From positions 310,001 to 374,000 of the forward strand of contig NZ_CP121664.1 of assembly GCF_029714285.1 (NCBI RefSeq): DNA of 64,000 nucleotides. Direction: 5' to 3'. The translations under genes and the position numbers were made by a program. This document shows, piece by piece, positions 1 to 64,000 of the stretch. The notes below the pieces were generated by a model, which saw only the letters and a list, made by a program, of their open reading frames with translations, was not told the origin of the DNA and did not search any database. How positions within the stretch are numbered: the first letter of the stretch is position 1; each line of letters opens with the position of its first letter. The stretch is from Rhizobium sp. CB3090 (GTDB lineage: Bacteria > Pseudomonadota > Alphaproteobacteria > Rhizobiales > Rhizobiaceae).

Positions 1-1
1 G

Positions 2-1591
2 TTTCAAACGTTCAAGATCAGCTTTGTTGCCACGGCAATATGCCTGATCATTGGCTACCCGACTGCATTTCTCATTGCAAATGGGGGACGCGCACGGCCC
101 ATCCTGATGGTGCTGGTCTTCCTGCCTTGGCTGACAAGCGCTTTGGTGCGCACTTACGCATGGACGGTCGTCCTGGGCGACAGTGGATTGATCAATACCT
201 TGTTGCTCAATGCGGGCATCATCGAGAGACCACTTTCGCTTATTTACAATCGTTTCGCTGTCTACGTCGGCATGGTGCACATCATGCTGCCGATGATGAT
301 CTTGCCGCTCATCAGCGTGATGATGGGGATAGACAAATCGTTGATGTCGGCTGCGCGCAGCATGGGTGCGAAGCCGCTCACAGCCTTCTTGCGCGTCTTC
401 TTTCCGCTGAGTATCCCGGGCATTCGAAGTGGATGCATACTGGTGTTCGTCGTGTGCCTCGGCTTCTATATCACACCGCAAGCATTGGGCGGTCTAGGCG
501 ACACGATGTTGTCGACCCTCATCAACTCACAGCTTACAACCTCCTTAAACATCGGGCAGACAGCCGCCGCGGCTTTCATTCTGCTTGCGATGGCGGTCCT
601 GGTTCTTTCGACGGCGGGCGTCAACCTCGCCGGCGCGCACGATCATTCAGGGCAAGCAGACAAGAAGCACCGTCCAAGCAGGCTGTCCTTTGCCGGCGCG
701 GCGATCCGTCGTCTGAATGAACTTGCCATACCGTATCGAGCCCGCCGCTGGGCGGCCAAGCTCTACCAATCACAACGGGATACGTTTTGGTCGAAGATCC
801 TCGGTGCAGTCTTCCTTACCCTCGTTATGATCTATCTGCTGGCACCGGGTCTGATCGTCATCGTGATATCCTTCAGTTCGGCAGAGTTTATCGAGTTTCC
901 GCCAAGAGACGTTTCCCTGCGGTGGTACTACTCGTTCTTTGAAGATCCATCGTGGATCGGAGCTTTGTGGAACAGCTTCCAGTTCGGCGTGATCGTCGCC
1001 GCCGTGTCGACAGTCGTTGGTACATTGGCAGCTTTTGGGTTGAGCCGCTGCGCACCACGTCTTCGCTCGGGTCTGACCATGGTAATTCTGACGCCAATCA
1101 CCTTCCCGATCATCGTAGTCGGCGTAGCCGTCTATCTCGGATTGGCGAGACTTGGCCTAGTGGGAACCAACACCGGAATTATCCTCGGCCAAACCATCGG
1201 CGCGATTGGTTATGTCGTTGTGGTCGTCTTGGCGACTCTGTCAGGGTTTGACCGAAGACTGGAGCAGGCGGCCATGAGCATGCGTGCCGGGCCTGTGCAG
1301 ACCTTCCTACGAGTAACCTTGCCGTTGATCCGCTCCGGCATCATCGGCGGCGCGTTGTTCGCGTTTCTTGCGTCCTTCGATGAGGTCATCATTACGTCGT
1401 TTGTCAGCGGCTATTCGATCCCGACACTCCCTTTGAAGATGTTGGAGAACTTGAAGCAACAGATCGACCCAACGATTGCTGCAGTAGGGTCGTTGCTGAC
1501 ACTGCTACCAATCGTCTGGCTGGTCGCTCTCTACTTCACCCTTTGGCGGGGGCGGAGCAAATTGCAGACCGCGACCGTCGCCGCGACCTGA
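2..1591 (+). CDS. Fused spermidine/putrescine-type ABC transporter permease, 5' end outside the window
   Basis: An open frame runs from the left edge without a start codon, so the gene is truncated by the window. The visible ~529 residues hold two consecutive binding-protein-dependent permease domains, one PotB-like and one PotC-like, each with several hydrophobic segments. Each has an EAA-type loop: around DKSLMSAARSMGA in the first half and RRLEQAAMSMRAG in the second. A charged linker (about residues 215-260) joins the halves. Such fused permeases serve polyamine or opine-like substrates with a separate ATPase and binding protein, which presumably lie to the left. The substrate cannot be read from the permease. 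Confidence 0.88.
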   Translation, partial: FQTFKISFVATAICLIIGYPTAFLIANGGRARPILMVLVFLPWLTSALVRTYAWTVVLGDSGLINTLLLNAGIIERPLSLIYNRFAVYVGMVHIMLPMMILPLISVMMGIDKSLMSAARSMGAKPLTAFLRVFFPLSIPGIRSGCILVFVVCLGFYITPQALGGLGDTMLSTLINSQLTTSLNIGQTAAAAFILLAMAVLVLSTAGVNLAGAHDHSGQADKKHRPSRLSFAGAAIRRLNELAIPYRARRWAAKLYQSQRDTFWSKILGAVFLTLVMIYLLAPGLIVIVISFSSAEFIEFPPRDVSLRWYYSFFEDPSWIGALWNSFQFGVIVAAVSTVVGTLAAFGLSRCAPRLRSGLTMVILTPITFPIIVVGVAVYLGLARLGLVGTNTGIILGQTIGAIGYVVVVVLATLSGFDRRLEQAAMSMRAGPVQTFLRVTLPLIRSGIIGGALFAFLASFDEVIITSFVSGYSIPTLPLKMLENLKQQIDPTIAAVGSLLTLLPIVWLVALYFTLWRGRSKLQTATVAAT

Positions 1592-1959
1592 ACTGTGGAA
1601 CAGCGCCGGATCCCGAACAACCTCACTGCTTGCAATCGACTTGCCAATCCCAGACAGAACTGGGGCTGGCAATTTGATTCCGGTCAAATATGCGGTTGCG
1701 GCCAACCTCTTATGGGGAGAGGGATTTGGCGCCCCTGCTCGGACTTTCGAAACGTGGGTTGGCTGGGTGGAAGCCATTCGGAAGAACTGCTGCCGAACGA
1801 TGTCGATCTCCATGCCTGGTTTTTCACCCGACAGGTGTAGCTCTGCAAGGCCGCTGGCTCTGGCCCGAACCCCCGGTGAACCTATTGTCGCGAGGGATCG
1901 CGATATCCCTATGCCTGCAGAGTCACTCTACCGTCCCGGCGGCCGGCGCGTCGGCGGAC
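1592..1959. other. Intergenic stretch, no gene seen
   Basis: This is the 368-bp space between the permease stop and the convergent end of the RpiR-type regulator. Short open frames exist on both strands but have no recognisable motif or ribosome binding site. I see no clear terminator hairpin with a T-run. Confidence 0.5.
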
Positions 1960-2865
1960 CTAGATCTTCCGTCGTGGAATGGAGGTGGCATAGGTGTTCA
2001 TCGCCGAAAGATGGCGGTCGGCGCGCTTTAGTTCTTCCAGAGCCGCTGCGCGGTCATGACTGGCCAGCAAGCCGCACAGGACTTCTGACACTGCCAACGC
2101 CGGCGTCAGTGTATGAAAGAATGTTTGGCTCTCCGTCGGGAACAACACGATGTGCTCGGCGATCGTGACCAAAGGGGACACTTCGCTATCGGTAATCGCC
2201 AAAATGGGCATTCCTTTTTCGCGCGCAGCCTCTGCCAATTCAAGGGTTTGAAGGGAGTAGGGGTTTATAGAAATAGCCAAAAGGACGTCGTCGCTCGTCG
2301 CGCGAATGAGCGGATCGCCGCTTGTGCCAGCCGGACCATCCAAGTGAACCGTCTTTTCGCCAAGCAACGTCATGACGTAATGGAAATGCCAGGCGACGGA
2401 ATGGCAGGAGCGCAGCCCAAGCACATAGATCCTTCGGGCCTTTGCCAGGTGTTCCGCCATTCTATTCAAATGTGCGATCGTATCGGGGTCGCACAGCCGA
2501 TTAATCTGGGCCGAGAGACCCTGGAGCATTCGATAGGCCAGGCCCTCTCCGTTCATCGGTCCTTCGGTTCTCTGCAAAGCACGGGCGGCAAAACCGTCAG
2601 CGCTCACCCGAATGACGTCGGCATGATGCGCCCGGAAGTCTTCATAGCCTGAGAAGTCAAGAAACTTCGCCAACCGGGTCATCGTCGATGGCTGCACACC
2701 GGCATTGCGCGCGAGTTCGCGCATTGAAACGAGCGCTACTTCTTGAGGGTGCTCCAATATGTGCCGAGCCGCCTGCTGCAGCTGCTCGGACATTTCGTCG
2801 AATCGCTCGATAATTCGAGCGTGCAATGGGCCCTTTTGCAACATTTGCCTCACATTCGATATCAT
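1960..2865 (-). CDS. MurR/RpiR family transcriptional regulator
   Basis: This 301-residue protein has the RpiR layout. An N-terminal helix-turn-helix (about residues 45-75, with VSMRELARNAGVQPSTMTRLAKFL) is followed by a SIS sugar-isomerase-like ligand domain (about 125-270, with YVLGLRSCHSVAWHF and the SIS core LLAISINPYS). Family members sense phosphosugars or, in rhizobia, amino-acid derivatives. It reads divergently from the aminotransferase gene. The region between them holds one copy of an 18-bp dyad that recurs before the ABC transporter, so it probably controls both units. The ligand is unknown. Confidence 0.9.
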   Translation of the reverse strand: MISNVRQMLQKGPLHARIIERFDEMSEQLQQAARHILEHPQEVALVSMRELARNAGVQPSTMTRLAKFLDFSGYEDFRAHHADVIRVSADGFAARALQRTEGPMNGEGLAYRMLQGLSAQINRLCDPDTIAHLNRMAEHLAKARRIYVLGLRSCHSVAWHFHYVMTLLGEKTVHLDGPAGTSGDPLIRATSDDVLLAISINPYSLQTLELAEAAREKGMPILAITDSEVSPLVTIAEHIVLFPTESQTFFHTLTPALAVSEVLCGLLASHDRAAALEELKRADRHLSAMNTYATSIPRRKI

Positions 2866-2985
2866 AATTCACCCGGACCATCCCTCTCGGGACTGAAAAA
2901 GTCAAACAATTGCAGGCCAACCCTCATCAAAGACGCTCACGAGTACGGATAAAGGGTTTGAAAACAAATGCGTCAAAACGTGATT

Positions 2986-3003
2986 TATAAAACAGTTGTT
3001 GCA
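2986..3003. promoter_or_regulatory. Putative RpiR operator, copy 1
   Basis: The sequence TATAAAACAGTTGTTGCA contains the dyad AACA-N2-TGTT. It matches the site at 5060-5077 in 17 of 18 positions. It lies between the divergent rpiR-type gene and the aminotransferase start, about 74 bp upstream of the latter. Assigning it to the RpiR protein is inference. Confidence 0.55.
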
Positions 3004-3076
3004 TATTTTGGCGAAACCTGCAAATCAATGGTTGGAAACGTCCGAGAGCCGGACGGATAAGCACCCGAGATCGCCA

Positions 3077-4402
3077 ATGACCAAAATTCTCCATCGAACG
3101 ATCGGAACAACTCTGCCAACCGCAGTAGCAGGGGAAGGCATCTACGTTATGGATAGCGACGGCCGGAGCTATCTGGATGGATCGGGTGGCGCAGCAGTCA
3201 GTTGCCTGGGGCACAACCATCCGGAAGTTCTTGACGCTATGAAGCTGCAGATGGGCCGCATCAGCTATGCTCACACGTCCTTTTTCACGACTGATGTCGC
3301 CGAGCGGCTTGCAGAGCAATTGATTGAACTCGCGCCGGACGGTCTCGATTATGTCTACCTCGTGTCTGGCGGTTCAGAAGCTGTCGAGGCCGCTCTCAAG
3401 ATGGCGCGCCAGTATTTTGTAGAAATCGGCCAACCGCGACGACGCCACATCATCGCACGTCGGCAGAGTTATCACGGCAATACGATTGGTGCTTTGGCAA
3501 CAGGCGGCAATGCTTGGCGCCGCGCCCAGTTCAAACCGATTTTGCCGGAAACACATCATGTTTCGCCTTGCTATGCCTACCGTGATCTACAAGTCGGCGA
3601 AACGCCCGAGGCCTATGCCGAGCGTCTTGCGGCAGAGTTGGAAGACAAGATTGTCGAGCTCGGACAGGATCAGGTCATGGCTTTCGTCGCCGAGCCGGTG
3701 GTCGGAGCGACGCTCGGCGCAGTCGGGCCGGTTGCCGACTATTTTAAGCGGGTTCGGCAGGTGTGCGACAAGTATGGCATCTTGCTGATCCTCGACGAAG
3801 TCATGTGCGGAATGGGGCGTACCGGCACAATCTTCGCAATGGAACAGGAAGGGATTGTCGCGGATCTTGTAACGATTGCCAAGGGCCTGGGCGGCGGCTT
3901 TCAACCGATCGGGGCGGTGTTGTTGTCCGAGAAGATCTACCGCGCGTTCGCCGATGGATCGGGTCTGTTCCAGCATGGGCATACCTATATCGGACATCCG
4001 ATCGCGGCAGCGGCAGCCAGTAAGGTGGTTGAAATAATCACGCGTCCGGACATGATGGCAAACGTCATCAAGATGGGGGATCGTCTCCAAGCCGGGCTCG
4101 ATGAGGCCCTTGGACAGTCGCCCTTTGTCGGCGACATCCGTGGTCGCGGTCTTTTCCGCGGCGTCGAGATCGTGGCGGACAAAGATACCAAGCAGCCGTT
4201 CGATCCAGCCCGCAAGATGCATTCCCGGATCAAGAAGGAAGCCATGCGCAGAGGCCTGATGTGCTACCCGATGGGAGGTACGATCGACGGCGCGCAGGGC
4301 GACCACGTGCTGCTGGCGCCGCCGTATATTATTCAACCCGATGAAATCGATTTGATTGTCGAACGGCTTTCCGACTCCATCCGCGCCGCTGTATCAGATT
4401 GA
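3077..4402 (+). CDS. Class III PLP-dependent aminotransferase
   Basis: This 441-residue fold-type I aminotransferase resembles the GABA/omega-amino-acid and DoeD group. The PLP lysine is in VTIAKGLGGGFQPIG. The aspartate that binds the pyridine nitrogen is in LLILDEVMCGMGRTG, and the phosphate-binding serine motif is VSGGSEAVEAAL. The frame extends upstream to 2996, but the ATG at 3077 fits the family's N-terminus (THR-type TKILHR start) and lies after the operator-like dyad. It probably deaminates the substrate imported by the downstream transporter. It is followed closely by the carboxymuconolactone-decarboxylase-like gene. Confidence 0.88.
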   Translation: MTKILHRTIGTTLPTAVAGEGIYVMDSDGRSYLDGSGGAAVSCLGHNHPEVLDAMKLQMGRISYAHTSFFTTDVAERLAEQLIELAPDGLDYVYLVSGGSEAVEAALKMARQYFVEIGQPRRRHIIARRQSYHGNTIGALATGGNAWRRAQFKPILPETHHVSPCYAYRDLQVGETPEAYAERLAAELEDKIVELGQDQVMAFVAEPVVGATLGAVGPVADYFKRVRQVCDKYGILLILDEVMCGMGRTGTIFAMEQEGIVADLVTIAKGLGGGFQPIGAVLLSEKIYRAFADGSGLFQHGHTYIGHPIAAAAASKVVEIITRPDMMANVIKMGDRLQAGLDEALGQSPFVGDIRGRGLFRGVEIVADKDTKQPFDPARKMHSRIKKEAMRRGLMCYPMGGTIDGAQGDHVLLAPPYIIQPDEIDLIVERLSDSIRAAVSD

Positions 4403-4416
4403 GGTTCCTTCCCGAA

Positions 4417-4953
4417 ATGACGACACCGTCCTGTCCGCCCATCTCTGATGAAAACTGGCCCGCAGACATCGCCGATATGCAAACTGGTTTTGCCGGCGCG
4501 CTCAATGTCTATCGCACCATGGCTCATCATCCCGCCCTTCTGAGAGCATGGGCGCCGCTGCGGCAGCATATCGTCAAGGACAGCGCACTGGGCGCGGTCC
4601 GCTCCGAACTCGTGATCCTGCGCGCGGCGCATCGGATGGGTTCCGCATATGAGTGGGCCCATCATGTAAGCCGCGCTCGCGCTCTTGGCATTTCCGATGC
4701 GCGGATACGCGGTATGGCTGGAACCCCGGATGGAGACGATGGATTGATTGCCGGGGCCGTCGACGCGCTCTTTGACGAAGCACGCCTGCCTTCGCATATC
4801 GAGAGAGCGATTTCTGCTGCTTTCGGGCAGCAAGCCGTCTTCGACATCATGGCCACGGTCGGCTTCTATTCGGTGCTTGGCTACATTTTGATGACCTTCT
4901 ACACCCCGATTGACCAAGGCGTTGCCGACGAGATGTCGAAGCACCCGCTTTAG
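4417..4953 (+). CDS. Carboxymuconolactone decarboxylase (AhpD-fold) family protein
   Basis: This 178-residue all-helical protein has the CMD signature LGAVRSELVILRAAHRMGSAYEWAHH, where the Glu-to-His spacing is typical of the family. It lacks the CxxC peroxidatic pair of true AhpD, so a decarboxylase, lactone-cleaving or unknown role is more likely than peroxide reduction. The frame is open back to a TTG at 4399 that overlaps the aminotransferase stop. ATG 4417 is preferred. It is translationally close to the aminotransferase and probably shares its transcript. Confidence 0.78.
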   Translation: MTTPSCPPISDENWPADIADMQTGFAGALNVYRTMAHHPALLRAWAPLRQHIVKDSALGAVRSELVILRAAHRMGSAYEWAHHVSRARALGISDARIRGMAGTPDGDDGLIAGAVDALFDEARLPSHIERAISAAFGQQAVFDIMATVGFYSVLGYILMTFYTPIDQGVADEMSKHPL

Positions 4954-5059
4954 AAAGCTCGCCCGCGACATTGCCGCTGTTTTCCGTCCTTTGGGCGGCA
5001 GGGAAGAAGCCTACGAAAGCGTGCAAATTGATGCGATACGTTTGTATCACGGATCATAC

Positions 5060-5077
5060 TATAAAACATTTGTTGCA
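5060..5077. promoter_or_regulatory. Putative RpiR operator, copy 2
   Basis: The sequence TATAAAACATTTGTTGCA is the same AACA-N2-TGTT dyad as at 2986-3003, differing at one position. It lies about 130 bp before the binding-protein start of the ABC transporter. Two near-identical dyads before two adjacent units point to shared control. Confidence 0.55.
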
Positions 5078-5207
5078 ATGCGCGGGAGTTTGATGTACAT
5101 GTGCTAATGGAATGCGAGCCGCCTAAAAGATGCGGTTTGCAAAGTTCCAATGATGAATCCGGACGCCAATAGCCGTGCTCATGACCAAAAAGAACGGGGA
5201 ACATCGC

Positions 5208-6047
5208 ATGAAAAAAACAATCGTAAACATCGCAACCAGTTTGTCGTTGGCTCTGGCCTCGGCCGCCTTTTCCGTCTCCGCCAATGCCGGCGAAGTCCTA
5301 GATCGGGTGCTTTCGAACAAGACCCTGACGGTCGCAGTCGGTACCGACTGGGGGCCGATCTCGCACTTGGACGAAAAGCACGAACTCGTTGGGTACGATA
5401 TCGACGTCGCCAAGGGCATTGCAAAATACCTTGGCACGGGAACCACTTTCGTAACGCCCGGCTGGGATATCATTACAGGCGGCAAATGGCAGGGACGTTG
5501 GGACGTCGCCATGGGTCAAATGATACCGACAAAGGCACGGGCGGAAGTATTCGATTTCCCGGCACTCTATATCTGGGGGCCGAACGTCGCAGTCGTCCAC
5601 AAGGACAGCAAGGCGACCAAGCTTTCCGACCTCGATGGGAAGGTGATCGGCGTTGCGTCCGGCACTGGCGCGGAGGCCTATGCCAATCAGAAGTTCCAGC
5701 CGGCCTGGGAAAACGCCAAGCCTGTCGAATATCCCTTCAAGGCGGGCCAGATAAAGACCTACACGAGTACCAATATTGCCTTCGATGATCTGCGTCTCGG
5801 CGACGGTGTGCGCATCGACGGAGTCCTCACTGACGAAACGATTGCGCGGGACGCGATCAAGGCTGGCTATCCCTTGAAAGTCCTGGAGCCTGCTCTGTTC
5901 TCCTCTCCGGCAGCCATCGCGATCCTACCTGGTGACAAGGACTTTCACGACAAGGTCGCGGCAGCCTTGAAAGAGATGAAGGCTGACGGCACGCTCTCGA
6001 AGCTTTCGATGAAGTGGTACGGCGTCGACTATACCGTCGAGAAGTAG
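5208..6047 (+). CDS. Polar amino acid ABC transporter, periplasmic binding protein
   Basis: This 279-residue family 3 solute-binding protein has an N-terminal signal peptide (lysines, then a hydrophobic run, cut near SANA/GE at about residue 27). It then begins the typical ligand domain with LTVAVGTDWGPISHLDEKHELVGYDID. The frame extends to 5175, but ATG 5208 has the signal peptide directly after it and a GGGGA ribosome binding site. It is the first gene of the transporter unit. The ligand should be an amino acid or small zwitterion. An ectoine-like compound is suggested only by the downstream catabolic genes. Confidence 0.9.
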   Translation: MKKTIVNIATSLSLALASAAFSVSANAGEVLDRVLSNKTLTVAVGTDWGPISHLDEKHELVGYDIDVAKGIAKYLGTGTTFVTPGWDIITGGKWQGRWDVAMGQMIPTKARAEVFDFPALYIWGPNVAVVHKDSKATKLSDLDGKVIGVASGTGAEAYANQKFQPAWENAKPVEYPFKAGQIKTYTSTNIAFDDLRLGDGVRIDGVLTDETIARDAIKAGYPLKVLEPALFSSPAAIAILPGDKDFHDKVAAALKEMKADGTLSKLSMKWYGVDYTVEK

Positions 6048-6062
6048 GTCGGAAAAGCGTGA

Positions 6063-6086
6063 GCGGCCCAGGGATGCTTGGGCCGC
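6063..6086 (+). terminator. Hairpin between binding-protein and permease genes
   Basis: GCGGCCCA and TGGGCCGC form a perfect 8-bp stem around an 8-nt loop. There is no T-run. It is more likely an mRNA-stabilising element that keeps binding-protein transcript in excess than a full terminator. Confidence 0.5.
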
Positions 6087-6106
6087 AATAACGTGGAGGA
6101 TTCCCC

Positions 6107-7081
6107 ATGCTTTATCAGGATACTGTCGAATCCGAGGTGCTCGTCCATAAGCCTTGGTTTGTGGCGTCGATCTTCGCACTCGTACTCGCGTGTTTTTTCG
6201 CGTTCAATCTAACGGGCACCGCAATCGGCGATCTCATGCGGCCGGTCATTGGCGATCCAGCACAGAGCGGACTCTATGGCCGTTTTGCCATCGCCCTTGT
6301 GATCGCAGTTGTGTTCTGCCTGAACATCGTGCTGATCGGGTTTGCTTCGTTAGCCTTTCAGGTCGCAATCGTATGGTTTGAACTGCTGCTGCTGTTCCTC
6401 GCCTTCTTCAAGTCGTTTGGCCTGAGCATGCCGTTCATCTGGGAGAACTTGCCCTACCTGATCACGCAGGGCGTCGTGACGACGATTTATGTCTCGACGG
6501 TTTCGCTGATTTTTGCGTCGATTCTCGCGATCATCGCTGCAATTGCGAAGCTGTCGAGCAACGGATTCGCCTACGCTATTGCCAGTTTCTATACATCCTT
6601 CTTTCGCGGCCTGCCGCTCCTTATGCAGATCTATTTGATCTACCTCGGGCTGCCGCAGCTGGGCATCGTCCTCGATGCCGTTCCGTCCGGCATCCTGGCA
6701 CTGTCGTTATGCGTTGGCGCCTATATGACGGAAATCTTCCGAGCGGGCATTCAAAGCATCGACCGTGGCCAATGGGAAGCATCCCGTTCGATCGGGTTCG
6801 GATTTGGCCTCACAATGCGCAGGATCATCTTGCCGCAGGCACTGCCCGTCATCATCCCACCGATGGGAAACACGTTCATCTCGATGCTGAAGGACAGCTC
6901 GCTCGTCTCTGTGCTCGGTGTGTGGGAGCTAACGTTCCTCGCCCGCACGATCGGTCAGCCTACCTTCCATCACATGGAAATGCTGATCACAGCGTCGCTG
7001 ATCTATTGGATCATGTCGGCATGCCTCGAAGTCCTGCAAGCGCGCCTGGAGCGCCACTTTGCGAGGAGTAAAGTACGATGA
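6107..7081 (+). CDS. Polar amino acid ABC transporter permease
   Basis: This 324-residue permease of the His/Glu/Gln/Arg/opine family has an extra N-terminal membrane part (about residues 15-110) before the usual five-helix core. The EAA loop is [18 protein letters not shown], and the sequence [20 protein letters not shown] opens the core. A GGAGG ribosome binding site precedes the ATG. Its stop overlaps the start of the ATPase gene. It is the only permease in the unit, so it probably works as a homodimer. This differs from the two-permease Ehu ectoine transporter. Confidence 0.9.
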
Positions 7082-7893
7082 CCGCAAGCAACCTACTGCA
7101 CGCGCAGCGACTTTTCCCTCAAGAATCCTCCAGTCAGAAGCAGGTGCCAATGAGTGCCGACAAGATCATCGAAGCGAAGAACGTCTCCAAGTGGTACGGC
7201 TCCTTCCAAGTCTTGTCCAATATCAACCTCATGGTCCGAAAGGGCGAGCGCATCGTCATCTGCGGCCCGTCAGGTTCCGGCAAATCGACGCTTATCCGCT
7301 GCTTCAACCGACTGGAGGCGCATCAGGAGGGCGAGATCACCGTCAACGGGATTCGGTTGCACAATAAAATGCGCAACGTGACCGAGGTTCGCAAGAATGT
7401 TGGCATGGTATTCCAACATTTCAACCTCTTCCCCCATATGACCGTCTTGATGAATTGCATGGCCGGCCCAATGTGGATCAAGGGTGTGCCGGAAGCCGAA
7501 GCCAGGAAGACCGCTCTAAAATTCCTTGAACGTGTGCGCATTCCCGAGCAGGCGAATAAATTCCCGGTACAGCTCTCCGGCGGGCAGCAGCAACGCGTCG
7601 CGATCGCTCGGTCATTGTGCATGGAGCCCGCCGTCATGCTGTTTGACGAACCCACCTCCGCGCTCGACCCTGAAATGGTGTCGGAGGTGCTTGAAACGAT
7701 GACGGGCCTGGCGCGCGACGGCATGACGATGGTCTGCGTCACCCATGAAATGGGTTTTGCCCGGGCCGTGGCCGACCGCGTGATCTTCATGGATGCCGGT
7801 CGGATCGTCGAAGAAGCTGCACCGAACGACTTTTTCACGAACCCACAGCACGACAGAACCAAGCTGTTTCTCAGCCAGATCCTGAAACATTAA
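7078..7893 (+). CDS. Polar amino acid ABC transporter ATP-binding protein
   Basis: This 271-residue ATPase has Walker [10 protein letters not shown], signature [14 protein letters not shown], Walker [15 protein letters not shown] and the switch histidine in CVTHEMGFA. It starts in ATGA overlap with the permease after an AGGAG site. An internal ATG at 7150 (SADKII) would give the more usual family length, so the first 24 residues may be an extension. It energises the transporter encoded by the two genes before it. Confidence 0.92.
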
Positions 7894-7965
7894 GGGCTCG
7901 GTTTATGCAACAACCAAGTGAGGCTGCTTCACGCTGGATTGGCCAAGGACACAGGACGTTTGTTG

Positions 7966-9606
7966 ATGGCAAAATTACCGAATAGCTTTCCGGATTTCGG
8001 ACTGACGCCCGAGGAGCGGCGTTTCGCGCAACGTCAGCATTTCTACGAGTTCGCGGGTATGGATGGCGCACGTGGCGAGATGTGGTGCTACAGCGACAAA
8101 TTCTCCTACCGGCCGGGTGAAACGGTTCGCTTGCAGGTGAGTTCGACGGCGCCGTCATTCGCCGTCGAGGTCATGCGCGACGGCGGCTCCCGCGTAACAT
8201 TTCTTGAACAGGCCGGCATCTCATCTCGATGGCAGGATACCCCCGAACAGTGCTCCGCCGAAGGCTGCGGATGGGAAACAGCCTATGAGTTCGAGATCGG
8301 CGTTGAGTGGCCGTCTGGCGGCTATCGCGTGAAGCTGACGGCCGAAGGGCGAGATGGCCGACCGATACATTGCTTTCACATCGTGATCGTGCTGCCGCAA
8401 ACCGGCCGCAAACCCGGTCGAATCCTCCAGGTAGCGGCAACCGGGACATGGCTTGCCTACAATACGTGGGGCGGCTCGAACCATTATGACGGCATCACCG
8501 GTCCAAACGGCAACCTCTGGTCGCCCACCGTCTCCACTCAACGGCCGTGGGGACGCGGCTTCGTTGTTCTGCCGCCGAATGCGCCGCGCGTACCGCTGGA
8601 AATGATGATGCCTCCCAAGACAGTGCCGCGCCATCCTCACAAGGAATGGGCTTATGCGACCGGCCACTCGAAAAAATACGCCTCGGCCGGATGGGCGACC
8701 TACGACAGCCACTTCTTCCGTTTCGCCGAGCGTGCAGGATATGAGATTGATCTCGTCAGCCAGCACGAACTCCACTTCTCTCCCGATATTTTGTCCGACT
8801 ATGCCTGTGTCGTCTTCGTCGGCCACGACGAATACTGGACCTGGGAAATGCGCGACGCTGTCGACGCCTATGTCGATCGGGGCGGTCGGGTGGCGCGTTT
8901 CGCAGGCAACTTCTGTTGGCAGACGAGGCTCGAGGACGACGGGCGGCGGCAGGTTTGCTACAAGGCGCGTGCCCGCGCAGAGGACCCGGTCTACAAGTCT
9001 GGCGACACCAGCCGGACGGCGACCCTGTGGGAGACGCCAGAGGTGGGCCGGCCGGAAGCGCATACCTTCGGCCTCAATTCCACCAAGGGTATCTATGCGG
9101 GATGGCTAGGCTGCGCACCGCGCGGGGCGAGGGGCTTCCCGATCTATCGGCCGGAGCATTGGGCCTTTGCCGACACCGGGCTTTTCTACGGCGATGTGCT
9201 TGGTGCCGAAAGCCACATCTTCGGCTACGAGGTGGACGGTCTCGACTATGAAATCCGTGACGGCCTGCCATACCCGACAGCGACGAGCAAAGCACCGGAA
9301 GGAACCGAGATTCTTGCGATCGGCATGGCGGCACAGATGGAATGGAGCGCCGATTTGGCGAGCGAAGACCTGCCGCTTGACGACCATGAGGTGCGCCAGA
9401 CCGCGGAATTGCTGTTCGGCGAGGTAAACGCGAAAAATATCGAAAAGCTCAAGCGTGGCAATGGGATGATCGTCAATTTCAAGCGCGACAAGGGCGAGGT
9501 GTTCCATGCCGGGAGTTGCGAATGGGTTGCCGGGCTGCTGAGAAACGACCTTATGGTCGAGCAGGTGACCCGCAACGTGCTCGACCGGTACTTGGCGCCT
9601 CGATAG
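7966..9606 (+). CDS. N,N-dimethylformamidase beta-subunit-like protein
   Basis: About 546 residues resemble the large subunit of N,N-dimethylformamidase: an N-terminal beta-sandwich (about 40-150), then the C-terminal glutamine-amidotransferase-like catalytic domain (about 155-500). The segment VVFVGHDEYWTWEMRDAV carries the His and Glu, two residues apart, that correspond to the mononuclear iron ligands of the known enzyme. No alpha-subunit gene is visible. The frame opens at GTG 7918, but ATG 7966 (AKLPNSF) is a likelier start. It probably hydrolyses an amide in the imported compound or a derivative of it. The substrate is unknown. Confidence 0.8.
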   Translation: MAKLPNSFPDFGLTPEERRFAQRQHFYEFAGMDGARGEMWCYSDKFSYRPGETVRLQVSSTAPSFAVEVMRDGGSRVTFLEQAGISSRWQDTPEQCSAEGCGWETAYEFEIGVEWPSGGYRVKLTAEGRDGRPIHCFHIVIVLPQTGRKPGRILQVAATGTWLAYNTWGGSNHYDGITGPNGNLWSPTVSTQRPWGRGFVVLPPNAPRVPLEMMMPPKTVPRHPHKEWAYATGHSKKYASAGWATYDSHFFRFAERAGYEIDLVSQHELHFSPDILSDYACVVFVGHDEYWTWEMRDAVDAYVDRGGRVARFAGNFCWQTRLEDDGRRQVCYKARARAEDPVYKSGDTSRTATLWETPEVGRPEAHTFGLNSTKGIYAGWLGCAPRGARGFPIYRPEHWAFADTGLFYGDVLGAESHIFGYEVDGLDYEIRDGLPYPTATSKAPEGTEILAIGMAAQMEWSADLASEDLPLDDHEVRQTAELLFGEVNAKNIEKLKRGNGMIVNFKRDKGEVFHAGSCEWVAGLLRNDLMVEQVTRNVLDRYLAPR

Positions 9607-9704
9607 GTATGGCGCGGTGCTCCCTGAACTCCTTTCGAAAAGACCGCGCCTCGGCAGTTGCCGGAACGCTCCGACCAAACCCTCGCTATAGTCGAACGCC
9701 CTAA

Positions 9705-10895
9705 ATGGAGAACAATGTGATCAAGGAATTGCACTTCGAGTCAGGCGAGTTTCAAGCTCGCCTGACAGCCGTCAAGGAGGAAATGGCAAAGAGAGGTATC
9801 GATGTCCTGCTCCTCTCGGAACCGCCGAACCAAAACTATCTTACCGGCTATAACGCGTATTCCTTTTATACCCCGCAGATGGTCATTGTTGCTCAGGACC
9901 ACGCAGAGCCGATTTGGGTAGGGCGCTTCATGGACCGTGTTTCGGCCTCCATGACCACCTACCTGGCCGAGGATAACATTCGCGCCTATCCGGACACGTA
10001 TGTGCAATCGGCAACGCTGTCGGCTTACGACTTTATGGCCGATATCGTAAAGGAACTTGGAGGCGAAAAGGCGCGTATCGGCGTCGAAATGGGGGGCTAC
10101 TATTATCCTGCCCGCGGCCATGCCGATCTCACGCGCGCTTTGCCCAATGCCGAGTTCGTCGATGCCGACCTCCTTGTGGGCTGGATCCGGCTCGTCAAGA
10201 GCCCGGCAGAAGTGGCCATCATGCGGCAAGCCGGTCGGCTTGCGGACGTCGCCATGAAGCGGGTCATCGATACGGTGCAATCCGGCGTTCGTGAATGCGA
10301 TATCGCGGCGGCGATCTACCACCAGCAGATTTCCGGGACGCCAGAGTTCGGCGGCGACTACCCTTGCTGCCCTCCCGATCTTTGCATTGGCGAGCGCTCC
10401 ATCGCACCACATGCTGCCTGGACGGACGATCCCTTGCCGGAGTCCACCGTCGTCAACCTCGAGCTGAGCGGTTGCCGACATCGTTACCAGGTCAATCTGG
10501 CGCGCACGATTGTCGTCGGCCAGCCGTCAACTGCTTTCCTGAACCTCTCGGAAATTGCTGTCGAAGCCTTGAATGTCGGTCTCGAAGCCGTCCGACCTGG
10601 CCGCACCTGCTCGGAGGTCGACGCCGATTTCCGCAAGGCTCTCGCGCGTCACGGTATCGAGAAAGAGTCGCGCATCGGTTATCCGACCGGCATCGGGTTT
10701 CCGCCGGCCTCGGGTGAACGCACGGCAAGCATTCGCAAGGGCGACGAAACCGTGCTCAAGCCGGGCATGGTCTTCCACATGATGCCGGGCCTCTGGCTCG
10801 ACAATGTCGGCATCACGATCACACAGAGCTTTGCGGTCTCGGACACTGGCTATGAGCTTCTGACGAAGACCTCGCGCAAACTATTCGTCAAGTAA
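9705..10895 (+). CDS. M24 creatinase-fold hydrolase (ectoine hydrolase / EutD-like), paralogue 1
   Basis: This 396-residue protein has the two-domain creatinase/aminopeptidase P layout: an N-terminal domain to about 160 and a pita-bread C-domain. The two metal-binding aspartates of true M24 peptidases are absent. The motif reads NLELSGCRHRYQVNLART, as in the metal-independent creatinase and ectoine hydrolase (DoeA/EutD) group. It should therefore cleave a C-N bond of a small cyclic or guanidino-type compound rather than a peptide. A second copy lies at 15637-16818. Of the two, this one is less like DoeA, and its substrate may differ. Confidence 0.82.
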   Translation: MENNVIKELHFESGEFQARLTAVKEEMAKRGIDVLLLSEPPNQNYLTGYNAYSFYTPQMVIVAQDHAEPIWVGRFMDRVSASMTTYLAEDNIRAYPDTYVQSATLSAYDFMADIVKELGGEKARIGVEMGGYYYPARGHADLTRALPNAEFVDADLLVGWIRLVKSPAEVAIMRQAGRLADVAMKRVIDTVQSGVRECDIAAAIYHQQISGTPEFGGDYPCCPPDLCIGERSIAPHAAWTDDPLPESTVVNLELSGCRHRYQVNLARTIVVGQPSTAFLNLSEIAVEALNVGLEAVRPGRTCSEVDADFRKALARHGIEKESRIGYPTGIGFPPASGERTASIRKGDETVLKPGMVFHMMPGLWLDNVGITITQSFAVSDTGYELLTKTSRKLFVK

Positions 10896-11007
10896 AGATT
10901 GATTTCGGTGCATACTCATCTGTTTCCAACATGTCTTGTTCGCTTTCGAATTGGCAGGGCCAGTTCGGATGAGTTTCTGTGCCGGAGGTCAATGAACGAC
11001 AGAAGCT

Positions 11008-11030
11008 TGCGGGGCGGTCTATGCCCCGCA
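11008..11030 (+). terminator. Hairpin after the first M24 gene
   Basis: TGCGGGGC and GCCCCGCA form a perfect 8-bp stem with a 7-nt loop in the gap before the AsnC-type gene. No T-run follows. It may be a weak terminator or attenuator. Confidence 0.35.
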
Positions 11031-11078
11031 GGCGTCAACGCGCTTTCCCAACACGGCGTCCACGTGGAGGGTTAGGCA

Positions 11079-11546
11079 ATGGTGGAACTCGATCGCGCGG
11101 ACATAGCGCTCCTCCAGGCAGTTCAAAAGAACAACCGACTGACCTCGGAGGAACTCGCGGCCGTCGTTCATCTCTCTCCAACGGCATGCCAACGACGCTT
11201 GAGGCGCTTGCGCAACGAGGGCGTCATTGAGGGCGACGTTTCGATCGTTTCACCCAAGGCAGTGGGGCGACATATCACCATGATCGTCATGGTGTCCCTC
11301 GAACGAGAAAGGGCCGACATCGTCGACCGTTTCAAAACGGCGATCCGCAATACCCGCGAAGTGATGATGGGTTTCTACGTCACTGGGGATGCCGACTTCA
11401 TGCTCGTCGTTACCGCCAAAGACATGGAGGACTACGAACACTTCACGCGCCGGTTCTTCTATGAAAATGCGGATATCAAAGGCTTCAAGACGATGGTTGT
11501 GATGGATCGCCTCAAGGCGAGCTTCGCGATCCCTCTCGAGGCGTAG
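11079..11546 (+). CDS. Lrp/AsnC family transcriptional regulator (DoeX-like)
   Basis: This 155-residue protein has the typical Lrp/AsnC pattern: helix-turn-helix near residues 20-45 (LTSEELAAVVHLSPTACQRRLRRL), then a RAM effector domain with the GDADFMLVVTAKDMEDYEHF segment. AsnC-type DoeX regulators accompany ectoine catabolic genes, so the position between the M24 gene and the M20/eutBC genes supports local control by a pathway intermediate. The effector is not identifiable from sequence. Confidence 0.88.
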   Translation: MVELDRADIALLQAVQKNNRLTSEELAAVVHLSPTACQRRLRRLRNEGVIEGDVSIVSPKAVGRHITMIVMVSLERERADIVDRFKTAIRNTREVMMGFYVTGDADFMLVVTAKDMEDYEHFTRRFFYENADIKGFKTMVVMDRLKASFAIPLEA

Positions 11547-11703
11547 CAATGGTCGCTGCGACATATCTCGTTACGGAGCCAGGTCCGGTGCGGGTTCCGT
11601 GTTTTGCAGGAACCCTGCGCGATGTGCGTTCAAATCGACGAGTTCTGCCGCTCAGCCGCTGCTACCATTGACGCCAGACAACGATGAAAGACGTAAGATC
11701 ACA

Positions 11704-12888
11704 ATGAACACAACCACCAACAACTTGCTCTCCGAAGTCGAACGCAATGCCGTTGTCGAGATGAGACACGCCATGCATCGCGAGCCCGAGCTTTCCAACA
11801 ACGAGTGGAAAACCCAGAAGCGGATTATCGAGACTTTGGCCGGCTTCGGCTTGACCGAGGTGACGACTTTCCACAAGACCGGTGTCTATCTCGATATCCA
11901 AGGTCTGGCACCCGGCGCAAATCGATCGATCGCGCTGCGTGGGGACATTGATGCCCTTCCCATTCAGGAAGCCCGTGACGACCTGCCTTACCGGTCGCAA
12001 GTTCCAGGCGTGATGCACGCGTGCGGCCACGACATGCACGGCTCAATTGCTCTAGGAATGGCCCTTGCTTTCCATCGCATGCGTGAAAATTTCTCCGGAA
12101 GACTGAGGGTCTTCTTTCAGCCGGCCGAAGAGGCAGAGCCGCTCGGCGGTAGGACCGTCGTCGACGAGAGGCTTCTCGACGGGTTTGATGCCGCAGTCGG
12201 ATTTCATGTCCGCACCGACATTGCTGCGGGCTCATACGGCGCCCGTGCAGGCGCTGTGACGAAATCGGCAGATCAATTCTCGCTTGAATTTACCGGAACC
12301 ATGGCACACGGCGCCAAACCGCATCTGGGCGTCGATGCAATTGCGATCGCCGGAGCCTTCATCAATGAAGTGCAGAAGGTCGTGTCTCGGGAAATGCCGG
12401 TCGACGATGGCGCTATCGTCACGATCGGGACCATTCGTGGTGGTGAAGCGACGAACATCATCTGCCCCTCGGTTACGATGACAGGCACGATCCGCACAAG
12501 CAGCCCCGAGCGAAGGAAGCTGTTGGTCCAGCGCGTTGGCGAAATCGCCGAAGGTGTCGCTGCGATGCACCGGGGGCGGGCGGAGTTCACCTCGCACGCA
12601 GGCGAGCCTCCTGTCGTCAACGACAGCGAAATGGTCGCGCTGTTTAAGCAGATCGTCGTGCAGACGGACGGTGAGGACCGATATGTCGAGGGCTCGGCGA
12701 GCTCCGGCAGCGACGACTTCGGTTTTTACTCGAGCCGCCTCCCATCCATCTATTTCTGGTTCGGCAGCAAGGAGCCCGGAAACGAGTCCGGCGTCCACAC
12801 GCCGACCTTCGGTGTCTCTGACAATACGCTGATCCCGACAACGGAACTGGCCATCCGCTACTGCTGGGAGCTATTCCAAAGCGCGTGA
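11704..12888 (+). CDS. M20 family amidohydrolase (hippurate hydrolase / N-acyl-amino acid deacylase type)
   Basis: This 394-residue metal-dependent amidohydrolase has metal-ligand motifs MHACGHDMH and FQPAEEAEPLGG, and a lid domain around FTGTMAHGAKPHLGVDA. The C-terminal ligand region is GSASSGSDDFGFY. It probably removes an acyl group from an N-acylated amino acid. In known ectoine pathways N-acetyl-diaminobutyrate is deacetylated by the unrelated AstE-like DoeB/EutE. No such gene is visible here, so this enzyme may stand in for it (inference). ATG 11704 fits the family start. The frame is open to 11599. Confidence 0.85.
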   Translation: MNTTTNNLLSEVERNAVVEMRHAMHREPELSNNEWKTQKRIIETLAGFGLTEVTTFHKTGVYLDIQGLAPGANRSIALRGDIDALPIQEARDDLPYRSQVPGVMHACGHDMHGSIALGMALAFHRMRENFSGRLRVFFQPAEEAEPLGGRTVVDERLLDGFDAAVGFHVRTDIAAGSYGARAGAVTKSADQFSLEFTGTMAHGAKPHLGVDAIAIAGAFINEVQKVVSREMPVDDGAIVTIGTIRGGEATNIICPSVTMTGTIRTSSPERRKLLVQRVGEIAEGVAAMHRGRAEFTSHAGEPPVVNDSEMVALFKQIVVQTDGEDRYVEGSASSGSDDFGFYSSRLPSIYFWFGSKEPGNESGVHTPTFGVSDNTLIPTTELAIRYCWELFQSA

Positions 12889-12917
12889 TGATTGATCTCG
12901 CGTAAGGGGTGACCGGA

Positions 12918-13891
12918 ATGATCGATCTCAACGATATTGAAGATGCCCGAAAGCGCATCAAAAACCATATACTGACCACCCCGCTCACCCACTCGCCTTC
13001 GTTGTCGAGTATCTCCGGCGTTTCCGTTTATCTGAAACTGGAGCACCATCTGACCACGGGCAGTTTCAAGCTGCGCGGCGCCTTTAATGCGGTTCTCCAG
13101 CTATCTCAGGAAGAGCGGGCGCGGGGCGTTGTCGCCGCCTCGACCGGCAACCACGGACGCGCTCTTTCCTTCGCGGCGAAAGCTTGCGGGGTTAAGGCAA
13201 CAATCTGCATGTCCAACCTTGCACCCGACAACAAGATCTCCGAAATCCGGCAGCTGGGTCCCGAGGTCCGCATTGTAGGAAAATCGCAAGACGATGCTCA
13301 GGAAGACGCCGAGAGATTGGTCGGCGAGGGAAGATGCCAGGTCCCACCGTTTTCATCCCGCAATCATCGCCGGCCAGGGAACGCCCGGACTGGATTGTCG
13401 AGGCGCTGCCAGAAGTGGCAACTGTGCTTATCCAACTGTCTGGTGGAGGATCAGCCTCGGGAGTTGCGGCAGCAGTCAAAAGCCTCCGACCTCAAGCTCG
13501 CGTCATTGGCCTTACAACGGATCGCGGCGGCGCGATGAAAGCCAGCCTTGATGCGGGACGTCCTGTCCAGGTTGAAGAAATCGAAAGTCTCGTGGACTCG
13601 CTCGGCGGGGGCATCTGGCTCTCCAACAAATGGACATTTTTTATGTGCCGCGAACTATTAGACGACGTTGTATTGTTGAGCGAACCCGAGATAGCGGCTG
13701 GCATTCGACATGCCTACGCGCAGGAGCGCGAGGTGGCGGAGGGCGCCGGGGCGATCGGGATCGCAGCCCTGCTGGCAAATAAAATCGACGGTCTGCATGG
13801 ACCTGTTGTGACGGCACTGTCCGGCCGCAATATCGATATGAATTTGCATCACCGCATCGTCAGCAATGAGAATGACGGGTTGGCGTCATGA
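12918..13891 (+). pseudogene. eutB: eutB-type threonine/serine dehydratase, two frameshifts
   Basis: PLP fold-type II enzyme of the EutB class. The N-terminal half is in one frame: the PLP lysine motif TTGSFKLRGAFNA, and STGNHGRAL. Near 13350 the reading moves to a second frame (HPAIIAGQGTPGLD). Near 13391 it moves to a third frame that runs to the end, with the phosphate-binding LSGGGSASGVAAAVK and ADSLGGGI-like segments. Both shifts fall within about 45 bp in a conserved region. EutB takes part in converting hydroxyectoine to ectoine. As written the gene cannot give a full protein. Sequencing error is possible, but two shifts so close argue for real decay. Confidence 0.75.
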
Positions 13892-14727
13892 GATCGACGA
13901 CTATTCTGACCGAACGGCAGCTAAGAAAGCTGGTGTCGTTGGATTTGGAAGCCATCGGTTGCGTGGACGAGGCATTTCAAACGCTAGCAACAAAAAAGGT
14001 CGTCATGCCGCCGATTCTGCTCTCCAGCAAAACGGGATTGGTTCAGGCGTTGTTGCTCGACAATGGCTATCTCACGGATATTCGCACCGCCGCAGCCGGC
14101 GCGGTAGCTGCAAGGCATCTCGCGCGCAAAGAGGCGACGGTGGCTGCCGTATTTGGTGCGGGGATGCAGGCGCGTCTGCAACTGCAGGCGCTCACGTTGG
14201 TTCGGTCGGTTCGCGAGGCCCGCGTTTGGGCGCGCGACAACTCCAGGGCCGAGAAGACGGCGGGACAATTGTCCCTGTTGGGTATCAGGGTGCCGGTCTG
14301 TCACAGCCGGGAAGAAGCCGTCGCCGGCGCACACGTGATCATCATCACAACGCCGGCCGATCACCCCATTCTTGAAGCCCATTGGCTCGAACCGGGACAG
14401 CACGTCACGGCCATGGGTTCGGATGCTGAATATAAGAACGAAATTGAGCCCCAGGCCATTGCCCGCGCCGACCTCTACGTCGCGGACAGCCTTTCTCAAA
14501 CGCGTCTGCTGGGTGAGTTGCACCATGCAATAGCGGTTGGCGCGGTCGGTGAAGACCACTCTTTTCCAGAACTCGGCCAAATTGCTGCCGGTACGATCGC
14601 CGGACGGACCAACGATAACCAGATCACCATTGCCGATCTGACCGGAGCAGGGATCCAGGACACCGCCATTGCCAATCTCGCCTTTGCGAGGGCACTTGCC
14701 GCGAAAGCCGGAACCAGGATCGAGTGA
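13888..14727 (+). CDS. eutC: eutC-type ornithine cyclodeaminase family protein with internal deletion
   Basis: This 279-residue protein is about 50 residues shorter than the family norm of ~330. The N-terminus (TILTERQLRKLVSLDLEAIG ... VVMPPILL) jumps directly to SSKTGLVQALLLDNGYLTD. The missing stretch would hold the conserved VDVKTAYVPG and PGF..N substrate-site region. The deletion is in frame. The NAD(P) fold (AAVFGAGMQARLQLQAL) is intact. It starts in ATGA overlap with the eutB stop. An enzyme without the deleted strand-loop region is unlikely to be active. Confidence 0.75.
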   Translation: MRSTTILTERQLRKLVSLDLEAIGCVDEAFQTLATKKVVMPPILLSSKTGLVQALLLDNGYLTDIRTAAAGAVAARHLARKEATVAAVFGAGMQARLQLQALTLVRSVREARVWARDNSRAEKTAGQLSLLGIRVPVCHSREEAVAGAHVIIITTPADHPILEAHWLEPGQHVTAMGSDAEYKNEIEPQAIARADLYVADSLSQTRLLGELHHAIAVGAVGEDHSFPELGQIAAGTIAGRTNDNQITIADLTGAGIQDTAIANLAFARALAAKAGTRIE

Positions 14728-14887
14728 TCACGAGCGACAGGGGTTGGACATCACACGAGGGCGCCCACCGGAAGAGGCTTTGTAACGAGAATGCAAGGCG
14801 CAGCCCGCGTTCTCTTCATCAAGGTCAGAATTCAATTTGGGTTTATCTTAGAGCGGCGAATGCCGTTTAAACCAAGGAGCTTATTTC

Positions 14888-15604
14888 ATGTCTTCGCAAA
14901 GCAGCCTCACTCTCGGAATTCTTGAGCTCGATGAAGGCCTGTCGCCCGACAGCCCAACTTTCCCTCCGCGCGAAGGATCGCTCTTGCACCCGGCGACTTT
15001 CAACCGGCCTGTGATTACAGACATGGTGGAAGGCGCTCTTGCGGAGATGATCATTCGCGGCTATGCCGCACTCGAAAGTGCCTGTGTAGGTGCCGCCAAG
15101 CGGCTCGTCGCCCGAGGTGCCGGCGTGATTACCGCTGACTGCGGTTTTTTCATCCGACACCAGCAAGCGATCGCAGCGGCAGTCAACGTGCCGGTCGTGA
15201 CTTCCAGCCTGCTCCTCATTCCGGTTCTGCTGCGGCAACTGGCACCTCAGAAAAAACTTGCCGTTTTGACTGCCGACGCCCGACATTGCAGTGAAGACGT
15301 ATTGGGTATCGAAAATCCTGCAGATCGCAAGCGCGTGGTCGTGGGAGGAATCGAAGGTGGAGTTTACGTGCGCAACGCTTTGGCTCGACCGTTCGTGCGC
15401 ACGGACGTTGAGCAGATTGAGCGGGAGGTTGGTGAGCGCATTGCGCAACTTCGCGCAGACCATCCTGATATCGCAATAATACTCTTCGAGTGCACAGGCT
15501 TTCCTATCGTTGCAAATGCTCTTCGATCAAAGACAGGGCTGCCCATCTACGACATCACGGACCTATGCAGGCTGACGCTCGCCGCAGTTGCCGGCCGCGT
15601 GTGA
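14888..15604 (+). CDS. Aspartate/glutamate racemase superfamily protein
   Basis: This 238-residue two-lobed protein of the Asp/Glu/hydantoin racemase and arylmalonate decarboxylase superfamily carries the two candidate catalytic cysteines in VITADCGFF and LFECTGFPI. It starts after an AAGGAG site. In ectoine clusters the EutA protein belongs to this superfamily, but the similarity here is to the broader group, so I do not assign eutA firmly. It probably acts in stereochemical handling or isomerisation of the cluster's substrate. Confidence 0.75.
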   Translation: MSSQSSLTLGILELDEGLSPDSPTFPPREGSLLHPATFNRPVITDMVEGALAEMIIRGYAALESACVGAAKRLVARGAGVITADCGFFIRHQQAIAAAVNVPVVTSSLLLIPVLLRQLAPQKKLAVLTADARHCSEDVLGIENPADRKRVVVGGIEGGVYVRNALARPFVRTDVEQIEREVGERIAQLRADHPDIAIILFECTGFPIVANALRSKTGLPIYDITDLCRLTLAAVAGRV

Positions 15605-15636
15605 CATGTATTTCGACGTTCCGGGGAGGATCTGAG

Positions 15637-16818
15637 ATGAACGACGAAATGTTACGGTTCGAATTGCCCGAATACAAAACGCGCCTCGAAAAGGCGCGTG
15701 GGGCCATGGAGAAGGCGGGCATCGACTTACTTGTCGTAACCGATCCAGCCAACATGGGCTGGCTGACGGGCTACGATGGCTGCTCCTATTACGTTCCCCA
15801 ATGCGTCGTGGTGTCTAAGGATAGAGATCCGCTTTGGTTCGGCCGGCGCATGGACGCCAACGGTTGCCGCAGAACGGCTTATATCGGCGTAGATCGCATC
15901 AAATGGTACGGCGACGAATACGTTCAGTCCGACACTCTGCATGCAATGTCGGTCCTGGGACAGATCATTGTAGACGAGGGCCATGGCTCGGCGACGATCG
16001 GCGTCGAAAAGGATAGTAGCTGCCTGTCGGCTCGATCGTTTGAAGCGCTCTCCGCGTCGCTCCCCAATGCTAAATTCAAGATTGCAGACAGGCTGATCAA
16101 CTGGCAGCGCCTGATCAAGTCGCCGCGAGAAATCGAGTACATGCGCGGCGCAGGCAAGATCGTCGAAGCGATGTATCAGCGTGTCGGTGAAGTACTGCGA
16201 CCGGGCGTGAAGCAATCCGACGTGATCGCTGAACTCACTTATGTCGGCACCCGAGGCGTCGACGCCTACTGGGGTGATTATCCCGCCTGCGTCCCGAACC
16301 TTGGTGCAGGTGCAGATGCGTCCGCCCCGCACCTGACCTGGACTGACCGCCCGATACGGGCCGACGAAAGCATTTTCTTCGAGCTTGCCGGCGTTCACAA
16401 ACGCTATCACTGCCCCCTGTCGCGGACCTACTACCTCGGGCGACCTACCCAGCAGATACTGGACGCTGAAAAAGCAGTTCTCGACGGCATGCAGGCGGGG
16501 CTCGAAAAAGCAGTGGCGGGGAATTGCTGCGAGGACATTGCGAAGGCTTATTCCGGAACTTTGGCGCGATGCGGTTTTGAGAAAACGAGTCGCTCGGGCT
16601 ATCCGATCGGGATGGGGTACCCGCCGGCATGGGGCGAGAACTCGGCGAGCTTCCGGGAGGGGGACAAGACGGAGCTACGCCCGGGTATGACGTTCCATTT
16701 CATGTCCGGCCTTTGGTACGGCGACTGGGGCATCGAAATCACGGAAAGCATCCTGATTACCGATGCCCAAGTCGAATTTTTGTCCAACGTTCCCCGGAAA
16801 TTGCTCGTCATCGAGTGA
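15637..16818 (+). CDS. eutD: M24 creatinase-fold hydrolase, ectoine hydrolase (DoeA/EutD)-like, paralogue 2
   Basis: This 393-residue protein resembles EutD/DoeA along its length, with the N-terminal segment DLLVVTDPANMGWLTGYDG and FFELAGVHKRYHCPLSRT in the active-site region. Metal-ligand aspartates are absent, as in ectoine hydrolase and creatinase. A strong GGGGAGGA site precedes ATG 15637; the frame is open to 15490. In this family the ring of ectoine is opened to N-acetyl-diaminobutyrate. It follows the racemase-like gene by 32 bp and is presumably co-transcribed with it. Confidence 0.82.
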   Translation: MNDEMLRFELPEYKTRLEKARGAMEKAGIDLLVVTDPANMGWLTGYDGCSYYVPQCVVVSKDRDPLWFGRRMDANGCRRTAYIGVDRIKWYGDEYVQSDTLHAMSVLGQIIVDEGHGSATIGVEKDSSCLSARSFEALSASLPNAKFKIADRLINWQRLIKSPREIEYMRGAGKIVEAMYQRVGEVLRPGVKQSDVIAELTYVGTRGVDAYWGDYPACVPNLGAGADASAPHLTWTDRPIRADESIFFELAGVHKRYHCPLSRTYYLGRPTQQILDAEKAVLDGMQAGLEKAVAGNCCEDIAKAYSGTLARCGFEKTSRSGYPIGMGYPPAWGENSASFREGDKTELRPGMTFHFMSGLWYGDWGIEITESILITDAQVEFLSNVPRKLLVIE

Positions 16819-17341
16819 CTAGCCCACCCAATTATTCGCAATCCCATTTCTCGAAAAACGGCGATGATCAGGAAACTCTTCGCCGACCGAGTCGAGGGGG
16901 CCCGACATGCGGCGCCTGACGAGCGCGACGTGCTAGCAGCAACGCTGTCTCGAGACCGTGATCGTTTTGACAAAGGTGGGCCGCGGTGCCCGAGATTGGA
17001 GTCCGATTTTACCTGAGGCAGGCCGGCAGGGACCCGGCTTCGCTCTACTCATGTTCCGGCAGTACGCGGTCGCTTCCACCCAGATTAGTCGGGCTGTACG
17101 AGGAAATCGGCAAAGCCCCTACAGATAACGAATTACTGCATAAAGCGGAAAAGATTGCAGAAACCCTGCGTCATCCGAAAGCGAAAGGGTGCGATTTAGC
17201 TCGCACTTGCAGGCAGTATCGTCTGAGCGGGTCGGCCAAGCGAAAGCTGACCTAAACTCGAGGTTTTGCAGCTCGCGCTCAATCTCACCAGTTCACAGAT
17301 GGAAAATTCGCCGCCGAGAAGCGGCGGAGGAAGGGGTTAAC
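16819..17341. other. Intergenic stretch, no gene identified
   Basis: About 520 bp separate the second M24 gene from the next aminotransferase. A small frame at 16986-17255 (89 codons) has no recognisable domain and no good ribosome binding site. The start of the downstream gene is set by GGAGG just before 17342. Confidence 0.4.
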
Positions 17342-18745
17342 ATGACCATAAATATCAAAGACATAGCAGAGAAAGATCGCAACTCTGTCCTGCACCCTTT
17401 CACGCAGCTCAAGGATTTCGCCGCCGGCAAGCTTGGCGAGCCGACGATCGTCGAGACCGGCAAGGGGATCCGCATCCAGGATGTCCATGGCACCCAATTG
17501 ATCGACGGTTTTGCCGGCCTCTATTGCGTCAATGTCGGCTATGGCCGTACCGAAATCGCCGAGGCGATTTCGCGCCAGGCGCATCGTCTGGCCTATTACC
17601 ATTCCTACGCTGCGCACACGACCGATGAGCTTGCGGTCCTCTCCGATCGTCTCGTGAAGATGGCTCCGGGCAACATGAGCAAGGTGTTCTACGGTATGTC
17701 CGGCTCGGACGCCAACGAGACCCAGGCCAAGCTCGTCTGGTACTACAACAACCTGCGCGGCAAGCCGAAGAAGAAGAAGATCATCTCGCGCGAACGCGGC
17801 TATCACGGTTGCAGTGTTGTCTCTGGATCCATGACTGGGATGAGCTTCTATCACGACTATATGGATCTGCCGCTGCCGCAGATCGACCATACCGGTGTTC
17901 CGCACCACTATTGGGGCGCCAACCCAGGGGAGACCGAACGCGAATTCTCGGCCCGTCGTGCTGCTGAGCTCGACGAGATGATCGAGACGCTCGGTCCCGA
18001 CAATGTCGGCGCCTTCATTGCTGAACCGGTGCTTGGTACCGGTGGCATCACGCCGCCCCCGGAAGGCTATTGGGAAGCGATCCAGGCGGTGCTCAAGAAG
18101 TACGACGTCCTTTTGATCGCAGACGAAGTGATAACCGGCTTCGGCCGCACCGGCTCGATGTTCGGCTCGCAGCACTACGGCATTGAACCCGACCTGATCA
18201 CGGTCGCCAAGGGCCTGACCTCGGCCTACTTCCCGCTCTCTGCCTCAATCGTCGGTGAGAAGGTCTACAAGGTCATAGAAGAAGGGGCCGATAAGGTCGG
18301 CGCCTTCTCGCACGGATACACCTATTCCGGCCACCCGATTGGCGCGGCCGCCGCAAATGCGGTACTGGACATCGTCGAGAAGGAAAACCTGCCCGGCAAC
18401 GCCCGCGAAGTCGGCGCCTATTTCCAGGCCCAGCTCAAGGAAAAGTTCGCACAGCTGCCGATCGTCGGTGAAGTGCGTGGCGTCGGCCTGATGGGCGCGA
18501 TCGAATTCGTTGGCAACCGTGAGAACAAGACCCGTTTCGATCCATCGCTGAAGGTCGGTGCTCGCGTATCCAAGGCCGCCCGAGACCGCGGCCTGATCGC
18601 CCGAGCTATGCCGCATGGCGACATCCTCGGCTTTGCCCCGCCGCTCGTTACCACGAAGGCGGAGATCGACGAGATCGTCTCGATCGCCGAAAAGGCGGTG
18701 AGCTGCGTCATCGATGACCTCGTTCGCGACGGTCAGAAGATCTGA
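17342..18745 (+). CDS. Class III aminotransferase (DoeD / omega-amino acid:pyruvate type)
   Basis: This 467-residue PLP enzyme has VTVAKGLTSAYFPLS holding the Schiff-base lysine, LLIADEVITGFGRTG holding the pyridine-N aspartate, and GMSGSDANETQ as the phosphate-binding loop. The sequence LHPFTQLKDFAAG at the N-terminus is typical of aspartate-aminotransferase-family proteins that use diaminobutyrate, beta-alanine or GABA with pyruvate or 2-oxoglutarate. ATG 17342 is chosen for its strong GGAGGAAGG site. Paired with the aldehyde dehydrogenase that follows, it would convert diaminobutyrate to aspartate semialdehyde in an ectoine-type route (inference). Confidence 0.87.
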   Translation: MTINIKDIAEKDRNSVLHPFTQLKDFAAGKLGEPTIVETGKGIRIQDVHGTQLIDGFAGLYCVNVGYGRTEIAEAISRQAHRLAYYHSYAAHTTDELAVLSDRLVKMAPGNMSKVFYGMSGSDANETQAKLVWYYNNLRGKPKKKKIISRERGYHGCSVVSGSMTGMSFYHDYMDLPLPQIDHTGVPHHYWGANPGETEREFSARRAAELDEMIETLGPDNVGAFIAEPVLGTGGITPPPEGYWEAIQAVLKKYDVLLIADEVITGFGRTGSMFGSQHYGIEPDLITVAKGLTSAYFPLSASIVGEKVYKVIEEGADKVGAFSHGYTYSGHPIGAAAANAVLDIVEKENLPGNAREVGAYFQAQLKEKFAQLPIVGEVRGVGLMGAIEFVGNRENKTRFDPSLKVGARVSKAARDRGLIARAMPHGDILGFAPPLVTTKAEIDEIVSIAEKAVSCVIDDLVRDGQKI

Positions 18746-18901
18746 CGGTAGGCGGTCGAAGGCTCGACCGCCATGCAAACTCCGTTCTCATTCGTCCGTC
18801 GTGCCGAGTGGACCACGGCGGCGGTCATGGGGTTGTGCATTGATCAACAAAGATAACCGCCGCACATGCCGGCGCATCATCAGGGAAGGGAAGCTGGCAT
18901 C

Positions 18902-20311
18902 ATGACCGCTGCCAAACTGCATATCACCTCCGGCTTGTCGCCTATATCGGTTTACAGTCCGTATGACGGGTCTCTTTTAGGGTCGATCGATCCGACGGAC
19001 GCCAGCGAAATCGGCGAACTCGTCGCTCGCGCCAAACGCGGATCTGAGCTTTCTCGTGCCTTGCCGAGGCACCAGCGCGCGAGCATTCTTGAAGGTGTGG
19101 CTCAAATCGTCGAACGCCGTCGCGACACCTTCGCCGAAACCATCGTGCGCGAAGCCGGAAAGACGATCGTTCAGGCGCGCAAGGAAGTGCTTCGCTGCGT
19201 CAACACCTTGAAGCTGTCTGCCGAAGAGGCAAAGCGCAACGCCGGCGAAATCGTGCCGTTCGATGCCTATGTCGGATCGGAACAGCGCCAGGGCTGGTTC
19301 ACGCGAGAGCCTCTAGGCATCATCACCGCCATTACCCCCTACAACGATCCGCTGAACCTGGTCGCCCATAAACTGGGTCCGGCGATCGCCGGCGGCAACG
19401 CGGTGTTGCTGAAGCCGTCGAACCTGACGCCATTTTCCGCGATCAACCTTGTCGAAGCCTTGGTGGAAGCGGGCTTGCCACGCGAGATCATTACCGTCGT
19501 TCACGGTGATAGAGAGATCGTGACGGCTCTCGTCTCTGCGCGGGATGCGCGTATGGTCTCTTTTACCGGCGGCTTTGCCACCGGAGAGGCAATCAGCCGC
19601 AAAGCTGGCCTCAAGAAACTGGCGATGGAGCTCGGCGGCAACGCCCCCGTCATCGTCATGAACGACTGCGACTTCGACAAGGCGGTTAAAGGATGCGTTT
19701 CCGGCGCCTTCTGGGCCGCGGGACAGAATTGCATCGGCGCGCAGCGTGTTCTTGTGCAGGCCGAGCTTTATGAGCGGTTCCGTGACGCGTTTATGGCCAC
19801 GACGAAAAAGCTCCGGGCAGGCGATCCATCGCTCGAGGATACCGACGTCGGTCCGATGATCTCGAAGGAAGTGGCCGAGCGAACCGAAGCAGCGGTCAAT
19901 GACGCCATTGCCGGTGGTGCAAAATTGCTCTGCGGGCACAAGCGCGAGGGGTCGCTTTATCACCCGACGGTGCTGGAAGGTACCCCGACAACCTGCCCCC
20001 TTTGGCACGAGGAAGTGTTCGCCCCTGTGGTCATGCTTGCACCGTTCGAGACGCTCGATGAGGCCATCGATCTGGCCAACGCGCCGGAATATAGCCTTCA
20101 CGCCGGCATCTTCACCAGCAATCTGTCCGTGGCGCTGGAGGCGGCGAGCAGGATCGAGGCCGGTGGCGTGATGATCAATGACTCCTCGGACTATCGCTCC
20201 GACGCCATGCCGTTCGGTGGCTTCAAATACGGCGGCATGGGCCGAGAAGGCGTGCACTTCGCCTATGAAGAGATGACCCAGCCGAAGGTGGTTTGCATCA
20301 ATCGAGGGTGA
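18902..20311 (+). CDS. NAD(P)-dependent aldehyde dehydrogenase (DoeC-like)
   Basis: This 469-residue aldehyde dehydrogenase has its catalytic Cys in GQNCIGAQR, the general-base Glu in [10 protein letters not shown], and the cofactor loop [15 protein letters not shown] 18902 follows a GGAAG site; the frame opens at 18866. In ectoine catabolism DoeC oxidises aspartate semialdehyde to aspartate, and the preceding aminotransferase gene supports that role. The specificity could equally be another semialdehyde. Confidence 0.86.
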
Positions 20312-20416
20312 TCGAGGTCGACCGCAGCGGTTCGGAACCGCTGCGGCGTTCGGAAACTAATGAACTGAATTTCGAGGCGCCTCGGCGTCGCGATCGACGA
20401 ACCTGATGGGGGCAGT

Positions 20417-21115
20417 ATGAACAAAATTTGCGAGAATCCGACGTTGGCGCTTGATGGCTTGCTGTTCGACGGCATGTTCATTGCGGCGGGTGGCTTCGGT
20501 CTTTGCGGTATTCCGGAACTGCTGATCGGTGCCATCCGTGAGGCGGGTACCAAGGATCTGACGATCGCCTCCAACAATTGCGGTGTTGACGACTTCGGTC
20601 TCGGCGTGCTGCTGAAGACGAAGCAGATCAAGAAGATGATCTCGTCCTATGTCGGCGAGAACGCCGAGTTCATGCGCCAGTACCTCAGCGGCGAACTGGA
20701 CCTGGAGTTCAACCCGCAGGGAACGCTCGCCGAGCGGATGCGTGCCGGTGGCGCCGGCATTGCCGGGTTCTATACGAAGACCGGGGTCGGTACCGTCGTT
20801 GCCGAGGGCAAGGAGACGAAGTCCTTCAACGGCGAGGCATATGTTCTCGAGACCGGGATCGTCGCGGACCTCTCGATCGTCAAGGCATGGAAGTCGGACA
20901 CATCGGGCAATCTCGTCTTCCGCAAGACCGCCCGCAACTTCAATCCGCCGGCCGCGACCTGCGGCAAGATCTGCGTCGCCGAAGTCGAGGAGATCGTACC
21001 GGTCGGCAGCCTCGATCCCGACCATATCCACGTGCCGGGAATCTACGTGCATCGTCTGATCCAGGGTCAGCATGAGAAACGCATCGAACAGCGCACAACG
21101 CGCGCGGTGGCTTGA
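20417..21115 (+). CDS. scoA: 3-oxoacid CoA-transferase subunit A
   Basis: This 232-residue family I CoA-transferase alpha subunit includes [18 protein letters not shown] and the glycine-rich [19 protein letters not shown]. It forms a heterodimer with the next gene, moving CoA from succinyl-CoA to acetoacetate or 3-oxoadipate. It overlaps the following frame by a few bases. Together with the thiolase remnant downstream, it suggests a once complete ketone-body or beta-ketoadipate module. Confidence 0.9.
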
Positions 21116-21132
21116 AGGGCAGGGGAAGATAC

Positions 21133-22054
<922 letters not shown>

Positions 22055-22068
22055 GGGAGGACAGCGTC

Positions 22069-22566
22069 ATGACCTCGGCCGAATACCGTCTCTGCGATGT
22101 ATCGCTCGACCGATCGTTCCGTGGCCGGGATGCGAGAATTGAGCGGGAGCAGGCGCTCGCGGTCATCGACCTTTTGGAATGCAATACATTCATTCCGGTC
22201 GGTCACGACGGCGGCCCCTATCGTCTCAGGATCGAAGCCGTCGACGGGCGCCTGGCGTTTTATGTCGCTAATGATCAGGGCGAGCATGTCATCAGTCACT
22301 ATCTGTCGCTCACGCCCTTCCGCCGGCTGCTTAGAGACTACGCCCGCATCTGCGAGAGCTACTACGACGCCATCCGCCACCCTGGACCTTCGCGGCTTGA
22401 GGCTATCGATATGGGCCGACGCGGCGTCCACAACGAGGCTGCCGAGCTGCTTCGAGCCCGGTTGTCAACGAAAGTGACCATCGACAACAACACCGCGCGC
22501 CGGCTGTTCACGCTGATTTACGCCCTGCTCGTGCGCAATGCCGACCATCGAGTTCTGTTGAGCTGA
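22069..22566 (+). CDS. UPF0262 family protein
   Basis: This 165-residue protein matches UPF0262, a family confined mainly to alphaproteobacteria ([22 protein letters not shown], then [27 protein letters not shown]). Its function is unknown. ATG 22069 has a GGGAGG site. The usual family member lies in a conserved chromosomal setting, so this copy beside a degraded thiolase is probably an extra plasmid copy. Confidence 0.85.
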
Positions 22567-22607
22567 GACAGCTGTGGCCCCAACTGCCGACCAAGGAGGA
22601 ACCCCAA

Positions 22608-24053
22608 GTGAATGCAATACCTCAACGCGAAGTACACCTCGGAGAAACGAGCTCCGCAGGCTTTCTGGATAGCGTTGACCAGAACTTCCGCCATGCGATG
22701 ACGTTCCTTGATTTGCCGGAAGGGCTGTCGGAACGGATCATGCACTGCAACTCGACCTACACTGTTCGTTTCGGTGTTCGCCTGCGCGGCCGCATGTACA
22801 GTTTCATCGGCTGGCGATCGGTCCACAGCGAGCACTGCGAACCGGTGAAGGGCGGCATACGCTATGCATCGAATGCCGATGCTGAGGAGGTTGAAGCGCT
22901 GGCAGCGCTGATGACGCTCAAATGCTCGCTGGTCGATGTTCCATTCGGCGGCTCGAAGGGCGCCCTGAAGATCGACCCGCGCGAATGGACGCCCCAGGAG
23001 CTCGAGCGCATCACCCGCCGCTTCACCCAGGAGCTCAACAAACGCGGACTGATCGGTCCCGGCGTCAACGTGCCGGCGCCCGACATCGGCACGGGCGAGC
23101 GGGAAATGGCCTGGATGATGGATGAGTTTCGTCGCGCCAATCCGACCGATGTGATCGTTGCGCGCGCTTGCGTCACGGGCAAGCCGCTGTCGAAGGGCGG
23201 AATTGCCGGCCGGACGGAAGCAACGGGTAGGGGCGTTCAATTCGCCATCCAAAGCTATCTCCGCGATCCTCGAACCTCCGGATTGAACGGCAAGCGTGAC
23301 CTGAAGGGTGCTGCGGTCATCGTTCAGGGGTTTGGCAACGTCGGTTACCATGCCGCAAAATTCCTGTCCGAAGAGGATGGTGCCCGGGTGACCGTCGTTG
23401 CAGAACGTGATGGTTATGTCGCCAGCGCCGACGGCCTGGTGATCGAGGCGCTGAAGCAGCATCAGATCAAAACGGGCAGCATCCTTGGCTTTGAAGGTGC
23501 CACATCGTTTCCCGGCAATATGGCGGGCATCGAGCAGCCATGCGCCGTTCTTATTCCAGCGGCGATGGAAAATGCCATCCATGCGGGGAATGCAGATTGC
23601 ATCAAGGCAAATCTCGTCGTCGAAGCTGCCAACGGCCCGGTGACCTTCGAGGCTGACAAGGTTCTCCGCGCCCGTGGGATCACCATCCTTCCCGACCTTT
23701 ACGTCAATGCCGGCGGCGTGGTCGTCAGCTACTTCGAGTGGGTGAAGAACCTGACGCATATTCCCTTCGGCCTGATGGAACGGCGCCGGCGCGAGCGGCG
23801 CAACCAGACGATCGCCACGGCACTCGAACGTATGACTGGCAAGGATTTTCCGGCGGACATGCTCGAGGAGTTTCTCGAAGGCGGGGGGGAAATCGATCTC
23901 GTCCGTTCTGGACTGGAAGACGTCATGCGCAGCACCTGGGGGCGCATCGCCGACCTGATGGAGCAGCAACCGGAACTCGGTGACTACCGAACCGCCGCCT
24001 ATGTCGCATCTATCCGACAGATTGCCGACGCCTATGAAGCGATAGGTGTCTGA
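22608..24053 (+). CDS. gdhA: Glu/Leu/Phe/Val dehydrogenase (glutamate dehydrogenase)
   Basis: This 481-residue dehydrogenase begins at GTG after AAGGAGG. The conserved substrate-side segments are PVKGGIRYA and the catalytic-lysine region VPFGGSKGALKIDP. The NAD fold is at GAAVIVQGFGNVGYHAAKFL. It interconverts glutamate with 2-oxoglutarate and ammonium, which would recycle the amino acceptor for the two aminotransferases upstream. It is followed by a strong terminator. Confidence 0.9.
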   Translation: MNAIPQREVHLGETSSAGFLDSVDQNFRHAMTFLDLPEGLSERIMHCNSTYTVRFGVRLRGRMYSFIGWRSVHSEHCEPVKGGIRYASNADAEEVEALAALMTLKCSLVDVPFGGSKGALKIDPREWTPQELERITRRFTQELNKRGLIGPGVNVPAPDIGTGEREMAWMMDEFRRANPTDVIVARACVTGKPLSKGGIAGRTEATGRGVQFAIQSYLRDPRTSGLNGKRDLKGAAVIVQGFGNVGYHAAKFLSEEDGARVTVVAERDGYVASADGLVIEALKQHQIKTGSILGFEGATSFPGNMAGIEQPCAVLIPAAMENAIHAGNADCIKANLVVEAANGPVTFEADKVLRARGITILPDLYVNAGGVVVSYFEWVKNLTHIPFGLMERRRRERRNQTIATALERMTGKDFPADMLEEFLEGGGEIDLVRSGLEDVMRSTWGRIADLMEQQPELGDYRTAAYVASIRQIADAYEAIGV

Positions 24054-24125
24054 CTACACGTAGGACAAGGGCTTCGCTTCCGCGATCAGTGGCTTGGGCT
24101 TTGAATTCGCTTCTTAAGCGACTTC

Positions 24126-24162
24126 GCTGCCGCCGAACATGTTCGACGGCAGCGTCTTTTTT
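24126..24162 (+). terminator. Rho-independent terminator after gdhA
   Basis: A long hairpin at 24126-24153 has GCTGCCG pairing with CGGCAGC, and its apex is the palindrome GAACATGTTC. It is followed by TCTTTTTT. It ends the gdhA transcript and faces the convergent dehydrogenase remnant. Confidence 0.8.
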
Positions 24163-24212
24163 CCGAGAGGCCGGTTTCAACATCGTCAAATCGCAGGAGG
24201 TCGTAACCCGCG

Positions 24213-25687
24213 TTAGAGGCCACCCAGGCAAAGGTACTTCATTTCAAGATAGTCCTCGAGGCCGTGGCGAGACCCTTCACGTCCAATGCCTGACTGCTTT
24301 ATCCCTCCGAAGGGTGCAGCCTCCGACGACATGCGGCCGGTGTTGATGCCCACCATCCCGTATTCGAGCGCCTCGGCCACACGCCAGACCCGCTTGAGGT
24401 TCGAAGCGTAGAAATAGGCGGCGAGGCCGTAGATCGTATCATTGGCCTCTCGCACGACTTGCTCCGGGTCTTCGAAACGGATGATTGGCGCCAGAGGACC
24501 GAAAGTCTCTTCCTGGGCAATGCGCATTGAGCTGACGACATTTGTAATCACAGTCGGCTCGAAGAATGTTCCGGACGTGCCGATCCGGCGCCCACCACAT
24601 CGCACTATTGCTCCTTTTTTTACAGCGTCATCGACATGCGCTTCGATCTTTGTCAGAGCATGATTGTCGATTAGAGGCCCGATCGCGGTGTCCAGTTCAA
24701 AACCGTCGCCAACGCGAAGTCTGCGCGCGTGCGCGGTGAACTTTTCAGCAAATTCGTCATAGACGCGTTTTTGGACGTACAGCCGATTGGCAGACACGCA
24801 GGTCTGGCCAGCATTGCGAAATTTGGCTTGGATCGCGCCATCGACGGCGGCGTCGATATCGGCGTCGTCGAAGACGATGAAAGGGGCATTCCCGCCGAGT
24901 TCGAAGCTGATGCGCTTGATCTGGTCGGAGCACTGGCGCATCAGCAACCGGCCGACTTCGGTCGATCCGGTGAAACTGATCTTTCGCACCTTGGAATTGG
25001 AACACAATTCACGACCGATAGCGTCACCCTCTGACGCATAGACCAGATTGAGAACGCCCTCCGGGAAACCAGCTGCACGCGCGAGGGCGAACATGGCCCC
25101 GGCAACGAGAGGCGTTTGCTCAGCTGGCTTCAAGACAACGGCGCAGCCAGCGGCAAGCGCCGGCGAAATCTTGCGCGCTACCATCGAGGCCGGGAAGTTC
25201 CAAGGGGTAATGGCGCCGACAACACCAATTGGTTGTTTGATCACCAGCATGCGTCTGTCATTGGAGGGGGCCGAAATAGTCTCGCCGTAAATGCGGTTAG
25301 CCTCTTCGGCGTACCATTGAAGATATGCCGCCGCGTGTAAGACTTCCGACTTCGCCTCTCCCAGTGGCTTTCCCATCTCGGCCGTCAAAATGACGGCAAG
25401 ATCGTCGCTATGTTCAAGGATCAGCCGGTGCCAGTTCCACAGTATGTCCGAACGCTCCCGGGCGGTAAGTCCCGCCCAACGCGCTTGGGCAGCATGCGCC
25501 TTTCAATGGCGACGGAAACCTCTTCAGCGCTCATATCCGGCACTTCGGCCAGCAGATCACCGGTGGACGGGTTAAAGACCGCAAAGCGCTTCATGGATGC
25601 AGCCGCGTGCGTGCTGGGCTCGGAGGTTAGGTGGAGGAATTGCTCCGGATTTTTCAGATGCCTCGTTAATGCAGCAGTGAGCGTCAT
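24213..25687 (-). pseudogene. gabD: NAD(P)-dependent succinate-semialdehyde dehydrogenase, one frameshift
   Basis: The N-terminal part (TLTAALTRHLKNPEQFL ... FAVFNPSTGDLLAEVPDMSAEEVSVAIER) is in one frame. The remainder (ARWAGLTARERSDILWNWHR, EMGKPLGEAKSE, catalytic GQTCVSANR, ELGGNAP) is in another. The shift is near 25497-25503 and looks like the loss of one base in a G/C run. The downstream frame alone gives 391 residues from an internal ATG at 25388 but lacks the first part of the NAD fold. The catalytic residues are intact, so the damage may be recent or a sequencing error. Confidence 0.8.
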
Positions 25688-26099
25688 CCCCGTTTTTCCT
25701 CTTCCGATCGTCAACGTCTTTGGCCTTGTTCTTCTGAACGTTTATGCCGAACGGGTACGCCGGAGCAATGGTTGTTCATGATCGTTGCGGTGCAGGCGGC
25801 GGGCAGCTTGACTGAGGGCGATCAATGCCTTTGCACCTTTCGCCAACGCCTTCCACCGCCAGCAGGGGTAGGGGGTCTAGAGGGGGCAGCATAGATACGA
25901 TTGACGTCCGCGAAGTCGCTGAGTTCAACGAGCAGAACGGTCGCTTTCAACGTCTTGGCATGCCGGCGCTAGGCGCCTTGGCAATTGAAGCAAGATTCGT
26001 CAGGCACATTGGGCCTGTTCGGCGGCTTTTGCATTCGGCACGCGCTAGATCGCGGCCCACCATTGGGCAGCCGGGCTTTCGTTGCGTCACGGATGTCGT
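25688..26099. other. No gene recognised
   Basis: About 410 bp between the dehydrogenase remnant and the citrate synthase fragment. Frames here have no motif or clear ribosome binding site. Confidence 0.4.
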
Positions 26100-26437
26100 T
26101 CAGCGCTTGGAAACCGGAACGTATTCGCGCTGCGGTTTGCCGGTATAGAGCTGGCGCGGGCGGCCGATACGCTGTTCCGGATCTTCGATCATCTGGTTCC
26201 ACTGGGCGATCCAGCCGACGGTGCGGGCAAGCGCAAACTGCACCGTGAACATGGTCGTGGGGAAGCCGAGAGCCTTCAGCGTGATGCCGGAATAGAAGTC
26301 GACATTCGGGTAAAGCTTCTTCTCGATGAAATAGTCATCGGTCAGCGCGATACGCTCCAGTTCGATCGCGATGTCGAGCAGCGGATCGTCCTTGATGCCG
26401 AGTTCGCCGAGCACCTCGTGCGCCGTCTTCTGCAGTG
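26100..26437 (-). pseudogene. Citrate synthase, C-terminal fragment
   Basis: About 112 residues match the C-terminal end of bacterial citrate synthase: [32 protein letters not shown], and the terminal [19 protein letters not shown]. The first ~315 residues, with one catalytic His, are absent. Homology stops abruptly near 26435. Some rhizobia carry a plasmid citrate synthase in addition to the chromosomal one, so this may be the stump of such a gene. It is not expressed as an enzyme. Confidence 0.85.
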
Positions 26438-26439
26438 TT

Positions 26440-26919
26440 GTACTGGCGCCAATTGAACGACTTCGGATTGGCGCCGCCGTTCAATCGGGGATCGTGGCAT
26501 ATCACTCCTAAATGACGCTCTCTTAGCCCAAGAGCTTCCCGCCAAGCAGCGTCGTCAAGCTATCGATTAATGCAGCTTTCCTGCATGGTGGTGCTTTGAT
26601 ACGCCGCCCTTTTACAAAACCGAACCGGTAATATGGCCCACACCATTGCCGGGTGAGCAACGGCAATACAAAGCAATCGCATAAAGAAAGATTTCGATGA
26701 AATGCTTCGAAAGGCTGCAGACTCTATTGTCGACGTCAGGCGAAGCCCTTTGTGCTGAAAAGGGGGCTGGATTCAGCAGTTCAACAGATAGATGCGGGGC
26801 TAAACTACAGCTGATGTGCAACCCGGATGCAACGGATAGACATCCTGAGCGCTGGGGTGAACCGCAACCAACTGGCCGACTATTGGTCGGCGTGATGGCT
26901 AACACGAGACAAATCGCGA
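26440..26919. other. No gene recognised
   Basis: About 480 bp from the citrate synthase break to the MFS gene. Only short frames are present. The junction at about 26437 marks where foreign or rearranged DNA begins. Confidence 0.4.
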
Positions 26920-28563
26920 ATGTCGTCGAAAGATAGTACTGCATCATCAACGTTGTCGGCGCCGCTGACGAATCCTACGTTTCGCGCAATCTGGATCGCC
27001 AATCAGTTCTCCAGTCTCGGCTGGTTAATACAAGCGGTTGCGATCAGTTGGCTGATGGCAACTATCTCGACCTCGGATGTGATGGTTGCATTGGTCCAGG
27101 CCTCATCAACCTCACCTGCGTTCTTTCTGGCCATTTTCGTCGGTGCGATCGCTGACAACTTTAGTCGGCGTATGGTGATGATCATTGGCCGAAGCCTTAT
27201 GATGGCCGCATCCGCCATGCTCACGCTTTCCATTTCTTTCGGCGTAACTGAGCCCTGGATCATTCTTGGTTTCAGCTTTCTGGCTGGCTGCGGCATTGCT
27301 CTCCACGATCCCGCCTGGCAGGCATCCGTCGGCGATATCGTCGAACGGCCCCACCTGCCGGCAGCGGTCACGCTTATTTCTGTCGGGTTCAATACCGTTC
27401 GCAGTGTCGGTCCCGCACTGGGAGGGATCGTCGTTGCCTCAGCGGGGCCTCTTTTTGCCTTTGGGATTGCGACATTTGGTTTTGCAGTTCCGCTGATCGC
27501 CCTGTGGCAAAATAAATGGAAAACGCTTTCCTCATCCTTGCCGCGTGAGGCGATGTTCACGGCTATCTATGATGGCTTGCGCTTCACCGCTATGTCGTCA
27601 GAAATCAAGGCTACCATCGCCCGAGGCGCGTTGTTCGGTTTGGCAAGCACGTCCGTCTTGGCGCTACTGCCACTGGTAGCCCGCGATCAGTTGCATACCG
27701 ATGCAGTCGGATTTGGCGTTCTCATGGGTGGTTTCGGGGCAGGCGCCTTTCTTGGCGGGATCTCAAACCATTGGCTCAGGCAGATGCTCACGCAAGAGAT
27801 GCTGATTACGCTTGCCTGCATAGCATTGGCAACGTGTTCGTTTTTGCTCACCTTGACCTCATCCCTTACCTTTGCAACGATCGCACTCGCCTTCGGCGGC
27901 GCCGGGTGGGTTACCGCCTGGTCGGGGCTTGGTGTAAACGTCCAACTGGCCAGTCCGCGCTGGATCACGGGCCGGACCATCTCCATTTACAGCGCGTTGA
28001 CGAATGGAGGTATTGCAGCCGGCAGCTGGCTTTGGGGGACGGTTGCACAGAGCCACTCACTCTCGGTCGCATTTGGCTGCTCAACGGGCGCCATATTGAT
28101 GGTGGCGGCGCTCGGATTGAAGTTGCCGATCAGCAACCGTTTTGAATCGGAGCTTGAACCATCTGGAAACTTCAACGCGCCGACGGTCGCGCTCGATCTA
28201 AAGCCGAGAAGCGGCCCCATCCTGATTATCACTGAATACTCCATACCCGAGCAGAACATCGATTTGTTCCTTGAGATCATGCGTGAACGGCGGCACGCCC
28301 AAAGCCGCGTTGGTGCTCGTCATTGGACACTCACCCGCGACGTTGAGCAGACATCGCGGTGGATAGAGACATATCGAACTCCGACGTGGACCGACTATCG
28401 CAGGCTTCATCATCGCTACACATCGGCTGACAAGCAGTTGGATCAGGAACTCCTAAGGCTGAGCACAGACGGATGTCCTTCGCGAACAACCATTCTGATT
28501 GAGCGACCGACGGGAGCGGTCCGCAAGTCTTATCCGACAGTTCCCTATGTCTCGCAGAAGTGA
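26920..28563 (+). CDS. MFS transporter, transmembrane secretion effector family
   Basis: This 547-residue protein has about 12 membrane helices (residues 20-410), starting with FRAIWIANQFSSLGWLIQAVAISWLM, which is typical of the EntS-like MFS_3 group. It has a cytosolic C-terminal domain of about 110 residues (GPILIITEYSIPEQNIDLFLEIMRERR ... RWIETYRTPTWTDYRRLHHRYT) that resembles antibiotic-biosynthesis-monooxygenase folds. This combination is usual for the family. It probably exports a small molecule. No partner gene is adjacent. Confidence 0.85.
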   Translation: MSSKDSTASSTLSAPLTNPTFRAIWIANQFSSLGWLIQAVAISWLMATISTSDVMVALVQASSTSPAFFLAIFVGAIADNFSRRMVMIIGRSLMMAASAMLTLSISFGVTEPWIILGFSFLAGCGIALHDPAWQASVGDIVERPHLPAAVTLISVGFNTVRSVGPALGGIVVASAGPLFAFGIATFGFAVPLIALWQNKWKTLSSSLPREAMFTAIYDGLRFTAMSSEIKATIARGALFGLASTSVLALLPLVARDQLHTDAVGFGVLMGGFGAGAFLGGISNHWLRQMLTQEMLITLACIALATCSFLLTLTSSLTFATIALAFGGAGWVTAWSGLGVNVQLASPRWITGRTISIYSALTNGGIAAGSWLWGTVAQSHSLSVAFGCSTGAILMVAALGLKLPISNRFESELEPSGNFNAPTVALDLKPRSGPILIITEYSIPEQNIDLFLEIMRERRHAQSRVGARHWTLTRDVEQTSRWIETYRTPTWTDYRRLHHRYTSADKQLDQELLRLSTDGCPSRTTILIERPTGAVRKSYPTVPYVSQK

Positions 28564-28867
28564 GCGTCCTCGGAAGAGAGGGTAAATTGATGGCATTCCG
28601 GAGAAAGCGGTACGAGAAATTTGAATATCTCTCTTCCCATAAAAGATTACCCAAGCGGCATGCTCATAAGGCTTAGCCGCCTGGCCGGAGCGACGCGACC
28701 TCGTCATTCGATATCGGTGTCACAGGCAATCGGACTCACATAACAACTGCCGATTTCAGACAGCAAAGCGCAATTTCCAATTATGTCGCGCATACTCGCG
28801 GGGGCGACCAGGCAAATATGGTTTAACCTTTAAGTTGCGAGAAAATACAACGTCAGGGAGATTCAAC
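28564..28867. other. Intergenic region before the DUF262 gene
   Basis: About 300 bp without a recognisable gene. An AGGGAG site just before 28868 sets the start of the next gene. Confidence 0.4.
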
Positions 28868-30222
28868 GTGCAACTCAGTCCAATGCATTTGAAGTCGGTT
28901 TCACTTTTTTCTGGTCGGCTATTCCGTATTCCTGAGTATCAACGCGCATATGCATGGGGGAGCCGTCAACGAGCGGACCTCTTTGGCGATGTGCTCGATA
29001 TCAAGCGTTCTGGACGCGAGCATTTCATGGCCACGGTGGTGGCGCTGGGACGTGACACACGCAAGATCAATGCTGACGAATTTAAAACGGTCGATATAGT
29101 TGACGGCCAGCAGCGCCTCACCACGTTGGTTATCCTCTTAAAGGCAAGCGAAAAGGGCCTAGCACTTGAAAGCCGAACGCGCCGGGACATCGCTGAATTG
29201 CTGGTCAAGGACGACGAGCGCACCCTGTTGCTTTTGCAGACCAATCATGACAGCAGCAGCGTTTTCACTCATTATATTTTATCAGGGGAGATCAAAACCA
29301 GCGAGTCTCGCACGGCAGCCGACCTTAACATCCTGGAAGCTGCCAAGGAGTGTGAAGCTTTCGTCGAAAGATGGAGAGCTGAGGGCGACTTGATCGAGCT
29401 TGTGGATATCATCCGCAACAAGTTGTCGTTTGTCTATCATGAGATAGCGGATGAGGCGACTGTCTATAGGGTCTTCGAGGTTCTGAATAGTCGTGGTCTC
29501 GATGTCAAATGGATTGATAAGCTCAAAAGCCAACTCATGGCGCTGTTGTTTGAGCACGTTGAGACGGGTACCCGGGCTGAATCAGTTCGGGAAATGCAAC
29601 GGTTATGGGGCGATATATATCGGACGCTCGGCCAGAGGGGAAACCTCGGCGACGAGGCTCTCAGGTTCGCAGGCACCTGGGCTCTGAAGGCGCAACCTAA
29701 TCGTGTCATATCGCAAGAAGATGCGGCCGCTGTGCTAACAGAAACTGCAGGCACGAAGCTTAAGACGATAATGGCGAGCGGCGAAGCATTGAAGCGCGTT
29801 GTCGAGGCGGTTAAAGAACTCGACGACAACGTTCGCCTCCGGGCCGTGACGAAGATTGCTCACGCTCGTTTTGTAGCGACGGCGATACTTATACGTCAAT
29901 TTGACGGTGCGTCCCGCGAACGGCTGTTGGCTGCTTGGGAGCGAGTGACTTTCCGAATTTTCGGGCTTGCTCAGGCGGATACTCGCTACAAGGTCGGCGA
30001 ATATGTGCGACTTGGTTATTCGATTTTTGCCAGTGGCCTAGATGCGATGGAGATCGAGAAGCGGCTGATTGCTCTCGGGAAGGACTATGCTATCGCGGAC
30101 GTACTGAACAGGCCCGACTATTGGGAAAATTCATATGAAGGTTGGGCGGAAGAGGTTCGCTATATTCTCTTTCGTTATGACGAGTACCTTGCTGCGTCAG
30201 CCGGCACGAACTTCAATCAATC
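28868..30222 (+). pseudogene. DUF262 part of a DUF262-DUF1524 (GmrSD-like) protein, 5' portion split by IS66
   Basis: The first ~452 residues hold the DUF262 ParB-like domain: FRIPEYQRAYAWGSRQR, then the IVDGQQRLTTLVIL nucleotide-handling motif, and RVFEVLNSRGLDVKWID. GTG 28868 after AGGGAG is the likely start; the frame opens with TTG at 28835. An IS66 element enters at 30222/30223 and ends the frame within a codon. DUF262-DUF1524 proteins include the modification-dependent type IV restriction enzyme GmrSD and other phage-defence nucleases. Joining this part to 33378 onward restores one frame of about 550 residues. Confidence 0.85.
30215..30222. repeat. 8-bp target-site duplication, left of IS66
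   Basis: AATCAATC immediately before the left inverted repeat is repeated exactly at 33370-33377. Eight base pairs is the normal duplication for IS66. Confidence 0.95.
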
Positions 30223-30302
30223 GTGAGCGCGACGAACACCCCACCTTTTCTTTTGAGATTGAGGCCGCGAGATAGCTTCTTCATCGATAGGAGCGGAATG
30301 GA

Positions 30303-30773
30303 ATGGTTGGAGATCGCGTTGATGCCATGCTTGAAGTCATGGATGAAGGCATGCATGAAGCCAGGCATCAGGAAAAGTATCGTCGGATCGAGGTGATCAC
30401 TGGTCGGCGCCAGCGGCGGAATTGGACTGATGAGGAGAAGGCGCGGATCCTTGCGGAAAGCGCGGAACCCGACGTGAACGTCTCGGCCGTCGCCCGGCGC
30501 TGGGGCGTCAATCGCGGCTTGCTGAACGTTTGGCGTCGGGAAGCTGGGCTGACCTCTCAACGAACCGCGAAGGCCGGCGTGCAGCAGACGATGTTCGTGC
30601 CGGTGACGGTGGTTGGCGATCGAACGTCTCCCGAGAGCTCGCCGTCGGATTTTGCCCACTTCGCCGCAGGTCGGATTGAGATCGAGCTTGCTGGCGCGCG
30701 CATGACGGTTATCGGCTCGGTAGCGCCTGAGCTGGCACAAGCGATGGTGGCGGCGTTGCGAGGGCGCCGGTGA
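30303..30773 (+). CDS. tnpA: IS66 accessory protein TnpA
   Basis: This 156-residue first frame of IS66 elements has a helix-turn-helix around RNWTDEEKARILAESAEPDVNVSAVARRWGV. It overlaps tnpB by ATGA. It is needed for transposition in related elements, and its exact role is unknown. Confidence 0.9.
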   Translation: MVGDRVDAMLEVMDEGMHEARHQEKYRRIEVITGRRQRRNWTDEEKARILAESAEPDVNVSAVARRWGVNRGLLNVWRREAGLTSQRTAKAGVQQTMFVPVTVVGDRTSPESSPSDFAHFAAGRIEIELAGARMTVIGSVAPELAQAMVAALRGRR

Positions 30774-31126
30774 TCGGAGTTTCGCCAAGTGGCGTGAAGA
30801 TCATGGTTGCGACGCAACCTGTCGACTTCCGGCGCGGCATGAATGGGCTTGTGGCCTTGGTGGCGTCAGCTCTTGCGGCCGATCCCTATTGTGGCGACGT
30901 GTTCGTGTTCCGCGCCAAGCGTCTGGATCGACTTCGCTGCATTTACTGGGATGGATCAGGCATGATTTTGGCGACGAAGTGGCTGGAGGCTGGCAAGTTC
31001 GTTTGGCCACCGATCCGCGATGGCGCGATGCAGATGAGTGCCCAGGAGTTCTCGCTTTTGCTGGCCGGCATTGACTGGACGCGCGTCAAACGAAACGCGG
31101 TGAAGAGGCCCTCAAAAGCCGGCTGA
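30770..31126 (+). CDS. tnpB: IS66 accessory protein TnpB
   Basis: This 118-residue protein has the family signature VATQPVDFRRGMNGLVALV and LKRLRCIYWDGSGM-like core (here LDRLRCIYWDGSGMIL). It starts in ATGA overlap with tnpA. Confidence 0.92.
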   Translation: MIGVSPSGVKIMVATQPVDFRRGMNGLVALVASALAADPYCGDVFVFRAKRLDRLRCIYWDGSGMILATKWLEAGKFVWPPIRDGAMQMSAQEFSLLLAGIDWTRVKRNAVKRPSKAG

Positions 31127-31174
31127 TCCTATTGGATTTGCTTGAAGATTCAGGCTCATATGGTAGGGTCTGTC

Positions 31175-32749
31175 ATGCCGCTTCGACCCGATCCCTTGCC
31201 CCAGGATGCTGCGCAATTGACCCGGATCATTCTCTCGCTCGACGAAGAGAATGCCGACCTTAAGGCGCGCGTGGCCTTCCTTGAGCGCCAGCTCTTCGGG
31301 ACGAAATCGGAGAAGATGACGATCATCGATCCAACGCAGGCAATGCTCGACCTTGGCGATGTGAGCGACATCCCCGTTGCTGCCAATGATGATGTCGCGC
31401 CGGTCGGTGAAGATATAACGCAGGCAGGGCGGTCGCCAGCCCGCAATATCGGCCGCTTGCCCAAGCACCTTCCGCGTTATGACGAGATCATCGAGCCGGA
31501 GAGCAAGACTTGTCCCTGCTGTTCGTTCGAACTGCATTGCATCGGCACTGATGTCAGCGAGGCGCTCGACATCGTGCCTGCGGTTATCCGGGTGAAACGG
31601 ACGGTCAGGCCGCGCTATGCCTGCCGGGCCTGCGAAAGCGTCATTGTGCAAGCGCCCGCGCCGGCGCGTGTGATGGACGGCGGCATGGTAACCACGGCGT
31701 TTGCAGCCCATGTCGCCGTTTCGAAGTTTGCCTGGCATCTCCCGCTTCATCGCCAAGCCCAGATGTTTGGCTCCTGCGGCGTCATCATCGATCGCGGCAC
31801 GCTCGGCGCCTGGGTCACTCGGATCGCCTGGTGGCTGGAGCTTCTCTATGATGCGCTCACCGCCTTCATCCGCTCGCAGCCGAGGGTGTTCTGTGACGAG
31901 ACGCCACTTCCGCGGCTCGATCCGGGCCGTAAACGAACCAAGGTCTGCCAGTTATGGGCACAAGCGGTTGACGACCGCCCCTGGAATGGCCCGGCGCCGC
32001 CGGCCGTGGCCTACATTTTTGCCGAAAGCCGCAGCGCTCGCGAGATCGAGGGACAATTGTCATCATTCGCCGGCGTGCTGCAAGTCGATGGATACCAAGC
32101 CTATAAAACCATGGTCAAACGTCGGGGCAAGAGCAATATCGCCCCCATACGGCTGGCCTTCTGCCTTGCGCACGCGCGACGCAAGTTCGTCGATGTCGTC
32201 AAGCTGACCGGCTCTTCGGAGGCTTTGTCGATCCTTGCCAGGATTGCCGAAATCTATCGCATTGAAGCGAGACTGCGGGGCGAAAGTGCCGATACCCGGC
32301 TCGTAGTGAGGCGCCACGAGGCAGCTCCTGTCATGAGAGAACTGAAAGTCCATCTCACCGAATTGAGCGACGAGGTGTCGTCGAAATCAGCGCTTGGCAA
32401 AGCCGTCACTTACACGCTCAACCACTGGAGGGGGCTGGCAGCCTTCCTCGACGACGGCCGGGTTGAGGTAGACTCCAATGTCGTCGAGCGTTCAATGAAA
32501 TCCGTGGCTCTGACGAGAAAGAACTCCTTATTCGTGGGCAACGAGCGGGGTGGAAAGTCTTTCGCTGTCCTCGCATCACTCGTCAACACGGCAAGACTTA
32601 ACGGCGTGGACCCCGAGATCTGGCTTGCCGATGTGCTGGAGCGCATCATCTCCGGCAAAGTGAAAGCCAACGAAATGGAAAGTCTCCTGCCTTGGGCCTG
32701 GAAGGCTGAGCGTGAAGCAATGACACAGCAGGAGCGACGGGCGGCATGA
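31175..32749 (+). CDS. tnpC: IS66 transposase TnpC
   Basis: This 524-residue DDE transposase has an N-terminal coiled coil (LTRIILSLDEENADLKARVAFLERQLFG), then a zinc-binding segment CPCCSFELHCIG. The catalytic domain includes VFCDETPLPRLDPG and LAFCLAHARRKFVD, and ends with the E-region DSNVVERSMKSVALTRKNSLF. ATG 31175 is chosen over the frame opening at 31142. The stop overlaps the UPF0149-like frame. Confidence 0.92.
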   Translation: MPLRPDPLPQDAAQLTRIILSLDEENADLKARVAFLERQLFGTKSEKMTIIDPTQAMLDLGDVSDIPVAANDDVAPVGEDITQAGRSPARNIGRLPKHLPRYDEIIEPESKTCPCCSFELHCIGTDVSEALDIVPAVIRVKRTVRPRYACRACESVIVQAPAPARVMDGGMVTTAFAAHVAVSKFAWHLPLHRQAQMFGSCGVIIDRGTLGAWVTRIAWWLELLYDALTAFIRSQPRVFCDETPLPRLDPGRKRTKVCQLWAQAVDDRPWNGPAPPAVAYIFAESRSAREIEGQLSSFAGVLQVDGYQAYKTMVKRRGKSNIAPIRLAFCLAHARRKFVDVVKLTGSSEALSILARIAEIYRIEARLRGESADTRLVVRRHEAAPVMRELKVHLTELSDEVSSKSALGKAVTYTLNHWRGLAAFLDDGRVEVDSNVVERSMKSVALTRKNSLFVGNERGGKSFAVLASLVNTARLNGVDPEIWLADVLERIISGKVKANEMESLLPWAWKAEREAMTQQERRAA

Positions 32750-33309
32750 CACCGAACAGCCAGGGGACGACGGCACGGCCGAAGCTCGATGACGAGGTGT
32801 TCGAAGCCTTTATCAGAGGACGTCGTCCGGCATCGCCAATCTGGTCAATGAGCGGTCTCGATGGTTATCTTACGGCTCTCATCATTGGCCCGAAGTTCAT
32901 CGACCCGCGCAAATGGATACCGGAACTGACTGGTCCGGATGCCCTCAACCTGCCGATGGAAACAATCGAACATCGGGCCGTGCAGACGATCGTTGCAGAG
33001 TATAACCGTATCTCGGCAAGTCTCTCCGAAACACCGAAAGACCACCGGCCGAAGTTCACCAAGATCGATGATCAGACCTTTGATCCATTCGATTGGGATC
33101 TCTGCTTTCTGCTGGGAACAGGATACGCGCCGAGGCTTTGGCAACCGGTCCTTCGAGGTCATGCCGTCACTGGCGATATCATCGCGCCCATCCGCAAGCT
33201 TGGCGAGACAAAACGGAAAGCCACCCGCCAGGATGTTGCTGACGTCGCCGAAGCAATCGTCAATATCCGAACCTACTTTATGCCGAAGCGGGCAAAGCAG
33301 AAGTTCTAA
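32746..33309 (+). CDS. UPF0149/YecA-like passenger protein inside IS66
   Basis: This 187-residue protein begins with DDEVFEAFIRGRRPASPIWSMSGLDGYLTALIIGP, which is the YecA/UPF0149 start. It lies inside the IS66 boundaries in ATGA overlap with tnpC, so it moves with the element. Some rhizobial IS66 elements carry such a fourth frame. Its function is unknown. The usual C-terminal SEC-C zinc motif is absent. Confidence 0.75.
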   Translation: MTPNSQGTTARPKLDDEVFEAFIRGRRPASPIWSMSGLDGYLTALIIGPKFIDPRKWIPELTGPDALNLPMETIEHRAVQTIVAEYNRISASLSETPKDHRPKFTKIDDQTFDPFDWDLCFLLGTGYAPRLWQPVLRGHAVTGDIIAPIRKLGETKRKATRQDVADVAEAIVNIRTYFMPKRAKQKF

Positions 33310-33369
33310 AAGAAAGCGCCATTGCAATCCAGTCAACGCCGAAAGCAGTGGGCTGTTCGTAGCGCTCAC

Positions 33370-33377
33370 AATCAATC
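33370..33377. repeat. 8-bp target-site duplication, right of IS66
   Basis: AATCAATC directly after the right inverted repeat is identical to 30215-30222. Confidence 0.95.
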
Positions 33378-33675
33378 TCAGTGGAACAAGATTTGGCTTG
33401 AAGAGCCGTCGAAGTCCATCGAGCATATCTTGCCGCAGAGCAGTGGCGTGCCGTACGTTCACAATATCGGGAATCTAACGATGCTAACTCCTGGGCTAAA
33501 TTCCTCGCTTAGAGACGCGCCGCCGCCGGTGAAGGCAGAGAAATATCTAACGTCGGGGTTAACGGCGACTACGCTTGTCGGCCAGGATATCGAGGCCAAA
33601 GAACGGTGGGACGAGAACATGATCAAGTTCAGGACGAAAGAGATCGACACCTTCGTGAGGCGAGAGTGGGGCTGA
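33370..33675 (+). pseudogene. DUF1524 part of the split DUF262-DUF1524 protein, 3' portion
   Basis: The frame resumes as NQSQWNKIWLEEPSKSIEHILPQ, then IGNLTMLTPGLNSSL. The H of SIEHILPQ and the N of IGNLTML are the His-Me/HNH-type catalytic positions of DUF1524 nucleases. Spliced to 28868-30222 it makes a single frame ending at 33675. In the present arrangement the nuclease domain has no start of its own, so the system is inactive unless the element excises. Confidence 0.85.
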
Positions 33676-33899
33676 GTTGCCTCTCGCCCTGCTTTGTCGG
33701 GTGAGAAGATCATTCCAGAGGAGGCTTCCAAACGAACGGTTTCCATGAGCGTGCCTGCCTGGCACGGCGAGGGGTCCACTAGAAGCCATTTCCCAAGTCA
33801 GCTTAGCGATGCTTGCACAAAGCTTCATCGATCGTAACGGTTGGCGCTTGCCACACTACTTGATAAACCGGAAGTTCGTCGAAGGTGGGAACCATAAGC

Positions 33900-34058
33900 A
33901 TGATGACCCAAGAGCAAGAGCTTGCCGCAGATCGCGTCGCCGAGGCTATGCGCGGCTTCAATTCGGCTGTGCGTGAGGCTCTCGCTTCAGGCCTGAAGGT
34001 GGAGATCGAGCTCATCGAGATGACTCGACGAGGTCACCGAAAGTTCCGATGCAATTGA
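33900..34058 (+). CDS. Small protein of unknown function, 52 residues
   Basis: A short frame starts with two Met codons and reads TQEQELAADRVAEAMRGFNS, then VREALASGLKVEIELIEM and a basic end. It is mainly helical, with no membrane segment. The composition looks like a real cytosolic protein. Such short acidic proteins are common in rhizobia. No function can be given. Confidence 0.5.
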   Translation: MMTQEQELAADRVAEAMRGFNSAVREALASGLKVEIELIEMTRRGHRKFRCN

Positions 34059-34314
34059 TAAGTCCACGTGTAGTAATTCTGCCAGAGTAGACCTGGAGAC
34101 CGTGGTTTCCACGTTTGAGGTTCGAGAATGACTGGTGCAAACACCCATAACTTAGCAAAAAATCAAGATGACTTTCGATCGGTCTGCCGCCAGTGTAGCA
34201 CAAAACCAATCGAACTATGCACGGTGGGTAAGTTTGGATTTTTCGGTGGTCATGCGTCGGGGAACTAAATTATCGCGCCGCCGTTATTGGGCGAATGTAA
34301 ACAGGGGATTTCTG

Positions 34315-34485
34315 ATGCTCAAAATCTCGCTCGCCACCGCAATCTCGGTGCTTCTCACCCTGTCGTCTTGCGCAAACACTGCAAAAGGAATGGCGAAGGA
34401 CGCGAAAGAAACTGGACAGGCGATGGATTCAAGTATGCATAGGGTCCTGAAAGCGGGTGCCAGCGGAAACAAGGCTGCGCAATAA
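34315..34485 (+). CDS. Entericidin-like small lipoprotein
   Basis: This 56-residue precursor has a signal peptide ending in the lipobox LSSC. The mature part, CANTAKGMAKDAKETGQAMD, is characteristic of the entericidin EcnA/B family. An AGGGG site precedes ATG 34315. It should be an outer- or inner-membrane-anchored lipopeptide of the envelope stress type. Entericidins were described as a bacteriolytic antidote/toxin pair, but here only one is present. Confidence 0.78.
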   Translation: MLKISLATAISVLLTLSSCANTAKGMAKDAKETGQAMDSSMHRVLKAGASGNKAAQ

Positions 34486-34591
34486 CCGTGTGATGGTCCT
34501 TAACATGATCGTGCGTTACGCGGCGAAAACATCTTTGATGAGACAAAGCTAAAATGCTGGCTATGCTGGTCTCCTAACGGGGAAAGACAGG

Positions 34592-34720
34592 ATGAGAGCA
34601 GCGAACGACAACGAACATCAACCGACTTCCGAACGCGAATGGATCAGTGCCGCGCTGGTGCTTGCATGGCCATTCGGAATTTTTACTGTTGCGCTTGGAT
34701 GCTCATGTTTCATCCGATAG
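34592..34720 (+). CDS. Possible small membrane protein, 42 residues
   Basis: The frame starts after GGGGAAAG and has a polar, charged first half followed by one hydrophobic segment (ISAALVLAWPFGIFTVALGC). Good ribosome binding site, but no family recognised and short length. It may be spurious. Confidence 0.35.
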   Translation: MRAANDNEHQPTSEREWISAALVLAWPFGIFTVALGCSCFIR

Positions 34721-35352
34721 TTTTGCCGCAATCGCCGTGTGGCTGTCGGCGCAGCGCCGTTCCTCAATAGCGCCGAAGTCCCGATTGTCCGCGGCTCGAC
34801 GTCAGCTGTCGGCAGGTATATCATTTCGCAGCAGCCAACACGCATGGTACAGTTCGGCACCGGATGATGCCCAACGCGAAGCGAGAGGGGAGCACTCATC
34901 CGCTGGTGAGAATGTCATAATGCAATTATTTAAAAGTGAGCGTTGCAGTATCAAAATTGAAATTCTACTATGGCTTAGGCGAATTTTCCTTTCATTCGCC
35001 AAAGTGGCTGCAGGCGCAGTCACCTTTGGGCCGCCATATCGCCCCTTTGAGGCGGCCCTTCCTTTGTGAGGCGTCAACGGCATTTCGAATATTGCGAACG
35101 AGAAGGATTCACATCGGCAAAGTGTTCGCCGTAATCGGCAAGCTCGTAATCAAACCACGCCTCCATGGCACCGCTCCTCTGCGATTCGGTGCCAGACAAG
35201 GAATCACGAGCGATTCCTGCTTCAGCAAGAGGGCAAATCATGAAAGCACTCACTGGAATGAAATGTGGTAATTGAAAGCCTGGTCGGGATGGACACGTTG
35301 GTTTGGGACGTAGTGAGCTAGGAGCTTGAAAGCGAAAGCTCAGCGCAATCCT
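34721..35352. other. Intergenic region before the hxs operon
   Basis: About 630 bp without a recognised gene. It contains an inverted repeat GGGCCGCC ... GGCGGCCC around 35028-35060, which could be a terminator-like hairpin with a 16-nt loop. The hxs promoter should lie in the last part of this stretch, but I see no convincing consensus. Confidence 0.4.
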
Positions 35353-35703
35353 ATGGTGTTTAAATGCCAGCATTGCTACAATCTCAATCATACGGAATGG
35401 GGACGCTGCACTGACGTGAAACCGCAAAACTCTCGCACCTTGTCCCCAAAGAAGACTCGCCGCAGTGCGATCGAGCTCGATCCGACATTCCGTCCATATC
35501 TCGCAGTGGCTATTGTTCGGTTCAGTGCGTTGCATCCAGGTACAGAAATCGAAATATCTCAGACGATCAGCCTGTTGGACGACGGCGCAGTTTCGGTCGA
35601 TCTGTTGGTTCGAGAATTTCACCATTGTCTGTATCGGGAGAAAATCTATGCCGAGACACTTCCGCTTAGGCGTGCTCTCCTCGACGGTGTCCTCGGGCGA
35701 TGA
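35353..35703 (+). CDS. hxsD: His-Xaa-Ser system protein HxsD
   Basis: This small protein of about 116 residues has an HxsD-like core, ELDPTFRPYLAVAIVRFSAL, and ends with LVREFHHCLYREKIYAETLPLRRALLDGVLG, which resembles the conserved D-Y-x-L-R-E type region of the family. It is assigned mainly by this pattern and by its position as first gene, in ATGA overlap with hxsB. The start is uncertain: TTG 35326, ATG 35353 and GTG 35416 are all possible, the last having a GGGGAC site. The role of HxsD is unknown. It may act as a recognition or carrier protein for the radical-SAM pair. Confidence 0.7.
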   Translation: MVFKCQHCYNLNHTEWGRCTDVKPQNSRTLSPKKTRRSAIELDPTFRPYLAVAIVRFSALHPGTEIEISQTISLLDDGAVSVDLLVREFHHCLYREKIYAETLPLRRALLDGVLGR

Positions 35704-37106
35704 CCGTATTTCCCCTTAAATTCAAACCGTTCGGGGCCGGCTATCTTTTTGCGGATGATGCGGGCGGTTACTTCAAAGCCGATGCCCGCTTTCTCAATCG
35801 CTATGCGACCGGAAAGCTAATAGCCGTGGATAGGGATTTTCTTGAAGCGAATGGTCATGCGTTCAATGAGATAGGCGACTCGGCCTATATGGGATTTGCC
35901 TACCGATGGGCCCAACGATTGCATCGGCCTCAAGAGCTGAATTACGTCATTCTGGTTCCGACCCTCCGTTGCAATTTGGCGTGTGCCTACTGTCAGGTGT
36001 CTCGGGTGAACGAGAGCACTTTAGGCTTTGATTGGACGGATGAGACGCTTGAGCGCGTTCTCCGATTTCTCGACGCCATGACTTCCGCGAGCGTCAAAAT
36101 CGAGTTCCAGGGTGGCGAGCCACTGCTCCGATTAGACTTATTGGAGAAGGTTCGCGCTTTCGCTCGCCGCAAGTTCCAAGAAGTTTCCTTTACGGTATGC
36201 ACCAATTTGCAATCGGTCTCGGAAGAAGCTTGGGATTTTCTGGATGCCCCGGACGTCCTCGTGAGTACGTCACTCGACGGCGAACTCTCGACGCACGAGC
36301 GACAACGAACCGTAAATGCCCACGATACACAGCAATTTGTATCGAACCTCAGCTATGCCATCGAGCGCTTGGGCCAGGGAAAGGTCTCGGCTCTCCCGAC
36401 GCTGGACATCAACAATTTGCCGAGCGCTCCCGAGATCATTGATACGTTTGGTCGGTTCGGATTTCGCTCCATTTTCCTTCGACCCGTGAACCATCAGGGA
36501 TTTGCTCGAAAACGATTTCAGACCACCGGTCTCGAAGACGAATGGAACACTTATCATGCCGATTTTATCGACGCTCTGATCGAGCACAATTGGACGGCTG
36601 CGCAGCCGGTCGAGGAGTTCTATTTCACCCACTGTCTGCGCCGGGTTCTGCGTGGCGGCCACAATCAGCACGTCGACCTTCGTAATCCGAATATTCTCGG
36701 GCGAGACTACATCGTTATTGACTACGACGGCACCTTCTATCCGACGGATGAAGCCAGGATGGTCACGAGGGTCGGACAGGTCGATCTTAGCATTGGCAAT
36801 CTTTGGGATGGCATCGATCAGTCCAAGCTAGACGTACTCAACGAAGAGTCTTCCAATTCATTCCATCCCGACTGCATCCATTGTCCATACCAAGCCGCAT
36901 GTGGTGCGGACGTTGTTGACGATCTATCGCGTTACGGGCGCATCGATCTGCCGAAGGCGGACACAGCCTTCTGTCGGCGTCATACCGCAATCTTCGACAA
37001 GATCTTCGCGCTGCTCTATTCGGACGACGAGAAAGTCCAAAAGAGCCTCGCCGTGTGGGCCGGAATTCCAGAATTCGATCCGTCACTGGCGCCGGTACAC
37101 ACATGA
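35700..37106 (+). CDS. hxsB: His-Xaa-Ser system radical SAM maturase HxsB
   Basis: This 468-residue radical-SAM/SPASM enzyme has the cluster motif CNLACAYC (Cx3CxxC) at about residue 90, preceded by VPTLR, and the glycine-rich SAM motif EFQGGEPLLR. A C-terminal auxiliary-cluster region reads HPDCIHCPYQAACGADVV, with a further FCRRH. It belongs to the paired maturases of the His-Xaa-Ser system. It should modify the HxsA repeat protein, with HxsC. All hxs genes overlap by ATGA, so they are translated as one block. Confidence 0.88.
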   Translation: MTVFPLKFKPFGAGYLFADDAGGYFKADARFLNRYATGKLIAVDRDFLEANGHAFNEIGDSAYMGFAYRWAQRLHRPQELNYVILVPTLRCNLACAYCQVSRVNESTLGFDWTDETLERVLRFLDAMTSASVKIEFQGGEPLLRLDLLEKVRAFARRKFQEVSFTVCTNLQSVSEEAWDFLDAPDVLVSTSLDGELSTHERQRTVNAHDTQQFVSNLSYAIERLGQGKVSALPTLDINNLPSAPEIIDTFGRFGFRSIFLRPVNHQGFARKRFQTTGLEDEWNTYHADFIDALIEHNWTAAQPVEEFYFTHCLRRVLRGGHNQHVDLRNPNILGRDYIVIDYDGTFYPTDEARMVTRVGQVDLSIGNLWDGIDQSKLDVLNEESSNSFHPDCIHCPYQAACGADVVDDLSRYGRIDLPKADTAFCRRHTAIFDKIFALLYSDDEKVQKSLAVWAGIPEFDPSLAPVHT

Positions 37107-38185
37107 TCGATCTGCGGCTCAAGATCGATGACGTTCCAATCGACAATCCAATTATCGTTCGCTTGCGCACGGACGGGGTGGATGGTGAATATGATGCCCT
37201 CCTGATCGACAAAGATCAGGAAAGTCAAACCTTCGATCTCGCAGGCTACTCGCTTCGCGTCCACTGCGGTGCCGAAACTGATCTCAATGGTGACGTGCTG
37301 CTTCTAGTTCCTGGGCGAAAGTCAGCGCATCGATTGGTGCGATCACGGTCGAGACACAATACCTTCCTAGTCACCGAGCAATGCGATCAGCTCTGCGTCA
37401 TGTGCTCGCAGCCTCCAAAGAAACATCACGCCGACCTCTTCGACCAGTTCACAGTCGCTGCCACCTTAGCGCCGGAAAACGCTCGGATCACGATATCTGG
37501 CGGCGAACCGCTGCTGCACAAACGAAGATTGTTTCAATTTCTTCTGGCCGCCGCAAAAGCCCGGCCGGATATCTCATTCCATGTTCTGACCAACGGCCAG
37601 TTTTTCGAACCAGGCGACAGCACGATGATTGATGAGATCGGAAGAGATCGCGTGTTGTGGGGCATTCCACTGTATGCGCCTTGCGCCGAACTTCACGACA
37701 GCATTGTTGGAAAGTCCGGTGCCTTTGAAACGCTGTCGCTGAACTTCGCGACACTGATGAGGATTGGGGCGGCCGTCGAGCTTCGCACAGTTGTCCTTCA
37801 GCAGAACTGGGGCGCGTTGCCTGAGCTTGCGAACTATGTCTCCACCAGGCTGCCATTCATCGATGTTTGGGCTATCATGCAGCTAGAGAATATCGGCTAC
37901 GGCAAAATGAACTGGTCGCATTCGTTCAAGGATACGTCGCAGGATTTCGGCCAACTGCGCAGAGCCATCAACCTCGCGATGGGGCGCGGTATCCATACTC
38001 TTCTTTATAATTTCCCTCTTTGCACTGTCCCTCCGCAGTACCGGCATCTCGCGCCAAGCACGATTTCAGATTGGAAGAACAAATTTTTGGCAGAGTGCAG
38101 CGGATGCTCGCTGCGCTCTACTTGTGGTGGATTTTTTGAATGGTATAAAGCTGATCAGGGGTTTGGGGGACTCTCACCACAATGA
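37103..38185 (+). CDS. hxsC: His-Xaa-Ser system radical SAM maturase HxsC
   Basis: This 360-residue radical-SAM protein has an N-terminal region of about 90 residues. Then comes the cluster motif VTEQCDQLCVMCSQPPKK (Cx3CxxC) and the SAM-binding ISGGEPLLHKRRLF. The C-terminal cysteines are in AECSGCSLRSTCGGFFEWY. It starts at ATG 37103 in overlap with hxsB. It is the second maturase of the pair, and presumably also acts on HxsA. The chemistry of the modification is not known from sequence. Confidence 0.88.
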   Translation: MIDLRLKIDDVPIDNPIIVRLRTDGVDGEYDALLIDKDQESQTFDLAGYSLRVHCGAETDLNGDVLLLVPGRKSAHRLVRSRSRHNTFLVTEQCDQLCVMCSQPPKKHHADLFDQFTVAATLAPENARITISGGEPLLHKRRLFQFLLAAAKARPDISFHVLTNGQFFEPGDSTMIDEIGRDRVLWGIPLYAPCAELHDSIVGKSGAFETLSLNFATLMRIGAAVELRTVVLQQNWGALPELANYVSTRLPFIDVWAIMQLENIGYGKMNWSHSFKDTSQDFGQLRRAINLAMGRGIHTLLYNFPLCTVPPQYRHLAPSTISDWKNKFLAECSGCSLRSTCGGFFEWYKADQGFGGLSPQ

Positions 38186-38808
38186 AGAAGCGCAAGATCT
38201 ACCTGGTGCCGTCGTTGATCGCGGCCGGATTCATGCCGTCGAAAAGTGATGCAGCGCCGATCACCGGCATTACCGAAAAGAAGCCCGTAACCACCCTGTT
38301 CGAGCGGCTGCGGGTTAAACAGGTCTACACCCTTGCGGGCCATAGCTCGCATTCGAGCCACGCAAGTCATGCCAGTCACGCGAGCCACGCATCCTCAGCT
38401 GGAGGTGGCTACATCCCACGGGGCGATTATGACACCGCTTATCCATTGCCCGACCCGACACCGCAGTATTCGCCCAACCCAGGTCCCGTCATCAGAAGTT
38501 CCCCGACCACTCCCAACATACCTGCCACGACTTCAACTGGCGGCGCCTATTCGCCGCAGTCCTCCCCGACGAACGCGCAGCCACAGCCGCTGAAAACGCT
38601 GCCAGGCAACTCGGACAAATTTCGCCGCATCGTCATACAGGTCCAGACCGCTCTGATTGCCTTTGGCTATTTCGGCGGCCCGATAACAGGGCAGGTCGAT
38701 GCCGCGACGAGGGGCGGACTTAGTAAAATGCAGGATACGTACGGGCTCAAAGTCACCGGCACCATCACTCCGCAGGTCCTGTCGGCCCTGGGAATCGCGA
38801 CAAACTAA
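38182..38808 (+). CDS. hxsA: His-Xaa-Ser repeat protein HxsA, candidate modified substrate
   Basis: This 208-residue protein has a basic/hydrophobic N-terminus (about 1-25) that may be a signal. Six consecutive His-x-Ser triplets follow at residues 54-71 (four of them HAS), then a Gly/Tyr/Pro/Ser/Thr-rich linker (72-145). A C-terminal peptidoglycan-binding-like domain covers about 148-205 (FRRIVIQVQTALIAFGYFGG, TYGLKVTGTITPQVLSALGI). The repeat is the expected target of HxsB/HxsC. The wall-binding fold suggests a periplasmic, cell-wall-associated product. It overlaps hxsC by ATGA. Confidence 0.9.
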   Translation: MKKRKIYLVPSLIAAGFMPSKSDAAPITGITEKKPVTTLFERLRVKQVYTLAGHSSHSSHASHASHASHASSAGGGYIPRGDYDTAYPLPDPTPQYSPNPGPVIRSSPTTPNIPATTSTGGAYSPQSSPTNAQPQPLKTLPGNSDKFRRIVIQVQTALIAFGYFGGPITGQVDAATRGGLSKMQDTYGLKVTGTITPQVLSALGIATN

Positions 38809-38820
38809 GCCATCACGCAA

Positions 38821-39491
38821 ATGAAACGGCGTCTCCTTTATACGGCTATGACAATTGCTTTGGCTGCTTCGGCTCCGGTGGGCGCAGCGACAGCCGCGAT
38901 TTCCTATCGCCATCTCTCCACGACGAATGGGACGACGATCCTCCTTGTCGAGGGCAGCTTCGAGACCGGCGATGATACACAACGCGTCGCCTTGGAACTT
39001 ACAGCGAGCCCGGCCAAATACATCGCATTTAATTCGGCGGGTGGCGATCGATCAATCGCGATGGCTTTCGGCAAAGCAATTCGCAAGACCGGCCTTCCAA
39101 CGCTCCAGACCAAAGGCTCGCCTTGTCTCGAGACCTGCCTTTTGGCGTTTATGGGTGGCGCTAGTCGTTATGCCGAAGACGAGAGCGTCAGCATATCTGT
39201 AGAGACGTTTGCCACATCTGCGGAATCTGGGGGGCGTCTCGATCCCTCAGTTTCAGCCGCCATCAAAGACTACCTCAGCACGATGGGTGTCAGCGCTTCG
39301 CTTCTGGACGCAGCACTGTCGATGCAGCTTGGGCAATCGAAAGAATTGAACCTTGTAGATATGGCGGGTTATCAGCTGGTAACGGCTCAGCCCAGTGGTT
39401 CAGGCACCTGGACGGATATAGTGCAGGGCGCGCAGCCTACTGACCAAGCAGGGGCAGTGGAAGTGTTCAACGAGTTCCAACGGGTGTGGTC
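38821..39491 (+). pseudogene. Secreted ClpP-fold (COG3904-like) protein, 5' part split by IS256
   Basis: The first ~223 residues have a signal peptide (KRRLLYTAMTIALAASAPVGAATAA) and a crotonase/ClpP-like domain: FNSAGGDRSIAMAFGKAIRKTGL, then GSPCLETCLLAFMGGASRYAEDESVSIS. In this family the second segment is usually C-x-S-A-C, where Ser is the catalytic position; here it is CLETC, so the serine is replaced by Glu. It starts 12 bp after hxsA. The IS256 element enters at 39491/39492. Without it the gene gives one frame of 392 residues. Confidence 0.82.
39484..39491. repeat. 8-bp target-site duplication, left of IS256
   Basis: GTGTGGTC just before the element is repeated exactly at 40860-40867. 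Confidence 0.93.
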
Positions 39492-40859
39492 GATGATGTC
39501 CCAGGGAGTGGTGTAGCAGGGTAGCGGTGGCCATCAGTGTTTTTCCGGTAGGGTCGGTTTGTCGAAGACCAACCTGATGGAAAGACCACCGATGACCGAC
39601 GAGATGATGAACCTGCGCTCGCTTGTTGAGAAGAGCGCCGACGCCGATTTGCTTCGCGAGATGATCGGGTTTGCCGCCGAGAAGCTTATGGAGCTGGAGG
39701 TCGGTGCGAAGACCGGCGCGAGCTACGGCGAGAAGAACGCCTTTCGGCTTACCCAGCGCAACGGCTACCGCGAGCGCGACTGGGAGACACGGGCCGGGAC
39801 CGTGGAGCTGCGTATCCCGAAGCTTCGTACCGGCACCTATTTCCCGAGCTTTCTCGAGCCGCGTCGCATGGCCGAGAAGGCTCTGACCGCCGTAATTCAA
39901 GAGGCTTACATCCAAGGCGTTTCGACCCGCTCCGTCGACGATCTGGTCAAGGCGATGGGCATGAGCGGCATCTCCAAAAGCCAGGTTTCCCGCCTGTGTG
40001 AGGAGATCGACGACAAGGTAAAGGCCTTCCTTGAAAGGCCCATCGAGGGCGACTGGCCCTATCTGTGGATCGACGCCACGTATCTGAAGGTCCGCCGCGG
40101 TGGCCGCATCGTCTCGGTCGCCGTCATTATCGCCGTCGGCGTCAACACCGATGGGCGGCGCGAGGTCCTGGGTATGGAGATCGGCACCTCCGAGGCCGAG
40201 CCGATCTGGACGGAGTTCCTGCGCAAGCTGACACGGCGGGGTTTGCGCGGCGTCAAGCTGGTCGTCTCCGATGCGCATGAGGGCATCAAGGCCGCCGTTT
40301 CGAAGGTTCTCTCCGCGACCTGGCAGCGATGCCGGGTCCACTTCATGCGCAATGCGCTCGCCCATGCCGGAAAGAGCGGTCGACGGGTGGTCTCCGCCTT
40401 CATCGCCACGGCCTTTGCCCAGGACACACCAGAGGCCGCCAGCCAGCAATGGCGCAATGTCGCCGATCAGATCAGGCCGAAAGTACCGAAGCTTGCCACC
40501 CTCATGGACAGTGCCGAAGAAGACGTGCTGGCCTACATGACCTTTCCCCGTCAGCACTGGACGAAGCTGCACAGCACCAACCCTATCGAGCGACTGAACG
40601 GCGAGATCAAGCGCCGAACCGAGGTTGTCGGCATATTCCCAAACGAGGACGCCATCGTCAGGCTCGTCGGCGCGTTGCTCCTCGAACAGAATGACGAATG
40701 GGCCGTACAGCGCTCCCGATACATGACCCTTGAGACCATCGCCACAATGAGCTGATGATCCAATCATCAGCCTGCCTGCTGCGGCAAGCTGATCCAGTCC
40801 CGGCTCTGCCCGGAAGGCACGGCGAACGCCGAAGCTACACCACTCCCTGGGACATCATC
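39492..40859 (+). mobile_element. Complete IS256-family insertion sequence, 1368 bp
   Basis: The two ends carry perfect 26-bp inverted repeats (39492-39517 and 40834-40859, outer end GATGATGTCCCAGGGAG). They are flanked by an 8-bp duplication, within the range for IS256. The element holds one transposase gene. It disrupts the ClpP-fold gene downstream of hxsA. The perfect repeats and duplication suggest recent insertion. Confidence 0.95.
39592..40755 (+). CDS. IS256-family transposase (mutator type)
   Basis: This 387-residue DDE transposase has its acidic residues in [21 protein letters not shown] and [15 protein letters not shown], and the C/H region [11 protein letters not shown]. The frame opens at TTG 39559; ATG 39592 ([13 protein letters not shown]) is the likelier start. 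It is full length and apparently active. Confidence 0.93.
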
Positions 40860-40867
40860 GTGTGGTC
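40860..40867. repeat. 8-bp target-site duplication, right of IS256
   Basis: GTGTGGTC after the right inverted repeat is identical to 39484-39491. Confidence 0.93.
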
Positions 40868-41375
40868 GGGCTCAAGTAGCGAGGCGGCCGCCTTCCTTCG
40901 CAACGTCTATGCCGACCGCCTCCAGTACTACGGAAAAGATCTTTCGCGAGAGGATGTACTTAAAGAGAAAAGTGCTTTCGTGGACCGATGGCCGACACGA
41001 ATCTACGCAGCGCGGCCAGATTCGGTTCATGCGCTCTGCGCAGACAGGTGTTCTGTCTTCGGCATTGTCGATTGGTACGCCTTCAGTGCAACCAGAAAAA
41101 AGGGAGCTTCTGGCGCAGTGAACTTCGCGCTGACTTGGGACCCGGTCGCTCGGAAAATAATCGGAGAAACGGGCAAGGTCATCGAGACCGACAAAGCGGT
41201 CGCCATCCCCGATCGGATCATTCGCCGTTGGATTCTCGACGCTACCGCCTGCTCGACTGCGAACGCTGTCGACGCTGAAGTATGCAAATCGCGCTCGATC
41301 CTGGAGACCGATTTGAATAATTCTGGGTGGTGCAATCGGCAGGGATTGGGCTGGAGGCAGTGCGGCGGCCCATGA
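40860..41375 (+). pseudogene. Secreted ClpP-fold protein, 3' part split by IS256
   Basis: After the element the frame continues as VWSGSSSEAAAFLRNVYADRLQYYGKD and runs for about 170 residues to a Gly/Cys-containing end (NNSGWCNRQGLGWRQCGGP). Cysteines at several positions fit a periplasmic protein with disulfides. Joined to 39491 it restores the full protein. No domain is recognised in this part alone. It ends 5 bp before the convergent SH3-protein gene. Confidence 0.8.
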
Positions 41376-41379
41376 TCGA

Positions 41380-42135
41380 TTAGCGGCCCCCCTCGCGACG
41401 TGGAGTTTCGACTGTCCGCATGTTGGGAACCGATTTCCGGGCAACATTGAGCACGGGACTGGAAGAAATCGTGCCAGAGGGTACCCATCCAATCGCGTCC
41501 GGACCACCGCTGACGTGGGTCCAACCCGCTTCTTGCTCCATGACAGAGACAAGAGCGTTTTGACCAAGGCTACCGACGACGATGTATTTGGGACTAGGTC
41601 CGTCTCTAAGTTCAAGAGGTACCCGCATGTAAGCGAATTTCGCAGCAGAGATCGGGCCGGCTGTTTTGGAAGGATCAACAGCGGCCACGGTGGTCGCCTG
41701 CGATTGCTCGATGGAGGCAACCAATCCATCGAAAACTTCGGGGTTTGGTTCTGAAGCGGTGCTCGTGATTGGCTCCGTGATCGTAATGGCGGAACTCGTC
41801 GCGGTGCTTTGAGGCGCGGCCATGGGAGCCGACGGAGCCGTTTCCGAAACGGATGTTGCATTCCCAGTGCTGGAAGACGTGGGCGACGGCGGGTCTGCAC
41901 TCGCAGCAGTTGCGGTTGCCACCGAAGTCTGAGGCGCAGGAAGCACTTTCTCCTGAGTGAGGGTAGGACTACTTACCGGCGCGGTCACGATCTGATTGCG
42001 TGAGGCAGTAGGTAACGACGCCGGGACCGGAGATACGGTTCCAGGCTTCGACGTTGCATTCGCCGCGAAGACAGCGACCCCGATCATTATGAGCATTATC
42101 CAGAAGTCTCGGTATGGTCCCGCCACGCGCGCCAC
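41380..42135 (-). CDS. Membrane-anchored bacterial SH3-domain protein
   Basis: This 251-residue protein has one N-terminal membrane segment (FWIMLIMIGVAVFAANA), then a long low-complexity Ser/Thr/Ala/Pro linker (about 30-150). Near the C-terminus is an SH3b domain (YMRVPLELRDGPSPKYIVVGSLGQNALVSVMEQEAGWTHV; ends IGWVPSGTI). SH3b domains bind cell wall or peptides. It begins 2 bp after the kinase stop and is probably part of the same operon, as its envelope-facing component. Confidence 0.8.
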   Translation of the reverse strand: MARVAGPYRDFWIMLIMIGVAVFAANATSKPGTVSPVPASLPTASRNQIVTAPVSSPTLTQEKVLPAPQTSVATATAASADPPSPTSSSTGNATSVSETAPSAPMAAPQSTATSSAITITEPITSTASEPNPEVFDGLVASIEQSQATTVAAVDPSKTAGPISAAKFAYMRVPLELRDGPSPKYIVVGSLGQNALVSVMEQEAGWTHVSGGPDAIGWVPSGTISSSPVLNVARKSVPNMRTVETPRREGGR

Positions 42136-42137
42136 CG

Positions 42138-44048
42138 TTACCCTATGTCCATTTGAACTTGCTTAAGCCGTACATACGCTTCAACTAATTGCGGGGGCGG
42201 GTTCCTTCGTAGGTCGGAGGCAGTATCCAGAAGTTCCTTGAGCTCATCCGGAGCACGCCTCAGCTCTCCTTCCAAGTCAGCCCTCTGACGCGCTATGTCC
42301 GTTTTGACCTCATTTATAGCCTGCGGATTGGTGGCAATATGACTATTGAATACAAATTTCTTCTCAACGGACGACGACCAATTCGCAAGGGCGTCGGCTT
42401 TTTTCGGACCAATGCCAGGAACGGCCAAAACCGAGCGAGTCTTCACGTCCCACGCGCTGTCAAAACCAAACGACGAGAGCGTTACCGTCCTGCTCTGTCC
42501 AATCCCACCGATTTTTGCGCGGGAGATCAAGTGCCCCTGCATGTGGCTCCTGAATTGAAGGTCCCTTTTCTTCCGCTCGAGCTCGAGGAGCCGTTCGCGT
42601 TCCTGTTCCGGAAGTTTGGCATGAGCCGAGGCCAAGGACAGATAGTGGCTTTTTCGTTTCAGGAACACGGCAGGCCCGGCGTGCTCTTCCCAAATTTTCT
42701 TCTTCTCTTCCCATGCTGCAGTCGCCGCCTGCAGTTCGACCCGAAATTCTTCCGCAGGACGGCGGGCTCGGATCATCATTATGATTGATGCAATAACCAG
42801 AGCGGTACCCCAGAAGCCATTCAACTGATTGGCAAGGAAAAAGCCTATCAGCAGTCCGGCAACCGACGCAAAAAGCGTCAGTTGCTTTCCATGTGATGCG
42901 GCTGCCGCCGCAGGACTGCGGGTAAGAGACGGAACCGCGATGATGCTTTCAGGGGCAGGCGGTTGGCTTGGTGGAGCGGGACGGTTGATTAGAGCAATGA
43001 GGTCACCGATGTTCAGTGTGGAAACAGTGCTTGAAATCTTTGCGGCGAATAGGCTCCGGCCCATCGATTTCTCGAGGCGGCACCAGGGGCACGACGCGCC
43101 ACCCCGAAAGTACGCATGTGATTTGTCTGCAGAGCACTCCACCAGACCCTGCTCGAGCTTGCCGAGGATTTGGACCCACGATGCCGCGTTGGGCCGACCG
43201 CCCGGACGATCACCATTCTTGCTGAAGGCTGACTCGAAGGCGTCAGAAACTTCATTGCCAAAGTCACTGAGCGCTGGTGTTAGCGGCGGGGGTTCCATGC
43301 GCGTCTCAGCCCTACGTGCGCTATAGGCGAAACGGTGGTCGCCGATAGCGGTCGGTATGTCTATGTCTCCAAGACCCAGATGCTTGCCGGCAAACGGATG
43401 TCTCCCAAGAAAAAGCAGCTGAAAGATGAGGACGGCCAAACCGAAGTTGTCGTGGTTTGCCGTTCGAACCATTTTTTCGAAGTCCGCACCTCTGAGCTCA
43501 GGTGGCGTATAATCCGGCACGCCTACCGTGCAGCGATAGACCTCTGGCCCCTTATTGAACTGAAAGGAGTCACTGTCGATGAGAGTTACCATAGCCTGGT
43601 TTGAAACGAGGATGCCGGAGTGGTTCACGTCGCCGACTACGCAGCCTGTATTGTGGATTGCAGCAAAAGCGTTCGCGAGATTGAACGCACTGCGCACCAG
43701 GAACCGGGCGTCGGCAGAAGGAAATTCCGTCCGCCTGCTGCCCGGCCCATAGAGCTCGTGGATGTTCTTAAAACCTGCGACCTTCTTCATGGAAAAACCC
43801 ATGAACGTTCCGTTCTTGTCGCTTACAGTGTCGATTGGGAAGGCGACTATGTCGGTTGTCTTGTGGAGCGCCGCCGACGTCATGGCAAGGATTTTTGCTT
43901 TCCTCTCGGAGGCTTTGCCGGGATTGTAGATCTTCACCGCCAAATCGCCCGCCTCGTGGATGTGGTAGACCGTGCCCTCGCCACCCTTTCCCAGCATCAT
44001 ACCAAGCGTGAGCTTCTTTCCATCCGATCCGAATACGGTAGTGCTCAT
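42138..44048 (-). CDS. YegI-like Ser/Thr protein kinase with HhH domain (TerY-P kinase)
   Basis: This 636-residue protein has a kinase domain over about 1-300: glycine loop MLGKGGEGTVYHI, lysine in LAVKIYNP, catalytic Asp in GCVVGDVNHSG, and the metal-binding DSDSF in place of DFG. The catalytic-loop Asn of kinases (HRDxKxxN) reads Gly here. A zinc-type knuckle SCPWC follows near 315, then two membrane segments (about 385-425), a coiled coil rich in Glu/Lys/Arg, and a helix-hairpin-helix (VLAVPGIGPKKADALANW). It matches the YegI-type kinase of the TerY-P triad and overlaps the phosphatase gene by ATGA. Confidence 0.85.
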   Translation of the reverse strand: MSTTVFGSDGKKLTLGMMLGKGGEGTVYHIHEAGDLAVKIYNPGKASERKAKILAMTSAALHKTTDIVAFPIDTVSDKNGTFMGFSMKKVAGFKNIHELYGPGSRRTEFPSADARFLVRSAFNLANAFAAIHNTGCVVGDVNHSGILVSNQAMVTLIDSDSFQFNKGPEVYRCTVGVPDYTPPELRGADFEKMVRTANHDNFGLAVLIFQLLFLGRHPFAGKHLGLGDIDIPTAIGDHRFAYSARRAETRMEPPPLTPALSDFGNEVSDAFESAFSKNGDRPGGRPNAASWVQILGKLEQGLVECSADKSHAYFRGGASCPWCRLEKSMGRSLFAAKISSTVSTLNIGDLIALINRPAPPSQPPAPESIIAVPSLTRSPAAAAASHGKQLTLFASVAGLLIGFFLANQLNGFWGTALVIASIIMMIRARRPAEEFRVELQAATAAWEEKKKIWEEHAGPAVFLKRKSHYLSLASAHAKLPEQERERLLELERKKRDLQFRSHMQGHLISRAKIGGIGQSRTVTLSSFGFDSAWDVKTRSVLAVPGIGPKKADALANWSSSVEKKFVFNSHIATNPQAINEVKTDIARQRADLEGELRRAPDELKELLDTASDLRRNPPPQLVEAYVRLKQVQMDIG

Positions 44049-44815
44049 TTGCGCACACCGAGTACTAGCGTCTTGTCGTCATCTGTCCGTTCGCAAATGG
44101 AAGGGCTTTCAAGATAGTCTCGGAGGGCTATCGACAGAGAAACGTTCCTGCCGGCTTCCTCCGAAAAAGCTAGCGGCGTCACTATCCGATTGAAGAATGG
44201 CTCATGGGCCGAACGATCTACGCTATTGAGGACTAGGCGCTCAATGCCGTCGGAGAATACTGCAAATCGATCGACACGACGGTCATTTCGAACAAAAGTC
44301 AGACGCGGATAAGGATCATCGGTGATGAAGCTGGTTGTCGATGCATATTCGCCTTGATAGGGCCAAGACGGCACATCCCATGCGTCGTCTCCTTCGTAGC
44401 GTACGACGGCTGCGCCGTCGCCGATGTGGAAGATCACAGTGCCGTTTTCAGACATGAGAGCAGCAACGGTTGTGGCCGCGAAATCGCGACGCTGTGTTCC
44501 AGATCGACTAGCCTTTGCGCTGATGTATTCGCGGATATCATCTATCCAGTCCCAAACCATTTCTTCACGAAGCTGGGACAGGGAGTGATTTGCAAGATAT
44601 CCACGGATGAGCCGAAGCAGACCAATGCAGACTGATTTTGAACCAATCTCCGCCAGTTTTGCGCTTCCCGCACCATCTGAAACGATCACTGTCATGACCG
44701 TTTCATCGAGGCTGGCTACAGCCTCACTGAGCGCAAAATCCTGACATGGCAAACCTGTCTTCACATGAGAGGTGCCACGCGCACGGGCCGCGGCCCAACG
44801 CCAGCCATCGGTCAT
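44045..44815 (-). CDS. PP2C-type protein phosphatase (TerY-P triad)
   Basis: This 256-residue phosphatase of the PP2C/YegK kind has metal-site motifs [45 protein letters not shown] and the final [12 protein letters not shown] 44815 overlaps the VWA gene stop (ATGA), so the longer frame to 44914 is not used. It should reverse the action of the kinase encoded downstream, or act on the VWA protein. Confidence 0.87.
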
Positions 44816-45492
44816 GCGATTGAGGCCCATCCGTCTGGTGTTGCAGGATTGGAGAGAGGAACGGCGTCGCCGGGATTGGATTGCGAGACGGAGCTTAGAG
44901 AGCTGGAAAGCCACTGGAACAGATCGCGGAACCTGAGTTCCTTCAGAGCCAAAGGCTGGCGCACGCAGATCTGGGAAAGCGTTTCGAAATTCGCGCCGTC
45001 GACGCCGACGGCAAAAAAGCTGAAGGCCTTTTCAGCTTCACCAGCCTTGATCTGGGCGGCCGCATTTTGCCACGTGTCAGTCGGAGCTCCGTCCGTAATC
45101 AGGAAAACCCACGGGCGATAGTACGAGATTCCGTTTTGGCGATAGGAGCTCTTCCGGTCGCGCAGGAGCCGAAGGCCTTCCTCGATTGCGTGGCCCATTG
45201 GCGTATCTCCCTGCGCTGCCAGTTCGGGCACGATCCAATTATGCACGCTTGTAAAGTCGTTCACGATGCTGACTGGGCCGAAGGAGACGAGGCCTATCTC
45301 AACGCGCTTGGATGCGAGAGAGTCCGCATAGAGCTCATCCTTAAACTGAACAAGACCTTCATTGAGTTCTCTCAGTGGGCGTCCTCGCATTGAACCTGAG
45401 ACGTCCAGCAACAGGAGGCAGGGGCAGCGCGGTTCGGGATTGTCCACGAACTCGGCGCCATCAAAGGGAATTTGCTCAAATGGATTCGGCAT
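44812..45492 (-). CDS. TerY/YegL-like von Willebrand factor A protein
   Basis: This 226-residue VWA protein has the MIDAS motif DVSGSMRG, the Thr-containing [14 protein letters not shown], and the third site [12 protein letters not shown]. The start is ATG 45492 with a GAGGAG site. It is the first gene of the triad VWA-PP2C-kinase, described for TerY-P systems linked to stress and DNA-related responses. No tellurite-resistance terD-type genes are nearby, so it works as a free-standing triad here. Confidence 0.9.
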
Positions 45493-45653
45493 GCGGTTCT
45501 CCTCAAGCTTGTGAACAATGCATAGCAGCTCTCGCCGGCGCTGCATTTACAAAAGAGCGCTCAAAGATTTTTTTTGGCCGGGTGTGGCATTTTGGAAAGA
45601 CACCGGAACGGCGACTCTGGGCTCGATATGGCAGCATGGAGGCGCAACGAATG

Positions 45654-45899
45654 CTACCTAAGTGCGCCGTGCAAAAGTGCAAACAGCCAGGCGACGACTA
45701 GGACCCAAAACACCGCCGAATACAATATTTCGCAAGTGCGGCTGCGGTAGCGGCGGCCAGTAGCAATGACATTGCCGAATTTAGGAAAGTGATACTGAAA
45801 CCATAAGATGGCCTTCCCAGGAAATAGAAATACCATCCACCAGAGTCGCGGCCGAGTGCTCGAGCCGCTTTGTGGTGAGGGGACCTGGTGCATTGCCAT
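45654..45899 (-). CDS. Possible small membrane protein, 81 residues
   Basis: The frame contains two hydrophobic segments (LWWMVFLFPGKAILWF and ILYSAVFWVLVVAWLFALLHG), separated by a basic loop. It lies upstream of the VWA gene on the same strand. No family recognised. Composition and position make it plausible, but the ribosome binding site is weak. Confidence 0.45.
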   Translation of the reverse strand: MAMHQVPSPQSGSSTRPRLWWMVFLFPGKAILWFQYHFPKFGNVIATGRRYRSRTCEILYSAVFWVLVVAWLFALLHGALR

Positions 45900-46941
45900 C
45901 GCGATCTCGTTGCCTGCGGACTAAGATTCCTTAGGCAGCATATACGAGTCTCCGGGAGAAGCTACCCAGGGTTTTTCTCACGCAGACATTATACAATCAC
46001 GTCATGATCTTCGACTTGGCTCGAGGGTGTTGCTGACAGCAATCTTCTTCCCACCTGGGTTCGTATTGGTCGTTGGCGACCGCAGGGCAGTGAATCAGAC
46101 GGAGGACGCCATCGACACTTCCAAGCGTGTGCTGCTCCTTTTTGATCATGGCGTGGAAGTGCCGAACGAATGGGCGACGATCTCCGACATTTACGCTGAT
46201 CTGGAGGCTCCGAACCTCAAGCTGGCAAGGGATGCATTACGCGCCTCGTGTATCGTCCAACGCCTCCAGAGGAGGATGTTGCGGAAGCCGTGGCCATTGC
46301 GCCTGGCCTATTTTGGAAGACCGTTCGAAAGGGTCGCAGTTTCGATGAGACATTGGGGCGTTTGCGTTGGCTGCGAATGCAGCCAACGTTAGCCGGGCGA
46401 AGTCTGGCGAGGTGGTACTGGACCGGAGTAGTGTAAGAGGCTACCGCGCAGCCCGCGATTGGGCGTCAACGCTCGTTGGTGAAGTTGCCGAGTAGCGTAC
46501 AGGTAAGCTGAGATGGTCCAATATCGATAGCCGGTTGCTCTTGAGTGGGCAGCGGGAGGTGCGGAAAGACCGCATTCGCGCGCATTCTGGCAAAAACGCT
46601 CGATGCGCATTTCATCCCGACCTCGTTGGCTGCTTGGCAGAGCAAAGGAGCGTTGGACGCTCTCTCGTTTCGGCACTCTTGGAAATGATCGATGGCGGCG
46701 AGAAAAACGAGGGCTTCTTTATCATGGGCGCCTGTAATTTCTCTGAGCGTCTCGATCCCGCGCTCAAGTGGTCGGGGTGTCTTGCAAAACACATTGCGCG
46801 GCCTTCATCTGAGTAACAGCCGACAAACCGTCTATGAGTTCCATAATATAGATTACGCCACATTTTGTTGTAGCCGGGTACATTCTATTTTCAAGTGCGA
46901 CATGCCAATGAATTCAATGGCTTCACTTTGGAGATTTTGGC
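45900..46941. other. About 1 kb without a recognised gene
   Basis: Frames on the plus strand at 46027-46392 and 46248-46436 contain protein-like stretches (VPNEWATISDIYADLEAPNLKL; EEDVAEAVAIAPGLFWKTV). They could be two pieces of one frameshifted gene. A minus-strand frame at 46466-46792 (PLERGIETLREITGAHDKEA) also looks protein-like. I recognise none of them, so they are left uncalled. Confidence 0.35.
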
Positions 46942-47100
46942 ATGTCCCGGTGCTATCAGCAACTCACCCTCGCCGATCGGCGGCGCCTTCATCACCTTGT
47001 CGAGCGCAAGGTTCCGGTCAACGAGATGGCCCGCCAACTCGGGCGTCACCGATCGACTATCTATCGTGAGATCAGACGCAATACGTTCCATGACTGTTGA
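46942..47100 (+). pseudogene. IS30-family transposase, N-terminal remnant
   Basis: The 52 residues SRCYQQLTLADRRRLHHLVE ... VNEMARQLGRHRSTIYREIRRNTFHD are the helix-turn-helix start of an IS30-type transposase. The frame is cut at the left end of the IS21-family element at about 47095. The rest of the transposase is not found on the other side. Confidence 0.85.
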
Positions 47101-47149
47101 TTTGCACTGAGAAGTGACCCGGCATTTGCGCCGAGAATTGACCCGCCTC

Positions 47150-47962
47150 TTAGGTATGTTTCGGGTCGGTGGTGGTGGTCAAGTTCCTACTTTTCTCCTT
47201 TGCTGTTTTGGGTTCATGCGCTGAGCTGTTCTTGAACCGGAAGCTGTCGTTTCCGGTTTCGAGGATGTGGCAGTGATGGGTAAGCCGGTCGAGCAATGCG
47301 GTGGTCATCTTGGCGTCGCCGAAGACGCTGGCCCATTCGCTGAAGCTCAGGTTGGTGGTGATGATGACGCTGGTCCGCTCGTATAGTTTGCTCAGCAGAT
47401 GGAAGAGCAATGCACCGCCTGATGCGCTGAACGGCAGGTATCCGAGTTCGTCAAGGATAACGAGATCGGAGTGTATGAGCCGGTTGGCGATCTGACCGGA
47501 CCGTCCTTGAGCTTTCTCCTGCTCGAGAGCGTTGACCAGTTCGACGGTCGAGAAGAAGCGAACCCGCTTATGATGATGCTCGATGGCTTGAACACCGATT
47601 GCCGTGGCGACATGCGTTTTGCCTGTGCCGGGCCCGCCGACCAGGACGATGTTGTTGGCCTCGTCGAGGAAGTCGCAGCGATGAAGCTGACGCACGAGCG
47701 CCTCGTTGATCTCGCTGCTTGCGAAGTCGAAGCCGTTCAGATCACGGTAAGCGGGAAAGCGTGCCGTCTTGAGCTGATAGGCTGTCGATCGCACCTCCCG
47801 TTCCGCCGTCTCCGCTTTGAGGAGCTGCGACAGGATCGGAATGGCGGCCTCGAACGCCGGCGCTCCCTGTTCGGTCAGTTCACTGACGGCTTGGGCCATA
47901 CCGTGCATCTTCAATTGCCGCAGCATGATCACGATCGCGCCGCTTGCTGGGTTATGACGCAT
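47150..47962 (-). CDS. istB: IS21 helper ATPase IstB
   Basis: This 270-residue AAA+ protein has Walker [10 protein letters not shown], Walker [11 protein letters not shown] and sensor [10 protein letters not shown]. It works with IstA to choose and bend target DNA. It overlaps the istA stop. Confidence 0.94.
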
Positions 47963-49478
47963 GGCGAATCTCCGTCTTTCTCAGGGTGTCGTAGCGTTCG
48001 ACGTTGGCCTTTGGTTCATTGGTGAGTGTCAGTGCCTGGGGCGCATCTATCGTCGGCGGAGTGAAGGATTTGCCATCGACGAGGCGATGCAGCAGGTTCA
48101 ACACATGCGTCTTGGTCGGAACGCCGGACTTCAGCGCCATGTCGACGGCCGATAGCACGGCCTGTTCATCGTGCTGCAGGACGAGCGCCAGGATATCGAC
48201 CATCTCGCGGTCTCCGCCAGGTTTCTTGAGCAGGTGTTGTTGCAAGGCTTTGAAGGCCTCGGGAAGCTCGGTGAATGGAGCACCGTTGCGGAGAGCGCCG
48301 GGTTTGCGTTGCACGACCGCGAGATAGTGCCGCCAGTCATAAACCGTCTGTCCCGGCCGATCATGGGAACGGTCGATAATGCGCTGGTGCTCGCAGATGA
48401 TCAGGCCTTCGGCGGCGACAACGACACGATCCGGATAGACCCGCAGGCTCACCGGTCGATTGGCGAAGGATGCCGGAACGCTGTAGCGGTTGCGCTCCAG
48501 ATGCACGAGGCAGGTGGGAGAGACCCGCTTGGTGTATTCGACAAAACCATCGAACGGACGGGAAACCGGCATAAGAGCCCGTGCTTCCTCCGCCCAGATA
48601 TCGGCGATGGTGCCGCGCATCTGGCCGTGAGACGTCTGTGCCCAAAACTCTTTGCAGCGTTGCTCTAGCCACTCGTTGAGGGCCTCCAGAGATGGAAAGC
48701 GTGGCATGGGTTGCCATAGCCGATGACGAGCGTCCTGGACGTTCTTCTCGACCTGACCCTTTTCCCAACCGGACGCCGGATTGCAGAACTCCGGTTCGAA
48801 CAGATAGTGGCTGGCCATCGCCAGGAAGCGAACATTCACGTCGCGCTCCTTACCGCGGCCGACCTTGTCGATCGCCGTCTTCATGTTGTCGTAGATGCCG
48901 CGCCGGGGAATGCCACCGAAGACGCGGAATGCGTGATTGTGGGCGTCGAACAACATCTCGTGTGTCTGGAGGAGATAGGCCCGAACGAAAAAGGCCCTGG
49001 AATAGCTCAGCTTCGTATGGGCAACCTGTAGCTTGGTGCGCTCATTGCCGATGATCGCCCAGTCTTCCGACCAGTCGAACTGGAATGCTTCACCGGGCTC
49101 GAATGCCAAAGGCACGAATGTTCCGCGTCCTGACGTCTGAAGCTCTCTCTGTCGATCGGCTCTCCACTCTCGAGCGAAAGCGGCGACACGGCAATAGGAA
49201 CCCTCGTAGCCCAAGCTCAGCAGGTCGGCATGGAGTTGTTTAAGGGTCCGCTTCTGCTTGCGGGATTTGTTGGCCTCCGTCTTCAGCCAGGCCGATAGCC
49301 GGTCGGCAAAAGGGTCAAGCTTGCTCGGCCGCTCCGGAACCTTGAACTTCGGCTCGACGCCACCCAACCGCAGGTACTTGCGAATGGTATTCCGGGACAG
49401 GCCAGTCCTGCGGCATATCTCCCGGATCGATAAATGCTCTCTAAAATGCCAGCGTCGGATCACGCTCAATAACGCCAT
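47952..49478 (-). CDS. istA: IS21 transposase IstA
   Basis: This 508-residue transposase has the helix-turn-helix [21 protein letters not shown] and a DDE core with Asp in FQFDWSEDW and in IYDNMKTAI, and Glu in [14 protein letters not shown] 49478 (ALLSVIRRW) fits the family start; the frame opens at 49538. Confidence 0.93.
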
Positions 49479-49591
49479 GTCGATCACTCCATAGCTCCCG
49501 CTGAAAACACGCGGAGCAAGGTTCAAAACATGGGTCAATTCTCGATGACAATATCCGGTAATGCCGGGTCACTTCTCAGTGCAAATCAACA

Positions 49592-50144
49592 CGCTAATCT
49601 GGCGTATGCACGGCATCTCACTCTGCTGAAGCAATTGCTCGGTTAGCAAGTTCTTTGCGGGTGAGTTTTACATCCATCAAGGATTCCGGTTGATGTCGAC
49701 GTTCTCGTTCGGCAGTAAGGCCGCGATGAGTTGCCCTGTCGTTACCCGTGGCAGGTAACGACAGGGCGCGGTCGCCGGCGCGGGTAGCATGGATACGACG
49801 GCGACAGGGCGATTGCTCTATATCAGACGATCTCCCAAACAGGAATTTTATGGTCAATTCACTCAGCGACAGGTGGATTGGATTCGCAGAACTCGGATAT
49901 GCTGCCCGACGTTGCGATCGACAGGATGAGTTTTCGAAGCCGATCTCGAGTTCTTCTGCTCCCGGAACTGGTTTCCATGCCCGGCTCCCTCAACGTCTAC
50001 AGCGACGATGATGGACGCTGCCGGTTCTTTTGGCTTCCATGACAGTGATATTAAATTCTCGACGTCGGATCGGTCGAGATGTCGATTGAGCTGCTTAAAC
50101 GTGACTCCCGCCAGCCCTCACTCCAAAAGGAGGCATGTATGGAT
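49592..50144. other. No gene recognised; holds a perfect hairpin
   Basis: About 550 bp between the IS21 element and the exonuclease gene. Short frames have no known motif. The main structure is the inverted repeat at 49733-49767, listed separately. Confidence 0.4.
49733..49767. repeat. Perfect 14-bp inverted repeat with 7-nt loop
   Basis: GCCCTGTCGTTACC pairs completely with GGTAACGACAGGGC across the loop CGTGGCA. No T-run follows on either strand, so it is not a standard terminator. It could be a protein site, an mRNA element or the trace of a mobile element. Confidence 0.6.
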
Positions 50145-51116
50145 CTAGCCTTTGAATCGATCAAAGGCTGTAAGCCGCTGGATGGGTGGATCCGCGTCGT
50201 CCCACTGGTAGATCTCTGAGCGAAGATAGCAAAGCTCGTCTTCGAGGCCGTCTTCGGCAACCTCGATCCACCAGGACTTCGGCCGGCCGTCACTGCCGTC
50301 CGACCAGCGATATCCTCTTGCCTTCAGGACGTCCTTCATGTCGAAAGGGCTATGCTCCGCATAGATGCGGGCACGCGACCGCCTGCTTGACCGGAAAAGT
50401 TCGGCGAAGGGCGCCGCTCCCTCACCCTCGCCACGTCCGAGAACCTCAAGGAGTGCGAAGCAGTCGTCGACCGCCCGGTGTCCTGTGTGAAAATAGCCCG
50501 CCTGACCGATCAAGTATCCAAGCTTCGTTCCCTCGAAGCCTCTCGCGCTCCAGTCAATCTCCGAGACGGAGCAAGCCCAGGCCTTATTGGCGAAGACCGG
50601 GGAGAACGCCTCGCAGAACGGACGATCGAAACCGGCGTTATGGGCGATGATCAGATCAGCCGGGACGACGAGATCTTTCACGGCCTGCATGTCAATGATC
50701 TGGCCATCGACCATCTCGTCGGTGATGCCGGTGAGCCTGGTAACCTCCGCCGGAATGGGAGCTGTCGGCTGCTGCAGTCCGCCATAGGTGCCGATCACGT
50801 CGCCAATCTTCCCATCTTCATCGAAGGTGAAGGCGATAAGTCCGAGCTCGATGATTTCGCAAGTCCGGTGATCAAGACCAGTGGACTCCGTGTCGAGAAC
50901 GATGCCGACATTCGGAAATCCTGCTCGCGGCACCGTCGCAATATCACGCTGCGGCAACTTTCTGAGGATCCGGTATTCTCCGCTGCCTTCAAGCGCGCGG
51001 ATCATCTCATCCGCGCTTTGGTGGTAAGTCGTCTGGCGCCGCGATGCACGACGACGCACCTGCAAGCCGTCGCCCTCCGAATTGCCGGGCGTAAACATAT
51101 CGAGTTGCGAATCCAT
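50145..51116 (-). CDS. DEDDh 3'-5' exonuclease (DNA polymerase III epsilon-like)
   Basis: This 323-residue protein has its exonuclease domain at about 65-235: Exo I DTESTGLDHR, Exo II HNAGFDRPFCE, and Exo III TGHRAVDDCFAL with His and Asp. The C-terminal ~80 residues (RARIYAEHSPFDMKDVLKARGYRWSDG and WWIEV) form an extra domain seen in plasmid-borne exonucleases of this group. It degrades DNA or RNA from the 3' end. No partner gene is adjacent. A role in repair or mobile-element defence is possible. Confidence 0.87.
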   Translation of the reverse strand: MDSQLDMFTPGNSEGDGLQVRRRASRRQTTYHQSADEMIRALEGSGEYRILRKLPQRDIATVPRAGFPNVGIVLDTESTGLDHRTCEIIELGLIAFTFDEDGKIGDVIGTYGGLQQPTAPIPAEVTRLTGITDEMVDGQIIDMQAVKDLVVPADLIIAHNAGFDRPFCEAFSPVFANKAWACSVSEIDWSARGFEGTKLGYLIGQAGYFHTGHRAVDDCFALLEVLGRGEGEGAAPFAELFRSSRRSRARIYAEHSPFDMKDVLKARGYRWSDGSDGRPKSWWIEVAEDGLEDELCYLRSEIYQWDDADPPIQRLTAFDRFKG

Positions 51117-51954
51117 GATCCCTTATCGCATCAATGATCGATTCGGGCGAGCCGCGAGGTTTCATCCGCTGCTCCAGCGCGCCGGAGCCAGATTATCTAG
51201 ACAAAGCCAGTTTAAGCGAATTTTGCCCGTGGAAAGTCAGCGGTATCTTTCCATGGGGCGTGTTTCACTTAACGACGCTGATGTCTGTGACGCTGTCCTC
51301 GATCAGCCCAGGGCGGCGGGGGCAAGCCTATGGCATTTTACAGGCACGGTGTCGTTCGTTCGACCGATGCGTTGGAAAAAACACCGTACGATAGACGGTT
51401 CGGGCGCGGGCGCTATGAACTCAATATCGACTTCATCGTTGACCGCCTGCCGGCAACGGAGATCTCAAGATATCCGCGAAATGCGTAGTTAAGACGGCCG
51501 GACAGCATCTCATCTGACACGTCTTTATCGGGTTTGCGACACAGCTTTGTTGAGCAAGCTCGTTTTGTCTCAAATTAAACAACTGAAAAGCTGACGGGAA
51601 GTCCTTCTCTGCCGGCTGCTGATTTTTGGCACGGGCCTTGCAACCCTTGTAGCGAAACGGCGGGGGCGGCCGACGAGCATTCCTTTCTCGGCCAAATCCA
51701 GCGGACGGACCGAGGACGACGAGAGCAACATGTCAGATATCTATCAGAGTACACTCTACCGGAGACGGCATTGACCACATCGGCAATCCCTTCCCGCCAA
51801 ATAACGAATTATCCCGCGACGGAGGAGGACTTCTGATCCATGACGTCTTTAGCAATCCTCGACGCACTCGGAAGCGAAGCAGTCGGCTCCAGGCCGGCAT
51901 TGACACCGAATGTGTGCCCGAAATCCATATGCTCAGCAAGAAGGGCGATTCACA
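51117..51954. other. About 840 bp without a recognised gene
   Basis: Several short frames occur on both strands. Between 51770 and 51900 the plus strand reads GNPFPPNNELSRDGGGLLIHDV in one frame, protein-like but not recognised. It may be the remnant of a lost gene in front of the MFS gene. Confidence 0.35.
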
Positions 51955-53178
51955 GTGCTCAACAGTGGAAATAGTCTTGCGAATGCGAGTTCGTATCTGA
52001 ACGGCACCGCGCCCTATTGGAAGAAGAACCTTATCGTTTGTGCTGCCGGTTCGTTCACGACGACCGTCGCCATGACAATGTTACTCCCCTTCTTGCCCCT
52101 GTATATCCGGGAACTAGGCGTCATCGATCAAGCATCCATAGCACAGTTTTCGGGCGTGGCTTACGGCGTGACTTTCCTTGCGGCCGCACTGGTTGCCCCG
52201 CTCTGGGGAAGACTTGCCGACCGCTACGGTCGGAAGGCGATGATGGTTCGCGCAAGCTTGGGCGTGGTCGCAGCGATGGCCTTAATGGGTGTGGCTCAAG
52301 ACGTATGGCAGTTCCTGGCTATAAGATTTTTGTCCGGTGTACTCGGAGGCTACTCGTCTGGTTCATATGCATTAGTAGCTACACAGGTTCCCAAAGACCG
52401 TAGTGGCGGGGCGTTGGGGTTGTTGGCCACGGGGATCATGGGGGGCTACCTCGTCGGCCCGCTGATCGGCGGATTTCTACCGGCATTAATCGGCATTCGA
52501 GAAACGTTCTTTCTGACCGCGGCCCTAGTCTTCCTCACTTTTCTTGCCAGCGCATTTTTGATCAGAGAGGATTTCAATGCTCGAACGACAGAGCGTGAAT
52601 ATTCCAACAGTTGGTCGACGATTCCAAGCAGGAGGCCTGTCTTGGCAATGCTGGCGACTGGCTTGCTTCTGATGATCGCCAATATGTCGATTGAACCGAT
52701 AACAGCGATTTACATTTCGCAACTCGTCGAGCCTAACCGTCATATTACCCTTTGGGCCGGTCTGGTCATTTCGGGTACAGCGTTTGGGAGTGTTCTCTCC
52801 GCCTCGCACCTTGGAAGACTAGCCGATCGCGTCGGACACTGGAAAGTTATCGTTGTCGCGATGTGCACCGCTGCGGCACTCCTTCTGTCACAAGCTTTCG
52901 TTACGAACGTTTTGGAGTTGGTGGGCCTCCGAATATTGATGGGGCTCGCTTTAGGGGGATTGCTACCTTGTATCGGCAGCGTGATACGTCACAGTGTCCC
53001 CGAGCAAGCCGTCGGCGCGATACTCGGCTGGTCGACATCGGCGCAGCACGCGGGTCAGGTGCTGGGCCCGGCCATTGGCGGCGTATTAGCTGCTCATGCC
53101 GGTATACATTCAGTGTTCTTTTTTACCTCGTTCCTCATGCTCGTCGGAGGTTTTATCGCTTGGAGCAGTCGACCTTAA
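51955..53178 (+). CDS. MFS drug/metabolite exporter (DHA1 type)
   Basis: This protein of about 407 residues has 12 predicted helices and the MFS loop motif APLWGRLADRYGRKAMMVRA between helices 2 and 3, repeated as SHLGRLADRVGHWKVIVV in the second half. GTG 51955 is the suggested start; the frame opens at 51910. It is immediately followed by, and partly joined to, a PEP-mutase-like remnant, which suggests a rearrangement at its end. The substrate is unknown. Confidence 0.83.
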   Translation: MLNSGNSLANASSYLNGTAPYWKKNLIVCAAGSFTTTVAMTMLLPFLPLYIRELGVIDQASIAQFSGVAYGVTFLAAALVAPLWGRLADRYGRKAMMVRASLGVVAAMALMGVAQDVWQFLAIRFLSGVLGGYSSGSYALVATQVPKDRSGGALGLLATGIMGGYLVGPLIGGFLPALIGIRETFFLTAALVFLTFLASAFLIREDFNARTTEREYSNSWSTIPSRRPVLAMLATGLLLMIANMSIEPITAIYISQLVEPNRHITLWAGLVISGTAFGSVLSASHLGRLADRVGHWKVIVVAMCTAAALLLSQAFVTNVLELVGLRILMGLALGGLLPCIGSVIRHSVPEQAVGAILGWSTSAQHAGQVLGPAIGGVLAAHAGIHSVFFFTSFLMLVGGFIAWSSRP

Positions 53179-53965
53179 GCTACGCAGAGGAAGCCGGATT
53201 TGACGGCATCTGGGCATCTGGATTCGAACTATCGGCGCTCTTCGGCCTTGCCGACATAAGCCTGATTACGATGACCCAGCATCTCGACATGCTGCGCGCC
53301 ATAGCCGGGAAATCGTCCCTGCCGATCGTCGCCGACATCGACACGGGCTATGGCAACGCGTTGAACGTCATTCACGCGGCACGCGAATACGAGAAGGCCG
53401 GCGCGGCAGCCGTGGTGATCGAGGACAAGACCTTCCCAAAGGTCACCAGTCTTGCAGTTGATGGTCGTCAGGAACTGCTGCGCATCGAAGAGTACCAGGG
53501 CAAGATTGAGGCCGCGGTGTCCTCGCGCACCAACCCGGATTTTATGGTCATCGCCCGCACCGAAGCGCTGATGGAAGGTTTGGGCGAAGAGGAAGCATTG
53601 ACGCGCGGCATGGCCTATGCCGAGGCCGGCGCGGACATGGTCCTGGTCCACTCGAAGAAGAAGGACCCGGCTGCGATCGAAAGTTTCTCGCGGGCGTGGA
53701 AAGGGCCGGTCCCGCTGGTCATCGTTCCGAACGCCTATCCGGAACTCGATGCCTCGCGTATCCGCGCGCTCGGCAATATCCAGATGACCATCTATGGCAA
53801 TTATGGCATTCGCGCTGCGACGACAGCAATGCAGAATGCCTTCCGGCGTTCATTGCCGATGGCGGCGTGCAAAACGTTCACAAGGACATTGTGCCCGTCG
53901 AGGAGATATTCCGACTGCAGAAAATGGATCAGGTCAAGGCCGACGAAAAGCGGTTCCTGAGATAG
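53160..53965 (+). pseudogene. PEP mutase / phosphonopyruvate hydrolase family, 5' truncated and frameshifted
   Basis: The coding stretch reads AEEAGFDGIWASGFELSALFG, then IVADIDTGYGNALNV, the catalytic-loop motif VVIEDKTFPKVTS, and IARTEALMEGLGEEEAL. The first ~30 residues are absent, replaced by the end of the MFS gene. Near 53860 the frame shifts, continuing as IADGGVQNVHKDIVPVEEIF to 53965. The fold is that of the isocitrate lyase/PEP mutase family used in phosphonate metabolism. It cannot be translated as a complete protein. Confidence 0.8.
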
Positions 53966-53966
53966 G

Positions 53967-54326
53967 TTGGTGCTCATCCCGTTCACGCCCGCCGCCAATT
54001 CAGACGAGGCAGAGTTTGGTGTGCTTGTCGTCGAAGAAGGAACTTCGCTTTCGCTGAGTTTCGACCTCGATCAGATCGCGGCGTTTCGTGAAGCTTTTGG
54101 TGACGACGCATTTGTCGAGGTAGGCACGGGCTATGTCGAAGAGAGAGCCAAAGCGCTGTCCGCGATAGACGAGTTCTGGCTCTGGAAAGAAGCCGTCCGA
54201 GCGCAGGTCCCGGATCCAAGCGATGCGGCAAGCGTCAGCGACGCACATAGCATTGATATTGATCTCGTTCGAGCGCATACGCGAAGGCTGCTGGATGTGG
54301 CCTGCCAACGGCTTGCGCACCATTGA
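53967..54326 (+). CDS. Uncertain small frame, possibly real
   Basis: This 119-codon frame starts just after the PEP-mutase remnant, with FDLDQIAAFREAFGDDAFVEVGTGYVEERAKAL. The opposite strand has a 107-codon frame over the same bases (SDGFFPEPELVYRGQRFGSLFDIARAYLDKC) that also looks protein-like. I recognise neither and cannot decide which strand is used. Confidence 0.25.
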   Translation: MVLIPFTPAANSDEAEFGVLVVEEGTSLSLSFDLDQIAAFREAFGDDAFVEVGTGYVEERAKALSAIDEFWLWKEAVRAQVPDPSDAASVSDAHSIDIDLVRAHTRRLLDVACQRLAHH

Positions 54327-54358
54327 AGCGGGCCGGCGATATCCAACACGGCCGAAGA

Positions 54359-55651
54359 CTACGGTTGACGTAGAACTTCGTCCACCAGGGTCAGCGTGCC
54401 AAGGCGATCAAGAAGCTGATTTGCTTTCTTTTCTCCGAGCAATTCGGGCGCCAATGTTGGCCAATGCTCCAGTGCACGACTAACTGTCGCCACGACCTCG
54501 CGGGTGATCAGCTTCTCGTCCAAACGAAGAAAACTTGCGACCCTCTCAAAACGATGAAGGTTCACGTTTTCGAAGCTTTGGGTTTTGACGAACCTCAACG
54601 CCATAGTGTCGGATGGATTGTAAAGAACGGTCGGGACGATATCGTAGGCAGGCGACAATCGGATTTCGCCGGGTGCCGGGAATCGGAAGGACCAGTTCTT
54701 AAGATGGTTGTCGCCATTGCCCAAAAGCACGTCTGCAGCGACCCTTCGGATGGCTTCCAATATGTCATCGCGATGATCGGTACTGAAGCGGCGCACCATG
54801 TTGATGATGGTTTCAGTCGTCGCCATCGTGTATTTGCGATCGCCTATCGCTCCCAGAATTTGGGCTGCGTCTTCGATGTGAATGCGACGATCATCGTCGG
54901 CACGGTCGAAGCGATCGATGACGAGAACGCGTTTTCCGTGGGCCAAGAGTTCCGCGGGAACGCCGCTGATGACATCGCTGGAGACAAGCCGGCAATTTGC
55001 GGTTCGCACGCCAATCATTTTTGCCATATGCATGGCCGCGTATTCAGCCTCGGGCAAACCTGGGAATCGCTCGCTTGCGACCTTGATGATGCAACGGCCG
55101 GTGTCACCGCGACCGGGAACCGTCAGTCGCTCGCCCTCGACGTTGGCTGTGAACTTGAGCTGGACACCTGCGAGCGAGAATTTGACCGCGCCTTCAGGCA
55201 GCGCGACATCCACGCCATGTACCTTTTCGATGGTGATTGGGCCGGCTGACCCTGGGATCGCTGTTTCCGGTACGACGAGAATTGCGCCGGGGAGATCGCC
55301 ACCCAGGCGGGTCAGAACGTCGAATTCGTCGTGATCGCCCGGCCCCATTTCGTTCAACACGAGATCCCTAAGGGCGCCCTCCGGAAGCAGCCCTGAAAAC
55401 CATGGTGGCAATGTGCCGTGAAGCCCAATTTTGTCACCGCGCCGCGCCAGACGATTGCGTGTGCCCTCGTCATCGTCAGGATCGAACCAACCCAGGCTCA
55501 GAATTGGCCGCTTTGGATCCCGTAGGAATGTTTCCGCAACGACAAACGCGACTGCGCCGTCACTGTCGCGCGTCAGGGTGCCTACCCTAACCTTCCCTTG
55601 TGTCTGATCCAGAAGATGGACGCCGAGGATCGCCGAAGATTTCGCCATCAC
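54359..55651 (-). CDS. hipA: HipA-family serine/threonine kinase toxin
   Basis: This 430-residue protein has an N-terminal subdomain to about 110 and a HipA kinase core: the phosphate loop region KFSLAGVQLKFTA, the lysine in CIIKVAS, the catalytic Asp in LLGNGDNHLKNWSF, and the metal Asp in LSPAYDIVPT. HipA toxins phosphorylate aminoacyl-tRNA synthetases and stall growth until HipB binds them. The start overlaps the hipB stop (ATGA), so both are translated together. Confidence 0.9.
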   Translation of the reverse strand: MMAKSSAILGVHLLDQTQGKVRVGTLTRDSDGAVAFVVAETFLRDPKRPILSLGWFDPDDDEGTRNRLARRGDKIGLHGTLPPWFSGLLPEGALRDLVLNEMGPGDHDEFDVLTRLGGDLPGAILVVPETAIPGSAGPITIEKVHGVDVALPEGAVKFSLAGVQLKFTANVEGERLTVPGRGDTGRCIIKVASERFPGLPEAEYAAMHMAKMIGVRTANCRLVSSDVISGVPAELLAHGKRVLVIDRFDRADDDRRIHIEDAAQILGAIGDRKYTMATTETIINMVRRFSTDHRDDILEAIRRVAADVLLGNGDNHLKNWSFRFPAPGEIRLSPAYDIVPTVLYNPSDTMALRFVKTQSFENVNLHRFERVASFLRLDEKLITREVVATVSRALEHWPTLAPELLGEKKANQLLDRLGTLTLVDEVLRQP

Positions 55652-55995
55652 GGCTCCCCTTTGTCGTCTTCATCGAGATCGACAAAAAGTTCCTCGAATG
55701 CGCTGGCCGCCGCCCCTCTATTCTGCTGTTCCCCCTTTTCGCCAATCAGCGCCCTCACTTCCCCGACCCGGGACTTCGGCAGTAGGACGGGCATAAGGTC
55801 GAGTGCATCGCAGATTTCGGCAAACAGGGTCAGTCGGTCCCTACCCCGCCGATCCGTCGCAAGGTCCCGTTCGAGTTCCGATATTCGCGCCCGGTCCCGG
55901 CCGAGCCTTTTCGCAAGTGCTGGCTGACTGAGACCTCGCCGTTTACGGGCGGCCAAGAGTTGTTCGCCAAGAGCGTTGAAAATCGTAGCATTCAT
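55648..55995 (-). CDS. hipB: HipB-family antitoxin, Xre-type regulator
   Basis: This 115-residue protein has an Xre helix-turn-helix at about 8-65 (QLLAARKRRGLSQPALAKRLGRDRARISELER) and an acidic, flexible C-terminus (FEELFVDLDEDD). It neutralises HipA and represses the operon. The repeated CGGAATATCG upstream is the probable operator. Confidence 0.9.
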   Translation of the reverse strand: MNATIFNALGEQLLAARKRRGLSQPALAKRLGRDRARISELERDLATDRRGRDRLTLFAEICDALDLMPVLLPKSRVGEVRALIGEKGEQQNRGAAASAFEELFVDLDEDDKGEP

Positions 55996-55996
55996 G

Positions 55997-56036
55997 CGGA
56001 ATATCGCTCATCTAAAGGTCAATGTACGGAATATCG
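55997..56036. promoter_or_regulatory. Direct repeats before hipBA, probable HipB operator
   Basis: CGGAATATCG occurs at 55997-56006 and again at 56027-56036, 30 bp apart, which is about three helical turns. The first copy overlaps the hipB start. A related CGGAATTC lies near 56061. The spacing fits cooperative binding of HipB dimers. Confidence 0.6.
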
Positions 56037-56058
56037 TGCGGCCAGAAAATAAACTAGA

Positions 56059-56724
56059 ATGCGGAATTCTGCAACACTGATCCATAAGGAGCGGAATAGC
56101 GCATCCGGTTCGTCGCTGACCTCAGCGGTTGCGCCAAGCCTGCTCCCGCCTTTTCAGCAATTCGATCTAGCGTTGGCGCAGCGTGGCGATCTCGATCTCG
56201 CCTCTTGTCCATTCATCGACCCAGCGCTCAAACTCTTCGGACCTTTCGATGGGAAGCCCCCATCTTTTGGGCCCGGCCAAACGCCCTTTCGACAATCGCG
56301 CGCGAACTTCGATCGACATGACTAACTCCATCCATCCAATCGGCAGCCCGAACACCCGGGAACGCAGCCGCGCCAATGTCTTAAGCCTGAGTGCGGCTGT
56401 CCTCCGCTTCAATACTCAGGTTTGACTGACGAGGCGACCACCCAGCCACAAGAATATGCGCCCTTCCGAAGAAATCGACGCCGAGGACGACCTTGAAATC
56501 GTCTATGAGTACACGCCTTGGCATTGAGCCGAGGCATTGCCTTCGGCCTGCGGCTAGCGAGCGGCAGTCCGAAGGGAGGCTTCGCCGCGGCCGACATCGA
56601 TCCGATGCGCGCGGTGACGAGGCGCACGTTGACACGCGTGAAAGTTCCTACCGTGTTTCCTTTGAGCGCATCTGCATATTCGATTGACCAGTGCGGGATG
56701 CGGGCAAGTCGCGATGAACGATTT
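56059..56724. other. No gene recognised upstream of hipBA
   Basis: About 660 bp. A minus-strand frame at 56167-56412 (ERSEEFERWVDEWTRGEIEIATLRQR) and one at 56409-56741 have some protein character, but no known domain. The region ends at the IS6 remnant. Confidence 0.35.
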
Positions 56725-57040
56725 CCAGAGCTTCGACCCAAGGGACAAGGGAGCAGCTCTGCGCCTGATGCGCAAGCTGCTCAGGGGCCAGGGCACCACC
56801 CCGCGGGTAGTGGTGACCGACAAACTGCGTTCCTACTCTGCCGCAAAGCGGAATTGATGCCCGGTGTCGAGCATCGCTCGCACAAAGGGCTCAACAATCG
56901 GGCCGAGAATTCGCACCTTTCCGTGCGACGACGGGAGCGACGTATGATGCGCTTCAAGTCGGCACGGCAATGCCAGCCCTTCGTCTCAGTCCATGGCCAG
57001 ATCGCCAATCATTTTCTTCTTCACCGAAAAACCTGGCTGC
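56725..57040 (+). pseudogene. IS6-family (IS26-type) transposase remnant
   Basis: Segments of the IS6 transposase catalytic domain: RGQGTTPRVVVTDKLRSYSAAKR, then in a shifted frame MPGVEHRSHKGLNNRAENSHL and RRRERRMMRFKSARQCQPFVS. The shift is near 56850, from loss of one base. The N-terminal helix-turn-helix part is missing. It marks one edge of the radical-SAM cassette. Confidence 0.85.
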
Positions 57041-57229
57041 CGCCGATCATAAATGCCGTTAAGGCGATGCTACCGATGGCGCTTCTGGCGGCGAATGCTG
57101 CCGAGAACGCCGCGCTGAAGGCTGAGAGAGACGCTCTTGCGCAGCGTGTCTTCAAGCTTGAGGAAGAACTGGCGCTTGCTGTCGATGGCGGTAAAGATGC
57201 TCGGATAGATGGCGCCGAGAGGAATTGAT
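57041..57229 (+). other. Coiled-coil coding stretch of unknown origin
   Basis: The frame that carries the IS6 remnant continues through AENAALKAERDALAQRVFKLEEELALAV, a heptad-rich stretch like the N-terminal coiled coil of transposases. It is probably another transposon scrap joined to the IS6 remnant. Confidence 0.35.
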
Positions 57230-57263
57230 GCGGAATTCGGCTCGGCGTGGTGCTGAATTCCGC
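57230..57263 (-). terminator. Hairpin directly after the radical-SAM gene
   Basis: GCGGAATTCGGC and GCTGAATTCCGC pair in 11 of 12 positions around a 10-nt loop, overlapping the last base of the stop codon region on the minus strand. No T-run follows. It probably stabilises or ends the cassette transcript. Confidence 0.45.
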
Positions 57264-58372
57264 TAGTTCAAGAACGGACCGCCGCAAGACGGATCTTTGC
57301 CGAAGTAGCAGCCGGTCACGTTGAAAGAATCCACAAAACAGGACGTCCGGCAAAGGTGCAGCTTGCTGCAGATGGCACAGCCCGAATCAACAACCTCTGG
57401 ATCTGTCGCTCGCTTACAAAGTAGCGCGAATGTATCACTGTTCCAAATCTCTTTGAGGCCAGCATCGAAAACATTGCCAAAAGTAAAAGCCTTCACCCCG
57501 TGCATCTTGTCGCATACGGACACGTCGCCGCTCGGAAATATCGACATGCCAGACTGCATGCCGCCACAGGGATGCCAGTCCGTCTCTGTCCACAATTTGG
57601 TGGTATCGTCGGGCGGTTCTATATTACAGAGATGTGAATACTGTTCACGTTTTTGTATGATCCGATCTCGGGCACGTGACAGCTCTTCCGCAGTAACGTT
57701 CGGAGCACCATTGGCGGCGGAGTTGATTGCCCCGCTCTCTATATAGGAAATGTCGATACCTTCAACTCCCAAATCGACCAGAAAGTCTATGGTTTCCTCC
57801 ACCGCATGCTGGGTCATTGGCGTCAGCACGCTCTTGACACGCACTCGGATTCCGGCTGCGCGTAAAAAACGAATCGCATTGGCCACCTTGGGAAAATGCC
57901 CGCTGGTCCGGGTCACCTGATCATGCAGCTGCGGCGAGCAGGCGTCCAAACTGATCGTCACTTCTTTCATGCCTGCATCTTTCAAGCGGACGGCAATGTC
58001 AGGATCAGTCCCGATTACCGTTCCGTTGCTAGTGAAGACCGGGATCATACCCCGTGTGAGCGTTCGCTCTAGCAACTCGAGCCAACCATCAAAGATGGTA
58101 GGCTCGCCACCAGTGAATCCTGCAAACACCACGCCCCAGTCCGCAGCCTCATCCAGCAACGCAAGGCACTTGCTCGAGCTCCAGCGCGGGTCGCTCCTCT
58201 GGCGACTATCTTGATAACAGTAGGAACAGCTGAAGTTGCAATTGAACGTAAGAGTGATGCTGATACCCGCAGGAACGGGCCATTTGCCAAAAGTTGCGAG
58301 GTCAAGCGCGGAGGAATCAACCCGGTAGAGGAATTTTTGCGGACTAAATCGATCTCTTGGGTTTGCCGTCAT
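57263..58372 (-). CDS. Radical SAM/SPASM peptide maturase
   Basis: This 369-residue enzyme has a radical-SAM motif CNFSCSYCYQD (Cx3CxxC) at residues ~45-52, a SAM-binding FTGGEPTIFDGW and ITISLDACSP-like strand (VTISLDACSPQLHD). The C-terminal SPASM region has many cysteines (WHPCGGMQSG, VSVCDKMHG, SGCAICSKLHLCRTSCFVD, CYFGKDPSCGG). This is the architecture of PqqE-like and sactipeptide-type maturases. It starts 7 bp after the PqqD-like gene, implying joint action on a peptide. The closest named family is not identifiable here. Confidence 0.88.
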   Translation of the reverse strand: MTANPRDRFSPQKFLYRVDSSALDLATFGKWPVPAGISITLTFNCNFSCSYCYQDSRQRSDPRWSSSKCLALLDEAADWGVVFAGFTGGEPTIFDGWLELLERTLTRGMIPVFTSNGTVIGTDPDIAVRLKDAGMKEVTISLDACSPQLHDQVTRTSGHFPKVANAIRFLRAAGIRVRVKSVLTPMTQHAVEETIDFLVDLGVEGIDISYIESGAINSAANGAPNVTAEELSRARDRIIQKREQYSHLCNIEPPDDTTKLWTETDWHPCGGMQSGMSIFPSGDVSVCDKMHGVKAFTFGNVFDAGLKEIWNSDTFALLCKRATDPEVVDSGCAICSKLHLCRTSCFVDSFNVTGCYFGKDPSCGGPFLN

Positions 58373-58379
58373 GTCGAAA

Positions 58380-58640
58380 TTAAAGAAAATGCTGATACTT
58401 GCTCAACAACTGATCAACTTGTGAGTGAGCATCAACACCCTCAAGGTCAAAAGTTTGGCCATAGATAAAGGCGATTTGTGAAGGGAGGAGACCTTTGTCA
58501 CACAGCGACAGAAAGAACGCGTGAGAAGGGTCAAGCATTTGGATCTGGGAAGGATGGTGACCATGAGCCAAGGCGTACCCCGCCATCGGCTTTAGGCAAA
58601 CCGTTTCCTTGAGCTGAGGGAACAACTTGGTATGGTCCAT
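58380..58640 (-). CDS. PqqD-like RiPP recognition element protein
   Basis: This 86-residue protein has a PqqD-like pattern: an opening strand region (ETVCLKPMAGYALAHGHHP), then QMLDPSHAFFLSLCDKGLLPSQIAFIYGQTFD, matching the LDPSxAxxLxLCDG-type winged-helix core. A helical end follows (SQVDQLLSKYQHF). Such proteins bind leader peptides and hand them to the radical-SAM enzyme. ATG 58640 is the likely start, although the frame is open to 58805. It lies between the candidate precursor and the maturase. Confidence 0.75.
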   Translation of the reverse strand: MDHTKLFPQLKETVCLKPMAGYALAHGHHPSQIQMLDPSHAFFLSLCDKGLLPSQIAFIYGQTFDLEGVDAHSQVDQLLSKYQHFL

Positions 58641-58874
58641 GGTCGTTAATCCGGATTTCCGATCAAGGTACGCCGACGAGCTGGATGCTGGCCACGACCG
58701 CAGCCAGCTCCATTGCTCTGAAGAGGGGGCCGGGCCTCTCCAAAAGCTCGCGCGGCGATAGCCGCACTCCTCAAACCCTCCACTCTGCCCCGCTCTGCAC
58801 CCCAAAAGATGCCGACGCTGGTAAAGTGCCGCTCCGGATTTGAGCTATGTTGCCCGGTGGACGTCGATCGAGGA

Positions 58875-59075
58875 TCAATGTTCAGTGCAGTTGATCGAGA
58901 TAGGTTTGGTATTCCAGCAGCCCGGCCAGTCTGGCCGGCGGACTGCGATTTCGGCTGCCCCTTGCACGGGTAGCGCCCGTATCTCTGTTCGAATAGCCTC
59001 TTCACGGAGCTGCGCAGCCAGGATCTTTAGGGTATCTGCTGTGTGCACGTATCCCGAGGTTTGGTGGTCCGTCAT
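58875..59075 (-). CDS. Candidate RiPP precursor peptide, 66 residues
   Basis: A small frame on the same strand, 234 bp upstream of the PqqD-like gene, has a clear AGGAG ribosome binding site 8 bases before ATG. The first ~45 residues are helical and charged (ILAAQLREEAIRTEIRALPV), like a leader. The last ~20 (PDWPGCWNTKPISINCTEH) contain two Trp, two Cys, two Pro and Asn/Thr, unusual for a random frame and rich in residues that radical-SAM/SPASM enzymes cross-link. No family recognised. The 234-bp gap is the main reason for caution. Confidence 0.45.
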   Translation of the reverse strand: MTDHQTSGYVHTADTLKILAAQLREEAIRTEIRALPVQGAAEIAVRRPDWPGCWNTKPISINCTEH

Positions 59076-59493
59076 TAGTCAGTCTCCTGAGTTGAAGTGT
59101 GCCAAAAAGTTTACAAAAAACGGGAAGCAAGCGTCATGCCGCGTCGGCCGCAAGTGCGGCTCCACGCCGTGAATGTCCGGCATTTGCTCACCTTTTTTCA
59201 AGTGGGTACACTGGCATCCTTATATGTCGGAGTTTCGGATTGTTCGACCGGGGTAGAATTTGTCGGATGGGCGACAGCTTTGTCTGATCGAGTCTTATCG
59301 AGATCTCGGGGACGTATGAGCAGGCCCCGGCGAGACGGGCCGGTACGATCATGGCCTGGAGAAGGCACCCCACCAAACAAAAGCTCACGCTGCCGCCCGA
59401 TGACCTGTGATTAGGCATGGAATAAGGAGGCTGACTCAGTCTCGCTGATATTTTGGATTCGACTGGCCTTGTTCTCGAAGGAGAAACAGCACC
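59076..59493. other. Region upstream of the cassette, no gene recognised
   Basis: About 420 bp before the possible precursor (reading leftwards) and the ISL3 remnant (reading rightwards). It should contain the cassette's promoter. I see no clear -35/-10 or operator dyad. Confidence 0.4.
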
Positions 59494-59840
59494 ATGCGAG
59501 CCCAGTTTCGGATTTCTGATCTCGTCCCTGCCGAGTTAAATGTGGGGGCAGTGCATGATGGTGCCGACGCGATCGCCATTAATCATCAGTTGCTCAAAAT
59601 GCGAAGGAACGCGGGAATCGGTGGCAGTGTAGACACCGGAAATGCGCGCGACGAACCTTCACCGACTGGTTGCCCGAGGTTGCTTCACCTTACATGCGAC
59701 GAACTGAACGGATGGCTGAGATGTAGGCTTGATTGGCCACAAGATAGGCGGTCGCCCGGGTGAATACTTGATGCATCGGCTCCGCATGCCGGTCAGCGAC
59801 GACACGATCTTGCGGACATTGAAGCGCACCAAGTCCTGTT
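59494..59840 (+). pseudogene. ISL3-family transposase remnant
   Basis: Pieces of an ISL3 transposase in several frames: the N-terminus FRISDLVPAELNVGAVHDGADAI, then RRTFTDWLPEVASPYMRRTERMAEM, then GLIGHKIGGRPGEYLMHRLRMPVSDDTILRTLKR. The zinc-binding segment and the DDE part are missing. With the IS6 remnant it brackets the radical-SAM cassette. Confidence 0.8.
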
Positions 59841-59873
59841 GGGAGGCCCTTTACCGCACGGTATTGCTTTCCC

Positions 59874-60623
59874 TCAGCTCAACAGCAGCTTGGTGCCGGA
59901 CACCAATAGCACGGCCGCGAGGATGAACCTGAGGGTGCACTCGGAGAGGTACCGGCTACCTACAAGACCGCCAGCGACGCCACCTATGCCGACCGCGAGT
60001 AGCCACAGCGGGAGTGCCGAGGGAATAGACTTGATCGAGGCATAGGTGCCAGCGAGAGCTGCCGCCGAGTTCAGCAGATTGCATGCGGCGGTAATGGCGG
60101 CGGTACGCCGGGCGCTAACCCAGTTCAGTGCGAGGATGATCGGCGCGAGGAAGATGCCTCCACCTGTTCCTGTCGTTCCCGAGACGAAGCCGATCACCGC
60201 CCCCGTCAGCAGAGCGGGCAGGAAGGGAGGAGCCTCGGCGGCTTGGACTGCAACCTTTTTCGTTATTGCCGAGCAAATCATCTGTACGCCCGACAGGATC
60301 AGAATGATTCCGACGAGGGGATAATAGACATGTATCGGTAACTGCACCGATCCGCCGAGCAGCGAGAACGGAAATCCGAGCACGGCGAACGGATAGAAGG
60401 TCCGCCAGGAGAACAGCCCCGAACGACAGAACTGGACGGTCCCAATCGCGGCGACGAGCAGGTTCATGGCGAGTGCCGTGGGCTTCATCACCGTCGGCGC
60501 GAGCCCGTATAGTCCCATAGCCGCCAGATATCCCGACGCTCCGGCCTGGCCGACCACTGCATAGAGCGCCGCGACAATGAGGAATAGCACGGCGAGCGAT
60601 GTGGCTTCGTCAAAGGCAGTCAA
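59874..60623 (-). CDS. TauE/SafE-family anion exporter
   Basis: This 249-residue membrane protein has about eight helices and two copies of the family motif: VGQAGASGYLAAMGLYG in the first half and VSGTTGTGGGIFLAPIILA in the second. The start is TTG 60623. The upstream open frame to 60965 belongs to a helicase remnant, not to this gene. The family transports sulfite, sulfoacetate and similar organic anions across the inner membrane. Confidence 0.82.
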   Translation of the reverse strand: MTAFDEATSLAVLFLIVAALYAVVGQAGASGYLAAMGLYGLAPTVMKPTALAMNLLVAAIGTVQFCRSGLFSWRTFYPFAVLGFPFSLLGGSVQLPIHVYYPLVGIILILSGVQMICSAITKKVAVQAAEAPPFLPALLTGAVIGFVSGTTGTGGGIFLAPIILALNWVSARRTAAITAACNLLNSAAALAGTYASIKSIPSALPLWLLAVGIGGVAGGLVGSRYLSECTLRFILAAVLLVSGTKLLLS

Positions 60624-60999
60624 GTTCCATAGCCTCGTGATAGGTGAGGGAAGGATGGACCAGGTGCGTTGCAAGCGCAGGACCAATGCCTGCGACCTTG
60701 TCAGCGATGTTGGCTGCATCGAGATGATCTCGTTGATGTATCCCGGATCGCCGACACGCACTACGGTTTCTATGTTGCGAGTGATCACCGAGTGCATGGT
60801 GGGAGCCAGCAACTTCGAAGAGACGACAGGAATGAGCACTCGTTTGGATGCCCATCCCTGAGCCTTGTGCACGCTTCGCCCAGCCGTGAATGAGCTTCTC
60901 AAGGTCGGCGGTAGTGATCGCGTCTTCAGCGCCGTCGTCGAACCGCACCAAGGCACCTTTGGCATGAGGCTTCGTGACGATGCCCAGAGAGCCGTTCAT
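60624..60999 (-). pseudogene. RecD-like helicase, C-terminal remnant
   Basis: NGSLGIVTKPHAKGALVRFDDG and LEKLIHGWA in one frame are followed, after a shift near 60880, by SVHKAQGWASKRVLIPVVSSKLL and ITRNIETVVRVGDPGYINEII. These are motifs V and VI of RecD2/UvrD-type helicases. The ATPase N-terminus is absent, and the upstream bases to about 61150 hold only traces. The remnant reads into the TauE frame, giving a misleading long open frame. Confidence 0.75.
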
Positions 61000-61227
61000 G
61001 AACCCCGCGCAGATTGAATCCCCCCAACCTTGTCCGCCTCGACCATGGCGACGCGGAGAGCGATCTTGGAGCCGATGGATACCTGGGTGCGTGGGAATTC
61101 AGCCCGAGCGAAATAGCCGATGCAATTGCCCAGAGAGTTCAGTTTCTCTAGCCGGCAGATCCGTCGCCTTCAATTTGTCCATCATCAGAATCCGCGCGTC
61201 GATATGGAGTGGGTATCAACGCGTGCT

Positions 61228-62223
61228 TTATAGCGCCACACGCCGATTCTTCTCATAGCTGCGCCCGAGATCGTATTTCGGCAGGACGCCAAAAGCAGCA
61301 CGGTATTCCTGAGAGAAGCGGCCCTGATGTATAAACCCCCAGCGGCGCGCGATTTCACTGACCATCGCAGACGGCGTCGCCGTCAACAAATCTTGGCGTG
61401 CGCCATCAAGACGGAGCTGCCTTAGGTAAGCCATTGGGGTGACATTCAAAAATCGTCGAAAATTGATCTGCAGCGCCCGCACGCTGACACCCGCTGCCGC
61501 TGCCATATCCGTGATCGTGATCGGCATTGCGATATGTGCTCTCGCAAACTCCAGCGCTCTTCGAAGCTGGCGAGGGGCTATTGTCTGCACCCGCGATCCG
61601 GTGTCAGAAAGCGTATGGGGCAGATTCTGCACCATCAGCAGACAGAACATCTCTTGGAAGCTGGTCAGGGCAATGGGAGAAATCTCTAGGTTTTGATCGG
61701 CGCAAATCTCATCTCGGAAGAACCGCATGAGCTTGAAAAGATGCGCCGCCGGTCCCGCCGTCAGGTCCTGCAGGGGAACGAATTCGAAATCGACAGGCGG
61801 CAGACGTTCGAAGGTGCTGGTCAGGGCCGCGTGTACCGCGCTCCTCGGGACGCAGAATCCTTCGGCAACGGAGCCTGCGTGAATATTCACCGCGGAATAG
61901 CGGTCGGCCGTCGTCAGCAGTCCCGTGCAGGGCGTGATAGCATGCCTTATGCCGCCTGTTGCCAGATCGTAGCAGGTTCCATGCTCGAGGAAAAACATGA
62001 AGTCATCATTCTCGATCGTGACGGAAAAGGCGCGGTCCGTTGAGCTTGCCCCCACCCAGCCCACCAGCTCGCCAGCGCCATGAACACCGAATGAGAAGAG
62101 ACCGCGGCTGTCGGTACTGAGAGGCCGATAGAAATTGTCCTGCTTTTCACCGTTAAGCCATTCGGACACTTCGCCGGTTGTGAGTGCCGTCGCCTCGAGT
62201 TTAAGCGTCAAAATTTCGGTCAA
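61228..62223 (-). CDS. AraC-family transcriptional regulator
   Basis: This 331-residue protein has an N-terminal ligand or dimer domain (1-215) and a C-terminal pair of helix-turn-helices (about 225-325): MPITITDMAAAAGVSVRALQINFRRFLNVTPMAYLRQLRL, then VSEIARRWGFIHQGRFSQEYRAAFG. The N-terminus lacks the cupin pattern of AraC itself and resembles AraC regulators of aromatic or amine catabolism. The target genes are not evident from the neighbourhood. Confidence 0.88.
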   Translation of the reverse strand: MTEILTLKLEATALTTGEVSEWLNGEKQDNFYRPLSTDSRGLFSFGVHGAGELVGWVGASSTDRAFSVTIENDDFMFFLEHGTCYDLATGGIRHAITPCTGLLTTADRYSAVNIHAGSVAEGFCVPRSAVHAALTSTFERLPPVDFEFVPLQDLTAGPAAHLFKLMRFFRDEICADQNLEISPIALTSFQEMFCLLMVQNLPHTLSDTGSRVQTIAPRQLRRALEFARAHIAMPITITDMAAAAGVSVRALQINFRRFLNVTPMAYLRQLRLDGARQDLLTATPSAMVSEIARRWGFIHQGRFSQEYRAAFGVLPKYDLGRSYEKNRRVAL

Positions 62224-62840
62224 CTTGCCCTACCCAATCACTGTTTTTTGTCGCGCGCGCTCGCAGTGACGGCAAACAACTGGCCCCCTGTCAGCTACTA
62301 ACGAAAAATTGATTGACCTCAAATAGCCTTTTCTGGCTATTTCGCTCATGTCTTCTTCATCGGACGAAGCGATTTGACCTTTGAGCAAATTCGCCGCTCA
62401 TGGCGCTATCAAGACGCGTATCAGTGTTTCGATGCGGTCCGTCTTTGCTCGGGGATTAACAGCGAGGCATGGCAATGGATGTAGCTTCCACAATATGGCG
62501 CTCGATCCAAGTTCCTTGCCGAGCAATCGCCCCAGCCAAATATCAAGTCCGCTTCCTCAATCACCGCCGGCGGATAGAGCCTGCCTTATGCCGCTCACCT
62601 TTCTGGCGAGGGGCCGCAAAGTATGAGAACCAAGGCGATGTCTCTCCCAGTCGTATGGCGACACTTTCGCTCCTACGAACAGCGGTACGATCCTGCTCGC
62701 CGTTCATCGCGGGGATCGAACATCCATTGCGCTAGATCGCGCTGCTGCGCTTTTGAAGGATGATATCATGCCCTCTACATGCTGCACGGCTCTATAACGG
62801 CTTCTGGTGCACGCGCGACCGCAGCCTGCTAAGTCAGCCT
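62224..62840. other. No gene recognised
   Basis: About 600 bp upstream of the AraC-type gene. It presumably includes that gene's promoter. Short frames without motifs. Confidence 0.4.
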
Positions 62841-62849
62841 AGCGCCGAT

Positions 62850-63200
62850 GCCGCCAAAGTGCGGATGTATGAATTGTTTGGAAACGACTTGCAAAGCGTG
62901 GGGCCTTCTTTCGGATATAACCTCCCACTCTACGTGTGGTGCGCGGAAGTCTTAAAGGATTTTTTAGCTCGCCGTGCGCCCCTACCGAACCTTCAGTTGG
63001 ATCGGAGCCGTTATCAGGGGGAGATGTTGCTTATCGCAGCAGGGAACGATGTCATATTCTCTCCGGCGATGGGCAAAGCTATCGTTTCAGCCTATCCCAA
63101 AGCACGATTCTTATTGGTTCGAGGTGGCCACCGGCTGGATCTGATCACGGGTACCACCGTTCCGTTCGCCGAGCGTACTTTTTGCATGGCCTCCGCGCGC
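62850..63200 (+). pseudogene. Alpha/beta-hydrolase C-terminal remnant
   Basis: The plus-strand frame reads FGYNLPLYVWCAEVLKDFLARR, then RYQGEMLLIAAGNDVIFSPA and AIVSAYPKARFLLVRGGHRLD. The Asp and His have the spacing of the last two catalytic residues of alpha/beta hydrolases. The nucleophile part is absent upstream. The frame then runs into unrelated sequence to 63368. Confidence 0.4.
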
Positions 63201-63368
63201 ATGACACAACCGTGCTCCTGGACTTCCCCCGTCAGCCAGCCGGCGTTCGCCGGAGTGAAAGAGCAACGGAGCCGAGCGCATGTCTGGCGTGACCCGTTTG
63301 CCGAGCCAGCCGAATTTTCCAGCACGCTGTCGGTTCGACGGTCCTCGCAACTCCCACCGCCTTCATGA

Positions 63369-63656
63369 AAGCGGAGCGCAAGGAGTGGGGCAGTCGGTCC
63401 CGCTTCCCCTTCGGGCCACTTTGTTGAAGCTCCTGCGGCTGCTCCCGGTTCCGCTCCTTGCGCGTCGAGAATTCCCGAAATCCCGGCCTGCGGCCGGCGC
63501 TGTGCTGATTTCTCTGATACTCTCCATTTTTGCAGTATTGTGCCTGCCGACCACAAGTCGGGGTAGGCTTGTGACTGCTGCCCGCAACTGCCACATCTTG
63601 ATTCTGCTCCATGCGGATTGAATGTGGTTGCGTAACCACGAAATTGGAGGCTCGCC
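63369..63656. other. Intergenic before the toxin-antitoxin pair
   Basis: No recognised gene. A GGAGG site lies immediately before the antitoxin start. Confidence 0.4.
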
Positions 63657-63911
63657 ATGACCGTCACCACGCTTTCAGGACGAGAACTCAATCAGGATCT
63701 TGGCCGCGCAAAGCGCGCCACCAAGGATGGGCCTGTGATCATCACCGAGAGGGGACGGCCTGCGCATGTTCTCCTGTCGTTCGACGAGTATAAGCAGCTT
63801 ACGGGCAAAATGCGGACGCTCGGCGACATGCTGGCGCCGGCGGGGGCCGAAGACATCGATTTGCCGCTCCCGCAACGCACGGAACACACCCAACCGGTCG
63901 ACCTGTCCTGA
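63657..63911 (+). CDS. Phd/YefM-family antitoxin
   Basis: This 84-residue protein has an N-terminal DNA-binding domain (TVTTLSGRELNQDLGRAKRATKDGPVIITERGRPAHVLLSFDEYKQL) and a short acidic tail that would wrap the toxin. It overlaps the toxin gene by one base (TGATG), as usual for such operons. Confidence 0.9.
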   Translation: MTVTTLSGRELNQDLGRAKRATKDGPVIITERGRPAHVLLSFDEYKQLTGKMRTLGDMLAPAGAEDIDLPLPQRTEHTQPVDLS

Positions 63912-64000
63912 TGCTATTGCTCGATACCAATGTCGTATCCGAACTGCGCAAGGTTGCAAGCGGCAAGGGTGATCCCAATGTCGCGGTCTGGAACGAAACC
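63911..64000 (+). CDS. VapC-type PIN-domain toxin, truncated by the window
   Basis: The first 30 residues are visible: LLLDTNVVSELRK, with the first PIN-domain acidic residue in DTN, then GDPNVAVWNE. PIN toxins are Mg-dependent ribonucleases controlled by the upstream antitoxin. The rest lies outside the window. Confidence 0.88.
   Translation, partial: MLLLDTNVVSELRKVASGKGDPNVAVWNET

Follow-up and report, generated by a model that had tools for sequence, protein, structure and literature searches.

SuiB, the streptide maturase, makes a Lys–Trp bond and binds its helical leader away from the site used in other RRE systems, where the leader joins the RRE sheet as an extra strand. PqqE is served in trans by PqqD, a free RRE. 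SkfB, the sporulation killing factor sactisynthase, has a Twitch domain instead of SPASM, according to an excerpt of PMC6231123.

The cassette described here lies in the window, by which we mean the whole stretch of 64,000 nucleotides analysed, from a genome of 6.49 Mb in 4 contigs. The model of a close homologue of its enzyme resembles the folds of SuiB, SkfB and PqqE. SuiB (PDB 5v1q/5v1s/5v1t) is 17–19% identical to the family enzyme, with 405 residues aligned over residues 8–454 of the model, at most 336 of which can lie after residue 118, and for SkfB (PDB 6efn) 360 residues align over 12–448 at 18–19% identity. Of the PDB entries, PqqE gives the family enzyme profile its best match (6.3e-28). 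An extra cysteine of the family enzyme is SuiB-like, whereas the chemistry of SuiB is not indicated by the family's GCWN core. The free PqqD resembles the split copy in the window, unlike the family's other members, in which the RRE is fused.

Scores against the NCBIfam models of radical SAM/SPASM maturases like the family enzyme fall well below their cut-offs: 93.2 bits against 381.35 for PqqE, at best 113.5 against 400 for GeoRSP, 105.3 against 650 for WgkB, 107 against 625 for StsB and 101.5 against 265 for MftC. None of the best 25 of 85 NCBIfam matches of the window enzyme reaches its cut-off, nor does any of the 25 listed for each of the homologues P0001, P0012 and P0030, and the match lists of the precursors tested contain no PqqA model. 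Neither Pfam nor NCBIfam has a name for the family. No description of it was found in the literature, including the searchable parts of PMC6231123, PMC8326336, PMC7470986 and PMC9062424 (supplements lay outside the search), and the core motif returned 0 papers; the network study PMC9062424 may hold the cluster in its supplement. The pair is a real, unnamed system, of an RRE-bearing radical-SAM/SPASM RiPP maturase type that is already known. It offers a small, defined precursor–enzyme pair in rhizobia and other alphaproteobacteria, and no described radical-SAM RiPP of this type was found.

Layout of the cassette

The preliminary description reported three small genes on the minus strand, the first a possible 66-residue precursor, with an AGGAG sequence before the small frame and a 7-nt gap before the enzyme. 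This arrangement is as described, with frames of 66, 86 and 369 aa, the ATG of the 369-aa frame lying 7 nt past the stop of the 86-aa frame. The features are:

58875..59075, minus strand: precursor peptide gene, 66 aa (direct reading; 60 database homologues in all)
58947..59075, minus strand: leader part of the precursor, about residues 1–43 (helix 13–43 predicted by AlphaFold2)
58875..58946, minus strand: core part of the precursor, about residues 44–66 plus stop codon, ...RRPDWPGCWNTKPISINCTEH (unstructured in the model)
59084..59088, minus strand: ribosome-binding site AGGAG, 8 nt upstream of the precursor's ATG (direct reading)
58641..58874, minus strand: spacer of 234 bp from the precursor stop to the RRE frame (about 61–150 bp outside the window's clade)
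58380..58640, minus strand: frame of the PqqD-like RRE domain, 86 aa (fused in relatives to the N-terminus of the enzyme)
58373..58390, minus strand: junction with a one-base length difference that breaks the fused frame (new ATG then at 58372)
57263..58372, minus strand: radical-SAM/SPASM peptide maturase, 369 aa in the window frame (domain and alignment evidence)
57230..57263, minus strand: 9-bp inverted repeat just past the enzyme, candidate terminator (among compared loci common only to CB3171)
56518..57228, plus strand: IS6-type transposase remnant edging the cassette

The hairpin previously reported past the enzyme does exist as DNA (−16.2 kcal/mol, z −3.0) but it has no T-run, abuts the transposase fragment and lies outside the conserved cassette, since alignments to all compared loci but CB3171 stop at or before the enzyme's stop. 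Elsewhere in the window, a HipA-like gene (54359–55995; PF07804, PF13657) has upstream of it a helix-turn-helix frame that resembles HipB-type antitoxins at 27.2 bits, below the cut-off of 71.65, and IS21-type and IS66-type transposase genes are found at 47150–49538 and 31142–32749, respectively.

The precursor and its pairing with the enzyme

Homologues of the 66-mer comprise 46 proteins at E < 1e-12 from a first database search and 14 more from a second, 60 in all (P0082, at E 5.9, was excluded; P0041 of the first search was absent from the second). The precursor alignment has 52 rows with repeats, L034 being identical to P0037 and L036 to P0041, with L035 and P0039 nearly so. The leader of the homologues follows the consensus GxLHxPExLxxLAxQLRxEADRAEARAxRL, is helical, and has His11, Leu19, Gln22, Leu23, Arg24, Glu26, Ala27, Arg33 and Ala34 invariant in the 52 rows. 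For the window 66-mer, AlphaFold2 predicts a single helix at 13–43 and then a tail without secondary structure (pLDDT ~50), with a mean pLDDT of 90 for residues 11–20, 97 for 21–30 and 80 for 31–40, and 68 for the entire model. The helical leader read from the sequence at the outset agrees with this prediction, as does the Trp/Cys/Asn-rich tail with the two residues of each kind counted in it.

Alignment of the tails, a check proposed in the preliminary description, brought out a conserved core around GCWN. In most homologues it reads [GS]C-x-[PS]-GCWN-x-LSTCI-x-[VI]-QPL (also given as [GS]CxPGCWNxLSTCIx[VI]QPL), with Cys53 in 52/52 rows, Trp54 and Asn55 each in 48/52, the third Cys in 46/52 and the first in 44/52; the invariant Cys is compatible with a thioether of the sactipeptide or ranthipeptide kind. 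A deviant core, RRPDWPGCWNTK-x-IS-x-NCTEH, is common to the window, CB3171, Ensifer and S. kostiense, and here (RRPDWPGCWNTKPISINCTEH in the window) GCWN is retained, the first Cys is absent and the later Cys is shifted. The precursor of R. etli IE4803 (L036:9451–9633) has a normal leader and a shortened core without Trp and Asn (PCCSPILCASVGG); its DNA aligns with that of Neorhizobium without gaps through the core and has a premature stop, so that the core is either retuned or else decaying. Among remote relatives, P0094 and P0095 have a Cys-bearing core without CWN, whilst P0096 matches in the leader only.

Between the window and Ensifer aridi, 8 codons of the 66-aa frame differ synonymously and 9 change the amino acid (dN 0.063, dS 0.210, dN/dS 0.30); 183/201 bases of the frame are identical, as against 198/233 in the adjacent spacer. 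Together with the 46 homologues, these figures indicate that the frame is more than a chance open reading frame. It had been remarked that the precursor family was not recognisable, and neither the 66-aa nor the 86-aa frame matches any Pfam or NCBIfam family at E <= 1. Pfam searches with the 52 precursors gave scattered weak matches to 19 families, the widest in 7/52 and the best at 0.00051 (a pilin model). The window's genome has one precursor copy, the next peptide match being at E 0.66.

A precursor homologue was found just upstream of the enzyme, on the same strand, in 13/13 distinct loci read (the window included), all picked for bearing the enzyme and with L032 and L047 counted as one contig. 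The gap between the two is about 61–150 bp outside the window's clade and 234–245 bp inside it (61–245 bp overall). The preliminary description had asked whether its trio of genes is conserved in the same order, and whether the small frame might prove unconserved beside homologous maturases. The small frame is conserved there and the order of precursor and enzyme is kept in every locus, but relatives encode two genes rather than three, with the RRE fused to the enzyme.

Database entries bear on the same point. Amongst 34 enzyme rows with a contig, 11 have a contig size exactly equal to that of a precursor row (9892, 3815, 224487, 4171419, 77320, 4109, 4592, 5730, 2280991, 4998 and 6180), and these size-matched pairs include enzymes merely 47–51% identical to the window's. 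For 4 more the precursor was found in the DNA of records 345201, 452822, 499136 and 1971393. The other 19/34, including Roseibium and Longilinea, have no precursor among the database rows, the reading of DNA having covered other loci. The identity matrix of the peptides is correlated with that of the enzymes across 19 distinct pairs, 6 of them joined through contig size alone (rho 0.50, 0/999 permutations), and is so with duplicate contigs included (21 pairs, rho 0.39, 1/999); such a correlation would be expected for partners and also for shared descent, which permutation leaves in. With the canonical precursor as query, tblastn found 3/5 of the enzyme-bearing plasmid records and missed the deviant peptides of CB3171 and R. 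etli, which were recovered through reading frames upstream of the enzyme.

Could the small frame and the enzyme be neighbours through chance, the enzyme's substrate lying elsewhere? The long spacer in the window's clade and the 19 enzyme rows without a precursor seen would be consistent with this, but the 13/13 loci and the 11 shared contig sizes largely refute it and we regard it as scarcely credible. We hold with high confidence that the 66-aa frame is a precursor paired with the maturase. As to the earlier proposal that the small frame is the maturase's substrate, conservation of leader, core and gene order bears it out, and from these patterns we infer the modification itself: the conserved peptide is very probably chemically modified by the neighbouring enzyme.

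The maturase, its RRE domain and the frame break

The window enzyme had been described as a SPASM radical-SAM protein, and its domains confirm this. It carries the CX3CX2C motif as CNFSCSYC, the three cysteines being invariant in 30 aligned rows, and scores 80.5 bits with Radical_SAM PF04055 (cut-off 29.5) and 38.7 bits with SPASM PF13186 (cut-off 21.5). A protein search gave 35 homologues at E <= 1e-20, of which 30, of 452 to 484 residues, were aligned; the shorter entries P0004, P0019, P0021, P0031 and P0035 were left out, although the DNA of the P0004 locus holds a complete 460-aa fused frame. Seven cysteines of the SPASM region are invariant in the 30 rows (C358, C376, C421, C424, C430, C434 and C452 in P0001 numbering), as in the seven-cysteine pattern of the SPASM domain, and an eighth in the linker before it (C338 of P0001) is present in at least 90% of aligned rows.

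Homologues of the enzyme occur in Ensifer aridi, Mesorhizobium huakuii, Rhizobium etli, Neorhizobium huautlense, Rhodopseudomonas julia, Sphingomonas pokkalii, Roseibium, Afifella pfennigii, metagenomes and one Longilinea metagenome assembly. The enzyme is rare: at a profile E <= 1e-60 it was found in 4/394 genomes of the family, 6/397 of the order, 1/385 of the class and 1/398 of the phylum, counts that are lower bounds from overlapping draws (each including G000) with at most 4 candidates scored per genome. Within one genus 4/5 genomes have it, and the enzyme-bearing genomes of these draws number 8 in all. Each genome of 61 relatives gave a radical-SAM match, none of them near, the window's own scoring 866.9 bits and the next 84.1 at 23% identity. 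The window's genome has no second copy (next match 52.1 bits). Out of 405 plasmid records matched, 5 bear a copy of the enzyme at 65–98% identity, and a plasmid of Rhizobium sp. CB3171 carries the nearest relative of the window cassette. Viral contigs gave remote radical-SAM matches only (79 loci kept, 21–38% identity over parts of the protein) and phages none at E <= 1e-40.

The view that the PqqD-like protein stands alone did not survive comparison. The domain is fused N-terminally to the enzyme in 30/30 aligned homologues, whose length reflects that each starts with the domain encoded in the window as the 86-aa frame, and of the copies seen only the window's is split. Its assignment as an RRE, a winged helix of the PqqD fold, comes from the predicted full-length model of a close homologue, in which strands are followed by helices at 38–49, 53–64 and 68–81; by sequence, it has no Pfam or NCBIfam match at E <= 1, PqqD PF05402 included, and the PDB profile search gave none at E <= 10.

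Across 2778 bp the cassette of CB3171 has 98.9% DNA identity to that of the window, the two differing by 30 substitutions and a single indel. This indel falls at the domain junction, in a short homopolymer, and breaks the fused frame; the junction is intact in CB3171, two Ensifer strains and M. huakuii. Where the window enzyme has its ATG, the sole in-frame start in the first 40 codons past the break, CB3171 and both Ensifer strains read ACG. By a post hoc count that takes all changes as equally likely, 30 random substitutions would create such a start in about 1% (within 5–10 codons) to about 4% (within 40) of cases, which favours a real fission and still leaves room for a sequence error. The new ATG right past the break suggests that the split may be real. 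By eye, no Shine-Dalgarno-like sequence precedes this ATG. Programmed frameshifting was rejected as the main reading of the break, nothing like a ribosome-binding site being seen just upstream.

It is possible, if somewhat doubtful, that the frameshift arose through an error in sequencing or assembly and that the true gene encodes a normal fused maturase: the break lies in a short homopolymer and is the only indel in a block otherwise nearly identical to the intact CB3171 copy, but the change from ACG to ATG immediately downstream supplies the enzyme with a start codon absent in relatives. Another reading, which we think unlikely, has the window copy as a decaying, non-functional remnant, its maturase broken by the frameshift, its core drifted and insertion-sequence debris beside it. 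The frameshift at the domain junction, the enzyme ATG with no Shine-Dalgarno-like sequence before it, the adjoining IS6 fragment, the deviant core and a dN/dS of 0.39 against CB3171 (from few changes) would all suit decay. However, CB3171, E. aridi, Ensifer LCM4579 and S. kostiense all retain this deviant core, the enzyme frames of deviant-core relatives are intact where read (L031, L032 and L033), both window frames (RRE and enzyme) remain open, and an in-frame ATG soon past the break is expected in only the ~1–4% of cases counted post hoc above. Whether the window's own split copy is active is, on its sequence, evenly balanced. A genuine break would leave the RRE to work in trans, in the manner of PqqD with PqqE, and the window may offer a natural example of an RRE that has come apart from its enzyme.

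Proposed product and surroundings

We strongly favour a minimal RiPP cassette of an unnamed family, in which gene A encodes a precursor of ~60 aa and gene B a maturase of three modules, namely an RRE, a radical-SAM barrel and SPASM. A is a conserved leader–core peptide beside B in every locus read, and the model of B is folded like the SPASM peptide maturases that bear an RRE. The amphipathic leader would be bound by the RRE, positioning the GCWN core at the SAM cluster, where a 5'-deoxyadenosyl radical would take H from a core residue; the resulting core carbon would then bond to a partner, forming a cross-link. Our first guess for the partner is the invariant Cys53 (a thioether) and our second a carbon–carbon link via Trp54. 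The invariance of the Cys argues for the former, whilst the SuiB-like extra cysteine keeps the latter in play, and a thioether at the core Cys is a tentative assignment, a little short of an even chance.

Over flanks of ~6–10 kb (less in L045), no listed family occurs in more than 6/14 loci, frames overlapping the pair aside and with two of the 14 being one contig. No exporter or peptidase gene is adjacent in the window, as already remarked, and the flanks of the loci compared have no conserved exporter, peptidase, dehydrogenase or oxidoreductase. Taken with the near-fixed core, the want of a conserved exporter or peptidase suggests one fixed role, perhaps intracellular, and not a diversifying bacteriocin, and raises the question of what the product does. 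A peptide-derived intracellular redox cofactor or electron carrier, like PQQ or mycofactocin and not secreted, would agree with a core that is near-fixed across distant enzymes, with flanks that share no exporter and with the one precursor copy in the window's genome. Yet no peptidase, dehydrogenase or oxidoreductase is conserved in those flanks, and both the window's clade and R. etli have an altered core; we consider such a product improbable. A long shot is that it is a further kind of intracellular cofactor or carrier, a radical-cross-linked, near-fixed GCWNxLSTCI used where it is made and spread among rhizobial plasmids, with the window's clade having a retuned core and its maturase having undergone fission into a trans-acting RRE and an enzyme.

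Candidate partners of the minimal RiPP cassette were sought among its neighbours and rejected as not common to all loci. They include LodA/GoxA oxidases (beside the M. huakuii copy), ABC, S8 peptidase and NRPS genes (near the CB3171 copy), and a set of 10 neighbours scanned in three loci that covers DctM, DctP, integrase, AMP-binding, ExoD, FGGY kinase, GH12 and YscJ. A PEP-mutase-like frame was likewise dismissed as shared context, the window and R. etli copies being only 39% identical. Homology to Ensifer stops at the enzyme's stop. Transposase or recombinase genes are annotated in the flanks of the plasmid copies of CB3171, M. huakuii and S. fredii, and none in that of R. etli; such neighbours fit movement of the pair as a two-gene unit.

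Some of these plasmids carry further genes of note. Upstream of the pair in M. huakuii (L034:2630–8828) are a tyrosinase, two LodA/GoxA-type oxidase frames and an FAD oxidoreductase, a group not annotated beside the other plasmid copies. Near its copy of the cassette, the CB3171 plasmid has a second candidate radical-SAM RiPP cassette (L033:4750–7957), with radical-SAM proteins of 453 aa (nearest TIGR04463, 242 bits against a cut-off of 525) and 500 aa, along with a peptide of 77 aa that ends in AAGCDSCTVCPCMICW; no DNA similarity to it was found in the window. Positions 62808–63317 of the window match, at 92% identity, a portion of a hypothetical gene of 402 aa close to the cassette of CB3171, suggesting that the window once contained more of the CB3171 region.
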